This document shows positions 1 through 64,000 of a stretch of DNA of 64,000 bases, one piece after another. The stretch is from NCBI GenBank assembly GCA_945902775.1, contig CAMDMY010000003.1:1-64000 (forward strand). The letters are read 5' to 3'. Under the pieces are notes generated by a model. That model had not been told where the DNA came from. It ran no database searches and saw only the letters and a program-made list of their open reading frames with translations. The DNA comes from Chryseobacterium gleum. GTDB taxonomy: Bacteria > Bacteroidota > Bacteroidia > Flavobacteriales_D > Crocinitomicaceae. The position numbers were made by a program, and so were the translations under genes. Position 1 is the first letter of the stretch. Every line of letters starts with the position of its first letter.

Positions 1-932
1 TTCCCAAAATCTTCTGTAGTATGTTCTGACTTATTTCGAGCCATATCCATTTGAATAGCATCCCAAGAAAAGAAAAGTGTAATCCCTATAATCGCAGTAG
101 CTGAAGCGAGTAAACTAAATTTAACTCTAAAATGAATTAACGCCCAAACACCCACAGCGGCAAAAACACTCAACCAAGCTGCACGTGTATAAGAGAAATA
201 CAAACCGCCTAAATTTAAAGCAATGAAAAACAACAATATAGCTTGAATTAAAGGGGAATGTTTTTTTGAGAAATACAATCCAAAAACCATTGGAACAGTA
301 AAAGCAACCATTGCTCCATAAATCGTGTGATCTTTGAAAAATGGCCACATTACCCAATGCCCCTCTTTTTCGCCAAAACCATACGAAGCATGAACAACAA
401 GTGTATAAGCAATCGCAATCATCATCCCAATAACATACAACCATACAAAAGTTCGAATATTTTTAGCTTTCTGAAATACCACTGGACCATATAATAATAG
501 CGGAACCATGAACCACAAACGAGCCAATAAAAATTTAAAGGATATGATTGGTTGTGAACTAGTTATGGAAGTAACAAAAATCCAAAAAACATAGAAAAAA
601 ACCGCCCAAATAATCGGGTTTTTCCAAATTTCAACTGGGAATAATTGCTTTCGAATGTTCATCATTAACAACAAAACCATCATTCCAAAAAGTAACGGTT
701 CTGTTGGAATATACAATCCAAAACTTTGTGTATATTCTTCAATATTGATTGATAAAGGAGTTAGAAAAGCAATCGATAAAAAAGTGAAATCAGTGTAAAA
801 AATGGCCGCATAAACAGCAATTAATCCAATAGAAGCAAGCGAAAAATAAGCTTGATCATTCCAAACGAAATAAAGCGTAAGGAGGGTGTAAACTACTCCT
901 AATAAGAGGATTATGCTATTTTTCTTAAACAA
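1..932 (-). CDS. O-antigen ligase/polymerase-like membrane protein (Wzy_C family), 3' end outside window
   Basis: An open frame runs on the minus strand from about 932 to the window edge without a stop. It has no early ATG: an in-frame TAA is followed by ATT TTG TTT AAG AAA, so the start is probably TTG at 930-932 (or ATT at 933-935). The product is almost entirely hydrophobic, with many membrane segments, and carries FKDHTIYGAMVAF and then FSYTRAAWLSVFAAV, which is the RAAWL pattern of the Wzy_C/O-antigen ligase family. These proteins polymerise or ligate polysaccharide repeat units on the periplasmic face of the inner membrane. It lies about 10 nt downstream of the Wzz-like gene on the same strand, so the two probably form an operon in a capsule or exopolysaccharide locus continuing to the left. 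Polymerase versus ligase cannot be decided. Confidence 0.72.
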   Translation of the reverse strand, partial: MFKKNSIILLLGVVYTLLTLYFVWNDQAYFSLASIGLIAVYAAIFYTDFTFLSIAFLTPLSINIEEYTQSFGLYIPTEPLLFGMMVLLLMMNIRKQLFPVEIWKNPIIWAVFFYVFWIFVTSITSSQPIISFKFLLARLWFMVPLLLYGPVVFQKAKNIRTFVWLYVIGMMIAIAYTLVVHASYGFGEKEGHWVMWPFFKDHTIYGAMVAFTVPMVFGLYFSKKHSPLIQAILLFFIALNLGGLYFSYTRAAWLSVFAAVGVWALIHFRVKFSLLASATAIIGITLFFSWDAIQMDMARNKSEHTTEDFG

Positions 933-944
933 AATTTAGAAGTA

Positions 945-1940
945 CTAAGCTTGTTTTTTCAACTCTTTGAATTTCTCGTTGATCAACAATAAGAAAACCA
1001 TAAAAACAAACGTTCCCATTGCTGCTAAAAGCACGATGATTAAACGTTTTGGCTTGTCTTTTTTATCAGCAACAACTGCTCTTTCCACAATGAATTTATG
1101 GGTAAAATTAGCATAGGCATCCGATTCAGCTTGTTCGTATGAATCTAAGAACTTCTCTAATTTCACGATTTTCTCATCACGCATTTGCTCTAATCCATCA
1201 AAACGTGCACCGTATAATAAATTTACATCTATCTGTTTTTTCAAAAATTCTCTGTCTTGTGAAGATTTAGCCTCAACAAAAGCTGTATATAAATTTGTTC
1301 TTCCTTCTATTGAAATTACTCCTTTTTCAGCTAAAGTATCCAATTGAACTAATATCGTTTTTAAATCTTGATCCAATAAATCTCTTTTACGTTTATTTAC
1401 TTCAAAAGCTGGCATTGTACGTTCATTGATCATCGTGTTTTTAACCGTATCGATTAAGTCTACAATTTTGTTTGCTATTTCAGCAGCTATTTCAGGATTT
1501 TCATCTAAAACATCAATTGATATAGAACCATAACGTGTACGTGTGAAACTGATATGTCCTTCATATTCCTTCATCATTTTGAAGTTTTTATTGACATCCG
1601 TAGAATCAATTCCATAGTGCTCCATCAATCCAAATTGAGTAATCACTTTTTCTCTAATTCGAGATGATTGAAGAATTTGAACCAATTGTTCTGCTTGTTC
1701 TTCCTCTCCAAAATCCATTGAAGATGCTTTAGCATTTCGTTGTTCCGAAAAAGAAACAGAACTAGTAGCCGCGGGAAAAACGATGGCTGTAGAAAGAAAC
1801 AAAGGTTTCATCAACATTGCTACAACTAAAGCTAAAACAGAGGCTATACCAGTTACAACGATAATAGGTTTACGCTTTTTCCAAATGAATAGCAGTAAAT
1901 TCTGTCTTTCTTTTTCAATTTCTATTTGTTCGTGCTCCAT
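945..1940 (-). CDS. Wzz-like polysaccharide chain-length determinant
   Basis: 331 residues with the classic Wzz/polysaccharide co-polymerase layout: a short cytoplasmic N-terminus, a first membrane segment at about residues 25-47, a large periplasmic part with coiled-coil-prone helices (about 75-290), and a second membrane segment at about 298-320 followed by a short basic tail. Proteins of this type sit in the inner membrane and set the chain length of O-antigen or exopolysaccharide made by a Wzy polymerase. There is no fused C-terminal tyrosine-kinase domain. The downstream gene on the same strand is a Wzy_C-type membrane protein, which supports this role. Family assignment rests on topology and context more than on a diagnostic motif. 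Confidence 0.72.
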   Translation of the reverse strand: MEHEQIEIEKERQNLLLFIWKKRKPIIVVTGIASVLALVVAMLMKPLFLSTAIVFPAATSSVSFSEQRNAKASSMDFGEEEQAEQLVQILQSSRIREKVITQFGLMEHYGIDSTDVNKNFKMMKEYEGHISFTRTRYGSISIDVLDENPEIAAEIANKIVDLIDTVKNTMINERTMPAFEVNKRKRDLLDQDLKTILVQLDTLAEKGVISIEGRTNLYTAFVEAKSSQDREFLKKQIDVNLLYGARFDGLEQMRDEKIVKLEKFLDSYEQAESDAYANFTHKFIVERAVVADKKDKPKRLIIVLLAAMGTFVFMVFLLLINEKFKELKKQA

Positions 1941-2269
1941 AGTTTTATTGTAAACTCGCGAATTTAATCAAAATTTAGTTTGAATGAATGAAATAGCCAC
2001 GATTAGAAATGTAAACTCTAATTAAAATTTAAAAGGCGTATTCCATATGACCATTAAAAATAAATTTCTACATATGAACGAACGGTTTAGATTGGGTTTT
2101 ATTGTTAGTTATTGAGATTAAGACTGAGGTTGAGGTTGAAAAAAAGATTGATGCTAATGTCAATATTAAGAATTCTGAACAAAAAATCCCCAAGTAAATA
2201 AATACTCGGGGATATAATCAATTTTTAACTTCCGTCAGGCTTAACCTTAACCTCAGTATAAACTATATT
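1941..2269. other. Intergenic stretch with inverted TTGAGGTTAAG-type element and terminator
   Basis: No open frame with coding character is visible. The right half holds two oppositely oriented tracts of the TTGAGGTTAAG family, at about 2112-2140 (GAGATTAAGACTGAGGTTG) and about 2226-2262 (reverse strand ACTGAGGTTAAGGTTAAG). A rho-independent terminator at 2181-2213 lies between them. The left part (1941-2100) is plain AT-rich sequence in which I see nothing specific. Confidence 0.6.
2181..2213 (-). terminator. Rho-independent terminator of the ALDH7-like gene
   Basis: On the minus strand an 11-bp stem (2203-2213 with 2186-2196, one mismatch, GGGG/CCCC core) is followed directly by a run of six T (complement of 2181-2186). 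It stands about 56 nt past the stop codon of the aldehyde dehydrogenase gene. Confidence 0.8.
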
Positions 2270-3826
2270 CTATAATTCAAACTTAATTCCTTGCGCTAAT
2301 GGCAAACTGTCTGAATAGTTAATTGTATTTGTTTGACGTCTCATGTATACTTTCCAAGCATCAGATCCAGACTCACGTCCACCACCTGTTTCTTTTTCAC
2401 CACCAAAAGCACCACCAATTTCAGCACCAGAAGTTCCGATGTTAACATTAGAGATTCCACAATCTGATCCAACACATGATAAGAACAATTCAGCTTCTTT
2501 CAAGTTGTTTGTCATAATTGCTGATGATAATCCTTGAGGAACACCATTTTGGATTTTGATTGCATTTTCAACACTTCCAGAATATTTCATCACGTAAAGA
2601 ATTGGTGCGAAAGTTTCATGTTGTACTACTTCATAATGATTTTCAGCAGCAACGATTGCAGGTTTAACATAGCATCCAGACTCATATCCTTCACCTGTTA
2701 AAACTCCTCCTTCTACAATGATTTTTCCTCCTTGAGCAACAGCTTGTTCCAAAGATTCAAGGTACATTTTAACAGCATCTGTATCGATAAGCGGTCCAAC
2801 GTGATTTGTTTCATCTAAAGGATTACCGATACGAAGTTGTCCATAAGCTTTCGCCATTGATTCCAACACTTTATCGTATATATCTTCGTGAACGATTAAA
2901 CGACGTGTAGTTGTACAACGTTGACCAGCAGTTCCAACAGCACCAAATACAGCACCCGGAATTACCATTTTCAAATCACAACTTGGCGCCATGATAATTG
3001 CGTTGTTTCCTCCTAATTCTAATAAAGAACTTCCTAAACGAGCACCTACTGCAGCACCAACAGATTTACCCATACGAGTTGAACCTGTTGCAGATACTAA
3101 AGGAACACGTTTGTCTTCAGCCATTAATTTTCCAATTTCAGCACCTCCAATTAACACACATGAAACTCCTTCAGGAACATCATTTGCTTCGAAAACTTCT
3201 TTGGTGATTTGTTGACAAGCGATAGCCGTCAATGGTGTTTTTTCTGATGGTTTCCAGATACAAACATCACCACAAATCCATGCCAATGCTGTATTCCAAT
3301 TCCAAACCGCAACTGGAAAATTGAAAGCAGAAATAATTCCTACTATTCCAATTGGGTGGTATTGCTCATACATTCTGTGTCCAGGACGTTCAGAGTGCAT
3401 TGTTAAACCGTATAATTGACGAGATAACCCCACTGCGAAATCACAGATGTCGATCATTTCTTGAACTTCTCCTAAACCTTCTTGTAAAGATTTCCCCATC
3501 TCATAAGAAACCAATTTCCCTAATGAATCTTTGTGAAAACGTAAACGATCAGCTAATTGACGAACGATATCTCCTCTTTTTGGTGAAGGAACTGTTCTCC
3601 ATACTTTAAAAGCTTCTTGTGCTTTCAAAACTGCTGCTTCATAATCAACTTCAGTTGCAGAATTAACAGATGCGATTAATTTTCCATCTACTGGAGAATA
3701 TGAATCGATTCTTTCTCCTCTTGTTTTTAACCATTTACTTCCTAAAGAAGCCCCATTGTTAATTTCCTCAATTCCAAATTGAGCTAAAATTTCTTGTATA
3801 CCAAGGTCTTGCAATACTTCTGCCAT
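2270..3826 (-). CDS. ALDH7-type aldehyde dehydrogenase (alpha-aminoadipate semialdehyde dehydrogenase-like)
   Basis: 518 residues, full length for the NAD-dependent aldehyde dehydrogenase superfamily. The general-base glutamate lies in LELGGNN (about E270) and the catalytic cysteine in GTAGQRCTTTRR (about C304). The LELGGNNAII and GQRCTTTRRL wording, together with the N-terminal ERIDSYSPVDGKLIA and FNFPVAVWNWN segments, is that of the ALDH7/antiquitin branch, which oxidises alpha-aminoadipate semialdehyde in lysine breakdown and also acts on other aldehydes. It is a cytoplasmic tetramer-type enzyme. The gene stands alone between its own promoter-like element (3862-3869) and a strong terminator. 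The substrate is inferred from family, not from neighbours. Confidence 0.88.
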   Translation of the reverse strand: MAEVLQDLGIQEILAQFGIEEINNGASLGSKWLKTRGERIDSYSPVDGKLIASVNSATEVDYEAAVLKAQEAFKVWRTVPSPKRGDIVRQLADRLRFHKDSLGKLVSYEMGKSLQEGLGEVQEMIDICDFAVGLSRQLYGLTMHSERPGHRMYEQYHPIGIVGIISAFNFPVAVWNWNTALAWICGDVCIWKPSEKTPLTAIACQQITKEVFEANDVPEGVSCVLIGGAEIGKLMAEDKRVPLVSATGSTRMGKSVGAAVGARLGSSLLELGGNNAIIMAPSCDLKMVIPGAVFGAVGTAGQRCTTTRRLIVHEDIYDKVLESMAKAYGQLRIGNPLDETNHVGPLIDTDAVKMYLESLEQAVAQGGKIIVEGGVLTGEGYESGCYVKPAIVAAENHYEVVQHETFAPILYVMKYSGSVENAIKIQNGVPQGLSSAIMTNNLKEAELFLSCVGSDCGISNVNIGTSGAEIGGAFGGEKETGGGRESGSDAWKVYMRRQTNTINYSDSLPLAQGIKFEL

Positions 3827-3861
3827 AGCTTCGTGTTTTTTTACGTTTTTTACTCTTGTTA

Positions 3862-3869
3862 CAAAATTA
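3862..3869 (-). promoter_or_regulatory. Bacteroidota -7 element upstream of the ALDH7-like gene
   Basis: The minus strand reads TAATTTTG, a match to the Bacteroidota -7 consensus TAnnTTTG, 36 nt before the start codon. No convincing -33 TTTG is seen at the usual spacing. Confidence 0.45.
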
Positions 3870-4066
3870 ACTCAAAAAAGTGAATATTGTTAATATTTTA
3901 GTAAGACTATTTAATATTATGAATTTTTAAGAAATCTGGGGTGATTGAAAATCAAATTAATCTTGATTTTTTAAATAAATATTGAAAAGAATTTAATGTT
4001 CTTACTTAAATTGAAGTATAAAATACAAATTTACATAATGGAGCGGAAAATATTTCGCACATACAG

Positions 4067-4270
4067 TTGCCATTAAACACAATTGGGTCGGTTATTCGGG
4101 GATTTAAAATTGGGGTTACAAAATGGTTGCGACAAAACACAAAAATTCATGATGTTTGGCAACGAAATTATTATGACATCATAATACAAACTGAAAAATC
4201 ATACTACACTATTTCTGAATACATTGAAAACAATCCTTTAAAATGGAATAGTGATAAATTTTTCAAATAA
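4067..4270 (+). pseudogene. C-terminal remnant of a REP-associated tyrosine transposase (RAYT, IS200/Y1 superfamily)
   Basis: The 67-residue frame ends in VWQRNYYDIIIQTEKSYYT and then EYIENNPLKW, the hallmark C-terminal end of RAYT/TnpA_REP Y1 transposases, which act on REP hairpins. A short FKIGVTKWLRQN helix precedes it. The HUH histidines and the catalytic tyrosine region of the N-terminal two thirds are absent: upstream (3830-4060) there is only AT-rich non-coding sequence. This is therefore a truncated, presumably inactive relic; its apparent start codon is incidental. REP-like hairpins of the kind such enzymes mobilise occur at 49.5-50.0 kb in the same window. Confidence 0.75.
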
Positions 4271-4323
4271 TTAAAAATTAACACTAAAAAAGACTTTTAC
4301 AAATGCTATTTATTTTTTTCGGT

Positions 4324-4331
4324 TATATTTG
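4324..4331 (+). promoter_or_regulatory. -7 promoter element for the dksA-like/lspA operon
   Basis: TATATTTG is an exact match to TAnnTTTG, 46 nt ahead of the DksA-like start codon, followed by GCG as is frequent at these promoters. The -33 element is not clear. Confidence 0.55.
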
Positions 4332-4377
4332 CGACACATTACAAAATAGAAAAAATAATATTTAAAATATAAATACA

Positions 4378-4755
4378 ATGTCACAAGAAAGCACACGTTA
4401 TTCTGAAGCGGATTTAGCTGAATTCAAAGAAGTTATTTTAGTGAAATTGAAAGAAGCAAAAGAGGATCTAGAGATGTTAAATAATTCATTATCAAATGGT
4501 GATAATGGTACGGATGACACTGGTAGAACTTTCAATATGATGGAAGATGGTTCTCAAACATTGACGAAAGAAGAAACAGCTGCATTAGGAGCTCGTCAAG
4601 AGAAATTTATTCAAAGTTTGGAATTTGCATTGGCTAGAATCGAAAACAAAACATACGGTATTTGTAGAGTGACTGGAAAATTAATTCAAAAAGAACGTTT
4701 GTTATTGGTTCCTCATGCTACTTTGAGCATCGAAGCTAAAAACATGCAAAAATAA
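4378..4755 (+). CDS. TraR/DksA-family transcription regulator
   Basis: 125 residues: an N-terminal helical part (1-85) and a C-terminal segment YGICRVTGKLIQKERL... VPHATLSIEAK that aligns with the DksA/TraR zinc-finger region. DksA-type proteins enter the RNA polymerase secondary channel and modulate initiation, often with ppGpp. Of the four zinc cysteines of classic DksA only one (in YGIC) remains here; the others are V/T/G and P/H/A residues, a form I recall as usual for the Bacteroidota branch. The gene is seven nucleotides upstream of lspA and preceded by a good promoter, so the two are co-transcribed. Confidence 0.82.
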   Translation: MSQESTRYSEADLAEFKEVILVKLKEAKEDLEMLNNSLSNGDNGTDDTGRTFNMMEDGSQTLTKEETAALGARQEKFIQSLEFALARIENKTYGICRVTGKLIQKERLLLVPHATLSIEAKNMQK

Positions 4756-4762
4756 TTTCTTT

Positions 4763-5467
4763 GTGAAAAAAAATATAATAATAGTGGGGATCTTAGTTAT
4801 CCTCATTTTATTTTTAGATCAACTTTTAAAAATTTACATTAAAACGGAATTTTTACCTGGAGAGGTACGTCCTTTATTAGGGAAATGGTTGGTTTTAGAT
4901 TACATTGAAAATCCTGGAATGGCGTTCGGAACTACTTTTGGTTCAGCTATTTGGCATAAGCTTGCGCTCAGTATTTTTAGAATTTTTGCAATTGGTGCAA
5001 TTTGTTATTATTGGCATCAACAAGCGAAAAAAGGAGCTAAAATAGAATTCTTAATTGCTGTTGGATTAATATTAGCCGGTGCAACTGGAAACCTAATTGA
5101 TTCGATGTTTTATGATTTTATCTTTAAATATGATCCTTGTATGGGGTTTAATCATTCACCAGGATCAGGTATTAAAACAGATTGTGGCTTTTTTGGAACG
5201 ATTGAAACAAGACATAAAGGTTTTCTTTTAGGAAATGTAGTTGATATGTTTAAGTTTCAAGCTAGTTGGCCTCAATGGGTTCCTGTAGTTGGTGGAGGTG
5301 AAGTTTTCCCTGCTATTTGGAATGTTGCTGATTTCTCAATTTCGACTGGAATAATTCTTATATTTATTCGACAAAGAGCTTATTTCCCAAAAGATATTAA
5401 GAAAAATACGGAAGAAATTGCTCCTGAAACAATGAATGTGACAGAAGATCGAAAGGATGAAGAATAA
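4763..5467 (+). CDS. lspA: Lipoprotein signal peptidase (signal peptidase II)
   Basis: Integral inner-membrane aspartyl protease that removes signal peptides from lipid-modified prolipoproteins. Motifs visible: FLDQLLKIYIK in the first membrane helix, ENPGMAFG, GNLIDSMFYDF, and the two catalytic aspartates in GNVVDMFKF (about D161) and NVADFSIS (about D190). 234 residues is long for LspA; the extra length is a loop of about 40 residues (about 122-158, containing two cysteines) between GNLID and GNVVD, and a polar C-terminal tail. The start codon is GTG at 4763, seven nt after the stop of the DksA-like gene. Its stop overlaps the next start by 11 nt, showing operon organisation. Many lipoproteins in this window are its likely substrates. 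Confidence 0.95.
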   Translation: MKKNIIIVGILVILILFLDQLLKIYIKTEFLPGEVRPLLGKWLVLDYIENPGMAFGTTFGSAIWHKLALSIFRIFAIGAICYYWHQQAKKGAKIEFLIAVGLILAGATGNLIDSMFYDFIFKYDPCMGFNHSPGSGIKTDCGFFGTIETRHKGFLLGNVVDMFKFQASWPQWVPVVGGGEVFPAIWNVADFSISTGIILIFIRQRAYFPKDIKKNTEEIAPETMNVTEDRKDEE

Positions 5468-7580
5468 ATTAGTAATTGGTTTAATACTCTTTTTTAACTC
5501 TACCAGTTGGGGACAACTAATTAATTCATTTATTACAAGTCAACAAATTCAACCTCCTGCTAATGAACAAGTTGGAAAATACAAAAAACTCGAATTTGGG
5601 TTTAAATTTGCTCCTAAAATACAATCTAAAATAGATCAGTTTATAGTTGAAAACGATACTTCAGGAATCAATCCGTACGATCCAGAACAATTAAATTTTG
5701 AAGCTGACTTCATTTCTCCAACAGGAATTCACACTAAGCGATATGGTTTTTATTATCGCCCATTCAAAGCAAATACAACCTTTGATAGATGGGAAGAAGA
5801 CACAACATCATGGCCTTTTAGAGTACGTTTTTCACCGGACGAAATTGGTAAATGGAAAGTGAAAATTGAAATTTATAGCAAGCGTCAATTATATCCTATT
5901 AACCACGAATTAGAATTTATTTGTACTGAATCCGATCATAAAGGAACATTAAAAGTTTCTAAAACAGATTCTGATGCAGACCGTTATTTGTATTACAGTG
6001 AAACCGGAGAACCTTTCTTTTCTATCTCAAACAATATTTCGAGTGGAGGTTTTTTAACCTATTTACCTTCGCAAAATAGAGATCATCTGAAAGGTGTTCA
6101 ACAATTAATCGATGTTGGAGGAAACTTTACACGATTTGATATGCAACCACAAGCAGGTCTGCCAGATTGGCCAAATATTAAAAATTACAGCGGAAAACTT
6201 GACGAAATGTTTGCCTTTGATAAAATGGTTGAATTATGTGAGAACAATGGTGTATATTTTATAGCGTTTCGTCACCATGTAGAATTAATTGATAGCTATT
6301 TTAATCCTGGAGGGTCTGATTGGAGCGGAGTAAGTTGGTATGACAATCCGTATAGATCTAGTTTACATTTAGCTAGTAAAAAAGAATATTTAACGAACGA
6401 AGAAGCGATAAAATGGCAATTGAATTCATTGCGTTATGTTTTTTCAAGATGGGGTTATAGTCCGAGTTTTAGTTTTTATGGTTATTCCGAAATCAATAAT
6501 TGGTATAGTGGGATTATTCAAGAAGAACAAAAAGAGAATCCCAAATTTGATGATAGTGAAGCAATTACGCTATTTAAAAATTGGTTTGTAAATCAACAAA
6601 ACTATATTAAATCGAATCTAAGTAAAAAAATACTATATTCAAATTCATATAGTAACATTCCGAAAGCTGAAACAAATTCAAATTTTGACGGTCTTTTCAA
6701 ACATTCTGATGTAATTTCAATTCACGATTATGCTACCAACAAAGACGGGAATTACAAAAACAGATACAATAAAATAGATGAATTTTGGAACCTATATAAA
6801 AAACCTGTTATTCTTGAAGAAATGGGTATTTCAGATAACAAGTTACGTATCTATTGTTGCACAGGAATCGAATACCACAATAGTATTTGGGCAAGCTCAA
6901 TGATGGGATCAATAGGAACCGGAATGGATTGGTGGTGGAACAGAGGTGTGCACGATTTTGGTTATCATTTAGGATTAAAACAAGTGCAGACTTTCTTTGA
7001 AGGAGAGGACTTAAGAAAAGGAGTATACAGTCCTCAAAAGTGGAGCGATTCTCCTTCGAATAATAAACGAACATTAGAAAATATAGCGCTCGTTAGTGAA
7101 AATAAAGAAAGAGCACTTGGATGGATTCATAATGCTACTTTTTATTGGCGAAATTTAGAAAAAGAATCACCTTGTATTCAAGAATTAATAAGTAAAAGCA
7201 AATTAACCTACCCTTGCTTTGTAGTTGGCGGATACGACATAAACAATGAAGGTCCAGGAGATTACGACAGAAAAAGCTATGAAGATGATTATACAAATAC
7301 AGGTGGAGCACAAGAAATTAAAAGTTCAACAAATTTTTTAGATAATCCAACTTTTGAGTTGTCAGAGTTAAAAAGTAGTTTTGGTTCAAGAAAAAATTGG
7401 TATAAAGTTGAGTTCTATGCTACCAATGGAAAGAAATTGGAAATAATTGATCAATTCACTCAAGTTGTTTCTTCAACCATTTTCTCAAAAATAAAAATTC
7501 ATACACCCGATTTAGACAAAATAAATCCAGATTACTCTTATAAAGTAAGTTATCTTGGTAAATATGAGAAAAATCGATGA
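5457..7580 (+). CDS. DUF5060-type glycoside-hydrolase-like secreted protein
   Basis: 707 residues with a signal peptide (about 1-19, ending SWG-Q). Residues about 40-155 form a beta-sandwich of the DUF5060 type (LEFGFKFAP, FDRWEEDTTSWPFRVRFSPD). Residues about 165-560 resemble a clan-A (beta/alpha)8 glycosidase barrel: NNISSGGF, GGNFTRFDM, FRHHVEL, then FYGYSEINNW (E345, candidate acid/base) and PVILEEMGISD (E454/E455, candidate nucleophile). The remainder is beta-rich with no T9SS sorting tail. It probably acts on a polysaccharide in the periplasm or outside the cell; the substrate is unknown. Translationally coupled to lspA by an 11-nt overlap, an unusual place for a glycosidase and perhaps only hitch-hiking. 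Confidence 0.68.
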   Translation: MKNKLVIGLILFFNSTSWGQLINSFITSQQIQPPANEQVGKYKKLEFGFKFAPKIQSKIDQFIVENDTSGINPYDPEQLNFEADFISPTGIHTKRYGFYYRPFKANTTFDRWEEDTTSWPFRVRFSPDEIGKWKVKIEIYSKRQLYPINHELEFICTESDHKGTLKVSKTDSDADRYLYYSETGEPFFSISNNISSGGFLTYLPSQNRDHLKGVQQLIDVGGNFTRFDMQPQAGLPDWPNIKNYSGKLDEMFAFDKMVELCENNGVYFIAFRHHVELIDSYFNPGGSDWSGVSWYDNPYRSSLHLASKKEYLTNEEAIKWQLNSLRYVFSRWGYSPSFSFYGYSEINNWYSGIIQEEQKENPKFDDSEAITLFKNWFVNQQNYIKSNLSKKILYSNSYSNIPKAETNSNFDGLFKHSDVISIHDYATNKDGNYKNRYNKIDEFWNLYKKPVILEEMGISDNKLRIYCCTGIEYHNSIWASSMMGSIGTGMDWWWNRGVHDFGYHLGLKQVQTFFEGEDLRKGVYSPQKWSDSPSNNKRTLENIALVSENKERALGWIHNATFYWRNLEKESPCIQELISKSKLTYPCFVVGGYDINNEGPGDYDRKSYEDDYTNTGGAQEIKSSTNFLDNPTFELSELKSSFGSRKNWYKVEFYATNGKKLEIIDQFTQVVSSTIFSKIKIHTPDLDKINPDYSYKVSYLGKYEKNR

Positions 7581-7599
7581 TAAAATAAATTCATTATCG

Positions 7600-7607
7600 T
7601 AAATTTG
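7600..7607 (+). promoter_or_regulatory. -7 element ahead of small lipoprotein gene
   Basis: TAAATTTG matches TAnnTTTG 15 nt before the start codon at 7622, giving a very short 5' leader. It lies just past the stop of the glycosidase-like gene, so the lipoprotein probably has its own transcript. Confidence 0.45.
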
Positions 7608-7621
7608 TAAAAAATACACAA

Positions 7622-7843
7622 ATGAACAAAGCATATTTATACATTGGAATCGCAGTTTTTGGAACATTTTTATCATGTAAACAAGCTGAAGTTGTATCTA
7701 CTCAAAAAACAGCACCTGTTGAGAATAAAAACACCAAAATAAAAACGGAAGCAAGTTCAGTTGAGCATAATGCAAAACCAGAAACATTTGAAACAGAAAA
7801 TGAACGTCCTAGACCAACTAAAACAAACACTCCAAAAAAATAA
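7622..7843 (+). CDS. Small putative lipoprotein, function unknown
   Basis: 73 residues. The N-terminus is a lipoprotein signal peptide with lipobox FLSC and the acylated cysteine at residue 19. The mature part is short, polar and rich in K, T, E and P (ends RPRPTKTNTPKK), likely disordered. It has its own promoter-like sequence at 7600-7607. No family recognised. It could be a small periplasmic or surface lipoprotein; the signal peptide makes a chance frame unlikely. Confidence 0.6.
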   Translation: MNKAYLYIGIAVFGTFLSCKQAEVVSTQKTAPVENKNTKIKTEASSVEHNAKPETFETENERPRPTKTNTPKK

Positions 7844-7992
7844 CAATCTATTAATCAGTATCTTATAGCATCTGATTTGAACTTTATATTTCTATAAACA
7901 GTTATTAACATAGGAACGTTAATGCAAAAATAAAATTGTTCATAAAAGAGCCTCTATTTTAAGTAAGTTTGTTATGTAAGAAGGTAATAAAC

Positions 7993-9009
7993 ATGTTTAA
8001 ATTAGTTTTCATAGCGGTTTTGGTTTCATTTATAGGAAATGCACAAAATTTTATCACTATAAATGATAAAATTTTTGCGGGTTTTCTATCAAATAACTTC
8101 CCTAACTGTATGAATGAAAATAAATTAGATGCTTCTTCTGAGATTATTCGTTCAACTGAAAACTTAAATTTAAACGGTCTTCAGATAGAAAATATAGAGG
8201 GAATTCAAGCATTTATTAACTTGAAATCGTTAGAGTGTTTAGAAAATAAGTTAAGTTACTTACCTCAACTTCCTTCTAATTTAGTGAAATTAGATTGTAG
8301 TATGAATCAATTAGTTGCTTTACCTACTTTACCAGTTACTCTTGAAGAATTAAGTTGTGCCGTTAATAAATTGACAAAACTTCCTAATTTACCAACTTCT
8401 TTAAAAGTATTGTATTGCAATTTCAATGAAATTACTTCATTACCATCACTACCAAATGAATTAGAATACCTAGCATGTGGATCTAACAAAATCACTTGCT
8501 TACCTACATTACCTTCAACTATTTATTTAGGTGATATCACATTAAATCCTATTAATTGTGTTGCTTCACATGCAGAATGGATGGATGAAGAAAGCTTAAA
8601 AATCCCAATTTGTGAAGAGCATGCTTCGTCTGAAAAATGTATTTGTATATCAACGTCAATATTAAGTGTTGAAAAATCAGATAGTGATGAAAATAAATCC
8701 ATTCAATTAAATTCAACGATTGTTTCAAGCACTGAGGCGAATAATTTAACTTTAATTAATTCGGATAATATTTCCATTTTCCCAAATCCTTTTGAAAAAA
8801 TAATTACTGTAAAATCAAAAGATATTATACATTCAATTCAAGTTAAAGATATTGATGGAAAAATTATTCAACTTTCAACTTTAACCAATCAATCGATTAA
8901 TTCAAATCAAATTGAATTAGACTTAACTGAATTAATTAATGGCATCTATTTTATAGAAACATCCGTTGGAAATATCATCACAATCTACAAAGTGATTAAA
9001 ACAAATTAA
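7993..9009 (+). CDS. Secreted leucine-rich-repeat protein with T9SS type A sorting domain
   Basis: The frame is open from ATG 7969, but the signal peptide MFKLVFIAVLVSFIGNAQ starts at ATG 7993, so that start is preferred. Residues about 75-195 of the mature region hold about six short leucine-rich repeats of the form L-x-x-L-x-C-x-x-N-x-L-x-x-LP-x-LP, the compact bacterial LRR type. A linker (about 200-260) leads to a C-terminal sorting domain beginning ISIFPNPFEKIITVKS and ending NGIYFIETSVG...YKVIK, the type A T9SS CTD recognised and cleaved at the cell surface. Likely an adhesive or binding surface protein; the ligand is unknown. Confidence 0.85.
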   Translation: MFKLVFIAVLVSFIGNAQNFITINDKIFAGFLSNNFPNCMNENKLDASSEIIRSTENLNLNGLQIENIEGIQAFINLKSLECLENKLSYLPQLPSNLVKLDCSMNQLVALPTLPVTLEELSCAVNKLTKLPNLPTSLKVLYCNFNEITSLPSLPNELEYLACGSNKITCLPTLPSTIYLGDITLNPINCVASHAEWMDEESLKIPICEEHASSEKCICISTSILSVEKSDSDENKSIQLNSTIVSSTEANNLTLINSDNISIFPNPFEKIITVKSKDIIHSIQVKDIDGKIIQLSTLTNQSINSNQIELDLTELINGIYFIETSVGNIITIYKVIKTN

Positions 9010-9223
9010 TACTCGTTCTCATTTTTATAAACTTTTATAAGTGGTTATTAGATATTAATTTAATGATTTTCAGTTAAACTTTTACTTTAATACTTTAATA
9101 AAATTAATTATAAATGTATTTTAACAATACGTTAACTTCCACTTATTCATATTAAGAAAAATAATTCATTACTTTAAGAAACTATTTTGTATATTAACAT
9201 AAAAACTATTAACATTCTATACC

Positions 9224-10549
9224 ATGGCTAAGAAAAAAAAAATATACGTACTTGACACGTCCGTCCTTCTTCATGACCACCAGGCAATTATGAGTTTTGG
9301 AGAAAATAATGTCGCGATTCCAATTACGGTATTAGAAGAATTAGACAAATTTAAGGTTGGAAATGATTCAAAAAACTTTAGTGCAAGAGAGGTAATTCGA
9401 TTTATCGATAAACTTTCTGGCGAATCGAGTTTACAAGAATGGATTTCACTTGGTAGTCACCACGGAAGTTTTAAAATTGCTTTAGAAAGCAACCCAAGAG
9501 AGGTGAATGCAGAATATGTTTATTCTATAGGAAAAAACGATCACAAGATTATCAATGCCGCTTTATTTTTAAAAGAAACTGAACCAAAACTTGAGGTAAA
9601 GTTGGTTACCAAAGATATCAATATGCGAATCAAGGCCAAAGCTCTTGGAATTGTAGCAGAAGATTATGCGACTGGTAAAGTAGATCCGGCTGAATTAGAT
9701 AAATCTGGAACATATACAATTGATCATGTTGATTCAGAAGTAATTCGTCAAATTTTTACTAGAGGTAAAATTGATGAAGACGGAATTTTAGGAGAGAAAA
9801 AAACACCAAATGGATATTATATCTTAAAAAATGGTAAAACATCTTCTTTAGTTGTTTATGATGAAGCTAATCAACAAATTGAACGAATTGAAAAGGAATT
9901 TGTTTACGGAATAAAACCTAAAAACGCTGAACAGGCATTTGCTTTTCATGCATTATTAAATAATGAGGTAAAACTTGTAGCTCTTCAAGGAGTTGCAGGA
10001 ACAGGGAAAACTTTGCTTGCCCTTGCATCTGCTTTAGAACAAGCAAAATCATATCAACAAATTATCTTAGCTCGTCCGATTGTTCCACTTTCAAATAAAG
10101 AAATAGGTTTCTTACCTGGTGATGCAAATGATAAAATTAGTCCATACATGGAACCACTTTGGGATAATTTGAAATTCATCAAATCACAATTTGGTGAAAA
10201 TGAGAAAAAACACCGAGCTATACTAGATATGGAGCAACAAGGTAAAATTGTCATTACACCACTTGCTTTTATTAGAGGTAGAAGTTTATCCAATATTTTA
10301 TTCATTGTGGATGAAGCACAAAATTTAACACCACACGAAATCAAAACAATTATTACACGTGCTGGGGAGAATACAAAAATCATTTTTACTGGAGATGTTC
10401 ATCAAATTGATACACCTTACTTAGATGAACATAGTAATGGCTTGGCTTACTTAATAGATAAATTAAAAGGTCAACCACTTTTTGCGCATGTTAAACTAGA
10501 ACGTGGTGAACGATCTGACTTGGCAAATTTAGCAAATGATTTATTGTAA
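9224..10549 (+). CDS. PIN-PhoH family protein (PhoH2-type RNase/helicase)
   Basis: 441 residues. An N-terminal PIN ribonuclease domain (about 5-150: IYVLDTSVLLHD, VLEELDKFK, KNDHKIINAA, LVTKDINMR) is fused to a PhoH ATPase domain (about 235-440) with Walker A GVAGTGKT (256-263) and Walker B ILFIVDEAQNL (D363). Proteins of this architecture unwind and cleave RNA in an ATP-dependent way and are often linked to toxin-antitoxin or RNA quality-control functions; here no antitoxin gene is adjacent. Cytoplasmic. A monocistronic gene with a clear terminator downstream (10571). Confidence 0.9.
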   Translation: MAKKKKIYVLDTSVLLHDHQAIMSFGENNVAIPITVLEELDKFKVGNDSKNFSAREVIRFIDKLSGESSLQEWISLGSHHGSFKIALESNPREVNAEYVYSIGKNDHKIINAALFLKETEPKLEVKLVTKDINMRIKAKALGIVAEDYATGKVDPAELDKSGTYTIDHVDSEVIRQIFTRGKIDEDGILGEKKTPNGYYILKNGKTSSLVVYDEANQQIERIEKEFVYGIKPKNAEQAFAFHALLNNEVKLVALQGVAGTGKTLLALASALEQAKSYQQIILARPIVPLSNKEIGFLPGDANDKISPYMEPLWDNLKFIKSQFGENEKKHRAILDMEQQGKIVITPLAFIRGRSLSNILFIVDEAQNLTPHEIKTIITRAGENTKIIFTGDVHQIDTPYLDEHSNGLAYLIDKLKGQPLFAHVKLERGERSDLANLANDLL

Positions 10550-10570
10550 GAAATAAGAATATAGTTACTT

Positions 10571-10606
10571 CAAAATCCGTCAATTGGCGGATTTTGTTGT
10601 TTTATT
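10571..10606 (+). terminator. Rho-independent terminator of the PhoH gene
   Basis: A perfect 9-bp stem (CAAAATCCG at 10571-10579 with 10588-10596) around an 8-nt loop, followed by a T-rich stretch (TTGTTTTATT). It begins 22 nt after the stop codon. Confidence 0.8.
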
Positions 10607-10650
10607 CTAGACTTTAGATATTTAGACGGTAGAGATGTTAGACTTCTAAT
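10606..10650. repeat. AGAC-TTAGA repeat element (single arm)
   Basis: Contains TAGACTTTAGATATTTAGAC and GTTAGACTTCTAA, the same words found as arms of inverted-repeat elements at 36.0, 36.75 and 38.2 kb. Here it separates the convergent phoH and yfcH genes and touches the latter's stop codon. Confidence 0.6.
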
Positions 10651-11537
10651 TATTTCCCGTAAACCTCCTTAAACGTCTTCTCTAAATCGGTAAAATGGAA
10701 TTTAAAACCTGCGTCCACTATTTTCTGATTCGACACATTAACTCCTTTCAAAACAATCACAGCCATTTCACCCAGTATTAGATTTAAAATAAACGCAGGA
10801 ACTTTTGGAAAGAAAAAAGGTTTGTTTAAAGCTTTCGCTAATGAACTTGAAAATTCTTGGTTAGAATGATTTCCTCCTACTATATTAAACGAACCTGCTA
10901 TCGAATTTTGAATTGCAAACAAAAAAGCATTCGTTAAATCATCTATGTGAACCCACGACATGATTTGTTTACCATCGCCTAATGGAGAACCGATACCGAT
11001 TTGAATTGGTTTAGCAATTTTAGAAAGTGCTCCCTCCTTTTCATCTAAAACAACTGCAGTTCTCATTTTGACAACTCTACACTGACTTTCGAATAAATTA
11101 GCTACATTTTCCCAACTCTTAACTAATTGAGATAAATAATCGCTTCCAAACGGATCTTCTTCTGAATATATTTTCTGATTATCTTCAAAACCATAACAAG
11201 AGATTCCAGAAGCTGAAATGTAACATTCCAAATCAGGTAAATCATTTATTAAACTATATAAAAATTTAGTCGGTTCAATTCTTGAATGAAAGAGTTCTTC
11301 TTTTCTTTTGGCTGTCCAACGTTTATCTCCGATTCCAGAACCACATAAATTGATAATTGCTGAAACATTTTCAAGCGCTTTTTTATCAATCTCTCCTTTT
11401 GAAGGATCCCAATGAAATTCATTTGATTTTTTGGGCGAACGTGAAAGAATCGACACTTTATAATTCGAATTTTCTAGTAGTTTCTGAATTCTTCTTCCAA
11501 TAAAACCTGTTCCGCCAGCGATTAAAATTGTTTTCAT
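10650..11537 (-). CDS. TIGR01777-type NAD-dependent epimerase (YfcH-like)
   Basis: 295 residues, extended SDR fold. The nucleotide-binding motif GGTGFIGRR is at residues 8-16; WDPSKGEID, INLCGSGIGDKRWT, SGISCYGFED and RTAVVLDEKEGAL follow, wording typical of the SDR39U1/YfcH family, which carries an N-terminal epimerase domain and a C-terminal DUF1731 part (about 245-293). The natural substrate is not known for this family. Downstream (5' side) the gap to the GNAT gene is filled by a TTGAGGTTAAG repeat, so it may or may not be co-transcribed with it. Confidence 0.85.
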   Translation of the reverse strand: MKTILIAGGTGFIGRRIQKLLENSNYKVSILSRSPKKSNEFHWDPSKGEIDKKALENVSAIINLCGSGIGDKRWTAKRKEELFHSRIEPTKFLYSLINDLPDLECYISASGISCYGFEDNQKIYSEEDPFGSDYLSQLVKSWENVANLFESQCRVVKMRTAVVLDEKEGALSKIAKPIQIGIGSPLGDGKQIMSWVHIDDLTNAFLFAIQNSIAGSFNIVGGNHSNQEFSSSLAKALNKPFFFPKVPAFILNLILGEMAVIVLKGVNVSNQKIVDAGFKFHFTDLEKTFKEVYGK

Positions 11538-11539
11538 TT

Positions 11540-11595
11540 TTTAATGTTAAGGATAATATTGAGGTTAAGATTGAGGTTAAGATTGAGGTTAAGAT
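11540..11595. repeat. TTGAGGTTAAG repeat tract
   Basis: Three near-perfect tandem units of about 16 nt (ATTGAGGTTAAG) fill the 51-nt gap between the GNAT and YfcH-like genes and run to the GNAT stop codon. Related tracts occur at about 2112-2262 and 34503-34550. Confidence 0.65.
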
Positions 11596-12041
11596 AAATA
11601 AAATCTTCCATTAACCCATTCTGGATCTAGGATTGCATTCTTATACTTATAAAATTCGATTGCTGATTCATTCCAATCTAATACTTGCCAATCCATTCGT
11701 TTGACTTTCTTTTCTTTCGCAATTTCAACAACTCTATCAAATAATTTCGAACCAACTCCCAATCCTCTAGTTGATGGTTTAACATAAAAATCTTCTAAAT
11801 ATAAACAAACACCTTTCCAGGTTGAATAAGATGTATAATATAAAGCAAAGCCAACAATTTCATTTTCTAACTCATAAACGATTGCCTCACAAATCTTTTC
11901 ATCAAATAAATGTTTTGCTAATTCTTCTGAAGTATTTGACACCTCATTGGGCGCTTTCTCAAAAGTTGCTAAGTCTTTTATTAATTGATAAATAGCTAAT
12001 TCATCACCTCTTTGTGCTTGTCTAATTGTTTCCTTTTTCAT
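11589..12041 (-). CDS. GNAT N-acetyltransferase, diamine/SSAT-like
   Basis: 150 residues, one GNAT domain. The order IRQAQRGDELAIYQLIKDLA, FEKAPNEV, LYLEDFYVKPSTRGLGVGSKL (acetyl-CoA binding motif A, R/Q-x-x-G-x-G/A) and WQVLDWNESAIEFYK is characteristic of the spermidine/diamine N1-acetyltransferase (SSAT) branch, so polyamine or a similar primary amine is the likely acceptor. Its start codon overlaps the stop of sprA by one base (TAATG), so it is translationally coupled to the sprA operon. Confidence 0.82.
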   Translation of the reverse strand: MKKETIRQAQRGDELAIYQLIKDLATFEKAPNEVSNTSEELAKHLFDEKICEAIVYELENEIVGFALYYTSYSTWKGVCLYLEDFYVKPSTRGLGVGSKLFDRVVEIAKEKKVKRMDWQVLDWNESAIEFYKYKNAILDPEWVNGRFYLS

Positions 12042-15000
12042 TATTGAACGCCAGCTAAATTAAAACGTAATTTGATACCACAACTCATGTTTCCTGTTGG
12101 ATAAGATGTTGCTATTTTAGGATTTGTAATCACCTGATCATAATATGCTTGAATTACTAAATTTGGTCCAACATTGTAATCTGCAGATGATTTAATAGAG
12201 ACTACTTTTTGTCCTGCAGTTGCTTGATTTGAATTCTCAACAATTTTTCTAATGACAGTTAAGTTATCACGAATAGATAAATCAAATCTTAAATTAACCG
12301 GGCTAGAAGGAATATTTTTAATTGGTATTTTCACCTTCGTGAATTTATATCCTGTCCCGATTACCCATTCAGTTCCTAAAACTTCCGTCACCTGATTATT
12401 ACTCAAAGAAAGAGTCGCACTTCGCTCTTTTTTAATTTCAAATTTTGTAATTAATCCTTGTCCTCCGACATTCCAAGTAGCATCAATTCCAAGTAATGGA
12501 GAAAAACGCTCAACGATTGTTACATTTTGAATCACTCTTTGTGCTTCAAAATTGTTATTAATATCTCTACTAGTCCCCGCTTCGTTGGCCTTTAAATTTG
12601 TTTGCATTCCAGCAATTGAAACTGTTGAACTGTAACCATGACGAACAACAAAATTTTTAGCTAATTTTTTCATAAAAGCCATTTTCGTTAATCCATTGTA
12701 ATTTATGCTCCAATTTGGAATCGGTAAATTTTTAATCGGATTAACATTTCGAGCATTTACAGTATTATTAGTATAAGATGTAAGGAACGCGCCCAATACC
12801 ACTTGTTGTTGAGAACCGTCGTATCCATCGAAGTAACCTGAAGGCAATTTAGTAGAAGTTGGATTGGCTTGACCTAACAAAGCAGAAACCAATTGGCGAT
12901 TTGCTAACAATTTATCAAAAGTTGCAGAACCATACTGATTGCTTCGATTTGACAAAGCAAAAGCAGAATTAGTTGAAACAGTTGTATACGTCAACGTTGC
13001 TGTTTCTACCTGACTTTGAGCCCTAAATTGACCAGATGCATTTGGATCTGTGCTAGTTGGGTCATCCTTTTGCCATCTATAAAAATCACTTGAATTATTT
13101 GTATATGTTCTGTTTGCATTTAACTCAACCATAACATCTTTAATAGGTTCAACACTTCCTCTAATGGTAATGTTTTGAGTATGTGTTACAACGTGTGCTT
13201 TCGGAAGTGCATCATTCTTAACTAACCAATTATTGGTTGTATTTCCTACTTCCGCACTTCTTGAAGAAGCAATGTCGGCAACACTATATCCATTTGGTCT
13301 TCCTAATAAATCATAACCTTGCTTTCCAAAAGTAAAACTTGTTAAAGGAGAATTTAATCCATTTGTTGTTCCTAAAACTCTAGAATCCTGATTAAAACCA
13401 GGTAATAAAGTTCCATCGGTCATTGCGTAAGTGCCTGATACATTTCGAACACTCATCAACATTCTCGCTAAAAACCCAGCTAACGGATCAACACTTTCTT
13501 TACTTCGTTCTTCTCTATTTTTTTTACGTTTATCTCTTCGTTCTTGTCGTTTCTCTTTTCTTTCTCTTTTACGTTTCGCTTTTTTCTCCTCCTCTGTCAT
13601 TTCAGATTCAGGTTTCTCTTCTATTGCCGGTTTATTTTTAGTTTCTGATTTCCCTTTAAAATCATCTTGTTTTTCGTCAATTCTTGATTTCGCTCCAGCG
13701 GTTTGACGTTGTGCTTTACCACCACTATTTACTTTCTTTAGATAGGGGACTTTATTATACAAGTTCGTAAAATTCATCTGACTAGTCATGTTGACTGTTC
13801 GCGTATTTTGAATTGTATTCCCAAAATCTGTTTGTCCTAATGGTGCACGTTGCCAATTATAAGATCCTCCATATTTAACATTTCCAGTCATCCAATTTAA
13901 GGCTGGAATTTTATCAAAAGGCACATTATAACCCAGCGAGAAATTTTGCGTATAATCCATTGTTTTACCACCTGATGGAAGTTGGGAAGAAATGGTATCT
14001 TTAAAAGCTCTATATCCATCTGGATTGTCTTTTTTATTTACTTGTCCTTGACCTTCTTCAAAAATCGATTTGTTGGTCGCATCAAACGTAAACTTTAAAT
14101 TCTTAGTGATATCATATCCCAATGTATACTGTCTTCTCCATGTAAACTGCTTCACATAAACTGCTCTGAAATTATACTCTGGAACCAAGTTATTTCTAAT
14201 TTGACGCTCATTATAACTTCTCATTAAATCATTCGTGAAAGCCACATTTTTAGGAACTAAATACAAATTCATATCCTTTACAATCGACCACCATTTTGAC
14301 TTTTGCATGAATTTTACATTCTTAAACGGCTCTATTGGTTTAGCACTAAAAGAATAATTATAATTCAACGCACCTGTGTAAGTCTTTGTTCTATCGTACT
14401 TGGTATTAAAATCTTTCTTTAAATTTTCTGCATAAGCATAACTTGCAGCCCAATTCGAAACTTTCCAAAAATGAGGAGTTGACCCTGCAGCCGCTTCTTT
14501 TCGAACATTTGTAAAATTGAATGATTTACGTTCAGTTAAATCTTGTCCTAATTGTGCTTTTTCTTTTCTCGTTTTTAAATCATAATCCGACAATTTAATA
14601 TCTGGATTAAAAGGATCATATTCTGGATTTATAACATTCAAAGAATGTCCATAGAAGAAAGGTAAGGAAAGGCGGGTTTGTTTTCCAAAAAATTGGCCTA
14701 ACTGAATATTTGTATTTAAATCTAATCCGATTTTTTCATTTCTTTGACGTTCTTGTACTCTACTTTCTACACTTCCCCAGTTAACACCGCTGTAATTTCC
14801 AGACATTGAAACATTGGCAAAATCAGCAGCTTGGACTTGTGCTTGAGCTACAGCAGCTGACCCCCCTTCAGTAGTAAAATCAGATAATCGAAGCTCATTA
14901 ATCCAAACAATAGCACATTGTGATGCTCCATTATCAGCTCCCCCATTTGGCCAAGGATTTATTTGAGTTTTTGCTGGATTACGAAGTCCAACCATAAGCG

Positions 15001-18000
15001 TTTTTATCCCTTGTAAATTCGGACTACCCTTTACCTTCAACATCCTCTTCGGATTTTTAGGGTCAATTTCCGAATATTCTAAAACATACGAAATAGTATT
15101 ACTTCCATTTTCAACCGCCTTGTTTCTTGCTGCTTTTAAATTCAATAAATCATCAAAAACAATCTCCATATTGTTCGACTCAGGCCAAATATCTTCAGGA
15201 AGTGTTGCGCCATGAGCGGTTTTATTCAATGGAAATTCATATTCATAATAATTGTCACTAAAATCTGAACCTAATCGAACAAACAAGGTTAAATCTTCAT
15301 TATTGTAAGGCATTGCAGCACTTACCTCTTCAGCATGAACAAACATTTTCAATTTCTTATACGTTCGAACATCAAATAGTACGTTTTTATAAGTTGCCCT
15401 AGCATCACCATCTTTCAAATTACAAACATCTAAAACTAATGATTGCTCATTCAATTGACGCTGAACCGCTTGTGATGGGTCTGTTTCACGAACAATTCCT
15501 GGTGGGACTTCATATTTAATTGGCTGACGTTGATCGTTTTCTTCTACGTTTACTGTTCCAATATTAAAAGCTGTAGAATTTGGTTCCGGATTTATTCCAT
15601 CACCAGGCTGATTTAAATCATCTACGTATTTTCTCCACTCACCTCTTACTAATTCTAATTTTGCGAAACGTAAAACAACCTCTTCATCAAAATCCTTGAC
15701 AAACATTCGCATAAAACGGATGGATCTAAAATCTTGAATTCCATTCACTTTTCGTTGATATTCTTTTACAGGAACTTTAAATTGAATCCAACGTTCTGTC
15801 TTTTGAGTTGTGCCAGAACCAACTGTTAATTCTTGAATACTTGTAATATAATTCTTCCCTTCAACTATTTCATTTGGACGTAAACTAACTCTGTATTGAA
15901 AATAACTTTCAGATTCAGCTAAATTGTTATCTCCATTTATATCTTCAATATCAGGTGATGTATTTGCAGCGGTTGGATATGCTCCTTGATTGATTGAATT
16001 AGACATAGTTGGAGTCGGTGAATTTCCCTCTAATCCATTGAATCTTTTATACCTTCCTAAAATGTTAACTTTCTCATCATCATAACGATCATCTCTATAA
16101 AACGTGTAATTATCATTCGATGGATCCGAAATCATTTTAGCTTTTGCGGAAGGTGATAATGTTGAATTGTTATTCACCCAATTTACATAATTCGTATAGG
16201 CATTTAATTCATCTACATCTTTGTAGCCATCCAAACCAACATCTTGATTTGCTCTTGCAACATCATCATTATCAAACGCATTTACAATAGTTTGTTGTGA
16301 AGATACTCTAGCCCAATCAGTTGTATCTAAATCATTTTGGATACTTACGCCTGTTGGAGGTAATCCATTTTCAAAACTTTTATGTGCATCAGGCAAAATA
16401 TCTTCTGAGATATTTCCTAAATTGAAATACAATGTCCCTCCACTATGAGCAGCATTTGGATTTACCTTTTCAGCATCTACGTTAAAAGGGTCTAACATCC
16501 AAAATTGAATGTATTCAATATTAGTTTGCTCAAAATCATTGGTTGATAACGAACGCATAATACCACCCCAACGATCTTCTGGATTTACCCAAGTTCCATC
16601 CGGATTTACAGTAGAAGTTGTATCATAATTATAGATTCCTCTTTCCAAAGGATAATAAGCTAAATCAAGTGTCTGAATTGGAGTTGGCGTACCATATGCT
16701 AATTGTGTATTAGGAAATAATTCTTTTGTTTGAATAATCCTCATACGACTATCTGAAAGCATCTCAGGATCGTCTTTTATGTGTTGGGGAGTATAACTAT
16801 TACTAGCATAAAATAACTGATCTATTTGATACCAAGAAATTTTTGAACGCTTAAAATTGTTTGGTAATAATTTTGTTTTTGCTTCTGGAAATAAATCATC
16901 TTGACCTTGAGGAATAGTTGCTAATTTCCACGCATTTTGAGATTTTAAATCGATTGTACTTTGAGCCCCTTCAAAATCATCTACATAGGAAATTCCAGCT
17001 TTACTGATTGCACTTGGAGCACCCGGAATAATATGTGCGAACTCACCCGTAAAAGATAATGTTGATTTCTCAATAGTAGAAATTACAGGAAGAAAATCGA
17101 CCATTTTTGTTAAAAAAGGAAGATTAGTTTTATAGGCTATATCGAATCCTAAAATATTATTTTTAAATGGTTCACTTCCAATATCTACTTTTTGTGTAAC
17201 AGGACGTTCCATCATTCTCATCCACGTTGCTCCAACATTGAAATTTGGATTAAACATATAATTATATCTACCTCCAACTAATGATTTTGATTGAAATCCA
17301 AAAACAGAATTACTTTCAATCGATATTTTAATCGGTGTATTCGATTCTAAAATACCTGTATTTAATATTTTAACTCTTCCTAAGTTATAATCAACCGTAT
17401 AATCTGATCCCTCAATTAATTTAATTCCACCTGCAGTAACAGAAACAGCTCCTTCAGGAACGTTCAGTGCATTTAATGGAATATCAGAAGTAACTGTTGA
17501 TTGATACTCACCCTTAAAACTAAAACGATTTTTACTCGGGATTTGTTGAGCGGCTATTTTTGTTGAATCGTATAATTCTGAATAGGCTACTTGATCTATC
17601 GTAACGTCTGAAAGTCCAGCTGCCTTCAATTTTAATTTTAAAGTTGCTCCAAAAGGTTCAATTGTAGAGAAATAAACTCGGCCATTTTTAGTATTAATTG
17701 TTCCTCCATTATCCGCTTTGTTGCCATTAAAATTCATTGGAGCAAAATCGAAAACACCATCTCCAAAAGGTTGATTGTTTTGATTGATTTTATCCATGTC
17801 TAACAATTCAACAAGCAATTTATCATCAACGCCAGGATATGGAAAAAATGGAACGGGTAAAGAAGTGGATGGATTATTGTATAACAAATTCATTTTAAAT
17901 CCCTGTTGTCCAACTTGATAGGCTCCAATTGAATATACATTTTTCATCATCAAATCCCATAATTTATTTTTAGGATTTGTGATTGTTGGTTTTAATAATT

Positions 18001-19450
18001 TAACAATCAAAGCTGACTGACCAGCCACACCATCTGTTGAAAGTTCGCCTACTGTATAGGTTTCTCCTTTATAGGTGTATTCGTAAGCAACAGCCAAAAC
18101 CTCATCGTTATTCAGAGGTAAATTCAAAGAAATGAAACCTAAAAGTGAATTATAAGAAAATTCAGCATCCGTTAATTTACGTGCATTTTGAACTTTCTCA
18201 TAGTGTGTCGCTTGAACAAAAGGCCCAGGTGAAGTGGTAGTTACACTAAGAGCATTTACTGCATTTGAAAACCCTCTAATTTCTGGATTTGCAGGGTCTG
18301 AAGCCCATTTGTACAGCCCATTTGCTTGATTATCAGGCAAATCCAAAGCAGTATAATTACCTGGATTTCCCTGACAATTAGATTGTTTTGCTTCCCCTAA
18401 ATCGGTAAAACCAATTATATTTCTTGTGTTTTCTGTATTATTTGTTTTGTTTGTCAACCAAACCTCCATTCTAGTAATACTTACTCCAGAACTAACAATC
18501 GGCAATGTAGACATCGCGTGATCATAATTGTCTTTGTGATATAAATTGACAAAATAATGCTTGTTTGTCTCGTAATTATCAGCACTTAACTCAAATGTTT
18601 GAACTTGCGCTTTACCAGCAATATTAATCTCTTGGCGTTTTCCTTTTGAAGAAGCTGCGATTAAATCAACAGTTGCTCGTCCAAATTTTAACTTTGTTTG
18701 AACTCCAAATAACGTTTGAGAACCTTGAATTAAAGAGGTTGGAAGAGGCATCGAAACATTCCCTAACGCTATTTTTTGCATAATTTGATCTTCATTTCCA
18801 GTATATTCAAGTTTGGAAATATTGTCAAAATCAAATGCAGCCTGTGTATTATAGCTAGTTCCAATTTTAAACTTTGTTCCAATTTGGCCAACTAAATTCA
18901 ATTGAATTTGTGGTTGAAAATCAAAACGTGTTATATGCCTTTGTTTAACAGGTAGAATTGGGTTATCATATCGAGAAGAATTTACTCCAAAAGCTAGTTC
19001 AACAGAACCTGCTGGACGAATAGTTATCTGATCCGATCCAAAGAAATTTTCAAATAATTTACTACCTACTTTAATTGGAAATTCAAATGGTCTACTTTTA
19101 GCAGTTTGGTCTTTTATTTGAGCTTTCCAATTGTTACTTTGTGATTTTTGACGTTCGTATTCGATGTATTCATCCAGCGTCATCATCGATGGATTTCTGT
19201 AATTTACATCCGAATTACCAACTGTTTCCTTGAAAACATATGTGCCAGTAACTGGATCATATACAATGGTTTGTTTCATCGAAGAAGGATCTCCTAAGTC
19301 GAAACTTTGCGGTTTTGTTTGAGTTGGATCAACATTATTTTTAATAGGAAATCTCAATGTATCTTGCGCCGAAACACACCAAGAATTACTTAGTAATAAG
19401 AGTAGTGCGACGGTTTGAACTAAATTATATTTCCTATTTATCTTATTCAA
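12041..19450 (-). CDS. sprA: SprA, outer-membrane translocon of the type IX secretion system
   Basis: 2469 residues, the size of SprA/Sov, the giant single-chain beta barrel that forms the T9SS outer-membrane channel and is needed for gliding in flavobacteria. A signal peptide covers about residues 1-28 (SNSWCVSAQ). SprA features seen include FEFPIKVGSKLFENFFGSDQ, GRYNYMFNPNFNVGATWMR, and FAHIIPGAPSAI followed by SYVDDFEGAQS. An oddity is a very basic-acidic block at about residues 1937-1982 (encoded 13503-13640, e.g. KKAKRKRERKEKRQERRDK) between barrel segments. The gene starts 2 nt after the ruvA stop and overlaps the GNAT gene at its end, giving the maeB-ruvA-sprA order common in Bacteroidota. 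The T9SS cargo encoded in this window depends on it. Confidence 0.96.
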   Translation of the reverse strand: MNKINRKYNLVQTVALLLLLSNSWCVSAQDTLRFPIKNNVDPTQTKPQSFDLGDPSSMKQTIVYDPVTGTYVFKETVGNSDVNYRNPSMMTLDEYIEYERQKSQSNNWKAQIKDQTAKSRPFEFPIKVGSKLFENFFGSDQITIRPAGSVELAFGVNSSRYDNPILPVKQRHITRFDFQPQIQLNLVGQIGTKFKIGTSYNTQAAFDFDNISKLEYTGNEDQIMQKIALGNVSMPLPTSLIQGSQTLFGVQTKLKFGRATVDLIAASSKGKRQEINIAGKAQVQTFELSADNYETNKHYFVNLYHKDNYDHAMSTLPIVSSGVSITRMEVWLTNKTNNTENTRNIIGFTDLGEAKQSNCQGNPGNYTALDLPDNQANGLYKWASDPANPEIRGFSNAVNALSVTTTSPGPFVQATHYEKVQNARKLTDAEFSYNSLLGFISLNLPLNNDEVLAVAYEYTYKGETYTVGELSTDGVAGQSALIVKLLKPTITNPKNKLWDLMMKNVYSIGAYQVGQQGFKMNLLYNNPSTSLPVPFFPYPGVDDKLLVELLDMDKINQNNQPFGDGVFDFAPMNFNGNKADNGGTINTKNGRVYFSTIEPFGATLKLKLKAAGLSDVTIDQVAYSELYDSTKIAAQQIPSKNRFSFKGEYQSTVTSDIPLNALNVPEGAVSVTAGGIKLIEGSDYTVDYNLGRVKILNTGILESNTPIKISIESNSVFGFQSKSLVGGRYNYMFNPNFNVGATWMRMMERPVTQKVDIGSEPFKNNILGFDIAYKTNLPFLTKMVDFLPVISTIEKSTLSFTGEFAHIIPGAPSAISKAGISYVDDFEGAQSTIDLKSQNAWKLATIPQGQDDLFPEAKTKLLPNNFKRSKISWYQIDQLFYASNSYTPQHIKDDPEMLSDSRMRIIQTKELFPNTQLAYGTPTPIQTLDLAYYPLERGIYNYDTTSTVNPDGTWVNPEDRWGGIMRSLSTNDFEQTNIEYIQFWMLDPFNVDAEKVNPNAAHSGGTLYFNLGNISEDILPDAHKSFENGLPPTGVSIQNDLDTTDWARVSSQQTIVNAFDNDDVARANQDVGLDGYKDVDELNAYTNYVNWVNNNSTLSPSAKAKMISDPSNDNYTFYRDDRYDDEKVNILGRYKRFNGLEGNSPTPTMSNSINQGAYPTAANTSPDIEDINGDNNLAESESYFQYRVSLRPNEIVEGKNYITSIQELTVGSGTTQKTERWIQFKVPVKEYQRKVNGIQDFRSIRFMRMFVKDFDEEVVLRFAKLELVRGEWRKYVDDLNQPGDGINPEPNSTAFNIGTVNVEENDQRQPIKYEVPPGIVRETDPSQAVQRQLNEQSLVLDVCNLKDGDARATYKNVLFDVRTYKKLKMFVHAEEVSAAMPYNNEDLTLFVRLGSDFSDNYYEYEFPLNKTAHGATLPEDIWPESNNMEIVFDDLLNLKAARNKAVENGSNTISYVLEYSEIDPKNPKRMLKVKGSPNLQGIKTLMVGLRNPAKTQINPWPNGGADNGASQCAIVWINELRLSDFTTEGGSAAVAQAQVQAADFANVSMSGNYSGVNWGSVESRVQERQRNEKIGLDLNTNIQLGQFFGKQTRLSLPFFYGHSLNVINPEYDPFNPDIKLSDYDLKTRKEKAQLGQDLTERKSFNFTNVRKEAAAGSTPHFWKVSNWAASYAYAENLKKDFNTKYDRTKTYTGALNYNYSFSAKPIEPFKNVKFMQKSKWWSIVKDMNLYLVPKNVAFTNDLMRSYNERQIRNNLVPEYNFRAVYVKQFTWRRQYTLGYDITKNLKFTFDATNKSIFEEGQGQVNKKDNPDGYRAFKDTISSQLPSGGKTMDYTQNFSLGYNVPFDKIPALNWMTGNVKYGGSYNWQRAPLGQTDFGNTIQNTRTVNMTSQMNFTNLYNKVPYLKKVNSGGKAQRQTAGAKSRIDEKQDDFKGKSETKNKPAIEEKPESEMTEEEKKAKRKRERKEKRQERRDKRKKNREERSKESVDPLAGFLARMLMSVRNVSGTYAMTDGTLLPGFNQDSRVLGTTNGLNSPLTSFTFGKQGYDLLGRPNGYSVADIASSRSAEVGNTTNNWLVKNDALPKAHVVTHTQNITIRGSVEPIKDVMVELNANRTYTNNSSDFYRWQKDDPTSTDPNASGQFRAQSQVETATLTYTTVSTNSAFALSNRSNQYGSATFDKLLANRQLVSALLGQANPTSTKLPSGYFDGYDGSQQQVVLGAFLTSYTNNTVNARNVNPIKNLPIPNWSINYNGLTKMAFMKKLAKNFVVRHGYSSTVSIAGMQTNLKANEAGTSRDINNNFEAQRVIQNVTIVERFSPLLGIDATWNVGGQGLITKFEIKKERSATLSLSNNQVTEVLGTEWVIGTGYKFTKVKIPIKNIPSSPVNLRFDLSIRDNLTVIRKIVENSNQATAGQKVVSIKSSADYNVGPNLVIQAYYDQVITNPKIATSYPTGNMSCGIKLRFNLAGVQ

Positions 19451-19452
19451 GC

Positions 19453-20028
19453 TTACAATATTTTCAATGCTTGTTTAATTAATTGCTCAACAGTTTCTTC
19501 TCCGGTTACAATTTTATCAAGTGCTTTATCGACTAATTTTTTATCGAAACCTAAAGATACTAATGCAGTTAACGCATCAAATCGATTTGTATTGTTTTGA
19601 GTGAACACATTTTCCGTTGAAAATGCCATTTTTACCATTTTATCTTTTAAATCAATAATTACTCGTTGAGCTGTTTTCACACCAATTCCTTTTACACTTT
19701 GAATTGTTCTTACATCTTCCGATTGAATAGCGTGTGCTACTTCAACAGGAGTCAATGAGGAAAGCATGATCATTGCTGTATTTGGACCGATACCTGAAAC
19801 AGAAATCAAATGATTAAAAATATCGCGTTCTTCTTTCGTTGCAAAACCAAATAACAATTGCGCATCTTCACGCACAATAAATTGCGTAAAAACTTTGATT
19901 GACTCATCTGATCCGATTGCAGAAAAGGTTGTTAATGAGATTTTTACCTCATAACCAACCCCACTGCATTCAATAATTAATGCAGTCGGATTTTTCTCTA
20001 TTAACTTCCCGTTTAAATGTGAAATCAT
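19453..20028 (-). CDS. ruvA: Holliday junction branch-migration protein RuvA
   Basis: 191 residues, the usual size. An N-terminal OB fold (MISHLNGKL...GVGYEVKIS...REDAQLLFGF), a central tandem helix-hairpin-helix part (LISVSGIGPNTAMIMLSSL and IQSVKGIGVKTAQRVIIDLKDK) and a C-terminal domain that contacts RuvB (about 145-190). RuvA binds four-way junctions as a tetramer and directs RuvB helicase during recombination repair. Packed 2 nt from both neighbours (maeB upstream, sprA downstream). Confidence 0.96.
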   Translation of the reverse strand: MISHLNGKLIEKNPTALIIECSGVGYEVKISLTTFSAIGSDESIKVFTQFIVREDAQLLFGFATKEERDIFNHLISVSGIGPNTAMIMLSSLTPVEVAHAIQSEDVRTIQSVKGIGVKTAQRVIIDLKDKMVKMAFSTENVFTQNNTNRFDALTALVSLGFDKKLVDKALDKIVTGEETVEQLIKQALKIL

Positions 20029-20030
20029 TC

Positions 20031-22295
20031 CTATTTATTTTGAGCGTCTACAACGGCAATTTTTACCATATTAATTATCTCTCTTACTGAAGATCCCAAT
20101 TGAAGAACGTGAATTGATTTTTTCAACCCAACTAATACTGGACCAATTGCATCACCTTCAGTCATTTCTTGTAATAATTTATATGCAATATTTCCAGCAG
20201 AAAGATTTGGGAAAATTAACACATTTACTTGTTTATTAGCTAAATGAGAGAAAGAAAATTTCTCATTCATTAAGTCATTATTCAATGCAAAATTTGCTTG
20301 AACTTCACCATCAACTACCAATGATGGATAGTTTGTATGTAAAATATCAACCGCTTTTGCCATTTTTTCTGGATCTTTCCCTGGTGAAGAACCAAAGTTA
20401 GAATAACTTAATAAAGCAATTTTAGGAGTCACTTTGAATTTACGTACCATTTTTGCAACGTTATTCGTTAACTCCGCAATTTCTTCAGCCGTTGGGTCTA
20501 AATTGATTGTTGTATCAGCCAAGAACAATGGCCCTCTCTTCGTAACCAAGATGTACATTCCTGCGATTGTTTTCACATCTTTCTGTAAACCAATCGTTTG
20601 TATAACCGGACGAACAACATCTCTATAATTTCTAGTCACACCAGAAACCATTGCATCCGCATCTCCCAATTCAACCATCATCGCACCGAAGTGGTTTCTT
20701 TCACGCATAATTTGAATTGCTTCAAACTCTGTAATCCCTTTTCTTTTACGTTTTTCAAAGAAAGCTTTACCGTATCTTATTCTACGTTCTTCTTCTTCAT
20801 CCGATTTCGGATCAACTATCGTAACCTTGCTAAATTCTAAAGAATATTCTTCGATAAGAGCTTCAATTACTTTACGTTTCCCTAACAAAATTGGGTAGGC
20901 AAAACCTTCTTCTAAAGAAGTTGACGCAGCTTTTAAAATTTTAATATTATCAGCTTCAGCAAAAACAACACGTTTAGGATTGCTTTGCGCTTTAGTCGTA
21001 ATGTCACGAATCAATTTATTATCAATTCCCAAACGTTTTTTCAATTCCATTTCGTAAGCATTCCAATCTTCGATTGGTTTTTTCGCTACACCAGAATCCA
21101 TTGCCGCTTTTGCTACCGCTGGAGCGATATAATAAATCAAACGTGGATCTAAAGGTTTAGGAATAATTTGTTCACGACCGAAAAGAATATTTTTCTCTCC
21201 GTACGCTTCGATAACTTCTTCTGGAATTGTTTCTTTTGCTAAAGATGCGATTGCTTTTACAGCTGCCAACTTCATTTCTTCGTTGATTGTAGTCGCACGA
21301 ACATCTAAAGCACCCCTAAAAATATAAGGGAATCCAAGTACATTGTTCACTTGATTAGGATGATCAGAACGACCAGTAGCCATTATGATATCCTTACGAA
21401 CTGAGGTTGCATCTTTATATGAAATTTCTGGTTCAGGATTCGCTAAAGCAAAAACGATAGGATCATTTGCCATTTGTGCGATCATGTCTTTTGAAACCAA
21501 TCCACCTTTCGACAAACCTAAAAATACATCTGCCCCTTTGAAAGAATCAAACAAAGTCGCGTCATCATCGTGATTAGCAAAAAATTGTTTTTGTTCGTCA
21601 AGATCCGTTCTGTTTTTATTGATTAATCCTTTAGAATCAAAAAGATAAATGTTTTCTAATCTCGCCCCCAACATATTGTATAAACGAGCACAAGAAATAG
21701 CAGCAGCTCCTGCACCTGAAACGATGATGCGTACATCTTCTATTTTCTTTCCAGCTAACTCTAATGCATTCAATAAAGCCGCTGAAGAAATAATTGCCGT
21801 ACCGTGTTGGTCATCGTGCATCATCGGAATATCCAATTCTTCTTTCAGTCTTCTTTCGATTTCGAACGCTTCTGGCGCTTTTATATCTTCTAAATTAATT
21901 CCTCCAAATGTTGGAGCAATTGCTTTAACCGTTTGAATAAATAATTCAGGATCACTTGCATCTATCTCAATATCAAATACATCGATATCAGCAAATATTT
22001 TAAATAATAATCCTTTACCTTCCATTACAGGTTTAGAAGCTTCCGGACCGATATCACCCAATCCTAAAACTGCTGTACCATTTGTGATTACAGCAACTAA
22101 ATTTCCTTTAGCAGTATATTTATAAACGTCTTCTTTGTTTTCTGCGATTTTCAAACAAGGTTCTGCAACACCTGGCGAATATGCTAACGATAAATCTCTT
22201 TGTGAAGAATATGGTTTTGTTGGAATTACTTCAATCTTTCCTGGCTTTCCAGAAGAGTGGTAATCTAATGCTTCTTGTTTGCGATTTTTTGACAT
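20031..22295 (-). CDS. maeB: NADP-dependent malic enzyme with phosphotransacetylase-like C-terminal domain (MaeB type)
   Basis: The N-terminal two thirds are a malic enzyme ([52 protein letters not shown]), which converts malate to pyruvate with NADP reduction. Residues about 430-750 match a phosphate acetyltransferase domain ([15 protein letters not shown]), thought to be regulatory in MaeB proteins. The frame is open from ATG 22319, but the promoter -7 element TATCTTTG occupies 22317-22324, so transcription starts downstream of that ATG; ATG 22295 ([13 protein letters not shown]) is therefore the better start and also matches the usual family N-terminus. First gene of the maeB-ruvA-sprA operon. 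Confidence 0.93.
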
Positions 22296-22316
22296 AGTTT
22301 TGCTTATTGTAACCCT

Positions 22317-22348
22317 CAAAGATACTAAAATGGATTAGATTTTAGCAA
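22317..22348 (-). promoter_or_regulatory. Promoter of the maeB-ruvA-sprA operon
   Basis: The minus strand reads TATCTTTG (22317-22324), an exact TAnnTTTG -7 element, with TTG at 22346-22348 about 21 nt upstream as a -33 candidate. Its position decides the maeB start at 22295. Confidence 0.55.
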
Positions 22349-22411
22349 GAGAATCGGTACATTTAACGTAATGTTAAAGTACTGTTGATTTTTTTAAAGA
22401 TTAATCAATTT

Positions 22412-24139
22412 CTAAACACTCGCACGAATATCTTTGATATTTAATTGAAGTGTTTCTCTATCTTTCCAAATGTTTGTTTCTAAGGTGTATAGCACATCAA
22501 AAGGTAATCCTGAAGCTACTAAATCCATTTTATCGGCCATTTTAAATGCGATACCTTCTAGTACAATATCCGAATTAGGTTGCGTCATCGACAGTTTTAA
22601 ATGTTCTTCTTTTAGAAGTCGAACATCAGTAGAAAACACATTGGTTGACATAAAAACAGGTTTCATATTTCCTGGCCCGTGTGGTTCTAACTGGTTCAAA
22701 ATTCGTTTCAATCGAGGAATCTTCAAACGATTTTCGTCTTTTGTAAAAATCTCATCAAAAGCTATTTCTATATCTACATTTTCTTCTGGCAACAAATCTT
22801 CTGATGCAATTGTCTGACTAACAACTTCTTCGAAACGTTCCTGAAATTTAGTCAAATTATTTAATGTCAACGACATACCTGCTGCGTGTTTATGTCCCCC
22901 GAATTGTTCTAATAAATCTTCGCATTGAATCAATGCTTCGTGAATATCAAAATCATTCACTGTCCGAGCAGAACCAGTTACCATACCATTCGATTCTGTA
23001 AGTACAATTGTTGGTCGAAAATGACGTTCAATCAAGCGAGAAGCAACGATTCCAACAACCCCTTTGTGCCAATCATTTTGAAAAACGACAGTTGATTTTT
23101 TAAAAGAATAATTGGTGTCATTTTCAATTTGTTCTAATGCTTCAAACGTAATTTGTTGATCTAATACACGTCGTTCCAAATTGTCATCGTTTATTTCCTT
23201 TGCAATTTTTGAAACCGTATCATACTCTTCCGAAATCATTAATTCCACTGAATGTCGACCCGAACGTAATCTTCCAGCTGCATTAATTCTAGGCGCAATA
23301 GTAAAAACAACATCCGTTAACGTAACAGGAAATTGACGTTTAGCAATTAATAATAATTCTCGAAATGCCAAACGTGGAGATTCATTCAATCTTAACATTC
23401 CGTGATAGCACAACACTCTATTTTCACCAGTAATTGGAACGATGTCAGCACCTATACTCACAGCTACTAAATCCAAATAAACAAACAATTCTTCCTCGTT
23501 CCACTTATTTTGTTTGGCTAATGCTTGTAAAAGTTTAAATCCAACACCGCATCCTGATAATTCTTTAAAAGGGTAGTTACAATCTTTTCGTTTTGGGTCG
23601 AGAATAATTCCATCGGGTAAAATTTCTCCGGGATTATGGTGATCACAGACTATAAAATCGATTCCTTTTTCATTGGCATATTGAACTTTATCTATCGATT
23701 TAATTCCACAATCCAATGATATAATTAGCGTACAATTTGTCTCTTTAGCATAATCAATTCCTAAAAAACTGACTCCATATCCTTCTTTGTAACGATCAGG
23801 AATGTAAAAATCAACATTTTCATATTTCTGAATCAAATAGGAATACATTAATGCTACAGCTGTCGTTCCATCAACATCATAATCTCCAAACAAAAGTATT
23901 CTCTCATTTTTTGAAATAGCTAAATTGATACGTTTAACTGCTCTATCCATATCCTTCATTAAAAAAGGATCATGTAATTCTGTAATCGAAGGTCTAAAAA
24001 ATGCTTGAGCTTGATCAAAGGTGGTAATTTCTCTTTGTAGTAATAATTCAGAAACAACTCTATCTACTTTTAATTCTGAACGTAATTCTTCTACTTTAGA
24101 AGTTTCAATAGGTGATTTAACAAGCCATCTTTTTTGCAT
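22412..24139 (-). CDS. recJ: Single-stranded-DNA-specific 5'-3' exonuclease RecJ
   Basis: 575 residues. DHH-superfamily motifs in order: LLFGDYDVDGTTAVAL (86-91 core), SLDCGIKS, IVCDHHNPGE (D166-H168), and the DHHA1 motif GGHKHAAGMSL, followed by a C-terminal OB-type RecJ domain (about 455-570). RecJ is a metal-dependent nuclease used in recombination and mismatch repair. It starts with MQKRWLV close to an AT-rich region; no clear promoter element was found. It is separated from maeB by about 115 nt. Confidence 0.95.
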   Translation of the reverse strand: MQKRWLVKSPIETSKVEELRSELKVDRVVSELLLQREITTFDQAQAFFRPSITELHDPFLMKDMDRAVKRINLAISKNERILLFGDYDVDGTTAVALMYSYLIQKYENVDFYIPDRYKEGYGVSFLGIDYAKETNCTLIISLDCGIKSIDKVQYANEKGIDFIVCDHHNPGEILPDGIILDPKRKDCNYPFKELSGCGVGFKLLQALAKQNKWNEEELFVYLDLVAVSIGADIVPITGENRVLCYHGMLRLNESPRLAFRELLLIAKRQFPVTLTDVVFTIAPRINAAGRLRSGRHSVELMISEEYDTVSKIAKEINDDNLERRVLDQQITFEALEQIENDTNYSFKKSTVVFQNDWHKGVVGIVASRLIERHFRPTIVLTESNGMVTGSARTVNDFDIHEALIQCEDLLEQFGGHKHAAGMSLTLNNLTKFQERFEEVVSQTIASEDLLPEENVDIEIAFDEIFTKDENRLKIPRLKRILNQLEPHGPGNMKPVFMSTNVFSTDVRLLKEEHLKLSMTQPNSDIVLEGIAFKMADKMDLVASGLPFDVLYTLETNIWKDRETLQLNIKDIRASV

Positions 24140-24240
24140 TTTCTCAATTTTTACCTGAAGATAATTAAAAATATGAAAATTAAAATTAAAATTATTAGTA
24201 AATATTGAATTTGATACTAATTAAAAAACTAAATTTGAGT

Positions 24241-24888
24241 ATGAGACATATCGTATTATTACTTTCTTATTTTATTGTTTTTCAATCATTCAGTCAGGTT
24301 TCGTATGATTTCTCTGAGGCTTTACCATTAGATGAAAATCCAATTTCAAGTGTTTCAACTTCTGATTTTGGGACCTATTTTTCTGAAAATAAAGAAACTA
24401 AATACATTTTCGACGCTCAAGGCATTTGGATTGAAACGACTATTTTCAACTCCATATCTAAAGATACTATTCGTGAATCGTCTAAATATACTGTTCGAAA
24501 TGGCTATATTTTCGGTGTTGTTTTAAATGATTCGCTTCCTTGTGTTTTAGATGAAAATCGTTATCATTTTGGAATGAAAGTGAGAGAACAAGTTGCCGGT
24601 GGGACTTCAAAAAACGTTCTTAAAAAATTAAAAGGATCGAGTTACATCATAAATTACAATGAAAACGATGGGTATACTCCAAGTTTATTTACATTAGTTG
24701 GTAAAACGCTTACTATTCAATATTTCGATTACGAGACGGGGACTACTATTTTTGATGTCATTGCTCAACAGTCATCTAAGAAAGTTCAGGGAATGAATTA
24801 TATTTCTCTTGCGCCTACTAAAAAGGAATGGAAAGGAATTGATATTGCTAAACTCTTCGGGGACAAGGTGTTGTATTTTAAAAATTGA
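24241..24888 (+). CDS. Secreted protein of unknown function
   Basis: The frame is open from ATG 24205, but ATG 24241 begins a clean signal peptide (MRHIVLLLSYFIVFQSFSQ), so that start is chosen. The mature part, about 195 residues, is beta-rich and polar with no recognised domain. It lacks a T9SS sorting tail and a lipobox, so it would be periplasmic or secreted by another route. A TTTG-N16-TAAATTTG promoter-like pair (24210-24213 and 24230-24237) ends three bases before this ATG, which would make the transcript almost leaderless. Single gene, divergent from recJ. Confidence 0.62.
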   Translation: MRHIVLLLSYFIVFQSFSQVSYDFSEALPLDENPISSVSTSDFGTYFSENKETKYIFDAQGIWIETTIFNSISKDTIRESSKYTVRNGYIFGVVLNDSLPCVLDENRYHFGMKVREQVAGGTSKNVLKKLKGSSYIINYNENDGYTPSLFTLVGKTLTIQYFDYETGTTIFDVIAQQSSKKVQGMNYISLAPTKKEWKGIDIAKLFGDKVLYFKN

Positions 24889-24900
24889 CTTTAAATAAAA

Positions 24901-25252
24901 TTACATCATCATAGCAAAGGACTTTGATTGGGTTGATTGAATGATGGACTATGAGGTTGGGTAAAAATAAAACATAATTAAAATCATGCTAATCATTAAA
25001 TCACATAATCATAGCCAAAGGACTTTGATTGGATTGATTGAATGATGAGCTATGAGGTTGGTTAGAAAAAATATACATAATTAAAATCATGCTAATCATT
25101 AAATCACATAATCATAGCAAAGGACTTTGATTTCCTTGATTGAATGATGGACTATGAGGGCTGGGTAGAAAAAATATACATAATTAAAATCATAGTAATC
25201 ATTTAATCACATAATCATAGCTAAAGCGCATGATTGAATGATGGACTATGAA
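24901..25252. repeat. Tandem array of about 101-bp repeats, three copies plus a shortened fourth
   Basis: The core ACTTTGAT recurs at 24921, 25022 and 25124 (periods 101 and 102). Each unit contains ATCATAGCAAAGGACTTTGA, then TGATTGAATGATG with (G)ACTATGAGG, then a spacer AAAATCATGCTAATCATTAA with AATCA words every 8-9 nt. A fourth unit at about 25205-25252 has lost the GGACTTTGAT part. The fourth unit overlaps the last codons of the flavoprotein gene ending at 25221. Units are highly similar over their whole length, so this is not a CRISPR layout. Confidence 0.9.
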
Positions 25253-26417
25253 GGTCAATAATTGTCTTTGCAACTAAATATCCTGTTGAAACACAACCTT
25301 GTATTAAATAACCTCCTGTTGGTGCATCCCAATCTAACATCTCTCCACACGCATATATGTTTGAGTACTGTTTGAGTTGAAATTCACTTGTAACAGAATT
25401 CATTGATATACCGCCAATTGTAGAGATAACTTCATCTATTGGTCGAAGTGAAGTGGGTTTGAATTGTAATTTTTTGATTCGATTCGCTAAAGTTTCTGTA
25501 TCTGAAAACTCCTCTTTAGTTGTCAAAATTTTAATAAGTTGTATTGCTGTTTTTGAAAGATGTAATGCTTTTAATCCTTCTGTTATATTTTTTGATTTTT
25601 GTAGAACTTTTACAATTTCCTCTTGTGTTTTTGTAGGTTTTAAGTCGATAGATAGATCTCCCTCTCTATTTTCTCTAAATGCTTTGTTTACATAGTAAAT
25701 AGGTGTTCCTTCTAATCCGTAACTTGAAATTACCACATCTCCTTTTCGCGAAATTAAACCAAATGAAGTATCGGTATTTTTTAAGGTTTGGCCTTCTAAA
25801 CTCGCTAATTTATCAGAATTTTCTACCTCAAATCCTGAATTACTTGATTCGAATGGAACGCACTCAATCTGTTTTAAAAGGAAAAGATCTAGCCAATCTC
25901 CAGTTGAGCCTGTTTTCTTCCAAGAAGCACCACCCATTGCGAATACTAAATGATCAAATGAGTAAGTAACTTCCTTTTTATCATGTTCTAAAACAACTTC
26001 TTTTTCGCTAAAATCAATTAGTTTATGAGAATAATGGATAAATCCTCCTAGTTTTTCGATTGTAGTAAGCCAATTCGTTAGAACTTCTATTGGCTTGATT
26101 CCTTTGATCGGGAAGATTTTTCCTGAGCTTCCTACATAAGTTTCAATTTGAATGGATTGTAACCATTTTCTCCACTCATCATTATCAAATTTTAGAAAAG
26201 CATCTTTTAGAAAAGGATGATTGTATTTTGCTTTGAAGGACTCTTTAACTTCTGAATGTGTAAGATTAAATCCTCCGTGACCAGCGACTAAAAACTTTCT
26301 TCCAGCTGCTTTTTTATGATCGAAGAAATGAACTTCAAAACCTGCTTGTAAAAGAGTTGTTCCTGTCATTAATCCTGCAGGTCCCATTCCGATAATACAA
26401 ACTTTTTTTGATTTCAA
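25221..26417 (-). CDS. HI0933/YhiN-like NAD(P)/FAD-dependent oxidoreductase (TIGR03862-like)
   Basis: 398 residues. An N-terminal Rossmann FAD-binding motif (VCIIGMGPAGLMTGTTLL) is followed by FFDHKKAAGRKFLVAGHGGFNLTHSE-type wording (G-x-G-G-x-N-x-T), characteristic of HI0933-like flavoproteins; VFAMGGASWKKTGSTGDW and the closing YACGEMLDWDAPTGGYLIQGC fit the TIGR03862 subgroup. The reaction is unknown. The last dozen residues (DLHSPSFNHAL) are encoded by the fourth, degenerate copy of the neighbouring tandem repeat, so the C-terminal tail differs from what the ancestral gene would have had. The gene is 10 nt downstream of the quinone-oxidoreductase gene. Confidence 0.85.
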   Translation of the reverse strand: MKSKKVCIIGMGPAGLMTGTTLLQAGFEVHFFDHKKAAGRKFLVAGHGGFNLTHSEVKESFKAKYNHPFLKDAFLKFDNDEWRKWLQSIQIETYVGSSGKIFPIKGIKPIEVLTNWLTTIEKLGGFIHYSHKLIDFSEKEVVLEHDKKEVTYSFDHLVFAMGGASWKKTGSTGDWLDLFLLKQIECVPFESSNSGFEVENSDKLASLEGQTLKNTDTSFGLISRKGDVVISSYGLEGTPIYYVNKAFRENREGDLSIDLKPTKTQEEIVKVLQKSKNITEGLKALHLSKTAIQLIKILTTKEEFSDTETLANRIKKLQFKPTSLRPIDEVISTIGGISMNSVTSEFQLKQYSNIYACGEMLDWDAPTGGYLIQGCVSTGYLVAKTIIDLHSPSFNHAL

Positions 26418-26427
26418 TTTCTTACGT

Positions 26428-27474
26428 TTATTTTAATTCGTCCCAATAAATAGCCAGCTTACCTGTTGACGATTTATTTTCTAGAATTTCGTGTGCTTTC
26501 GCTATTTCGGAAACAGAATAATTTCCTCCTTTTTGTGGTAGGATAACCCCTTCTTTATATAGTTTCAAAACTTGCTGTAAACAATAAGACATCACTTTTT
26601 GTTTGTTATCAGCAATCTTTAACATATTGACACCTACTATATTTTTTGAGCGCATCATCAATCCAATAGGAATAACCAAGCCCATTTTACGAACGAAATT
26701 TAAAGTCGAGAAAAATCCCCATTTTGAGCCCGACATCTCAGCTCCTCCAAATAAAATCAATCGACCCCCTGAACCTAATAACCTGAAATCTTTTTTAAAT
26801 GTTGAACCTGCCACCGGATTATAACTTATATCCAAACGTTCGCCATTTAATTGTTTTTCAATCTCAGTTTCGTAATCAACTAGATTATAATTAATTACAA
26901 AATCAGCTCCTAATGATTTTACTAATTCTCTTTTATCTTCCGAACCAATTTTAGCAAATACTGTTGCACCCTTTTTTTTGGCTAATTGAATCAAAATCGT
27001 ACCAACTCCTCCGGCAGCAGCGTGAACCAATACTTTCTCCCCTTCTCTTACGGGTGTTAAATATTCTGCCATATAGTAAGCTGTAACCGATTGAGTACAA
27101 AGTCCCAAAGCTATTGTAGCATCCATCTCTTCAATCTCTACAACAGCAGATTCAAAAGTAGTAACGTGTTTTGCATATCCTCCGAATCGACAAAAACCCA
27201 CTACTCGCTTTCCAATTTTATCATTTGAGACGTTTACTCCAACATTTACAATTTTTCCAACTACCTCATATCCAATAATACAAGGCATCGGTGGCGCTTC
27301 TCTGTATAACCCATTTCGAGCCATTACATCTGCATAATTTAACCCAAAAGCTTCTACTTCAATGATTACCTCATTTTCCTTAGGAAGCGAAACGGTAAAA
27401 ACTCTTTTTTCAAAAGCTTTGTATGCATTTCCTTTTTGAATTAGATAAATTGCTTCAGAGTTAATTTTTCCCAT
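26428..27474 (-). CDS. Zinc-independent medium-chain dehydrogenase (quinone oxidoreductase/VAT1-like)
   Basis: About 348 residues from the preferred start ATG 27474 (MGKINSEAIYLIQKG); the frame is open to 27498 but the extra MLLLLKGK is unlike family members. GroES-like N-terminal domain (IIEVEAFGLNYADVMARNGLY, CIIGYEVVGKIVNVG) and a Rossmann domain with HAAAGGVGTILIQLAKKKGA binding NADPH. The catalytic zinc cysteines of alcohol dehydrogenases are absent, placing it with quinone oxidoreductase/VAT1-like enzymes that reduce quinones or enones. It overlaps the end of rsmI by about 14 nt. Confidence 0.85.
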   Translation of the reverse strand: MGKINSEAIYLIQKGNAYKAFEKRVFTVSLPKENEVIIEVEAFGLNYADVMARNGLYREAPPMPCIIGYEVVGKIVNVGVNVSNDKIGKRVVGFCRFGGYAKHVTTFESAVVEIEEMDATIALGLCTQSVTAYYMAEYLTPVREGEKVLVHAAAGGVGTILIQLAKKKGATVFAKIGSEDKRELVKSLGADFVINYNLVDYETEIEKQLNGERLDISYNPVAGSTFKKDFRLLGSGGRLILFGGAEMSGSKWGFFSTLNFVRKMGLVIPIGLMMRSKNIVGVNMLKIADNKQKVMSYCLQQVLKLYKEGVILPQKGGNYSVSEIAKAHEILENKSSTGKLAIYWDELK

Positions 27475-28141
27475 TTTTCCCTTCAATAATAATAACAATT
27501 TCGCCTTTTGGAGGATGTAGTTCGTAATACTCTTTTATTTCTTTTGCTGTCCCTCGTTTGTATTCTTCGTAAATTTTTGACAACTCGCGAACTACACACA
27601 CTTTTCGGTCTGGCCCCATAAACTCTTCTATTTGAGCTAAACATTTCACCAAACGATGCGGAGATTCATACAAAATAGTCGTTCTTTCTTCTTGTTCGAT
27701 GGCTAATAATTTTGTTTGACGTCCTTTTTTATGGGGAAGAAAACCTTCAAAACAAAAACGATCGCATGGAAATCCACTCGCTACTAAAGCAGGAACAAAA
27801 GCCGTTGGGCCAGGCAAACATTCAACCTCAATTCCTTCTGAAACACACTCTCTTGCTAATAAAAATCCAGGGTCAGAAATTCCAGGCGTACCAGCATCAG
27901 AAACCAAAACAGCAAGAGTGCAACTTTTAATTTTATCAATCGTTGAACTTAACGCTTTGTGTTCGTTATGCGAATGAAAAGGCAAAACATGTGCACTAAT
28001 TTCTAAATGATTCAGCAATTTTTTTGTGACACGTGTATCTTCAGCAAAAATGATATCTGCTTCCTTTAAAATTCGAATGGAACGTAATGTTATATCTTCC
28101 AAATTGCCAATAGGCGTGGGTACTAAACAAAGTTTTGCCAT
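27461..28141 (-). CDS. rsmI: 16S rRNA (cytidine(1402)-2'-O)-methyltransferase
   Basis: 226 residues of the tetrapyrrole-methylase fold. Diagnostic motifs: LVPTPIGNLEDITLRSI at the N-terminus, FAEDTRVTKKLLNH, VSDAGTPGISDPGF and LPGPTAFVPALVASGF with SAM-binding residues, and YESPHRLVKCLAQI. RsmI 2'-O-methylates C1402 in the ribosomal decoding centre. The C-terminal extension seen in longer homologues is missing, as is common. Followed by overlapping quinone-oxidoreductase and flavoprotein genes on the same strand, so the three may be an operon. Confidence 0.95.
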   Translation of the reverse strand: MAKLCLVPTPIGNLEDITLRSIRILKEADIIFAEDTRVTKKLLNHLEISAHVLPFHSHNEHKALSSTIDKIKSCTLAVLVSDAGTPGISDPGFLLARECVSEGIEVECLPGPTAFVPALVASGFPCDRFCFEGFLPHKKGRQTKLLAIEQEERTTILYESPHRLVKCLAQIEEFMGPDRKVCVVRELSKIYEEYKRGTAKEIKEYYELHPPKGEIVIIIEGKNGKN

Positions 28142-28275
28142 AAAGTATGTTTTTACACTGTAAAGATAGAGAAAGAGATGAATGATTTGATTATTGTCAA
28201 TTGATAATTATAAATAGTTCTGTAACAATATAGAATTCAACCGTTATAGAGTAAATTCTCTCCAAAATTGAAACT

Positions 28276-28581
28276 ATGAAAACGATCACACTCCTTATTG
28301 GACTAGTTGCTTTTAATGCGATGAGTCAAAATGAAAATCTAACAACTCAAAGTAAAGAAATGGAAGTATTAATTTACCCAAATCCAGCGATTGATAACTG
28401 TGTTATAAAAGTGGATGAAGGCACTAACTGTAGTTTAATTAACTCAGCAGGAACAATCATTGGAACGTGGAAAGTAGATTATTCAAACACCCTCCATTTA
28501 TCCGATTTAAAATCAGGAATATTTCAACTACTCATTGAAAAAGATGCAGTTCGAGTGATTAAAAAAATTATTGTATTATAA
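28276..28581 (+). CDS. Mini secreted protein consisting of signal peptide plus T9SS-type sorting domain
   Basis: 101 residues: signal peptide about 1-17 (LIGLVAFNAMSQ), a spacer of about ten residues, and then a sequence with the full hallmarks of a type A T9SS C-terminal domain (MEVLIYPNPAIDNCVIKVD, GTIIGTWKVD, LSDLKSGIFQLLIEKDAVRVIKKIIV). No effector domain is present. It could be a secreted peptide processed by the T9SS sortase machinery, or the leftover end of a degraded cargo gene that regained a signal peptide. It ends at a strong bidirectional terminator (28586-28620), which supports it being a transcribed gene. Confidence 0.72.
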   Translation: MKTITLLIGLVAFNAMSQNENLTTQSKEMEVLIYPNPAIDNCVIKVDEGTNCSLINSAGTIIGTWKVDYSNTLHLSDLKSGIFQLLIEKDAVRVIKKIIVL

Positions 28582-28585
28582 ATCA

Positions 28586-28620
28586 AAAAGCGTCTGAATC
28601 AAATTGAAACAGACGCTTTT
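28586..28620. terminator. Bidirectional rho-independent terminator
   Basis: A perfect 11-bp stem, AAAAGCGTCTG (28586-28596) with CAGACGCTTTT (28610-28620). Runs of A on the left and T on the right let it serve both the mini T9SS gene (+) and the phosphate-transporter operon (-), which converge here. Confidence 0.88.
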
Positions 28621-28639
28621 AATTTTATATTAATTTCGA

Positions 28640-30223
28640 TTATTTGAATAAACAAATTCCGTAGTAAATTAAGGCTGCCAGACCCGCACTAACAGGAATA
28701 GTAAGCACCCAAGCCCAAAGTAGACCGATAGTTACACCCCAACGAACAGCACTCAAACGTTTAGTTGCACCAACACCGATAATAGAACCTGTAATCGTAT
28801 GCGTTGTAGAAACTGGTATACCTAAATTACTTACAACAAATAAAGTCAAAGCTCCAGCTGTTTCAGCACAAACACCTTCTAAAGGGGTTACTTTTGTAAT
28901 TTTAGAACCCATTGTTTTCACAATCTTCCAACCACCGAATAAAGTACCAATAGAAATCATTAAATAACATCCAAAAGAAATCCAAAAAGGCATTGTGCTT
29001 GAATTTACTTTAGTCACTAATTTATGTTCAGATTTCAATTCCCCTTTCACGACAAAGTCACTAAACAATCCAGCTTTCGAATATTTTTGTGATAAATTTT
29101 TACTTTTGAATATAACCTCATCAGAATCAGCATCATAAATATCATGCCCTTTCGAATACACATGTAAATGATCTAATTCATCCTCAGCAGATTTATAATC
29201 AGAAAATTTATTCGATTTTGAATAATTTGTGTTTAATTTTTCATTGTTAAAGATAACCTCTTTCGATTTTAAATCAATGATTTTATCATCTTGTGCATAA
29301 AAAACTACATTTTCTACTTTCCCTAATTCAGGTTTGTATTTATGTTTTTTTCCATTTTCATCCTTAAATTCAATTTGCATTACCTCTGCAATTTTGAAAT
29401 TTGAGTCAATATTTTCAACTTTATTTTCAGGATTACGACTATAGTTTCCATAAACCATTAAAGCAGCACATATAATCCCCATTACTTTTTGTGAATCTGC
29501 ACCTCCATGACCTAAAGAGAAAGCTGCAGAAGAAAGCAATTGTAATCTCTTGTACATATTTGATTCTTTTAGAGCAGTTTGCTTTTTACCATGGAAAAAC
29601 ATGTAATACAAATAAGCTAAAATGAAGATAACCAACATTAAAAGTACAATATTCATCATAACTGGTTTCATATCCATGTATTCAACCATGTAATTCATAA
29701 CGAAATACAATCCAATTGAACCTGCTAAAATGATAAAGAATTTCAAAAATACTTTCCTACTCAAAGTTACTAAAGCAAGAATAAAAGCGATGATTCCTCC
29801 AATAAAAGGAGAAAGAAAAATAAAAGCAATAATTTTTAATATTTCAGTAGAATCAATTACTCCAAAACCACCATGGGCAACAGCAGCACCTGCAAAACCA
29901 CCTATTAATGTATGAGAAGAAGAAGATGGTATCCCTAATTTCCATGTAAATAAATTCCAAATAGTTGCCGCTAAAAGTCCCGCTAAAATCACCCATAAAT
30001 CTATCGCACTGTTATCTACCGTTTTAGCAACAGTATTACCAACACTCATGTCAAATACCCAAAACGCTAGAACGTTGAAACCAGCTGCCCAAACAACGGC
30101 TTGAAAAGGAGACAACACCTTAGTGGCAACAACTGTAGCAATCGAGTTAGCCGCATCGTGAAAACCATTCACTAAGTCGAACAACAATGCAATAACGATT
30201 ACAACTATTAATAATTCAAACAT
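28640..30223 (-). CDS. PiT-family inorganic phosphate transporter
   Basis: Multi-spanning membrane protein with the two PiT signature repeats: FDLVNGFHDAANSIATVVAT near the N-terminus and GIPVSTTHTITGSIIGVG near the C-terminus, plus GIPSSSSHTLIGG and FSLGHGGADSQKVMG. It imports phosphate with a cation. ATG 30223 (MFELLIVVIV) begins the first helix and is preferred to ATG 30268, which lies inside the upstream gene. The central loop is unusually large and hydrophilic (about 280-410 in the longer frame) and contains two copies of a 30-residue element (KIIDLKSKEVIF... and DIYDADSDEVIF..., encoded 29054-29284). Downstream partner of the DUF47 gene in one operon. Confidence 0.93.
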   Translation of the reverse strand: MFELLIVVIVIALLFDLVNGFHDAANSIATVVATKVLSPFQAVVWAAGFNVLAFWVFDMSVGNTVAKTVDNSAIDLWVILAGLLAATIWNLFTWKLGIPSSSSHTLIGGFAGAAVAHGGFGVIDSTEILKIIAFIFLSPFIGGIIAFILALVTLSRKVFLKFFIILAGSIGLYFVMNYMVEYMDMKPVMMNIVLLMLVIFILAYLYYMFFHGKKQTALKESNMYKRLQLLSSAAFSLGHGGADSQKVMGIICAALMVYGNYSRNPENKVENIDSNFKIAEVMQIEFKDENGKKHKYKPELGKVENVVFYAQDDKIIDLKSKEVIFNNEKLNTNYSKSNKFSDYKSAEDELDHLHVYSKGHDIYDADSDEVIFKSKNLSQKYSKAGLFSDFVVKGELKSEHKLVTKVNSSTMPFWISFGCYLMISIGTLFGGWKIVKTMGSKITKVTPLEGVCAETAGALTLFVVSNLGIPVSTTHTITGSIIGVGATKRLSAVRWGVTIGLLWAWVLTIPVSAGLAALIYYGICLFK

Positions 30224-30251
30224 ATTGATGTATTTAATTAAGAATAATTTA

Positions 30252-30896
30252 TTAAGCGTACTTAACAATAATAGATTCCATCACATTTCCTGCATCTTCA
30301 CATTTATCTGTAACGATTTCCATTAATTTATAGATTTCTCGTTTCTTGATTAACGTTTTAATATCCTGTTCATTATCAAAAAGATTTTCAATGCTTGAAT
30401 CAAATAAATCATCCGCTTGATTTTCAATGCTATTGATTTTAATGATGCAATTCATCACTTTTTGAGTATTTTTCAAATCTCTCAATTCTGTAACTGCACT
30501 ATTTACAGCTAAGACAGATTCTTTTATCGCATCAGCCATTTTCTTTATAGATGGGTCAGATGGATCAATTTTATAAAGATTTATTTTTTTACCAACTGCA
30601 TAAATGAAATCAGCAATATCATCTAAAGCGGTAGCTAAACTATGAATATCTTCTCTATCAAACGGAGTTATAAAGTTTTGACTTAACTCTATAAAAATTT
30701 GATGAGTCAATAAATCATTTTTATGCTCCAAATCTTCCATATCTTTAATGATAACCGCTCTTTTGTTGAAGTCAAGCTCGTTAACACATAAAACCAAATT
30801 AGATGCTATCAATTCTAAGTTCGCACTAGCATTTTCGAAAAGAGTAAAGAATACTCTATCTTTTGGTAAAAAGAATTTTAAAATTTTAGAAGCCAT
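30252..30896 (-). CDS. DUF47 (PhoU-like) phosphate-transport accessory protein
   Basis: 214 residues, all-helical, matching the DUF47/YkaA family: FFTLFENASANLELIASNL, IKDMEDLEHKNDLLTHQIF, DREDIHSLATALDDIADFIY and NQADDLFDSSIENLF. These are PhoU-like cytoplasmic proteins nearly always encoded next to a PiT transporter and thought to regulate it through metal-bound helical bundles. First gene of the two-gene phosphate operon, with a promoter -7 element at 30913-30920. Confidence 0.92.
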   Translation of the reverse strand: MASKILKFFLPKDRVFFTLFENASANLELIASNLVLCVNELDFNKRAVIIKDMEDLEHKNDLLTHQIFIELSQNFITPFDREDIHSLATALDDIADFIYAVGKKINLYKIDPSDPSIKKMADAIKESVLAVNSAVTELRDLKNTQKVMNCIIKINSIENQADDLFDSSIENLFDNEQDIKTLIKKREIYKLMEIVTDKCEDAGNVMESIIVKYA

Positions 30897-31204
30897 ATCA
30901 TTAATTTTTGGGCAAAGATATAAGTAAATTTTAGGCTTGCTTCACAAGAAGCAAAAAAGTAATGTTAACATAATATTGAATTAAATTAAAACGAAATGAA
31001 GTTCAATAGATTTAAAACCTTCATCAGTCAATAATCATCTTAATATCAAACATATAACACAAACTATACTAAAAAAATACATATTGATAAATACAATTAT
31101 AGATTAATAAGTTTTATTTTTTTAAAAATTAAGTTTAAAATGAATGTCCCCGAAATTTAAAAATAAAACATACTTGATTAAAAGTCCTTTTTCCTATTTA
31201 AACG
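30897..31204. other. AT-rich intergenic stretch with promoter of phosphate operon
   Basis: The end nearest the DUF47 gene holds a -7 element (minus strand TATCTTTG, 30913-30920, exact TAnnTTTG), 17 nt from the start codon, and a small GCTTC-ACAA-GAAGC hairpin at about 30940-30953 just upstream. The rest (30960-31204) is AT-rich; I see no RNA gene or coding frame in it. Confidence 0.5.
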
Positions 31205-31480
31205 TTAATTAAAATTTAATGGAAGTGTCTCAGCGATATCTGAAACTGACCAAGAAGTAGTTTTAATTTCTTGACCGTGTTTCATGTATTTTTTTAGAAG
31301 AATTTGATCTTGATTTCTTTTTACAATACCTTCAAACATTAATTCTCCAGTCTCATAATAAATTTTTAATGGTCCTTCTATGGTTTTATTTACATGTGAG
31401 ATTTTAATTCTTGGATTACCATTTTTCCATAAATACTCCCAAGTGTTTTCAACTTTGTTATCAATAAAACTTCCAAACAT
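31205..31480 (-). CDS. Small MORN-repeat-like protein (YwqK-like)
   Basis: 91 residues without a signal peptide. The centre reads GPLKIYYETGELMFEGIVKR, one MORN_2-like unit of the type found in proteins annotated as toxin-antitoxin YwqK antitoxins, though a toxin partner is not visible. Function unknown. A second, longer and secreted relative of this fold is encoded at 45477-45881. Isolated gene in AT-rich sequence. Confidence 0.58.
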   Translation of the reverse strand: MFGSFIDNKVENTWEYLWKNGNPRIKISHVNKTIEGPLKIYYETGELMFEGIVKRNQDQILLKKYMKHGQEIKTTSWSVSDIAETLPLNFN

Positions 31481-31599
31481 ACTTTATATCATTAATAAAT
31501 TATAGGATAAAAGTAGAGGTAATATTATAAAAGATGTTTACGAGAAAATTAAGACTATATTAGGATTATAGTATTTTATATTTACAATTACTTTACATT

Positions 31600-31635
31600 A
31601 AAAATCCCCTTCCGAAAATTCAGAAGGGGATTTTT
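31600..31635 (-). terminator. Rho-independent terminator of the bacilliredoxin gene
   Basis: Perfect 13-bp stem, AAAAATCCCCTTC (31600-31612) with 31623-31635, loop of 10 nt; A/T runs on both sides make it functional on the minus strand, 37 nt past the stop codon of the bacilliredoxin gene. Confidence 0.88.
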
Positions 31636-31672
31636 GTCTAATTTATTCAGTCTAAAAATCTAATTTCTAGAA

Positions 31673-32086
31673 TTAACAAAATTCTTTGTAAGCTTCTGAA
31701 AGATTATCAGCGATCATTTGCGCAGAACCACCTTCAATATGATGCCTTTCTAAGAAATGAACCAACTTTCCATCTTTAAATAAAGCAATTGATGGAGAAG
31801 ACGGAGGATACGGTAAAAAATACTTACGTGCTTGAGCAACAGCATCTGTATCTACACCCGCGAAAACTGTCGCTAAATGTTTAGGAGCTTTGTCAGCATT
31901 TAAAGATAATTTTACACCTGGACGCATATTTCCTGCTGCGCATCCGCATACAGAATTTACAACAACAAGTAAAGTACCATCACTATTTTTGATTGTTTCA
32001 TCTACTTGATCTGCTGATATTAACTGTTCGAACCCTACGTTTGTAAGATCGTTTTTCATTGGTTGAACTAATTCTGGAGGATACAT
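31673..32086 (-). CDS. Bacilliredoxin, BrxA/BrxB (YphP/YqiW) family
   Basis: 137 residues, the family's usual length, with the invariant start MYPPELVQPM and the active-site CGC in VVNSVCGCAAGNMRPG (C47, C49). Thioredoxin-like cytoplasmic protein that removes bacillithiol from S-bacillithiolated proteins. It implies that this organism makes bacillithiol, as many Bacteroidota do; no bsh gene is in the window. A -7 element (minus strand TATTTTTG, 32114-32121) lies 27 nt upstream and a strong terminator follows. Confidence 0.92.
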   Translation of the reverse strand: MYPPELVQPMKNDLTNVGFEQLISADQVDETIKNSDGTLLVVVNSVCGCAAGNMRPGVKLSLNADKAPKHLATVFAGVDTDAVAQARKYFLPYPPSSPSIALFKDGKLVHFLERHHIEGGSAQMIADNLSEAYKEFC

Positions 32087-32113
32087 AGTATATCTATTTA
32101 AAATTATTTACTA

Positions 32114-32121
32114 CAAAAATA
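32114..32121 (-). promoter_or_regulatory. -7 element of bacilliredoxin gene
   Basis: Minus strand TATTTTTG, exact TAnnTTTG, 27 nt before the start codon; no clear -33 element. Confidence 0.45.
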
Positions 32122-32246
32122 CTAATTTAGATAGATTCTAAGTAAAAAAATCAAATAAATAGATACTTTCTACCATTCAAAAGAAATTTGCAAAATAATT
32201 TAATAGAAAACCATATATTCGCTCTATTGATTTTTTAGAAACTCGT

Positions 32247-34502
32247 ATGAAAAAATATTTATTTTCTATCTTATTTAATTTACTATTAGGAAATTTTGTT
32301 TTTTCTCAAACAACAAATTTAGGTGAACCGTTGCTTTTAAAGTCAAAAATTCAACCAACTCAATCATTCTACCGCACGCCTTCTGTTGATAATGCATTAG
32401 AATTAAAATCTTCACAGAATGATCTTACGAAAGTCCGTTATTTTGGGAAAGAATTCAATGTATCAATCGATGTCTTAGAATTAGCTGAAAAAACAGTTCT
32501 CCCGAGTGGCGATATTCTGTATCAATATGGTATTGAATGTAAAAATGCCCTTTCAATCAATCTTCAATTCGATCAATTTTATCTTCCCGAAGGAGCTACT
32601 CTATATTTAGTCGATCCTATTCATCGTAAATTTGATGGAGCTTACACTCATTTCAATAATAACAAAGCAAGTATGCTTGGAACAGAGATTTTAAAATCGG
32701 ATAAAGTGATTATTGAAGTCGTAATTCCAGCAGATAAGCAACAACTTGCAAAATTAAATTTAGGGTTGATAGTACATGGGTATAAATCTATCGAATCTAT
32801 GCTAAAATCATTGAACTCTTCTGGAACATGTGAAATAGATGTTAATTGTCCTTTGGGATTGGGATGGGAAAATCAACGAAATTCGGTTGCTCTTATGATT
32901 ATGGGAGGTTCAACTTGTACCGGCTCTTTGGTGAACAATACTTCTGGGACAATAATTCCCTATTTTTTATCTGCTAATCATTGTGGTACATCTCCTGGAG
33001 CATGGGTATTTCGTTTCAAATGGGAATCTCCTGAGAGTCAAGTTGATTGTGGAACTGCTGCACCTTCTGTTAATGGGCCAACCAATATGACTGTTAATGG
33101 AGGAACATTGTGTTCAAATTATTCGGCATCTGATTTTACCTTAACCCTGTTAAATCAAGCTCCAGATCCAAGTTGGGATATTTATTATAACGGTTGGGAT
33201 AGAACAGATGTTCCTGCAACTCAGCTAACTGTTATTCATCATCCAGCAGGCGATATTAAAAAAATATCCCGAGATAATAGTTCTGCTGTCTCTGCCTCAT
33301 TTAACGGAGGAGCTGCTGATAGCCATTGGCAAGCACCCTCTTGGGATTATGGTGCAACTGAAGGCGGTTCTTCTGGTTCGCCGCTATACAATCAAGACCA
33401 TAGAACAATCGGTCAATTACATGGTGGAAACTCAGATTGTGGCGCATCCCCTTCAAATATGAATGATGAATTTGGAAAATTTTATGTTTCTTGGGATGGT
33501 GGTGGCACTGATCTTACTAGATTAAGTAATTGGTTAGATCCTGGAAATATTGCACCTGATTTCATTGATGGTGTAAATCCTGCAATACCCTCCTTAACTG
33601 CCGATGGTGGGATAGGAAATGTAACCATTGAAAAAAGCACCTTATGTGGTGGTAATTTAACCACTCATTTACAAATATATAACGCTGGAATCGATACTAT
33701 ATTTACAGCTGATATTCAGTATTCATTTGACAACGGGACAAGCTTGATTTATCATTGGTCAGACACATTGACTTCAAATCATTCAACCCCGATAACACTT
33801 CCTACAGTTACATTATCTGGCGGAAATCATTCTGTTAAATGTATTTTTATAAACACAACCAAAACTGACTTAAATCCAAAAAATGATACGATTGTAAAAA
33901 CGTTTAAAACAATCGATAATGGAATTATTTTAAAATTAAACATGACTATATTTTGCGATGCAAATGAAAATTCATGGAAATTAATTGATGAAAATCAACA
34001 AGTTGTTGCATCTGGTGGTCCATTTGCTAATATAACGCCTAACATTATTAAAGATTCTGTTTGTATAACTCCTGCTTGTTATACTTTTAAATTGTTTGAC
34101 ACGTATGGTGATGGTATAGTAGGATATGGTAATGGCTGTGAATCAGGATTTTATAAATTAATGAATTCAGACAGCACCATTATAAGTCAATTGAACCAGG
34201 ATAGCGCTGCATTTGGGTTTACTTATTCTTCTACTTTTTGTTCTAAAATTGAAGAAACTTTAACAGCTGATGGTTTAACTATTTATCCAAATCCAAGCAA
34301 TTCATTTATAACTATTAATTCATCTGATATACAAATCAAGACATTAGAAATCACATCCATAACTGGACAAAGAGTCTACTACGAAGATGAAATCAATCTT
34401 CACTCAAAAAAAATAAATGTATCCAACTATTCAAAAGGAATATATTACTTGAAAATTTCTAGTAATAATGAAATTGTTGTGAAATCGTTGGTGGTAAATT
34501 AG
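32247..34502 (+). CDS. Secreted trypsin-like (lysyl-endopeptidase-like) serine protease with T9SS sorting domain
   Basis: 751 residues. Signal peptide about 1-20 (GNFVFSQ). An N-terminal beta-rich domain (about 60-180, NLQFDQFYLPEGATLYLVDP) precedes a chymotrypsin-fold protease (about 195-430) with its triad: H245 in FLSANHCGT, D296 in SASDFTLTLL, S376 in EGGSSGSPLYNQ; paired cysteines suggest disulphides as in Lysobacter lysyl endopeptidase. A beta-sandwich region (about 455-560) and a further domain (about 570-665) lead to a type A T9SS sorting domain (LTIYPNPSNSFITINS ... GIYYLKISSNNEIVVKSLVV). Surface-bound or released protease for protein foraging. Lysine specificity is inferred from family resemblance only. 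Confidence 0.88.
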   Translation: MKKYLFSILFNLLLGNFVFSQTTNLGEPLLLKSKIQPTQSFYRTPSVDNALELKSSQNDLTKVRYFGKEFNVSIDVLELAEKTVLPSGDILYQYGIECKNALSINLQFDQFYLPEGATLYLVDPIHRKFDGAYTHFNNNKASMLGTEILKSDKVIIEVVIPADKQQLAKLNLGLIVHGYKSIESMLKSLNSSGTCEIDVNCPLGLGWENQRNSVALMIMGGSTCTGSLVNNTSGTIIPYFLSANHCGTSPGAWVFRFKWESPESQVDCGTAAPSVNGPTNMTVNGGTLCSNYSASDFTLTLLNQAPDPSWDIYYNGWDRTDVPATQLTVIHHPAGDIKKISRDNSSAVSASFNGGAADSHWQAPSWDYGATEGGSSGSPLYNQDHRTIGQLHGGNSDCGASPSNMNDEFGKFYVSWDGGGTDLTRLSNWLDPGNIAPDFIDGVNPAIPSLTADGGIGNVTIEKSTLCGGNLTTHLQIYNAGIDTIFTADIQYSFDNGTSLIYHWSDTLTSNHSTPITLPTVTLSGGNHSVKCIFINTTKTDLNPKNDTIVKTFKTIDNGIILKLNMTIFCDANENSWKLIDENQQVVASGGPFANITPNIIKDSVCITPACYTFKLFDTYGDGIVGYGNGCESGFYKLMNSDSTIISQLNQDSAAFGFTYSSTFCSKIEETLTADGLTIYPNPSNSFITINSSDIQIKTLEITSITGQRVYYEDEINLHSKKINVSNYSKGIYYLKISSNNEIVVKSLVVN

Positions 34503-34550
34503 AATGAGATTAAGCTGAATTTCTCAACTTAACCCCAACCTCAACCTTAT
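34503..34550. repeat. TTGAGGTTAAG-family element
   Basis: GAGATTAAGCTGAA facing CAACTTAACCCCAACCTCAA, the two arm types of this repeat, in the 49-nt gap between the convergent protease and aldehyde dehydrogenase genes. Confidence 0.5.
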
Positions 34551-34551
34551 A

Positions 34552-35994
34552 TTAATACTTTATAAACACATTTTTAGGTTCTGTAAAGAAACGTAAGGCT
34601 TCTAATCCACCTTCTCTTCCAACACCTGAAGATTTCATTCCTCCGAAAGGTGTTCTTAAATCTCTAACCATCCAAGAATTAATCCATACAATTCCAGATT
34701 GTGCTTGATCAGCTACTCGGTGTGCTCTTTTTAAATCGGATGTCCAAAGTGTTGTTTGAAGTCCGTATTCTGTTGAATTTGCCATCATCAATACTTCTTC
34801 TTCCGTATCAAAAGGTGTAATTGTCACTACTGGTCCGAAAATTTCTTCTTGGTTCGTTCTGCAATCGTATGGTAATCCTTCGATTACTGTCGGACGCATA
34901 TAATAACCATTGTCGTAAGGAGCGTCTAATTGAACACGAACGCCACCAGTTAAAACAGTACCACCTTCTTCTTTTGCTAATTCAACATAAGACAATACTT
35001 TCTCGATGTGTGGTAAAGAAACCAATGCACCCATATTTGCTTTAGGATCAGTAGGATTCGAAACAACCGAACGATTTACTTTGTCTACAAATGCTTTTTT
35101 GAATTTTTCGTAAATAGAACGCTCAATAAAAATACGAGATCCGCATAAACAAATCTGACCTTGATTTGCAAATGAAGAACGAATCGTTGTACTCAACATA
35201 TCATCAAAATCACAATCAGCGAAGATAATCACTGGATTTTTACCTCCTAATTCAAGCGATAATTTCTTGAACATTGGTGCCGCAGTTCGTGCTAAATATT
35301 CACCTGTTTTTGTTCCTCCTGTAAATGAAATCGCTTTGATTTTTTTATGTTTCACAATTGCATCACCTACCTTGTGACCTAAACCATGCAAAATATTTAA
35401 AACTCCGGCTGGCATTCCTGCTTCTTCGGCCACTTTTCCAAGTAAATAAGCCGTATAAGGTGTTACCTCAGACGGTTTTGCTATAACGCAGTTCCCTGCC
35501 GCTAAAGCTGGAGCTATCTTCCAAGAAAATAAATACAAAGGCAAATTCCAAGGAGAAATACACCCTACAATGCCGATCGGTTTACGCAAGGTATAATTGA
35601 TCCCTTCGCCTTCCATATAATGAGATTCAGAAGAAAAATGCGTAATTGCAGTTGCGAAAAAATGGAAGTTTGATACAGAACGAGGAATATCAACATGCGC
35701 TGCCAAAGAAACTGGTTTACCATTATCTCTCGATTCAGCCTGAACAAATTCGTCCATTCTACGCTCTATCCCTTCTGAAAGTCGAACCAAAATTTTACTT
35801 CTTTCTTCCACGGTCATTTTAGACCAAATAGGAAATGCTTTTTCAGCCGCCTCAACCGCTAATTCAACATCTCTTTCATCAGAATCAGGAATTAAACTGT
35901 AAACATTTCCCGTTGCAGGTTCGTAATTATCAATATAGTCCCCGCCAATCGGTGCTCTGTATACACCATCTATGAAATTTTGTAATTTTTCCAT
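34552..35994 (-). CDS. Aldehyde dehydrogenase, probable 2-aminomuconate 6-semialdehyde dehydrogenase
   Basis: 480 residues, complete ALDH: SPWNLPLYLFSWKIAPALAA, FTGGTKTGEYLA, LSLELGGKNPVI (E248 general base) and FANQGQICLCGSR (C282 nucleophile). The sequence is of the hydroxymuconic/aminomuconic semialdehyde dehydrogenase (ALDH8A1-like) branch. It is the last gene of a run with kynurenine 3-monooxygenase and kynureninase, which makes 2-aminomuconate semialdehyde, formed later in the kynurenine route, the most likely substrate. The required 3-hydroxyanthranilate dioxygenase and ACMS decarboxylase are not in the window. Separated from the next gene by an inverted-repeat element. Confidence 0.85.
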   Translation of the reverse strand: MEKLQNFIDGVYRAPIGGDYIDNYEPATGNVYSLIPDSDERDVELAVEAAEKAFPIWSKMTVEERSKILVRLSEGIERRMDEFVQAESRDNGKPVSLAAHVDIPRSVSNFHFFATAITHFSSESHYMEGEGINYTLRKPIGIVGCISPWNLPLYLFSWKIAPALAAGNCVIAKPSEVTPYTAYLLGKVAEEAGMPAGVLNILHGLGHKVGDAIVKHKKIKAISFTGGTKTGEYLARTAAPMFKKLSLELGGKNPVIIFADCDFDDMLSTTIRSSFANQGQICLCGSRIFIERSIYEKFKKAFVDKVNRSVVSNPTDPKANMGALVSLPHIEKVLSYVELAKEEGGTVLTGGVRVQLDAPYDNGYYMRPTVIEGLPYDCRTNQEEIFGPVVTITPFDTEEEVLMMANSTEYGLQTTLWTSDLKRAHRVADQAQSGIVWINSWMVRDLRTPFGGMKSSGVGREGGLEALRFFTEPKNVFIKY

Positions 35995-35996
35995 TA

Positions 35997-36206
35997 TTTT
36001 AGACTTTAGACTAATAGACTTTAGACCGCTTTGCTCAAAGACTGATACAATGTGTTAAAATCTTTCGTCAAAATTAATTATTTATTCAAATATATCCCTT
36101 AAATCTCAGTTGTACGAAAAAATTGTACAACTGAATAAATCTATTAAACATCAGTCTATGAGTTTCAAAGAAACGTTCTAATGTCTAAAGATCTAATGTC
36201 TCAAAG
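35997..36206. repeat. AGAC-TTAGA inverted-repeat element 1
   Basis: Left arm (35999-36050) reads TAGACTTTAGACTAATAGAC and then ACCGCTTTGCTCAAAGACTG. The right arm (36145-36206) is the same pattern on the opposite strand (GTTTCAAAGAAACGTTCTAA, TGTCTAAAGATCTAATGTCT). The arms face each other across about 95 nt of AT-rich DNA and fill the whole gap between two co-oriented genes. Confidence 0.7.
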
Positions 36207-36743
36207 TACTTTCACATTATATTCCTTCAACTGATCCAAATATTCTTTTGAATGAAAATCGATTCCTTTCAATTCGGATGTCTTTGCCGATTTTAATTCT
36301 TGACGTTTAATACTAGTCAAAAAACGTCGAATATCCTCATCATTCTCTAAAATAATTCCTGGAACTGGAACAGATTCACCTTTCTCATTTTTCGCCACCA
36401 TTGTGAAATAAGAAGAATTGCAGTGTTTCTTTTCTCCTGTTCGAATGTTTTCAGAATCCACTCGAATTCCAACTACCATCGAACTTTTTCCGGTATAATT
36501 TATCGAAGCTCGAAGTGTAACTAACTCCCCTACTTCAATCGGATTTAAAAAATCAACTGTATTTACTGAAGCAGTAACACTATAATTTCCAGAATGTTTT
36601 GAAGCACAAGCAAAAGCAATTTGATCCATCAACGATAAGATATATCCCCCATGAATTTTACCGCTAAAATTAGAATTACTCGGAAGCATTAATTGTGAGA
36701 ATAATACTTCCGAATCTTTTTTATATTTAAATAGTTTACTCAT
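36201..36743 (-). CDS. Acyl-CoA thioesterase, hotdog fold
   Basis: 180 residues. The hotdog signature is clear: NFSGKIHGGYILSLMDQIAFACASKHSG, TASVNTVDFLNPIEVGELV and SSMVVGIRVDSENIRTGEKKH, close to the YciA/BFIT type of thioesterases that hydrolyse acyl-CoA. A C-terminal helical extension of about 45 residues follows. Its place inside the kynurenine gene run suggests it hydrolyses a CoA intermediate of downstream catabolism, but this is inference. The last codons are encoded by the end of repeat element 1. Confidence 0.85.
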   Translation of the reverse strand: MSKLFKYKKDSEVLFSQLMLPSNSNFSGKIHGGYILSLMDQIAFACASKHSGNYSVTASVNTVDFLNPIEVGELVTLRASINYTGKSSMVVGIRVDSENIRTGEKKHCNSSYFTMVAKNEKGESVPVPGIILENDEDIRRFLTSIKRQELKSAKTSELKGIDFHSKEYLDQLKEYNVKVL

Positions 36744-36744
36744 A

Positions 36745-36848
36745 AGTTAGACAATAGATATTTAGACAATAGACATTAGACTTAAGTTCATTCTTGCTAT
36801 TGTTTGTCTAAAAGCAAAGCGATCTAATATCTAACTATCTAAAGTCTA
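36745..36848. repeat. AGAC-TTAGA inverted-repeat element 2
   Basis: Left arm TTAGACAATAGATATTTAGA and CAATAGACATTAGAC; right arm TTGTCTAAAAGCAAAGCGAT then CTAATATCTAACTATCTAAA, the reverse-strand form. It fills the gap between the kynurenine monooxygenase and thioesterase genes. Confidence 0.7.
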
Positions 36849-38183
36849 TTAAACCAACGAAAGCATTTTATCCATTACTTCTTGAGAATCCCATTTTTCT
36901 TCGATGTTTGGAAGTTTCATTACTTGTTCCATAATCGCGTCTTGCTCTACCCCATTTTGAACTACTTTATTGTAACGAATGTGACTAAATGTAACTTGAG
37001 AATACAATGGCAACCATTTATCAGGGTGTAAATCATTGAACTTACTTTCAATTTTTTTACGTAATAACCATTCTTTATTCCCAGTTAAGTCTCTCATTTC
37101 AACGTAATTTCTCAACGATAAATCGATGATTGCATTTCCATCTGGAACTCTTTCTTTTGAATAAGCACTCAATAAACCATCCCAATTTCCGTTTGCTGCA
37201 TCCAACATTTCTCCGAAAATTGTACAATCTTCAAAACCACAATTCATTCCTTGTCCGTAGAAAGGAACTGTAGCGTGAGCTGAATCACCTAATAAAAGGA
37301 TTTTATCTTCGTAATTCCATGGACTACAACGAACCATTACCAATGAAGAAGTTGGATTTTCCATATAATCATCCAATAAAGTTGGCATTAAAGGTATTGT
37401 GTCGGCAAATGTTTCATTGAAAAATGCACTTACTTTCTCTTTTGTATTGATCGTATCAAATGATTTTTCACCAAACATTGGGAAGAATAATGTACACGTA
37501 AAACTACCATCCATATTCGCTAAGGCAATCATCATGAATTCACCTCTTGGCCAAATATGTAAACAGTTTTTATCTAATTTATGTGTACCATCTTCGTTTG
37601 CAGGGATCACTAATTCTTTGTATCCGTGGTCTAAATATTTTTGAGAATAATCAAACATCGGTGTTTTTTGCATTCTAAAACGAACAGCAGAAAAAGCACC
37701 ATCTGTAGCAAAAATTGAATCAAAAGCATGTTTTTCTTCTTCTTTTGTTTCAAGGTTTTCAAAAATTAGTGTGTTTGTATTTAGCTCAACATCCTTACAT
37801 TTTCTATTGAAATTATACTTAATTGACGGATATTTATCTGCTAAATTCATCAACTTTTGATTCAACCCTCCTCTAGGTACAGAATAAATAGCCTGATCTT
37901 CTTTACCATACTGTTGATATGACAAAGTCCCATCCACTGCGTGCATACAGCGTTTGTACATCGGTATCGACATTGCTTTGATATCTTCTTCAATTCCAGC
38001 TTCTCTCAAGGCTTTTAAACCTCTGTCAGAAAGCGCAAGATTGATTGATTTTCCAGCTAATAATTTTGCTTTACGTAAATCTGGTCTGTTTTCAAATACA
38101 GTAACATCATACCCTTTTTTCGCCATTAAGATCGCTTGTAAACTCCCTACTAAACCTGATCCTACAATTCCTATTTTTTTCAT
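36849..38183 (-). CDS. kmo: Kynurenine 3-monooxygenase
   Basis: 444 residues, class A flavoprotein hydroxylase. N-terminal FAD motif KIGIVGSGLVGSLQAILMAKKGYDVTVFE shortened here to GxGxxG at residues 7-12; FENRPDLRK, SINLALSDRGLKAL and YSVPRGGLNQKLM match KMO, and the second FAD motif is LLLGDSAHATVPFYGQGMN. It converts kynurenine to 3-hydroxykynurenine with NADPH and O2. The C-terminal hydrophobic tail of eukaryotic KMO is absent, so it is soluble. It lies directly downstream of kynureninase on the same strand. Confidence 0.94.
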   Translation of the reverse strand: MKKIGIVGSGLVGSLQAILMAKKGYDVTVFENRPDLRKAKLLAGKSINLALSDRGLKALREAGIEEDIKAMSIPMYKRCMHAVDGTLSYQQYGKEDQAIYSVPRGGLNQKLMNLADKYPSIKYNFNRKCKDVELNTNTLIFENLETKEEEKHAFDSIFATDGAFSAVRFRMQKTPMFDYSQKYLDHGYKELVIPANEDGTHKLDKNCLHIWPRGEFMMIALANMDGSFTCTLFFPMFGEKSFDTINTKEKVSAFFNETFADTIPLMPTLLDDYMENPTSSLVMVRCSPWNYEDKILLLGDSAHATVPFYGQGMNCGFEDCTIFGEMLDAANGNWDGLLSAYSKERVPDGNAIIDLSLRNYVEMRDLTGNKEWLLRKKIESKFNDLHPDKWLPLYSQVTFSHIRYNKVVQNGVEQDAIMEQVMKLPNIEEKWDSQEVMDKMLSLV

Positions 38184-38189
38184 AAATTT

Positions 38190-38312
38190 TTATTTTTGAG
38201 ACATTAGATAGTTAGACATTAGACCGTTTCCTTTGGAAACTTTTAGACTGATAATTGAAAGTTAAAACATTCTATTCATAAGTCTAATGTCTATCGTCTA
38301 AAAATCTATCGT
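38190..38312. repeat. AGAC-TTAGA inverted-repeat element 3
   Basis: Left arm AGACATTAGATAGTTAGACA, then a hairpin GTTTCCTTTGGAAAC and TTTTAGACTGAT; right arm AGTCTAATGTCTATCGTCTA on the opposite strand. The clearest copy of the family. It fills the gap between kynU and kmo. Confidence 0.72.
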
Positions 38313-39590
38313 CTATATCGCTTTTTCCAATATTTGTCCGAAGTAAAACACATCTTCAAACGAGTTGTATAACGGTGCTGGAGCAACACGAATTACGTTT
38401 GGCTCTCTCCAATCTGCTATCACTCCTTCTTCTGTAATTTTATCAAATAATTTTCTTGCTTCACCGTGAACTAAAATCGACAATTGTGCGCCTCTTTTGG
38501 TTTTATCTCTCGGTGTAATGATTTCAAACGTGCAATTTTCTTTGTTTCTTTCTGAAATATCATCGATTACATATTCTAAATAAGCTGTTAAAATATCTCT
38601 TTTAGCGCCAATTCTATCCATTCCTGCCTCTTCAAAAATATCCAAAGATGCATTGTGAGCTGCCATTCCTAAAACTGGAGCATTACTTAATTGCCATCCT
38701 TCAGCTCCTTTCATCGGTTGAAATCCTGGTTCCATTAAAAAACGAGTAGCTTTATCATGACCCCACCAACCTGCGAAACGAGGTAATTGAGGAGAATCAG
38801 CGTGACGTTCATGTATATACATTCCAGAAACACCACCTGGAGAAGAGTTCAAATATTTATAACTACACCAAGCAGCAAAATCTACTCCCCATTCGTGTAA
38901 TTTCAAATTGACATTTCCAGCTGCATGCGCTAAATCGAAACCAGCAATAGCTCCTACTTTGTGTGCTGCTTCTGTAATCGACTTCATATCAAACAATTGA
39001 CCAGAATAATAATTTACTCCGCCAATCATTACCAAAGCTAATTCATCACCTACTTCAGCGATTTTAGCTAAAACATCTTCTTCTCTAATCAAATGTTCAC
39101 CTTCTCTAGGAGCAATTTCAATTAAGTCTTCTTCCATACTTAATCCGTGAAATTTAATTTGAGATTCCAATGCATATTGATCACTTGGAAACGCTTTTGC
39201 CTCACAAATTAATTTCTTTCTTTTTCCTTCTGGTCGGAAAAAAGAAACCATCAATAAATGTAAATTAGTTGTTAATGAATGAGTTACTACAACCTCAATC
39301 GGTTTAGCGCCAACAATATTTGCTACTTTATTTGTTAAATTTTCGTGGTATGAAAACCAAGGTTTTTTCGCTAAAAAATGAGCTTCAACTCCGTATGATG
39401 ACCAAGCATCTAACTCTTCTAACAAATACTCTTTCGTTGATTTTGGTTGTAATCCTAACGAATTCCCAGTGAAATAACGAATTGTTTTTTCATGGAAATT
39501 TGGCAGATGAAAACGTTCTCTAAATGATTTTAATGGATCTTTTTCATCCATTTGTTGGGCAAAAGAAAGGGTATTCTCAAAATTACTCAT
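38313..39590 (-). CDS. kynU: Kynureninase
   Basis: 425 residues, PLP-dependent aminotransferase fold type I. RYFTGNSLGLQPKST at the N-terminus, VGAIAGFDLAHAAGNV with the PLP aspartate, and AAWCSYKYLNSSPGG with the Schiff-base lysine (K245) are diagnostic. It cleaves 3-hydroxykynurenine to 3-hydroxyanthranilate and alanine. First gene of the kynurenine cluster; a promoter with both elements precedes it (39613-39643). Confidence 0.96.
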   Translation of the reverse strand: MSNFENTLSFAQQMDEKDPLKSFRERFHLPNFHEKTIRYFTGNSLGLQPKSTKEYLLEELDAWSSYGVEAHFLAKKPWFSYHENLTNKVANIVGAKPIEVVVTHSLTTNLHLLMVSFFRPEGKRKKLICEAKAFPSDQYALESQIKFHGLSMEEDLIEIAPREGEHLIREEDVLAKIAEVGDELALVMIGGVNYYSGQLFDMKSITEAAHKVGAIAGFDLAHAAGNVNLKLHEWGVDFAAWCSYKYLNSSPGGVSGMYIHERHADSPQLPRFAGWWGHDKATRFLMEPGFQPMKGAEGWQLSNAPVLGMAAHNASLDIFEEAGMDRIGAKRDILTAYLEYVIDDISERNKENCTFEIITPRDKTKRGAQLSILVHGEARKLFDKITEEGVIADWREPNVIRVAPAPLYNSFEDVFYFGQILEKAI

Positions 39591-39612
39591 AGAAACTTGT
39601 GTTTTATTTACG

Positions 39613-39643
39613 CAAAATTATGTGTACTATTTATGTTTTCAAA
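39613..39643 (-). promoter_or_regulatory. Promoter of the kynurenine cluster
   Basis: On the minus strand TTTG (39640-39643), 19 nt, then TAATTTTG (39613-39620): a full match to the Bacteroidota sigma-A consensus, 22 nt upstream of the kynU start. Confidence 0.7.
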
Positions 39644-39790
39644 TATAGACAATTTGAAACCTATTTTAACTCAAAAATAGGGGAATGTTACAGAAATAAC
39701 ATAATTTTTTAAATATGTATGAATGTTCATACTTGAGAATATTGAAATAGAACTTCTTTAAGTTATTTATTAATTCGTTTTAACAAACCA

Positions 39791-39823
39791 AAAAGAGGCT
39801 ATATCAATGTGATATAGCCTCTT
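39791..39823 (-). terminator. Rho-independent terminator of the lipoprotein operon
   Basis: Perfect 14-bp stem, AAGAGGCTATATCA (39793-39806) with TGATATAGCCTCTT (39810-39823), three-base loop; on the minus strand it is followed by TTTTT. It ends the operon whose last gene stops at 39855. Confidence 0.88.
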
Positions 39824-39854
39824 AAACAAAATTTTATTGTTTTAAAAAACAGAT

Positions 39855-40556
39855 TTATTTTTTTACAATATTTTTCACTTTATTGATCAAAAAAGAAATA
39901 ATAGATTTATTTTTTGAAGAACCAGTATCACTATCTTTTTTGAAAAATGACTTTGATTCGCTGTCTTTACCGCTCGGCTCAGACAATTGGTCATAAACTT
40001 CAACTAACGATTGCTTATTTTTTGTAATAGCGATTAATGTTAGAGGATCATTTCCTTTACAGTCACCACAAGTAGAATTAACAGTATACGTCTTTTCTTC
40101 CGTTTCATGTTGGATACCATCAATTTTTGAAAGACTTGTTAAATTTGAAATTTTTGCATCAAACTGTTCTTGTTTCACTTTATTTAAAGATCTTGGGTTT
40201 TTGTAAAAACCAGCATATCCATGCACTGTTGCTTCACTTTTACCTCCAAAAAACAATAAGATTTTTTTTGTTGTTGTAACACTATAAATAGGATCAACTA
40301 AAATATCTACATTGTTTTCAATAATAGCGTTAAAATAGGCTTCCTCTTTTGCCGATTTTTCAACTTTATGTTTCTTAGTTGAAGAACCTTTTATTCTTTT
40401 ACTGAAGTTAGGCTCAACATCAACTACAAATTTATCAGTGACAACATCCTGATTTGAAATATCTACTATTCTTGAAGAGTGAGAATATGTTTTACATGAC
40501 GTTAGAGCAAGAACAAAAGAACCAGCGATTATTATTTTAGAAAAAATTGTTTTCAT
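39855..40556 (-). CDS. Lipoprotein of unknown function, duplicate B
   Basis: 233 residues. Lipobox ALTSC with acylated Cys21, followed by KTYSHSSR. The core (about 35-190) is nearly the same as in the neighbouring gene: FVVDVEPNFS, RIKGSSTKKHKVEKSAKEEA, ILVDPIYSVTTTKK, ATVHGYAGFYKNPRS and CGDCKGNDPLTLIAITKNK. It has an extra C-terminal tail of about 40 residues, Ser/Lys-rich and ending in a short hydrophobic-basic stretch (IISFLINKVKNIVKK). No named family. Third gene of the LysM-lipoprotein-lipoprotein operon. Confidence 0.75.
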   Translation of the reverse strand: MKTIFSKIIIAGSFVLALTSCKTYSHSSRIVDISNQDVVTDKFVVDVEPNFSKRIKGSSTKKHKVEKSAKEEAYFNAIIENNVDILVDPIYSVTTTKKILLFFGGKSEATVHGYAGFYKNPRSLNKVKQEQFDAKISNLTSLSKIDGIQHETEEKTYTVNSTCGDCKGNDPLTLIAITKNKQSLVEVYDQLSEPSGKDSESKSFFKKDSDTGSSKNKSIISFLINKVKNIVKK

Positions 40557-40582
40557 AATTGTTTGAATTTAAAGTTTTTAAT

Positions 40583-41149
40583 TTATTTTTTTAATTTTTT
40601 GTAGACTTCAACTAATGAAGACTTGTTTTTAATAATTGAAATCAAAGAAATTGGATCTTTACCTTTACAATCACCACATTTAGCCGCAGAAAAAGTTTTC
40701 TCTTCTGATTCTTCAAGTATTCCGTCGATTTTACTAAGCTTCTCTATATCTTTTATTTTTTGATCTAAATCTGCTTGTTTTGCTTCACTAGCAATTTTAG
40801 GATTTTTATAAAAGCCAGCATATCCATAAACTGTCGCTTCACTTTTACCTCCAAAAAATAACAAAATTCTTTTTGTTGATGTAACACTATAAATTGGATC
40901 AACTAAAACATCTACATTGTTATCAATTACTGCATTAAAATAGGCTTCTTCTTTTGCTAATTTTTCCACTTTATGTTTCTTGGTTGAAGAACCTTTTATT
41001 CTATTACTAAAATTTGGTTCAACATCAACGACAAAAGTGTTGGATTCAACATTCTTGTTCTCTAGATCAATTTCTCGAGAAGAATGCGAATATGTTTTAC
41101 ACGAAGCTAAAACTCCCAGTGCAAAAACAGACAAGATTAATCTTTTCAT
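40583..41149 (-). CDS. Lipoprotein of unknown function, duplicate A
   Basis: 188 residues with lipobox VLASC (Cys17) and KTYSHSSR next to it. Clearly a tandem duplicate of the gene 26 nt downstream: the two share the FVVDVEPNFSNRIKGSSTKK region, DPIYSVTSTKRILLFFGGKS, YGYAGFYKNP and CGDCKGKDPISLI. The paired cysteines in CGDCKG could bind a metal or form a disulphide. Likely periplasmic lipoprotein; role unknown. 13 nt after the LysM gene, same strand. Confidence 0.77.
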   Translation of the reverse strand: MKRLILSVFALGVLASCKTYSHSSREIDLENKNVESNTFVVDVEPNFSNRIKGSSTKKHKVEKLAKEEAYFNAVIDNNVDVLVDPIYSVTSTKRILLFFGGKSEATVYGYAGFYKNPKIASEAKQADLDQKIKDIEKLSKIDGILEESEEKTFSAAKCGDCKGKDPISLISIIKNKSSLVEVYKKLKK

Positions 41150-41162
41150 TATTTAACTGTAT

Positions 41163-42362
41163 TTATTTGATTATTAATTTAGTACCTGGATATATATTGT
41201 TGCTTTTTAAATTATTTAATGCTTTTAATTTTTGTATTGATAAATTAGTGTTAACAGAAACTCTGTATAAAGTTTCTCCCTCGTTAACTACATAAAATCC
41301 ATTTTTCATATTTTCTGCTTGCGATTCTGTAACTGGTATATCTGTTTTCCATTTAGAATTAGTTATAGAAGTATTCAATTGATTTTGACCTTTATTCGCT
41401 TCCGAAATTGAATTAGAAATAATCAATTTAGTACCAGCCTTTATATTATTATTTGTTAAATGATTTAATTCCCTGATTTTTTCAGTTGAAACATTCGTAT
41501 TTATAGAAACTCTATATACTGTTTCTCCTTCATTTACTAAATAAAATCCTTTTTTAATATTTTCTTGCTGCGCTTCTGTAACGGGTATATCTGTTTTCCA
41601 TTTAGAATTAGATTGTGATTGAACATTTGACTGATCGCTTTTGGATTTGTTAATAATAGCTACAGGGGCTGGTTCAGTTAATATTGTTTTAGATTCCGAT
41701 TTCGGTTCTTTGACGTTTTCCTTATTTACAATAGTTAAGGTATCTGGAAACGTCTGTTTCATTGGTTCAATAATTTCAGTTTTAGAAATTATAATTTCTT
41801 GAATGGGTTGAGTATTAACTTCATTATTTGAAGGTTTAGTATCTGTTGCTGAAATTTCTGAATTTAAATTTTGTTGTTGACTTTGAAGTGGGATTTTAAA
41901 ATAGTTTGCATCTGCTAATTCTACAGCACTTATTTTATTTACTTTATTAAATTCAGCAACAAGTAACTCATTTCGCTTATTAATATTCTTATCTCCTATT
42001 CTAATGTATTCCAAATAGTTAGATTCTAAAAGCAATAAATTTGGTGTATTGATTTCAGCTGCTTTCAAAGAAGTAATTTCTAATTTACTATACTTTTCTT
42101 CTGATGACGCTCTTTTTAACCAATCTGCATATTTTGAGTCTGCTATTTCTATCGATTTTGATTTATTTAATTCAAGATTCTTTAAAACTGTATAAACCTT
42201 ATGATTTTCTTTTGAAGAATTCTTTATGTACTCAAAATAAACTGAATCAGCTTTTAGTGTAGCGGATTTAGTATTTAATTTATTAGGGTAAAATTGACCA
42301 AATAAAACTACCGGCAACATTATAAAAAAAAGAGTAATTAATTTAAGTGGTTCTTTGGTCAT
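41163..42362 (-). CDS. Secreted protein with two LysM domains
   Basis: 399 residues, signal peptide about 1-22 (MLPVVLFGQ). The N-terminal third is helical with loosely repeated ADSxYxxYxK-like segments. Two near-identical modules of about 68 residues (about 250-320 and 330-399) each hold a linker SKWKTDIPVTExQxEN and a LysM domain (FYLVNEGETVYRVSINTN ... IKAGTKLII). LysM binds peptidoglycan glycan, so the protein probably sits on the cell wall. First gene of an operon with two lipoproteins, divergent from an amidase gene; a shared role in peptidoglycan handling is inferred. Confidence 0.85.
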   Translation of the reverse strand: MTKEPLKLITLFFIMLPVVLFGQFYPNKLNTKSATLKADSVYFEYIKNSSKENHKVYTVLKNLELNKSKSIEIADSKYADWLKRASSEEKYSKLEITSLKAAEINTPNLLLLESNYLEYIRIGDKNINKRNELLVAEFNKVNKISAVELADANYFKIPLQSQQQNLNSEISATDTKPSNNEVNTQPIQEIIISKTEIIEPMKQTFPDTLTIVNKENVKEPKSESKTILTEPAPVAIINKSKSDQSNVQSQSNSKWKTDIPVTEAQQENIKKGFYLVNEGETVYRVSINTNVSTEKIRELNHLTNNNIKAGTKLIISNSISEANKGQNQLNTSITNSKWKTDIPVTESQAENMKNGFYVVNEGETLYRVSVNTNLSIQKLKALNNLKSNNIYPGTKLIIK

Positions 42363-42380
42363 TTCTAATAATTAACACCG

Positions 42381-42408
42381 CAAATATAGTTAACTAATAT
42401 TAACCAAA
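42381..42408 (-). promoter_or_regulatory. Promoter of LysM-lipoprotein operon
   Basis: Minus strand TTTG (42405-42408), 16 nt, TATATTTG (42381-42388); 18 nt before the start codon. Confidence 0.6.
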
Positions 42409-42456
42409 AATTATTTTAACAACAAATTTACTTTTTTTAAAAAAATTTTAAAAATT

Positions 42457-42464
42457 TAACTTTG
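42457..42464 (+). promoter_or_regulatory. -7 element of the amidase gene
   Basis: TAACTTTG, an exact TAnnTTTG match, about 90 nt upstream of the preferred amidase start. A second match (TATTTTTG, 42543-42550) overlaps the first possible ATG. Confidence 0.45.
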
Positions 42465-42554
42465 TAGTTATGTTCGGACTGTTTCAACAATCACCTTTTA
42501 GTAAAGTTTCAAAATAGTTATAAAACGATCATTGAAAGCATGTATTTTTGCAAA

Positions 42555-43547
42555 ATGAAATTAAGTGTCTTTATCTTTTTTTTAGCTGTTTCATTCGCTT
42601 CTTTTTCTCAAGGAAAGAAAATTACAGTCGTTATAGATGCGGGTCACGGAGGAAATGACCACGGTTTTATTGCGGAAGATGCAACACTCCTACCCGAAAA
42701 AGCACTGAATTTATTGATAGCAAACAAGGTTGGTGGATATGTTCAACAATATTTGACGAACATTGAAATTATATATACGCGAACAGATGATACTTATATC
42801 AGTCTAGACGACCGTGTTTTCAAAGCAAATTCAATAAATGCAGACTTGTTTATCAGTATTCATTGTAATGCGAATGATCATCAGATGGTGCACGGAACTG
42901 AATCGCACGTGCATACTTTAGATTCTAAAAAATCGGTTGATTTAGCACAAATAATGGAAAAAGAATTTTCTTCTAAAGCGGGCAGACATTCGAGAGGAGT
43001 TAAAGACAGTGATGACAGACAACATTCACTTCAAGTATTGAAATACACGAATATGACTAGCTTATTAATTGAGTGTGGCTTTATGACGAATGCAAAAGAA
43101 GCGAAATACTTAAATACTACGGAAGGTCAGGATGTTATTGCATCCGCCATTTTCAGAGGAATTCGAACGTATGTTCAAAAAGAGAATCCAAATACCAATT
43201 TCATTAAATCAACAATCACTGCTAAACCGATAGCAAAAAACAATACAACAACTCCACCAGTTACTTCGCCTAAAACAACGGCAAATTCAACCGCTACAAC
43301 TGCTGCTAAACCAATCGATGCTACCTATGCAATTCAAATTCTATCGACTAAAGAACCTATTGAAATAGATGCGCCAGCATTCAAAAAAATAGATGAAAAA
43401 GTAATCCGACAGAAAGTGAATACAACAAGTGAATTTAAATACCGTTATTTAGTGGGTTCATTTGATTCTAGAGAAGCCGGGGCAACCACTTTAAAGAAAA
43501 TTCAAACCAATGGTTTCAAGGATGCAATTATCATTCAACTTGATTAA
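42555..43547 (+). CDS. N-acetylmuramoyl-L-alanine amidase with SPOR-like C-terminal domain
   Basis: About 330 residues. The frame is open from ATG 42540, but ATG 42555 begins the signal peptide (MKLSVFIFFLAVSFASFSQ) and is preferred. An Amidase_3 zinc-hydrolase domain (about 27-195 in the longer frame) shows all metal/catalytic positions: VIDAGHGG (H36), LPEKALNLL (E53), FISIHCNAN (H108) and LLIECGFMTN (E178). A Thr/Ala/Pro-rich linker leads to a C-terminal SPOR-like fold (about 265-335) that would bind denuded septal glycan. It cleaves the amide bond between MurNAc and the stem peptide during cell separation. Divergent from the LysM operon. Confidence 0.92.
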   Translation: MKLSVFIFFLAVSFASFSQGKKITVVIDAGHGGNDHGFIAEDATLLPEKALNLLIANKVGGYVQQYLTNIEIIYTRTDDTYISLDDRVFKANSINADLFISIHCNANDHQMVHGTESHVHTLDSKKSVDLAQIMEKEFSSKAGRHSRGVKDSDDRQHSLQVLKYTNMTSLLIECGFMTNAKEAKYLNTTEGQDVIASAIFRGIRTYVQKENPNTNFIKSTITAKPIAKNNTTTPPVTSPKTTANSTATTAAKPIDATYAIQILSTKEPIEIDAPAFKKIDEKVIRQKVNTTSEFKYRYLVGSFDSREAGATTLKKIQTNGFKDAIIIQLD

Positions 43548-43622
43548 TTAATTTAAAATCAATGAGTTATTAAAATAAACCCTAAAATTATCCATTTTTA
43601 TTAAAATTTTTCCAAAATTATC

Positions 43623-43652
43623 TTTGTTAAATAAATTCTTTCATTAACTTTG
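43623..43652 (+). promoter_or_regulatory. Promoter of tRNA-Asn
   Basis: TTTG (43623-43626), 18 nt, TAACTTTG (43645-43652): a textbook Bacteroidota promoter about 30 nt upstream of the tRNA. Confidence 0.72.
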
Positions 43653-43682
43653 CAGACGCTAATACAGAAATGTACGCAAAAT

Positions 43683-43756
43683 TCCTTCTTAGCTCAGTTG
43701 GTTAGAGCATCTGACTGTTAATCAGAGGGTCCCTGGTTCGAGCCCAGGAGAGGGAG
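43683..43756 (+). tRNA. tRNA-Asn (GUU anticodon)
   Basis: A complete cloverleaf: acceptor TCCTTCT pairs with AGAGGGA, D-arm GCTCAGTTGGTTAGAGC, anticodon arm CTGACTGTTAATCAG with anticodon GTT, T-arm CCTGG-TTCGAGC-CCAGG, discriminator G. Only CA follows, so CCA is not fully encoded. Its 3' end and the first bases after it (43750-43761) recur exactly at 45147-45158. Confidence 0.95.
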
Positions 43757-43757
43757 C

Positions 43758-43789
43758 AAAAAGACTTACAGAAATGTAGGTCTTTTTTG
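43758..43789 (+). terminator. Terminator of tRNA-Asn
   Basis: 13-bp stem AAAAAGACTTACA with TGTAGGTCTTTTT (one G-T pair), loop GAAA, ending in TTTTTT. It also faces the 3' end of fic, so it may stop transcription from both sides. Confidence 0.82.
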
Positions 43790-43802
43790 GTTTCTGTGAG
43801 AT

Positions 43803-44930
43803 TTATTTTTCATTAAACAAATCCAAATAATCTTTAAAAACATACAATTTATTTCTTTGTCCCCCAGATATCTCTTTTAAAATTTCCAATTGCTCTAAAT
43901 CAGAGATTAATTTATAAGCAGTCACGTTCGATTTTTGAATAATTTCTTCAACTCTAGAAACTTCAATAACAGGTTGGGTATATAAATATTCGATTACTTT
44001 TTGTGCATCAATTCCCCTATTTCCAAGCCCCTTTAATTTATCCTCTAAATTCTTTTGCAATTGCAGAATGCCATCAAAGGTAGTAACTCCTTTTTTCGCT
44101 GTTTCAATAATACCTGTCAAGAAAAACTTTAACCATTGATTAATATCATTATGAGTCCTTGCTCGCATGAGGTTATCATAATACAGCATTCTATTCTTTT
44201 CAAAGAAATCAGACAAATACAATATTGGCTGTTTTAAAATGTTTTTACTTACCAGATACAAAGTAACTAAAAGCCTACCAACTCTTCCATTACCATCCAA
44301 AAATGGGTGTATCGTTTCAAACTGATAATGTATAATCGCTATTTTTATTAAATCAGGCAATGGCTTATGTTCATCATTTGCAAATTTTTCCAGATCAGAC
44401 ATCAATTCATTAATACTCGTATGTATTGGAGGAATAAATACAGCATCACTTAAAGTAGCACCTCCAATCCAGTTTTGACTACTACGATATTTACCTGGTA
44501 ATTTATGCTCTCCTCTTACACCTTGTAATAATATTTCATGCGTTTGTTTAATCAACCTTGATGAAAATGGCAATTCATACAATAATTTTACTGCTTCATT
44601 CATTGCACTTATATAATTTTGCACTTCTTCCCAATCATCTCGCTTTTCATTCGAAATTTCCTCTTTACTTAGAAATACTTCCTCCATGTTGGTTTGTGTA
44701 CCTTCGATTTTAGAAGATTGTGTTGCCTCTTTTGCAATGTGCATCCGAATAAACAAATCAATATTTACATATTCTGAGTACATATCTAATCTTCCTAATT
44801 GCCTATCGGCTTTGCTCAGCAATTGTATTACTTCCATATCATTTATTTGCCAATTTCTATTAATTAGATTCGGTTGAAAACTTTTATGATAACCTTGATT
44901 AATATAAGTTCCTGAAATGAATGTATCCAT
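43803..44930 (-). CDS. Fic/DOC family protein (probable AMP transferase)
   Basis: 375 residues. An N-terminal Fic_N part with an inhibitory helix motif (SSKIEGT, residues 72-78, E76), the Fic core with catalytic HPFLDGNGRVGR (208-219; H208), and a C-terminal winged-helix (about 290-370, EVSRVEEIIQKSNVTAYKLI). Proteins with this class II layout transfer AMP from ATP onto target hydroxyls and hold themselves inactive through the N-terminal glutamate. The active-site motif is complete. It sits alone between two short direct repeats next to tRNA-Asn, which suggests horizontal arrival. Target unknown. Confidence 0.93.
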   Translation of the reverse strand: MDTFISGTYINQGYHKSFQPNLINRNWQINDMEVIQLLSKADRQLGRLDMYSEYVNIDLFIRMHIAKEATQSSKIEGTQTNMEEVFLSKEEISNEKRDDWEEVQNYISAMNEAVKLLYELPFSSRLIKQTHEILLQGVRGEHKLPGKYRSSQNWIGGATLSDAVFIPPIHTSINELMSDLEKFANDEHKPLPDLIKIAIIHYQFETIHPFLDGNGRVGRLLVTLYLVSKNILKQPILYLSDFFEKNRMLYYDNLMRARTHNDINQWLKFFLTGIIETAKKGVTTFDGILQLQKNLEDKLKGLGNRGIDAQKVIEYLYTQPVIEVSRVEEIIQKSNVTAYKLISDLEQLEILKEISGGQRNKLYVFKDYLDLFNEK

Positions 44931-45476
44931 TTTTTTAATTTAAATATTCTTAAACAAATATAACACTATTTAAGAAATCATCAGAAAACTTAAATAGAAA
45001 ATTTATTATTTAATAAATAGGGATAAAATCTTAAATAATAGGCGTTTCTAATGAATGCTTTGATAGTTTTGTTTAAGTCCTCTAAGTTGAAGTAAAGATC
45101 ATTTAGTTCAATCCTTCATAATAAGGCTCGACAAAACAAAATTAAGGAGGGAGCAAAATTAAGTCCAATAAGCTAATGTTTATTGGACTTTTTGCTTTTT
45201 AGAGGTTTTTTGTGATTTGCTATTATTTTATTAAAAAGGGATAAATAATAGTAAAGCATCTACTTATTAAAAATAGGGAAAATCATCTAAAATGGTACTT
45301 GCGAAAAATTGATATATTAATAAATAAAAAAGAATAATTGGCAAGGTTATTTAACCTCATTTATTTCAACAAGTGAGATTCAATATCAAAACTTCTTAAG
45401 TTATTCAAAATAAAAAATATTAAACTCTAATTAGTTAATTGAAAAATTATAAATTTGTTTAAATAATATATATCAC
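44931..45476. other. Intergenic stretch with fic promoter, second repeat copy and terminator
   Basis: From left: a -7 element for fic (minus strand TATATTTG, 44955-44962); AT-rich DNA; a stretch at about 45078-45155 that begins TCCTCTAAG and contains GGCTCGAC and GGAGGGAGCA, loosely like a worn tRNA; the second GAGGGAGCAAAA copy; a hairpin terminator (45161-45196); then AT-rich DNA up to a -7 element TAAATTTG (45450-45457) for the next gene. No coding frame recognised. Confidence 0.5.
45161..45196 (+). terminator. Rho-independent terminator without an obvious gene
   Basis: Perfect 11-bp stem AAGTCCAATAA (45161-45171) with TTATTGGACTT (45180-45190), followed by TTTT. No gene precedes it on the plus strand; it directly follows the second copy of the tRNA-end repeat, as the tRNA terminator follows the first. 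Confidence 0.75.
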
Positions 45477-45881
45477 ATGAAACTAACTATCTTTTTTCTA
45501 CTAATATGTAATAGTTATTTTGCTCAAAATATTAAATATTGCAGCGATGCTAAAGGAGTTGAAATACAAAAACTAAAAGATGTAAGTGAAGACAAATCAT
45601 TCAGTCATAAACCTACATATCAATTAAATGATACTCTTTATAATGGAGAAATTAAATCTTGTTTCCCAAATGGCACTTTACATATGACTTGTAGTATTGT
45701 TAAAGGCAAATATCATGGAAAACAAATTTGTTACTCAAATGGAAGTGTTAGAAGTATTGCATATTATATCAATGGACAGCTTGAAGGTAAGGTAGAGTTT
45801 TACGATGTAAATGGGAAAATATGGAGAACCGAAATTTATAAAAAAGATAAATTAGTAAGTTGCAATGGGGATTGTCGATAA
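45477..45881 (+). CDS. Secreted MORN-repeat-like protein
   Basis: 134 residues with a signal peptide (about 1-16, ending YFAQ). Residues about 55-125 carry about three MORN_2-type units (YNGEIKSCFPNGTLHMTC, GKYHGKQICYSNGSVRSI, GQLEGKVEFYDVNGKIWRTE) as found in YwqK-family proteins. Function unknown; MORN-like strips are usually binding surfaces. It ends six nucleotides before the UDG-like gene and shares its promoter (45450-45457), so the two are co-expressed. Confidence 0.7.
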   Translation: MKLTIFFLLICNSYFAQNIKYCSDAKGVEIQKLKDVSEDKSFSHKPTYQLNDTLYNGEIKSCFPNGTLHMTCSIVKGKYHGKQICYSNGSVRSIAYYINGQLEGKVEFYDVNGKIWRTEIYKKDKLVSCNGDCR

Positions 45882-45887
45882 TTAATT

Positions 45888-46709
45888 ATGAAAATTATAA
45901 TTTTTCTTGTAATGACTAGTATCTATTCTAAAATATTTTGTCAAAATTATGTATTCCCTTTTGGTGAGCCATTGCGAAAAGTTGTTCAAAATGATACATC
46001 TTCAAAAAAAATATTTGTTTTAGGTGTTTACGCTAGTGCCGTTCATGCAAAATGGTTAACTCCCGAAGGGAAAATTTTAGTAAAAGCAATTGCAGTAGCG
46101 AGTGAGCCTTCTATTTTTTGGAGAGGGGATTCAATTGAAGCCCATAATATAATTTCTAAAATTAGGATTCCAGAAAACTTAGGAAAACTAGTACCAAGTT
46201 TAGATTCTTTAAATGGTCCATCTGGAAGAAGTTTGGATTCAAATTATTTAATTCCTCTTGGTTTTAATAGAGAAGCTGCTTGGCTTTGTGATTTAGTTCC
46301 ATATTCATGTCAAAACGCTTCTCAAAAATCAGCATTAAAAAGAGTCTACGATAATTATATATTGGAAAATAAACTACCTCAATATGATATTCCAGATGTA
46401 CCAAAAATACTAGCTTCAGAAGATAGAATAAATGAAATTTTAATCGAATTAAAAAAGTCTAACGCAGACACAATAGTCCTATTGGGTGATCAACCTATTA
46501 AATATTTTCTTTCAAAATTTAGTAAAGATTATAAAAAATTAACTGATTTTGAAATATATGGGAGCCCTACAAAAGTTTTAATTGATAATAAAATGTATAC
46601 TGTTATCGCTTTAGCACATCCTAGACAAGTTAGTAAGTTAGGGTCATCGAATAATAAATGGTATGAATTGCATAAAGAATGGGTAAATAATTTATTAAAA
46701 AACAATTAG
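45888..46709 (+). CDS. Uracil-DNA-glycosylase-superfamily-like protein with an N-terminal signal-like segment
   Basis: 273 residues. From about residue 22 it resembles UDG-superfamily proteins: YVFPFGEPLR, FVLGVYASAVHAKW (first active-site loop position), AVASEPSIFWRG, FNREAAWLCDLVPYS, IVLLGDQPIKYFL and LAHPRQVSKLG (distal loop). UDG enzymes remove uracil from DNA in the cytoplasm. Here the first about 18 residues (MKIIIFLVMTSIYSKIFCQ) look like a signal peptide, which would send the domain out of the cytoplasm. The start could instead lie later (ATG 45912). Catalysis is unproven; the canonical water-activating residue cannot be assigned with certainty. Confidence 0.55.
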   Translation: MKIIIFLVMTSIYSKIFCQNYVFPFGEPLRKVVQNDTSSKKIFVLGVYASAVHAKWLTPEGKILVKAIAVASEPSIFWRGDSIEAHNIISKIRIPENLGKLVPSLDSLNGPSGRSLDSNYLIPLGFNREAAWLCDLVPYSCQNASQKSALKRVYDNYILENKLPQYDIPDVPKILASEDRINEILIELKKSNADTIVLLGDQPIKYFLSKFSKDYKKLTDFEIYGSPTKVLIDNKMYTVIALAHPRQVSKLGSSNNKWYELHKEWVNNLLKNN

Positions 46710-46888
46710 TGGCGATAAACTTCTTTCAAAAGTAGTAAAAGAGTAATAATATCAATGGTCATTAATATTCCAATTGCTTTCATATTATTCGTCTTAGACA
46801 GGTTGGGAAAATCATTTTCGTCTATCTTACATTTATTTCTACCACCAACATATCCAGATTGTTTTAAAATTGATGGATATTGAATCAA
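46706..46888 (-). CDS. Doubtful small membrane protein
   Basis: A 60-codon frame overlapping the end of the UDG-like gene by four bases. It has one hydrophobic segment near the C-terminus (AIGILMTIDIITLLLLL) after a polar N-terminus, so it could encode a small membrane peptide, but there is no promoter, family or other support. It may be chance or the end of a degraded gene. Confidence 0.22.
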   Translation of the reverse strand: MIQYPSILKQSGYVGGRNKCKIDENDFPNLSKTNNMKAIGILMTIDIITLLLLLKEVYRH

Positions 46889-47027
46889 ATTCTGTTCTGG
46901 AGTATTTTAAACAGATTCACATAATGTCTCAATAAATATAAACCAAGTAGAATTAATGTAACAAACCTCCTTCCTCTTTTAAACTAAATTTTAAATATTC
47001 ACTCAAATCACGATTTTACACATTTAT

Positions 47028-47044
47028 AATACCAATTTGGTATT
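47028..47044. promoter_or_regulatory. Operator-like palindrome
   Basis: AATACCAATTTGGTATT is a perfect 8+1+8 palindrome, 73 nt ahead of the small charged protein gene at 47117. No regulator is next to it; it may be a binding site or a chance symmetry in AT-rich DNA. Confidence 0.3.
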
Positions 47045-47116
47045 TGATTTGGGTTTCTTAATTTGATTTTGTTAACTTAATTTAAATAGGTATTAACAAC
47101 TTAAAACTAGGGAGTT

Positions 47117-47335
47117 ATGGAAAATTCTATAAAACAACCTTTGACTTCAACAAAAGAAAAGGTGACACTTTATTTATTGGGAATAGATAAAAAATGGGTA
47201 AGAGGGGGAAATAATCAATGGGTTGAAGACATTGAAAAAGAAGTCCCAAAAAAAGCACATGAATCAATACACGAAGAAGTGCAGGAAGAAGTGAAAAAAA
47301 CAAGAAAATGGTGGCAATTTTGGAAAAGAAAATAA
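47117..47335 (+). CDS. Small charged protein with Trp-rich basic C-terminus, unknown
   Basis: 72 residues. The start is preceded by GGGAG at good Shine-Dalgarno distance, which is rare in this window. Lys/Glu-rich helical middle part, ending in KKTRKWWQFWKRK, an aromatic-basic tail that could touch a membrane. No signal peptide and no recognised family. Codon use looks coding. An isolated gene followed by a weak hairpin at 47376-47403. Confidence 0.45.
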   Translation: MENSIKQPLTSTKEKVTLYLLGIDKKWVRGGNNQWVEDIEKEVPKKAHESIHEEVQEEVKKTRKWWQFWKRK

Positions 47336-47955
47336 TTAAGTTAAAACATCCCCACTAAGGGTTTGAACATTTAATAAACCATTCTTCGATGAAGAATTGG
47401 TTTAGATGATATTGTAATCCAAAGCGAGGAAAGTCTTGACGTATTAGATTATATTGTTGGGAGAGCAAAAAATCTACATCGATTAACAACTATCATTTAA
47501 ACTTGTCAATTATAATAAGCTTATCAATCTCTTACTTTTTCTTGATAAGAGAAAACACTGTTTTCGAAGGATAAGCAAAAATCAAGGATCTTTCAAAGGA
47601 ATTTTTCACTTCATTTATTTTATAAAAGTCAACAAACATAGCTAGTGAAGTGAAACCGCAGGTAAATACTTTCCTTCACGCTCTCTTTCGCTGAAAAAGC
47701 GAAACGCGATTACGGAAAATTTACAGCTAATTCGTTAGAAAGACCAATTCTAATTAGTGCTTCGCAAATAGGTGCTATTATTCTTTCTAAATTTTGGTTA
47801 CATTTTTAGTCCCAAAGTTTTGGGATTGATCTGTTTTGCTTATTAATTCGAACATCATGAATAAATAATATGTTTTAAAATCATATTATTTTGCATTTAT
47901 AGCACATAAAATTCAAAGAAATAAAGCCTACATTTATATTCTGAAAAGTTATCAA
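47336..47955. other. Non-coding or decayed stretch with two gene-like fragments
   Basis: Plus-strand frames without starts give protein-like pieces: about 47395-47500 encodes DIVIQSEESLDVLDYIVGRA and ends at TAA 47498, and about 47666-47808 encodes DYGKFTANSLERPILISASQ and ends at TAG. Neither has an identifiable family. A hairpin lies at 47376-47403 (AAACCATTCTTC with GAAGAATTGGTTT) and small inverted repeats at about 47685-47705. It looks like remains of one or two lost genes. Confidence 0.35.
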
Positions 47956-48114
47956 ATGGCAAAGCAAAAGAATACAGACAACAAAAAATTGCATTCTAAA
48001 TTAATGGGGCAGAAGAAAAACAAGAAGCAGCTTCAGAAAGAGAAAAATAAATTGCGCCTTCGTGAGTTGAATCAAAAAGTGAATGAAATGAATAATTCAG
48101 ATTCAGAAAATTAA
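47956..48114 (+). CDS. Very small basic protein, unknown
   Basis: 52 residues from ATG 47956 to TAA 48112-48114: MAKQKNTDNKKLHSKLMGQK followed by a Lys/Gln/Glu-rich helix (QLQKEKNKLRLRELNQKVNE) and a Ser/Asp tail. The composition suggests a nucleic-acid- or ribosome-associated peptide, or a short coiled coil, but no family is recognised. It is below common length cut-offs. It converges on dxr. Confidence 0.42.
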   Translation: MAKQKNTDNKKLHSKLMGQKKNKKQLQKEKNKLRLRELNQKVNEMNNSDSEN

Positions 48115-48194
48115 GGGATTAAATGCAAAAGTTGGGGATTGAAAACAATTCCAAATCAATTGTCACGTTGGTTTCGAGTACCTCAACCAACTTA

Positions 48195-49376
48195 TTATTT
48201 GCTTTCATTCAATTTCAAATTTGTAACTAAACTAGCTGCATATTCTCTCGCTTCACGATCACTCTCAACAAAATCTTCGTATTCAGGTTTAGAAATACAA
48301 TTGCAATTAAACAATGTTTCTTCATTGATATGAGCAATGTCTAAAAAGCTAATTTTTTCTTTCAAGAAAGCTTCAACAGCTACTTCATTAGCCGCATTTA
48401 AAATACACGCAGCCGTTCCTTCCATATCCATTGCTTTATAGGCTAAATCTAGATTTTTGAACGTTTCTTTGTCTGCTTTTTCAAATGTCAATTGCGGATA
48501 ATCCATAAAATTAAATCGAGGAAAATCTGTTTTCAAACGATCTGGATAGGTCAACGCAAATTGAATCGGTAATTTCATATCAGGTAAACCCATTTGCGCT
48601 TTCATACTTCCGTCTTCAAACTGTACCAATGAATGTACAATCGATTGAGGATGAACAATTACATCAATTTGTTCTGCTTTTAAACTGAACAACCATTTCG
48701 CTTCGATTACTTCTAAGCCTTTGTTCATCATTGTAGCTGAATCAATCGTGATTTTCGCTCCCATTGCCCAATTTGGATGCTTTAACGCTTGTGCTAATGT
48801 TACTGTTTGCAATTGCTCTGTTGACCAGCCTCTGAATGGTCCACCAGATGCAGTTAAATATATCTTTTCAATTTTATTATGAAATTCGCCTACTAAGCAC
48901 TGAAAAATTGCAGAATGCTCAGAATCAACAGGATAGATATTAACTCCATTTTCTCGAGCTAATTTTGTCACCAATTCACCTGCACATACCAATGTTTCTT
49001 TGTTGGCTAAAGCAATTGTCTTTTTAGCATTAATTGCGGCTAATGTTGGTTTTAGTCCTGCATAACCTACTAATGCAGTCAAAACCGTATGGACTTCGTT
49101 GAATTCAACTACTTGCGATAAGGATTGTTCACCTGTATAAACAGTAATATCATAGTCCCAAAGCGCTTGTTTTACTTTTTCGTACAAACTTTCATCACCG
49201 ATTACAACTGTATTTGGTTTATGTTTAATCGCTTGGGCAATCAACAAATCAGCATTTGAGTGTGCTGTAATTACTTGTAAATCAAAAATATCTGGATAGG
49301 CTTCAATAACTTCTAAAGCTTGCGTACCGATCGACCCTGTAGATCCTAAAATAGCTATTCCTTTTTTCGCTTCCAT
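48195..49376 (-). CDS. dxr: 1-deoxy-D-xylulose-5-phosphate reductoisomerase
   Basis: 393 residues, complete. NADPH motif ILGSTGSIGTQALEVI at the N-terminus; the substrate/metal region VDSEHSAIFQCL, LTASGGPFRG, HPNWAMGAKITIDSATMMNKGLE and VHPQSIVHSLVQFEDGS are invariant Dxr features. It catalyses the second step of the MEP isoprenoid pathway (DXP to MEP). A single gene with no partner here; its 5' side borders the repeat field at 49.4-50.2 kb. Confidence 0.97.
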   Translation of the reverse strand: MEAKKGIAILGSTGSIGTQALEVIEAYPDIFDLQVITAHSNADLLIAQAIKHKPNTVVIGDESLYEKVKQALWDYDITVYTGEQSLSQVVEFNEVHTVLTALVGYAGLKPTLAAINAKKTIALANKETLVCAGELVTKLARENGVNIYPVDSEHSAIFQCLVGEFHNKIEKIYLTASGGPFRGWSTEQLQTVTLAQALKHPNWAMGAKITIDSATMMNKGLEVIEAKWLFSLKAEQIDVIVHPQSIVHSLVQFEDGSMKAQMGLPDMKLPIQFALTYPDRLKTDFPRFNFMDYPQLTFEKADKETFKNLDLAYKAMDMEGTAACILNAANEVAVEAFLKEKISFLDIAHINEETLFNCNCISKPEYEDFVESDREAREYAASLVTNLKLNESK

Positions 49377-49508
49377 AGTACAAAAATAAGGATAATTCGT
49401 ATGAAGTTAGAAAAGATTTGAAAATAGATGCGGAGACTACTTTATATTGTTCTTTTCTAAGAATTAGGGTTTATTTTATTTTGAGGTGCTGGAGTTGTTA
49501 AATATATT

Positions 49509-49531
49509 GGAATGGGCTGAAGCCGCATTCC
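49509..49531. repeat. REP-like bulged hairpin, copy A
   Basis: Stem GGAATG/CATTCC, single-base bulge, inner stem GGCT/AGCC around GA: the stem-bulge-stem form of REP elements handled by RAYT transposases. A second copy is at 49900-49920. Confidence 0.65.
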
Positions 49532-49742
49532 AATTCAATCCTCACAATATGCATTAATTTTAAAATAGGAGAATTACTTTTTTATCCATATAAGATTTCA
49601 ATAGAAATTTAATACCAGCACCTCAAAATAATTTTAACCTCAACTTCGACAAGCTCAGTTGCCGTTAATTTATTTATACCAATCTCAATCTTAATTTCGA
49701 CAAGTTCAATTTCCGTTAATTAATAGCCATTCATTTTAAATG

Positions 49743-49762
49743 CCTCTAGCTTTAGCTGGAGG
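49743..49762. repeat. REP-like bulged hairpin, variant
   Basis: CCTCTAGCTTTAGCTGGAGG folds as CCTC/GAGG, one-base bulge, AGCT/AGCT: same architecture as the neighbouring elements with different sequence, suggesting compensated change. Confidence 0.6.
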
Positions 49763-49779
49763 TAATAAAAAAATCAAAT

Positions 49780-49880
49780 GAATCGGCTTTAGCCAAAATA
49801 ATAGTTACTATCATTTTATTTTAAGAATAACATTCTCTAGTTTTAATTCAGTATTTATAGGTTTTGGCTAAAGCCGATTT
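49780..49880. repeat. Inverted pair of GGCTTTAGCC elements
   Basis: AATCGGCTTTAGCCAAAA (49780-49797) and its exact reverse complement TTTTGGCTAAAGCCGATT (49862-49879) face each other across 64 bp, a BIME-like arrangement of two REPs in opposite orientation. Confidence 0.75.
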
Positions 49881-49899
49881 GTATGGAAATATTCTATTT

Positions 49900-49920
49900 G
49901 AATGGGCTGAAGCCGCATTC
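49900..49920. repeat. REP-like bulged hairpin, copy B
   Basis: Repeats GAATGGGCTGAAGCCGCATT of copy A, together with the next 20 nt (CCAATTCAATCCTCA). Confidence 0.65.
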
Positions 49921-50213
49921 CAATTCAATCCTCAAAATGTGTATTAATTTTATAATAGGAGATAAATAAATCTTGATAATTATGAAAATGAAATAAAATT
50001 GGTCAAAAGATAATTGGAATAAAATAGAAATGATACAATAAAAAAATTACTTTTTTATCTATATAAGATTTCAATAGAAATTTAATACCAGCACCTCAAC
50101 TTCGACAAGCTCAGTTGCCGTTAATTTATTTATACCAATCTTAATTTCGACAAGCTCAGTTGCCGTTAATTTATTTATACTAATCTTAACTTCAACAAGA
50201 TTTAAATTACTAA

Positions 50214-51212
50214 TTACAAACCTTCAGAATCAGCTTTATGAAATTTCTTATTTGAAGTATGAATAAACGAAAATTCAAGTGCTTGAGTATCATACGATCT
50301 AAAATAAGTCAAAGGAGATGCATAACTCAATCTAAAAGTAGAATTTTTAACCATCAAACCGGCTTGAAAAACCAATGCTTTTTTATGCACCAAATTTATT
50401 CCAATAATTGGTTCATAATTCTCCTGCATAACATAATTCATTAATGCCCCAATATTATACTCATCCACTTTGTATTGATTCATATATAAAAATAGTGGTG
50501 TAATTTTAATTTTACTACTAACAGAATAGATAGCAGAAGCATGAACGTTAATTCGCATTCCAATTGTATTTGCAACAACTGTAGTTTCATCCTTTTTACC
50601 AATATGATAAACAGAAAATCCACTAGATATAACCAATTTATCGTTTTTTGATTTAGTACGATAATAAGCGCCAAAGTTGTAATCAAACTTATAATAACTC
50701 AATTGAGAATGTATTTCACCTGAAGGAATGTTATTATCGAAACCTGTACTAGAAGTTGGAGAATATTGAGAAGCATAAATAAACGTTTTAGTGTTCATAC
50801 TATTGTTCAATAAACCAGCTTGTAATCCAACGGAAAGATTGTGACGATTATTATCATCTTTAGATGAAATTATTCTATAAGATCCTGAAAGGAGAATGTT
50901 AAACGAATTAAATGCCCCGTCAACACTTCTATTATTACCAATAAACTGACCTATAGATAATCGATTATTCAATGGAACATCTATACCAACAGCTATAGAA
51001 TTAAATGAACTACTACTTTTTGAATAGGAAGCTGATTGATCTCTGTAATTAGCTGACAAAAGCACCCCTTTTTGTTTGTTTAATCTCTCACCTGTTAACG
51101 CAGGATTTAGATACAAAGGATTAGCATCAAATTGAGATAAATGGAAATCCTGAGCAAAAGAATTCGCAAGATTAAATAGAATCACTACTACAAAACAAAT
51201 TTTATTTTTCAT
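50214..51212 (-). CDS. PorP/SprF family type IX secretion membrane protein
   Basis: 332 residues. Signal peptide about 1-20 (NLANSFAQ), then the family's opening DFHLSQFDANPLYLNPALTGE and a beta-barrel with alternating amphipathic strands (YDFNFGAYYRTKSK, VISSGFSVYHIGK, YNIGALMNYV). SprF-like proteins are outer-membrane partners needed for export or anchoring of type B (CHU-C-tailed) cargo and are usually encoded right after that cargo gene. That is exactly the case here: the PKD protein with such a tail ends 19 nt upstream. Confidence 0.92.
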   Translation of the reverse strand: MKNKICFVVVILFNLANSFAQDFHLSQFDANPLYLNPALTGERLNKQKGVLLSANYRDQSASYSKSSSSFNSIAVGIDVPLNNRLSIGQFIGNNRSVDGAFNSFNILLSGSYRIISSKDDNNRHNLSVGLQAGLLNNSMNTKTFIYASQYSPTSSTGFDNNIPSGEIHSQLSYYKFDYNFGAYYRTKSKNDKLVISSGFSVYHIGKKDETTVVANTIGMRINVHASAIYSVSSKIKITPLFLYMNQYKVDEYNIGALMNYVMQENYEPIIGINLVHKKALVFQAGLMVKNSTFRLSYASPLTYFRSYDTQALEFSFIHTSNKKFHKADSEGL

Positions 51213-51231
51213 TATTTTAAACTGTTAATTT

Positions 51232-54231
51232 TTATCTAGTTAAGTTAACAATACCGAATAAATTGATGTTTTTTTCATCGACTGTTGTACCAGTAATTAA
51301 ATAATGATACGAACCTTCGGGTTGTAACTCCCCTTTATACGTTCCATCCCAACCAATCTCTTGAGAAATACTTTCAAAGATTAAATTTCCCCACTGATTA
51401 AAAATTTTGAAATTTAATTCTTTACAAGGGCCTCCTAGCAATTTAAATAAATCATTTTTCGAATCACCATTTGGAGAAAAAGCGGTTGGAAGAGCCAATT
51501 TTTTAGAACCTATAATAGTAATAGTATCACAAAATTTTGAAAAACAAAATTCGGAAGAGGAAGCGGTAAGACAAATTTCATATTTTGCCGAATCACTATA
51601 CGTATGAGTCGGATTAGTAATTCCTGAGAATGATAAATCACCAAAATCCCAATAATACTCTGTTGCACCAACTGATTTATTCAAGAAAGAAATAGGTAGA
51701 CCAGGAATTAAAGTTGATAACGTTTCAATTTTAAAATCAGCTATCGGCGCTTCCTTTAAAGAAATATACTTTGTTTTCACCAAAGAATCTAAACAACCTT
51801 GAGGCGAAGTTACAATATACTTTACTGTAAACGAGTCTATTGTAGTATAAATATGACTCGTGTCATTAGCTAATCCACTAGTTCCATCTCCAAAGTGCCA
51901 TTCGTAGGTAGAACCTACAGGAGCAGTTGATAAATCAGTAAATTCAACATCTTGAGGAATACAACCAACTAAAACATTTGCTTTGAAATTGACAACTGGT
52001 TTTTGATCAATAATCACATCTTTAGTAAATGAACTACTACAACCTTGATTCGATGTAGTTGTTAATTTAACTGAATACTTACCTGAAGAAGTATATACAA
52101 AAGAAGGGTTTTGAATAGTGCTTGAACTACCATTTCCAAAATCCCAATCCCAATTTGTAATTGTACCAGAAGTAATAACTGAGTTATCAGTGAAAAGTGT
52201 AGTAGAATTGGTACATCTATTTAATTCCGTAAAACTTGGGGATATAGCACTTAAAACATTAATATATCCTGTTTTAATTAATGAGTCACTACAACCACCT
52301 GGAGCAATAACAACTTCTTTTACAGTAAATGAACCATTCGTAGTGTAAACGTGGATTGGATTTTTAATAGTTGAAAAAGTATTATCTCCAAAATCCCAAT
52401 TATAGGTCGAACCAGTAGCTGTAGAGGAAAGGTCTCCAAAAGTAACGTTTAATGGAGTACAACCCGATAAAGTAGGAGTATTAAACTGTACAATTGGTTT
52501 AGAATTTATAATAAGTGTTTTTGTTAATGTACTTTGGCATCCAAAATTGGTTGTTGTGGTAAGTGTTACGGTATAACTTCCGTTAACAGAATATATGTGA
52601 GTAGGGTTTTGAAGTGACGAAGTAGAATTATCACCAAAATTCCAAGACCAAGAAATGATATTATTGGCAACGATAGTAGATTGATCAGTAAAAGAAATTA
52701 CTGTATTTACACATCCATTTGACATTGAGAAATCGGTAACGGTAGCATTTAAAACAGTCACATACGATGTTTTAATCAAAGAATCTTTACATCCACCTGG
52801 AGCAGTTACAACTTGTTTTATAGAATAAGATCTACTTGATAAAAAAGTATGAGATGGGGATTGATCTGCAGAAATTATGTAATCTCCAAAATCCCAATAA
52901 TAAGTTGACCCAGTATCCGTTGTTGAAAGATCGGTAAAATTAACATTCAAGGGTGAACAACCAGATAAATTATCTCCTTCAAACTGAACAATTGGTTTGT
53001 TATTTACAACAATCGTTTTTGAAATAGTACCTTTAGAACCAGTATTACTTGTAACTATTAATTTTACAGTGAAAGTTCCTGCAGTAGAATAAGTATGAGT
53101 AGGATTTTGAAGAGTTGATGTTAAATTATCCCCAAAATCCCAAGCCCAACTTGCGATCGAACCACCTGGAAAAGTAGAAACACTTGTGAAATTAACAGCT
53201 GTACCTTTACACTTATTAGGTGAAGAAGTAAAATTAGCAGTTGGTTTATCAATCACAACGTTAGTTGTAAAAGTATTCGTACAACCTACATTCGTTCGTG
53301 TTAATAATGAAACAGAATAAGTGCCTCCAAGATTATATTGATGAACAGGATCTTGTGATGTTGCTACATTTAAATCTCCAAAATTCCACTCCCAACTTAA
53401 TGTTGCTATATCAGGTAAAGGAAAAATATTAGTAAAATAAACACTGTCTTTGGTTTTATCAAAAACATGCGTAAAGTTAGAAATAGGCGATTTATTCACT
53501 ATTATCGATTTAGAGATCGAATCTTTACACCCTTCCGTAGTAATTGCAACCAACGAAACACTATAGGTGGATTCTTGACTATACTGTGTTGTAGCATTTT
53601 GTAGGGTAGATGTTAAACCATTACCAAAATACCATAAATAACTAGCAATTGTTCGCCCAAAAGAGGTAGAAGGATAAGTAAATGCAACATCAACTTTTGA
53701 ACAAACAGGACCAGAAGTAAAAGAAGTTTGATAAGAAGAAGATAATGGTGGTGTGATATAATTTTTACACGTATTACTATTCAACAGCGTACTAATAGAA
53801 TTAAAATCAGAAACATCAACTTTCGTACAACTAGAAGCCAATTGAAAACGTAAGTATAATAAAGTTGTATTATTAGGTGTTACATAATTAAGTGATGGGC
53901 CAGAAGTTGTATTTCTTAAAAATGCATCGGAAGGATTTAAATACGAAAGTGGATCTAATTGTGAAATTATTTTATTAGTGGAAATATAAGTAAGTTTGGT
54001 TTGATCAAATTTCATTCTAAAATCAAATGAACTAATTTGATTTGAAGAACGAATATAGATAGGTAAATCTAAATAATATAACGTTCCAGTATTAGAATAG
54101 ATTGCTTTCTGAAGATCAAAAAATAACGTATCATTTGCAAATGAAGGTGGTGGTGGTGGTGATGCTAATTCGGCTTTAGCTGAAATATCAATAAATGTAA
54201 AAAATGAAATAATAAATAGTAAAGTTCTCAT
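51232..54231 (-). CDS. Multi-PKD surface protein with gliding-motility-type (type B) T9SS C-terminal domain
   Basis: 999 residues. Signal peptide about 1-20, then a cohesin-like beta-sandwich (about 35-150, YLDLPIYIRSSNQISSFDFR). Nine PKD repeats follow (about 165-900), each with a W/Y-x-W-D/N-FGD core. Repeats 3-8 alternate between an odd form (TTTSNQGCSSS type) and an even form (VVTAPGGCKDSLIKT type), i.e. they are duplicated pairs. The C-terminus (about 912-999: LPTAFSPNGDSKNDLF, FKIFNQWGNLIFE, GWDGTYKGELQPEGSYHYL) is the TIGR04131/CHU-C tail used by type B T9SS substrates. Likely an adhesin or filament. In operon with its PorP/SprF partner. Confidence 0.92.
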   Translation of the reverse strand: MRTLLFIISFFTFIDISAKAELASPPPPPSFANDTLFFDLQKAIYSNTGTLYYLDLPIYIRSSNQISSFDFRMKFDQTKLTYISTNKIISQLDPLSYLNPSDAFLRNTTSGPSLNYVTPNNTTLLYLRFQLASSCTKVDVSDFNSISTLLNSNTCKNYITPPLSSSYQTSFTSGPVCSKVDVAFTYPSTSFGRTIASYLWYFGNGLTSTLQNATTQYSQESTYSVSLVAITTEGCKDSISKSIIVNKSPISNFTHVFDKTKDSVYFTNIFPLPDIATLSWEWNFGDLNVATSQDPVHQYNLGGTYSVSLLTRTNVGCTNTFTTNVVIDKPTANFTSSPNKCKGTAVNFTSVSTFPGGSIASWAWDFGDNLTSTLQNPTHTYSTAGTFTVKLIVTSNTGSKGTISKTIVVNNKPIVQFEGDNLSGCSPLNVNFTDLSTTDTGSTYYWDFGDYIISADQSPSHTFLSSRSYSIKQVVTAPGGCKDSLIKTSYVTVLNATVTDFSMSNGCVNTVISFTDQSTIVANNIISWSWNFGDNSTSSLQNPTHIYSVNGSYTVTLTTTTNFGCQSTLTKTLIINSKPIVQFNTPTLSGCTPLNVTFGDLSSTATGSTYNWDFGDNTFSTIKNPIHVYTTNGSFTVKEVVIAPGGCSDSLIKTGYINVLSAISPSFTELNRCTNSTTLFTDNSVITSGTITNWDWDFGNGSSSTIQNPSFVYTSSGKYSVKLTTTSNQGCSSSFTKDVIIDQKPVVNFKANVLVGCIPQDVEFTDLSTAPVGSTYEWHFGDGTSGLANDTSHIYTTIDSFTVKYIVTSPQGCLDSLVKTKYISLKEAPIADFKIETLSTLIPGLPISFLNKSVGATEYYWDFGDLSFSGITNPTHTYSDSAKYEICLTASSSEFCFSKFCDTITIIGSKKLALPTAFSPNGDSKNDLFKLLGGPCKELNFKIFNQWGNLIFESISQEIGWDGTYKGELQPEGSYHYLITGTTVDEKNINLFGIVNLTR

Positions 54232-54339
54232 TATACAGAAAATTTTGAATCGTTTAAAACTGATGAACCCAAACTACGCTTAGTTGATATAGATTCCTCA
54301 GCATTCAAAATTAGACCTTTAATACTAACACAAAATAAA

Positions 54340-54379
54340 GCCAATGTTATTAATTTTTAAAGGAATTAATAACATTGGC
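54340..54379. repeat. 15-bp inverted repeat between surface-protein genes
   Basis: GCCAATGTTATTAAT (54340-54354) with its exact complement at 54365-54379, loop of 10 nt. On the minus strand it is followed by TTTATTTT, so it may be a back-up terminator behind the one at 54401-54433. Confidence 0.6.
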
Positions 54380-54400
54380 TACAAGGAAATCAGTGTAAAC

Positions 54401-54433
54401 AAAAAAAGGTCGTAATCCGAAGACTACGACCTT
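54401..54433 (-). terminator. Rho-independent terminator of the Ig/cohesin-like gene
   Basis: 9-bp stem AAGGTCGTA (54406-54414) with TACGACCTT (54425-54433), followed on the minus strand by a run of seven T (complement of 54401-54407), 23 nt past the stop codon. Confidence 0.88.
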
Positions 54434-54455
54434 AATCGTTCAATCAATGTATAAA

Positions 54456-57400
54456 TTATTTATTTACTACGATTCTTTCAACAGAGTTGAAGTTTTCATT
54501 GTAAACTTTAACGATATACATACCATTAGAGAAATCAGAAACATTAATTTCTTGTTTCACATTTGCATTTAAAGTAGATGTAAACATTACTTGTTTACCT
54601 GTTAAATCAGTGATTTCAACTGTAGAATTTTCACCAGCAATAACATTTAAGATACCTGTTGTTGGGTTAGGGAAAATATTTACAGCATTCTCTGAAGCTT
54701 TGATAGAAGATAAACCTAAAGCACCTGTTCTCAATTCAACATTTGCATCTTTACCATTCAATAAAGCTCTGTATGTTGTGAAATCATCTGCAGAGATTGA
54801 TCCTTTTGATAAATCAAAACGAACAACTAATAAATCAGAATTTACATCAATTGCAGTTGTATTACTTGCAGTAAAACGTAACGTTTTATCGTTTGTGTTA
54901 TAATAACCTAAACCATCAACATTGTTTGAAACAACCGTTTCATTGAAAGAAAGATGATTCTCATCAAATGTTAATTGGAAGTCAAAAGATGTAACTGGTG
55001 TAGTTGAAACAATAGTAACAGGAACATCTACAGATGTACCATTTATTAAAGCTCTAGTGAAATCAAAAACTAAACGATCTCCAACTGCAACACTACTTTT
55101 AACTAATGCATTAGGAGTTGTTTCTAAGTTACCATCAACATCACCTAATAAAATACCTTTGTAAGTTTCAGCAGTAACTGCAGGACAGTTATTGAAATCA
55201 GTTACAGTAGCAGGTAAAGTAAAAGGAGTTACAGGAACTCTTGATTTAGAGAAACCAACACCATCATTTAAAGGGAAAGTAGCAGATATTTGGTATGCGC
55301 TGTTATTTTTAATTCTTAAAGAATCAACAAATATCCAATCTTTAGAAGCAGAACCATTAGATACACCTGCATTAGAATAATTCCAAGCTTGTCTGTATTC
55401 AGGAATTTTTAATACTGTTCTTTGTTGCATTTGAGAAATATCACCAGCACTAATAACACCATCTAAATTTACATCTAAAGCAATAACTTGGTAGATAGAA
55501 GGTGTAAAAGAAGGATCATTCAACAATAACAATTTTCCAAAAGCAGCATCTTGTCCAGTATAAATACCAAATAAATCTGTTGCTGGAGCAATATCTTTAT
55601 TGATACTAATTGCTAAACCATTTCTCATATCGTAAGAGAAAGTACCATTTACGTCTGGTTGAACAGCAGCGTTAGCGCTCAAAGCACCTGTATTAACGTC
55701 AGCACCAATTATATTTGTAATTAAATGATCATTTGGACTTGCTGCGTTGTAATTAATTGCACCATTTCCTTTCCAGAATTTTAAAGCTCCAACAAAGAAA
55801 TAATCTTTAAAAGTTATTGCTTTTCCAGAAGAAGCAGCTTTAGTAGAAACTCCAGTAATGTAACTTTCTTGTAAGAAAGGAACTGAAATTAAAGCTGTAT
55901 CAACAGATGCAAAGTTTACAGTTTTAGCAAACTCAACTGTGAAGATGTTACCAATACCATTGAACTCAGCATTAGCTGGTGCATTTGAATTGAAAGATAA
56001 AACGATGTTCATTTTACCATTTACAGCATCAATTGTATTTTGAGTTTCAACGTAAGTAGGGTTGATTAAGTTATTTAAAACTGTAATGTTTCCAGTTGGA
56101 GTAACTCTAGTTTTATCGTAGTTTAAAACGATATCGTATCCAATTACATCATTCACTGTATTTGTAGCAGCTGCAGCAACAGGAACATTGAAAAGCGCAG
56201 TATTACATTTTTGAGAAACAGTAACAACTTCATAAGGAAGTGCGTTTGGATCTGCAATGTTTAATGTTAAAACTGAAGATGTAGTAATTGCACCTTTGTT
56301 ATCTGTAGATTTAACAGTAATGTTTTTTAAACCTGGAGTACTTGTCCAATCATAAGAATATGGAGAAGTTACATCAGTAGCAATTGAAACATTGTTTATG
56401 AAAAATTCAACACCTGTAACAGTTCCATCAGAATCTGTAGCTGTAGCATTAATTGTAACTACTGTTGGAGCGATAATAGTAGCTGAAGCTAAAGGAGCTG
56501 TAATAACAGCAGTTGGAGGATTGTTTGCAGCAACTGAGATATTAGCGATTGAAGATGTTGTAGCTAAACCTAAATCATCTGTAGCAGTAGCTTTAATTGT
56601 GTGAGCACCTACCGTTGCAGTCCAATCATTTGTAAATGGAGATGCATTATCTACACCAACAGAAACATTATCAACAAAAAACTCTACTTGAGCAACAGTT
56701 CCATCAACATCACCAGCAGTTGCTGTTATAGCAATAACATCACCAACTATTGCAGTTGTAGCAGCAGAAACAGAAACTGTTGGAGCTTGGTTGTTTGCAA
56801 CTGAGAAGTTACGTGTAGAAGATTGTGTTTGATCAGCATCTGCTGAATTATCTGTAGCAATCGCATAAACAGTATGAGCACCTGCAACTGCAGTATAAGT
56901 AACTGTAGAAGATGTGAAAGGAGCTGTATTATCAGTACCTACAGAAACACCATCAACAAAAAACTCTACACTAGTAACTGATCCATCAGAATCTGTTGCA
57001 TTAGCAGTTAAATTCATAACTGTACCTGTAATAATAGAAGCATTATTTGCAGGAGAAGTCAAACTTACAACTGGTGGAATATTTGGCTCCAAAATTAAAG
57101 TAGGTATAGTTAACTCACCAGCTTGAGGATTAGAAGAAACATATTTTTGAGATACACCAGGTGTTGGAGTTCCAATTTGAACGTTTAATTCAAATCTAAA
57201 AACACCATCTGTTGTGAATTGTCCGATTAATACTCTATTTGTAGCAGTTGGACCAGTAACACCCGTTTGTGATGCAATCGCACCATTTGTAGATATAAAA
57301 GATCCACCAGCTGGTGCTTTATGAAAAATACCATTTGCTAAATTGATACCTGCAAAACTTGGAGTTTGAACAGTTGCATCAGCAAAATAACCATCTTGCG

Positions 57401-57899
57401 TATACAATGGAATACCCATTTTTACAGCATTGTTACGTAACAATGTGTTCGGTGATAAAATATTACTAGCACCATCAGTATCTTCAGCTTTCATTACACC
57501 TGCAAAACCATCTGCTGCAGCTCCAATAGAAAACCATGAATCTAAAGCTAAAAGATAATCCTGTCCAGAACCAGAACCTAAAACTGTAGGGTCGTATGCA
57601 TTAGGGATAAAAGAACTCCCACCAGCTGTTGGAGAATTAAAAAAAGTTGTTGATGATGTAACTTTTAAAGCGTGAGCAGCATCACCATACAATGCTTGAA
57701 ATTTATATCCAGTTAACATATCTACATAAACTCTATACGTAACAGAGTTTGGTGCTAACTTACCTCCTGATGCAGCAACATCTGCAGCATTCGCTATGTA
57801 GTATTTCTCTACAATAATGTTCTCTAATCCATTTTGAGCTTGGGCAAAACCACTAATAAGGGCAAGACCTAGACCAAAAATAATTCTACTTTTTTTCAT
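54456..57899 (-). CDS. Large surface protein: novel N-terminal domain, Ig-like repeats, cohesin- and dockerin-like modules, T9SS type A tail
   Basis: 1147 residues. Signal peptide about 1-22 (SGFAQAQ). Residues about 25-265 form an unnamed domain (LENIIVEKYYIANAAD, SVTYRVYVDMLTGYKFQALY, VLIGQFTTDGVFRFELNVQI) shared with the protein encoded at 61873. Three Ig-like Big_9-type repeats (about 273-555; SVEFFVDGVSVGTDNTAPF type). Cohesin-like region about 565-690 and a second at about 930-1060 (TSFDFQLTFDENHLSFNE). Dockerin-type EF-hand ALDVNLDGVISAGDISQMQQ at about 803-822. Type A sorting tail at the end (AVNIFPNPTTGILNVIAGEN ... MYIVKVYNENFNSVERIVV). Composition is Ala/Thr/Val-rich and unlike its neighbours. 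Probably an adhesive surface protein. Confidence 0.86.
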   Translation of the reverse strand: MKKSRIIFGLGLALISGFAQAQNGLENIIVEKYYIANAADVAASGGKLAPNSVTYRVYVDMLTGYKFQALYGDAAHALKVTSSTTFFNSPTAGGSSFIPNAYDPTVLGSGSGQDYLLALDSWFSIGAAADGFAGVMKAEDTDGASNILSPNTLLRNNAVKMGIPLYTQDGYFADATVQTPSFAGINLANGIFHKAPAGGSFISTNGAIASQTGVTGPTATNRVLIGQFTTDGVFRFELNVQIGTPTPGVSQKYVSSNPQAGELTIPTLILEPNIPPVVSLTSPANNASIITGTVMNLTANATDSDGSVTSVEFFVDGVSVGTDNTAPFTSSTVTYTAVAGAHTVYAIATDNSADADQTQSSTRNFSVANNQAPTVSVSAATTAIVGDVIAITATAGDVDGTVAQVEFFVDNVSVGVDNASPFTNDWTATVGAHTIKATATDDLGLATTSSIANISVAANNPPTAVITAPLASATIIAPTVVTINATATDSDGTVTGVEFFINNVSIATDVTSPYSYDWTSTPGLKNITVKSTDNKGAITTSSVLTLNIADPNALPYEVVTVSQKCNTALFNVPVAAAATNTVNDVIGYDIVLNYDKTRVTPTGNITVLNNLINPTYVETQNTIDAVNGKMNIVLSFNSNAPANAEFNGIGNIFTVEFAKTVNFASVDTALISVPFLQESYITGVSTKAASSGKAITFKDYFFVGALKFWKGNGAINYNAASPNDHLITNIIGADVNTGALSANAAVQPDVNGTFSYDMRNGLAISINKDIAPATDLFGIYTGQDAAFGKLLLLNDPSFTPSIYQVIALDVNLDGVISAGDISQMQQRTVLKIPEYRQAWNYSNAGVSNGSASKDWIFVDSLRIKNNSAYQISATFPLNDGVGFSKSRVPVTPFTLPATVTDFNNCPAVTAETYKGILLGDVDGNLETTPNALVKSSVAVGDRLVFDFTRALINGTSVDVPVTIVSTTPVTSFDFQLTFDENHLSFNETVVSNNVDGLGYYNTNDKTLRFTASNTTAIDVNSDLLVVRFDLSKGSISADDFTTYRALLNGKDANVELRTGALGLSSIKASENAVNIFPNPTTGILNVIAGENSTVEITDLTGKQVMFTSTLNANVKQEINVSDFSNGMYIVKVYNENFNSVERIVVNK

Positions 57900-58081
57900 T
57901 TTTTTAATTTTAAAAATTAATTATTCAACAAAACAAAAGTTCCCTAGTTAAACGTCGTTTATCAGATAATAATTATTTAAAGCTAGTGTGTATTATGAAT
58001 ATAAAAATTCTAAATAATCTGCTAGATTTTATTCTGAAATGAGGCTTAACTAAGGAACTTAGTTATTTTTATTCTTAGAAA

Positions 58082-60202
58082 TTAGTTACAAGCGTTTCCA
58101 AAGTTACCAATCAACTGTAAGAAATCTGTTACGTCTGTTGTTCCATCAGCATTGATATCTGTTGGACAAGCAACTAAACCTTTAGTAGCTCCTAAAACTT
58201 GAGAGTAAGACCAATCAGATAACCAGTTGTTTTTTGGATCTGAAGAAAATGCACCTCTATAAGCAGCAGCTCTGAAGAAACCATCAGTTGGGGCAGTTGG
58301 ACAACCTGCAACTGATAATGCTGGATTTGGCACTACATCATTTTGAACAGAAAATGCGTTAGTTGTATTATTTACAGTAAATTCATAGTTAAAACCAGGT
58401 AAATTATTACCAGCAACAATTACGTTTCCATCTGTAGTAGTAAATTTTGTTAATTGTGTTGCATCAAATGCTGTACCAGCTGCTGTTTTAGTTGCATCTA
58501 CTGCGGCAGGAGTAGTTGTACCAACAAATGTATTACATTTAATTTTTAATAAATCATTAGTCCAATTTGATAATGTATTAGGCAAACCAGCACCAGTATT
58601 AGCAGTTACAAGGTGTAAACCATTTCTAAAATTAGCAAAAACTGAATTGTAAATTTCACCTTCAGCACCATCTTTCATGCAAAGAGCTGCTAATGCAGTG
58701 TTATCAGTATTACCTACACTTTTACTATTACCAACCATTGTTACATTATAAATAACTGGGTGTGATTTTATACCTGTACCACTGTTATCATAAGTATCAG
58801 CTTCAAAACCACCATCAGAATCTGTAGATGCAGTATTATCTGTTTTCATACCAAAAATAAATTGTGCTTTACCAGACCAACCTAAATCGTAATCGATCAT
58901 ATCATCATTACCAAACAAAGTAGAAATATATTTTAAGTTAACTGTACCACCAAATAATTCGACGTTATCATCAGCACAAGAAACGATTTCAATGTGTTCA
59001 ATTGTAGTACCTCTTCCAACAGAAGCTAACGTTAAACCATTGATCTCAGCACCTACTGCTAAAATAGCACCAGAGTGACGGATAGAAACATATTTCATAA
59101 CACCTGAATTATCATTGTCATCAAAAGTGCTATTTCCAACGGCGTTATATACTCTAGCGAAATTTGTTTTACCTCCTGAAACATCAAATGGACCATAAGT
59201 GTTGTTTGCAAAAGTTGGAGCAGTTGCTACAGTATAAAAAGTTGTTGTTGTTGAAGGAGCTAAAGGATAAGTACCTGTAAAAGTATAATTTCCACTAATA
59301 GCAGCGATTAATGGTTTAGATAAAGTAATAGTTGCACCAACAACTGAAGTAACAGTTGTACCAGCATCAATACCTACACCCGAAATAGGAATACCATAAT
59401 ATGCATAATATGCAGCAGTTGCATTACTAAAAACAATAGTTGAAGAACCAATCACACCTGAACCTAATGCAGGTGCTACAGCAGTAGTTTGAGTACCTGT
59501 AGCTAACTCAAAAGAATAAGTGGATGAAGCTGGAGAAGTACCAGTAGCAATATTTGTAGGCGCAGATAATTGAACACCATACTGATCTTGAGTATTAGAA
59601 GAAGCAAAACCTTCAACTGTTCCTAGACCATCAGCAACAGCTAATTTACCAGAACCACCTGGAACGAAAGGACCGTTAGCAGCGAAAGTTAAGTTGTTTG
59701 TAGCTTTTCCTAAAACTACAACACCACCCCACTGACCTTTGTTAGCAATTGGGTAATCACCATCTAAAGCATCAGCTTCAGCAGTAAATATAACTTGACA
59801 ATCAGCTTGACCTTCAGCGTTAATTTTACCCCCTCTTTCAATAACTAATGCAGTAGCTTCAGCAGCTACAGCATTTACTCTACCTTTTAATACAGTACCA
59901 GGAGCAATGTTTATTACTTGTCCTGAAGGAATGTATATTTTTTTGTCAATGATATACATCTTATCACACGTTAATGTAGCACCTTGTGTTAACTCTCCAC
60001 CATAAGTACCAGCAATAGCAACATAACCAGGCAAAGATGACATCAGTACAGTATTTGCTGGAAGAGATCTAGTTGCAACAGAAGGACAACCACAAGCAGC
60101 TCCTACAGTTAAATTGTCTGTTTGCGCAAAACTTGGCGCAATAGAAGCAACCGCTATTGCAGCAGAAGCGACTAATTTTGAGATTTGTTTGTTTTTTTTC
60201 AT
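58082..60202 (-). CDS. Secreted beta-helix-like surface protein ending in a dockerin-type EF-hand
   Basis: 706 residues with signal peptide about 1-26 (ASIAPSFAQ). The body resembles the parallel beta-helix proteins common on Bacteroidota cells: IPSGQVINIAPGTVLKGRVN, GGKINAEGQADCQVIFTAEA, GQWGGVVVLGKA, YVSIRHSGAIL, IEHIEIVSCADDNVELFGGT and NLKYISTLFGNDDMIDYDLG. A Thr/Ser/Ala-rich insert occupies about 220-330. The C-terminus reads DINADGTTDVTDFLQLIGNF, a single calcium-binding dockerin-like loop; no canonical T9SS tail follows it. It may bind polysaccharide or a partner through the EF-hand. No signature identifies a substrate. Confidence 0.8.
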   Translation of the reverse strand: MKKNKQISKLVASAAIAVASIAPSFAQTDNLTVGAACGCPSVATRSLPANTVLMSSLPGYVAIAGTYGGELTQGATLTCDKMYIIDKKIYIPSGQVINIAPGTVLKGRVNAVAAEATALVIERGGKINAEGQADCQVIFTAEADALDGDYPIANKGQWGGVVVLGKATNNLTFAANGPFVPGGSGKLAVADGLGTVEGFASSNTQDQYGVQLSAPTNIATGTSPASSTYSFELATGTQTTAVAPALGSGVIGSSTIVFSNATAAYYAYYGIPISGVGIDAGTTVTSVVGATITLSKPLIAAISGNYTFTGTYPLAPSTTTTFYTVATAPTFANNTYGPFDVSGGKTNFARVYNAVGNSTFDDNDNSGVMKYVSIRHSGAILAVGAEINGLTLASVGRGTTIEHIEIVSCADDNVELFGGTVNLKYISTLFGNDDMIDYDLGWSGKAQFIFGMKTDNTASTDSDGGFEADTYDNSGTGIKSHPVIYNVTMVGNSKSVGNTDNTALAALCMKDGAEGEIYNSVFANFRNGLHLVTANTGAGLPNTLSNWTNDLLKIKCNTFVGTTTPAAVDATKTAAGTAFDATQLTKFTTTDGNVIVAGNNLPGFNYEFTVNNTTNAFSVQNDVVPNPALSVAGCPTAPTDGFFRAAAYRGAFSSDPKNNWLSDWSYSQVLGATKGLVACPTDINADGTTDVTDFLQLIGNFGNACN

Positions 60203-60402
60203 TTTCTAATAGTTTAATTTTTTTACCTGAGCATAACCCTATACTCATTTTGCGATACAAATATCGGGAAGGTTCACTAGAAAGCTATAAAGAGTATATT
60301 ATCAAAAAAATATTTTTTTTGTGATTTCGTGTTTAGATTATGTTATCAAAAACGAGCTTAATATTAATTGAATTAACATTACGTTAATATAAAAAAAGTG
60401 GC

Positions 60403-60435
60403 ACAAAAAAAAGCTACCTCACAGTGAGATAGCTT
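60403..60435 (-). terminator. Rho-independent terminator of the TonB-receptor/OM-barrel operon
   Basis: 11-bp stem (60411-60421 with 60425-60435, one wobble), followed on the minus strand by a run of eight T. It lies 25 nt beyond the stop codon of the OM barrel gene and ends the four-gene run to its right. Confidence 0.85.
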
Positions 60436-60459
60436 ATTAATAGAATAATAAAATGCTTT

Positions 60460-61137
60460 TTATAAATGTGTGTAAAATCCAATCGATGGAGAAATACCGT
60501 ATAAATATTTCTTAACAGATGAACTAGTAGAAATAGAAGTTAAAGATTGTTTATATAAACACTCCATTTTGAAATACCATCTATTAGTAAGAGCAACATC
60601 AAATCCAAGACCGGCTTGAACTGATAAATTTATCTTAGCCATCGATGAATTATCAATAATTCTAATATCTGATGCATTTCCTTCCACTTTTGTAACAATG
60701 GTATGATTTAAAAACACAGATGGTGAAATTCCACCAGTAGCATACAATTTCATTTTCTTTTGTAAAAAATAATAATTAGCACGAACAGGAATATCCAAAT
60801 AATAATAATGATTTGTATAATTATTTAGAGCGGGTGTTAATTGCTTCTTTGTTTTTTCACCCTTGTCAGAAAATTGAAAACCAAGTAAAAAATCCAATTT
60901 AGTAGAAAAATGATACACGCCATTCAATCCGAATGAATAACCATATTTAGAAAATTCTAAGGAATCATAATTATCTACAATCCATTCATTATCAGAACTA
61001 GAAGTTAAATAACGGTAACTATATTCAGGAGCAAAACCAAAACCTACATCAAACTTAGTAAAACTTGAGGTATCCTCTTCTTGAGCAAAAACTGCAATTG
61101 GAAGAACAAGGAAACAGAAATAAATTAGCTTTTTCAT
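60460..61137 (-). CDS. Outer-membrane beta-barrel protein, PorT-like
   Basis: 225 residues. Signal peptide about 1-18 (LPIAVFAQ), then eight or so amphipathic strands with alternating hydrophobic residues (FDVGFGFAPEYSYRYL, YGYSFGLNGVYHFST, LDFLLGFQFSDKG, YYYLDIPVRANYYFL, MKLYATGGISPSVFLN, VQAGLGFDVAL), ending in an aromatic-containing strand (GISPSIGFYTHL). This fits the outer-membrane beta-barrel (PorT/OmpW-like) group. Specific role unknown. Last gene of the operon starting with the TonB-dependent receptor, 3 nt after the FISUMP gene. Confidence 0.75.
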   Translation of the reverse strand: MKKLIYFCFLVLPIAVFAQEEDTSSFTKFDVGFGFAPEYSYRYLTSSSDNEWIVDNYDSLEFSKYGYSFGLNGVYHFSTKLDFLLGFQFSDKGEKTKKQLTPALNNYTNHYYYLDIPVRANYYFLQKKMKLYATGGISPSVFLNHTIVTKVEGNASDIRIIDNSSMAKINLSVQAGLGFDVALTNRWYFKMECLYKQSLTSISTSSSVKKYLYGISPSIGFYTHL

Positions 61138-61140
61138 ATT

Positions 61141-61860
61141 TTAATCTTTTACGCATCTAATACTAAAACCATACTGTTTATAGGTATAATGTCTAAAAAT
61201 AGTTTTCATTTTGCTATCTATATAACGATAATATACCTGATCATTTTTTTCTGATGAAGTCCACCAAAAAGCGGTGTTACTTGACACGTTATAAGAACCG
61301 TTAAAAACTCTACATCCACCAGGTAAAGCGGTAAACCCAGAGCCATTCTTCCCAAAATGAACCGGATCAGACCAACCTACAGACGATTTTATAACCAAGT
61401 TTTCAGCTTGATCAATACCTCTCCATCCAGTTTTTTCAGCTTCTGAAGCAGCCATCCCTATTTCAACTTCTAACTTTTTCCAATCATCATCTGTTGGAAT
61501 ATGCCATCCTTTTGGAGCTATCAGTTTTTTATCATTAACGACAAACCAATTATATAACAAACCATAACGATCATCCGTCTTACAAAAAGCAGCAGAATCA
61601 AGTTTTGCCCAAATAGAATCATTTTCAATAGATAAAATTGATCTGATTTTTGAACCATCATTAAAAGAAGTAACTTTTAAATTTTCTGTCATCCACCATT
61701 GACTGCCTATTTTTACCGTCCCATAAACATTCCCATCAACATCAGTTACTGTTCCTGTAGTAGTAGCGTCAACATTCGTATTTGTTTTCTTTTCACATCC
61801 AGATAAGAGAAAAAGAAAAAAAGGTAAAATAACGAAAGATGTAAATCTTATAATTTTCAT
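61141..61860 (-). CDS. FISUMP-domain lipoprotein
   Basis: 239 residues, lipobox LLSGC with Cys22. Residues about 38-238 match the Fibrobacter succinogenes major paralogous domain: VDGNVYGTVKIGSQWWMTEN, YGLLYNWFVVND, APKGWHIPTDDDWKKLE, GFTALPGGCRVFNG, FWWTSSEKND and YGFSIRCVKD. The fold is widespread on surfaces of Bacteroidota and related to C-type-lectin/formylglycine-type folds; function unknown. Situated between a T9SS cargo gene and an OM barrel gene with 3-12 nt gaps. Confidence 0.9.
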   Translation of the reverse strand: MKIIRFTSFVILPFFLFLLSGCEKKTNTNVDATTTGTVTDVDGNVYGTVKIGSQWWMTENLKVTSFNDGSKIRSILSIENDSIWAKLDSAAFCKTDDRYGLLYNWFVVNDKKLIAPKGWHIPTDDDWKKLEVEIGMAASEAEKTGWRGIDQAENLVIKSSVGWSDPVHFGKNGSGFTALPGGCRVFNGSYNVSSNTAFWWTSSEKNDQVYYRYIDSKMKTIFRHYTYKQYGFSIRCVKD

Positions 61861-61872
61861 TTTGAACTTATA

Positions 61873-63192
61873 TTATTGTTTAATAAATGTTTTACTTTCA
61901 TATGAATCACCAACAGATACACGGATGTGGTATATACCATCATTTAAAGTTGATAAATCGATTTCTTCATTAATAATACGGTTATGCAATCCTAAATCTT
62001 TTGTTAAAACAACTAAACCGAAAGAATTATAAATACTATATTGAATCGTTTTCACTTCACCTGAAACAACATTTAAAAACACATTGTTTTCAGTTGGATT
62101 TGGATGAATTGTAAATTCTGAAGAAGATTCTAAAACAGTTGGACATACAATTGAAATATCTCTCCCATTACAAGAACCTGGATAACAACATAGATTTTTA
62201 ATCAAGAAATTAGCTGAAGGATCAAAATTACAAGCTAGCGTATCAGTACAGCCATACACAATAGGTGTTTTACAAGCGCCCTCTAATGAACAAGCATATT
62301 TAGAACTATATTCCATGTAATTAGCATCTTTACAACCACAAGAAAGTGGATACTTTAAAAATGGACTGTATTTTTCGCCAACTACAAGCGCGCTGTCTTT
62401 TGCAACATATTTAACTTTAGTTAAAACATTATTGATCATTTGTTCTAGTTCCAAATTAATCTCAAAACTTAACTCCCCTTTTGTAGTAATCTGACCAATT
62501 AAAATTTGGTTTAAATCTGGATTTACTCCGACAGTACCCGAATTTCTAAGTACAAATTGTTTACTAGAAAATTCTTTACCAACTTGAGTAGATCCGAAAA
62601 TTGTCATATCAGACCCCATAACTACCATACCGTAATCAAACCAAGTCGAAGGAATGTTAACCATCGTATCCATACCATCAGCTTGTGTTAAAGGTAAACC
62701 AGCTATAGGATTATTATTGTTTAATAAACCATTCGAAATAGCTGCACTACCACCATCATTATTCGCTCCACCAATAAACGAACCATCAGTGTCTTGCTCT
62801 TTTAATATCCCAAAATAAGTTTTTCCACTTTGTGTTTTTGCAGTTTGGCCAAGTGTTAACCAACTATCCAAAGCAACCGTGTTATCGGAATATCTATTTT
62901 TATTAAAATTAAAACCAAAAGATTGACCATCAGAAGTATTATTAAATACGTTGTCTGTACTTTTAATTGTAAAAGGATGAGCATCGTCACCATACATTTG
63001 AGTTAATTTTTGACCTTTAGGCAGATCGACGTAAATTCTATACGTTACTGAACCTGAGTCAAGTTTACCTCCTGTTACATCTGTAGAATCAAACTGATCT
63101 GAAACGTAATATTTTTCAACAATAATATTTTCAACTTGCGCATTAAGAAATGAAATCCCTAAAACAGAAAATAGAATAAATAAATACTTCAT
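61873..63192 (-). CDS. T9SS cargo with ENIIVEKYYV-type N-terminal domain and GCTD repeats
   Basis: About 439 residues from ATG 63192, which starts the signal peptide MKYLFILFSVLGISFLNAQ; the frame is open to 63273 but would then overlap the upstream gene. The N-terminal domain (about 20-275 of the mature form) parallels that of the protein at 54456: VENIIVEKYYVSDQFD, SVTYRIYVDLPKGQKLTQMY, ALDSWLTLGQ, LIGQITTKGELSFEINLELE. Then two Cys-rich units (YGCTDTLACNFDPSANF type) of a sort frequent in flavobacterial surface proteins. A type A sorting tail ends the protein (FTIHPNPTENNVFLNV ... GIYHIRVSVGDSYESKTFI). It follows the TonB-receptor gene by 19 nt. Confidence 0.86.
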   Translation of the reverse strand: MKYLFILFSVLGISFLNAQVENIIVEKYYVSDQFDSTDVTGGKLDSGSVTYRIYVDLPKGQKLTQMYGDDAHPFTIKSTDNVFNNTSDGQSFGFNFNKNRYSDNTVALDSWLTLGQTAKTQSGKTYFGILKEQDTDGSFIGGANNDGGSAAISNGLLNNNNPIAGLPLTQADGMDTMVNIPSTWFDYGMVVMGSDMTIFGSTQVGKEFSSKQFVLRNSGTVGVNPDLNQILIGQITTKGELSFEINLELEQMINNVLTKVKYVAKDSALVVGEKYSPFLKYPLSCGCKDANYMEYSSKYACSLEGACKTPIVYGCTDTLACNFDPSANFLIKNLCCYPGSCNGRDISIVCPTVLESSSEFTIHPNPTENNVFLNVVSGEVKTIQYSIYNSFGLVVLTKDLGLHNRIINEEIDLSTLNDGIYHIRVSVGDSYESKTFIKQ

Positions 63193-63211
63193 ATTTTTTA
63201 AATTTAAAAGT

Positions 63212-64000
63212 TTATAATTTATATGATACTCCAAGTACAAAATTTGTCCCATACCTAAAACGGTCAAAATCAAGCCATCCAGTTGGTAATTTATATGCTC
63301 TTACTACTGGAGCATTTAATACATCTCTTATCGTTAAACTTGTACTGAAATGTTTTCCTAACGTTTTTGATACTTTAAAATCGATTGTATTTCTTGGTAA
63401 TTCATAAACATCAGGTCTACCTTTAACAACACCTGTTATAACCAATCTTGGACCTTGAATATTATAACTTAAAGTTGCTGTTAAACCAAGACTATCTGAT
63501 TTATAAGAAGCAATGGCATTGATAATATAAGGTGCTTGACCGAACATAGGACGCATAACAGTATCAATTGGTGTATAGATTTTTTCTCCATTAATTACAT
63601 CCATACTTTTTCTAACAAATTCAGATTGAGAATTTACCAAAGTAACATTCGCTTTTAAATCAAAAAACTTAGTAATTTTTTTCTTACCTTCAAATTCAAA
63701 ACCAACAACATTAGAATTTTCTATGTTCTGCCAAGTAATCCCCGCATTTCCAAATCCCATCTCAATATGATTCGTAAAATCTTTATAGAATAAACTAACA
63801 GAAACATTATCTCCATTATTGAAAAAAGATTCAGCTCTGAAATCATAATTTTTGATTTGCACCGTTTTTAAATCTGAATTACCATAAATCAAGGTTCTAT
63901 ACTCATTATCAAAAACTGCAACATCGTTTAACTCTCTGATACTTGGTCGAGCAACAGTTTGACTGAAATTTGCTCTAATATTCATTTTACCAAATGATTC
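63212..64000 (-). CDS. TonB-dependent receptor, C-terminal part (5' end outside window)
   Basis: The frame is open to the window edge; ATG 63985 is internal. What is visible is the last part of an outer-membrane receptor barrel: NIRANFSQTVARPSIREL, then amphipathic strands (YDFRAESFFNNGDNVSVSLF, FDLKANVTLVNSQSEF, LTATLSYNIQG, HFSTSLTIRDVLNAPVV) and the closing strand YGTNFVLGVSYKL with the terminal aromatic-x-L signature. ARPSIREL near the end is typical of Bacteroidota TonB-dependent receptors. It probably imports a substrate in partnership with the surface proteins encoded downstream; the substrate cannot be told. Confidence 0.9.
   Translation of the reverse strand, partial: ESFGKMNIRANFSQTVARPSIRELNDVAVFDNEYRTLIYGNSDLKTVQIKNYDFRAESFFNNGDNVSVSLFYKDFTNHIEMGFGNAGITWQNIENSNVVGFEFEGKKKITKFFDLKANVTLVNSQSEFVRKSMDVINGEKIYTPIDTVMRPMFGQAPYIINAIASYKSDSLGLTATLSYNIQGPRLVITGVVKGRPDVYELPRNTIDFKVSKTLGKHFSTSLTIRDVLNAPVVRAYKLPTGWLDFDRFRYGTNFVLGVSYKL

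Follow-up and report, generated by a model that had tools for sequence, protein, structure and literature searches.

A fic gene between short direct repeats at tRNA-Asn: a probable integrase-less cargo module in a family hotspot

A single fic gene lies between the 3' end of a tRNA-Asn gene and a displaced second copy of the 12 bp found there, and this arrangement raises the question of how one gene, unaccompanied by an integrase, came to occupy a tRNA locus. The window analyzed here is a stretch of 64,000 nucleotides from a genome of 3.09 Mb (G000), which was compared with the genomes of relatives (G001, G003, G006 and others). G006 belongs to the same genus as G000 and G034 to another genus of the same family, and the majority of the genomes compared are draft assemblies. 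The reading that we favour, with a probability of about 0.68, is that fic, its operator and a specific right end make up a cargo module of some 1.4 kb, devoid of an integrase and inserted site-specifically at tRNA-Asn as one layer of an accretion array. The features on which the argument turns are the following:

43683..43757, plus strand: tRNA-Asn (GTT), called by ARAGORN and Rfam tRNA; intact-looking gene and putative integration target
43750..43761, plus strand: left 12-bp direct repeat, attL-like, made up of the tRNA 3' acceptor strand and CAAAA
43758..43788, unstranded: hairpin 1, terminator-like on both strands
43803..44930, minus strand: fic, 375 aa, with Fic_N and Fic domains
44934..45038, minus strand: predicted fic promoter/operator, with two TTATTTAAG-N-CTTAAATAA-type palindromes and a TAnnTTTG promoter-like box
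45039..45146, unstranded: right end of the element, non-coding, 108 bp, as a whole detected in no searched genome but G000 and G003
45147..45158, plus strand: right 12-bp repeat copy, attR-like; the match to the empty site of G006 starts here and runs rightward
45161..45191, plus strand: hairpin 2, the terminator that stands directly 3' of tRNA-Asn where G006 and G001 have their empty sites
45192..45255, unstranded: additional flank in common with the G006 empty site, by sequence match
45256..47935, unstranded: variable insert, probably older, with a MORN-like gene, a 273-aa gene and a DNA cytosine methyltransferase remnant
47956..48114, plus strand: small gene, separated from tRNA-Asn by about 100 bp in G002:C98, G008 and G009

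An earlier note on this DNA had reported the repeat from inspection, and a sequence search confirms the exact 12-mer, GAGGGAGCAAAA, at both positions, with a start-to-start spacing of 1,397 bp and no further copy in the window when up to one mismatch is allowed. The concern raised there that the 12-mer might be frequent by chance does not hold: the whole genome contains three exact copies, the third within a kdsB-like coding frame, and from base composition one would expect some 0.17 copies per genome, and in 1.4 kb about 3e-5. The hairpins described directly after each copy are also borne out by fold analysis, both being strong and followed by T-runs, with energies of -14.3 kcal/mol (z -5.4) after the left copy and -16.8 kcal/mol (z -6.8) after the right one. 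Between the repeats fic is indeed the only gene, with no integrase; a small ORF (44686-44877) on the strand opposite to fic is contained within it. Hairpin 1 could terminate tRNA-Asn and, convergently, fic, and it recurs 3' of tRNA-Asn in G003, G007, G011 and others, sometimes together with mobile-element ends. Hairpins 1 and 2 are seen in varying combinations 3' of tRNA-Asn in relatives, as if terminators were swapped along with insertions.

The prediction had been that, at a site empty of fic, the hairpin now at 45161 would stand immediately after tRNA-Asn, and this is the layout found in G006. After tRNA-Asn, that genome reads GAGGGAGCAAAATTAAGTCCAATAAGC..., which corresponds to the window from 45147 onward; the two agree up to 45255 at 95% identity, a match of only about 109 bp, and past 45255 they are not colinear. 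The same layout of tRNA-Asn and hairpin 2, with a slightly different spacer, is present in G001. Both sites are taken to be chromosomal because of the neighbour genes that follow them, namely a gldH-like lipoprotein and a PSP1-type gene in G006, and a cysteine-desulfurase-like gene and feoB in G001 (all names were assigned by inspecting translations). Compared with G006, a segment with fic has been inserted between the 3' end of the tRNA and the terminator behind it. Measured between the starts of the two repeat copies, this segment is 1,397 bp long, and it brings a terminator of its own, hairpin 1. The earlier note had held it against an insertion if fic-less relatives showed unrelated sequence after the tRNA, and this is the case in G002:C98, G004, G005, G008 and G009; such a pattern agrees with a site whose content turns over rapidly, and the G006 match stands.

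The right end of the element is found in a second species. Searches of 240 genomes of the family and 399 of the order, in overlapping sets, recovered it from just G000 and G003. The G003 copy is 89-90% identical to that of G000, rising to 51/53 (96%) over the last 50 bp or so, and hairpin 2 adjoins it just as in the window, with fic and the promoter-proximal part missing. At the position of the 12-mer G003 has diverged (6/12 identical), and the crossover point is thus placed only approximately. The neighbouring host region (an amidase gene) is about 70-73% identical between the two genomes, and the contrast between 89-90% in the right end and about 70% in the host argues that the element has probably moved horizontally. 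Taken together with the perfect empty site of G001, whose host genome is 93-96% identical to that of G003, the same contrast speaks for two independent acquisitions and against a shared inheritance. It is hence likely that joining at this one boundary took place twice, in G000 and in G003, and a shared boundary is an argument for site-specific joining. In the right end, which bears no visible likeness to the ends of other tRNA-Asn elements, integrase arm sites could not be made out. An exact 23-mer of the right end is absent from viral contigs; a match in G155 (26 bp, 92%, E 9e-4) was left out of account because of its shortness, and one in G401, falling in GC-rich coding DNA, was rejected as chance.

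Members of this family carry varied insertions at the 3' end of tRNA-Asn, which is thus a hotspot. In G003, about 23 kb are lodged exactly between the tRNA-Asn 3' end and hairpin 2, a position that is empty in the near-identical G001. A first element, coding for a tyrosine recombinase, a resolvase, two cytosine methyltransferases and an HNH protein, is followed there by a 48-bp displaced tRNA 3' half and hairpin 2, which agree with the G001 site at 99/99 positions; a second one contains an integrase frame of about 405 aa, after which comes a stretch matching positions 44966-45210 of the window. The cargo of G003 includes type II R-M genes, that of G002:C78 a NUDIX gene and an mREase_IV-type helicase, and in G007 a DUF6615 gene is located directly 3' of hairpin 1. 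In G034, tRNA-Asn is followed by an element of about 7.2 kb with an Arm-DNA-bind_5/Phage_int_SAM_5 integrase and then by a 38-bp att copy. The repeats of these integrase-bearing elements measure 38-48 bp, as opposed to 12 bp at the fic module. The source genome has eight Phage_integrase matches genome-wide, and no close relative of the G034 tRNA-Asn integrase was found in it at E 1e-20; the module is therefore probably immobile at present.

Two further arrangements at these loci deserve mention. Next in the G034 array stands an integrase-less AbiEi/AbiEii/TPR-like module of 3.0 kb (L049 8656-11694), with 38-bp att copies at its ends. Two contigs of G002 (L046 and L047) diverge after the same partial tRNA-Asn copy, one continuing directly with the small gene and the other having the NUDIX and mREase_IV genes in between, as if the assembly mixed strains with and without this insert.

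According to the favoured reading, the 3' end of tRNA-Asn would serve as an attachment site for site-specific recombination. The tRNA gene would stay whole, with the incoming DNA supplying hairpin 1 as a terminator, and the old terminator, hairpin 2, would be pushed 1.4 kb downstream, behind the second repeat copy. The module would then represent one layer in an array in which tyrosine-integrase elements and smaller integrase-less passengers are stacked and replaced. We infer this order of events, and also that the recombinase was most likely provided by such an integrase-bearing element, either because the module is the remnant of a larger element (a CIME-like decay) or through recruitment in trans; mobilisation in trans, already envisaged in the earlier note, is possible. 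The junction of an excised circle would read right end ..AATTAAGGA-GGGAGCAAAA-hairpin 1. A more general proposal, in which one-gene defence modules of this family travel between genomes by means of tRNA-Asn integrases borrowed in trans, require no more than a tRNA-end core of about 12 bp and a conserved right end of about 50 bp, and bring a terminator of their own, is speculative and, we think, hardly probable.

Several features of the locus would also suit a recombinase-free origin through homology-facilitated illegitimate recombination, in which an incoming DNA made up of tRNA-Asn, hairpin 1 and fic would have recombined homologously at the tRNA and been closed rightward by the 12-bp microhomology. 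The repeat is just 12 bp long, integrase sites cannot be recognised in the right end, and the tRNA-Asn loci of relatives show terminators in differing combinations. Yet the boundary in which ..AATTAAGGA is joined to hairpin 2 occurs also in G003, within a G001-type flank, and a chance microhomology join would thus be needed twice at one base, which makes this origin rather unlikely. That shared right end, at the same site in G000 and G003, might instead descend from an old insertion in the ancestor of the genus, with mobility confined to the distant past and fic lost later in most species, and the stub in G003 does look like a relic. We regard such a history as quite improbable, since the empty site is perfect in G001, 93-96% identical to G003, G000 and G003 resemble each other far more in the non-coding right end than in their genes, and the 12-mer zone is the most different part in spite of its conserved flanks.

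Of the two readings put forward in the earlier note, a minimal insertion at the tRNA without an integrase is supported by the empty sites of G006 and G001, whereas its alternative, in which the right repeat copy is the leftover of a duplicated and decayed tRNA gene, was rejected and receives almost no credence here. The sequence at 45078-45151 would allow a TCCTCT/GGAGGG pairing, but the weak tRNA-like features attributed to 45078-45155 find no support: neither the Rfam tRNA model, which matches only the real gene even with E up to 0.1, nor ARAGORN has a match at the right repeat, the fold of the region is unremarkable (z -1.9), and its internal hairpin is not preserved in the aligned G003 copy, as judged by eye. 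The 12-mer, moreover, is already explained by the empty sites.

If site-specific insertion of a cargo module is thus the preferred reading, the nature of the cargo becomes relevant. The Fic protein matches the SoFic profile of PADLOC with 397 bits over nearly its whole length, its domain architecture agrees with this assignment, and its nearest solved structures are those of SoFic. The catalytic motif HPFLDGNGR is intact and an inhibitory-helix-like motif, SSKIEG, is present; we take the latter to be typical of class II self-inhibited Fic proteins, and fic presumably to be of class II type. The proteins nearest to it are 82-87% identical and come mostly from Flavobacterium, where the closest ones reach 84-87%, while matches within the same genus reach at most about 32%, a distribution that points to horizontal acquisition of fic. 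None of the 31 fic loci scanned has tRNA-Asn adjacent to fic, and only L099 has one at all, 4.3 kb off. The tandem palindromes and the TAnnTTTG box, on the other hand, travel with this fic clade across Bacteroidota, upstream of fic in L081-L100, which suggests that fic is autoregulated, possibly with the C-terminal domain of Fic acting as the regulator at the predicted palindromic operator. Sofic mediates abortive infection via AMPylation, and an antitoxin gene, AS1, has been described downstream of it (PMC12249575). The protein encoded here resembles SoFic in its Fic_N and Fic domains, its catalytic and inhibitory motifs and its profile match, but the module has no room for an AS1 counterpart downstream of fic, because hairpin 1 starts about 15 bp past the stop codon, and no AS1-like small ORF is evident in the intergenic region upstream. 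By this homology, the benefit to the host is likely to be phage defence by a self-inhibited AMPylating Fic.

Among known systems, the closest parallel is provided by CIMEs, elements of 1.2-13 kb that are common in Streptococcus salivarius (PMC7563491). Like them, the fic module has its cargo between attachment-like sites, with no recombination, conjugation or mobilisation genes between the repeats, and it occupies a locus of tandem accumulation, much as CIMEs in Streptococcus are stacked beside integrase-bearing elements at one target. It differs in that no integrase element adjoins it in G000, no parent ICE or IME has been identified and the host belongs to the Bacteroidota; its att-like flanks, moreover, consist of a short repeat of 12 bp, with a right end unlike those of neighbouring elements. 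Judged by layout alone, the module would work like a CIME, and the arrays of G003 and G034 are suggestive of accretion with integrase-bearing elements. Islander-type tDNA islands, for which an integrase within the island is required (PMC4383910), likewise have an intact tRNA gene at one end and a displaced tRNA 3' piece at the other. The fic module presents the tRNA, the repeat and the empty site expected of a tRNA-targeted island, but it lacks the integrase and its displaced tRNA piece is very short.

The fic module is thus a fine instance of a type of mobile module already known and not a new system, and the main value of the locus resides in the hotspot and in the shared right end. The tRNA-Asn gene of this Bacteroidota family is documented here as a defence hotspot with fast turnover, in which integrase-less passengers can be as small as one gene and incoming DNA may carry its own tRNA terminator. 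A search rule for small defence cargo follows from this arrangement, which is to inspect the DNA between a tRNA 3' end and a displaced terminator; cargo of this sort escapes integrase-based island finders.

The DNA to the right of the module extends the picture of turnover. A different hairpin comes after the tRNA in G002:C98, G008 and G009, and with it a small gene equivalent to that at 47956-48114, the probable ancestral right neighbour of tRNA-Asn. Since this gene adjoins the tRNA in those genomes, 45256-47935 is probably itself older inserted material. The gldH gene of G000 is located on another contig and has no match past its 3' end in comparison with G006. An intergenic stretch at 45260-45347, with inverted TTGCCAA/TTGGCAA-like ends, has one weak further copy in its own genome and is also present in G007 and G003, where it stands between different genes. 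The DNA cytosine methyltransferase remnant (46706-46888) resembles genes in the tRNA-Asn regions of G003 and G007.
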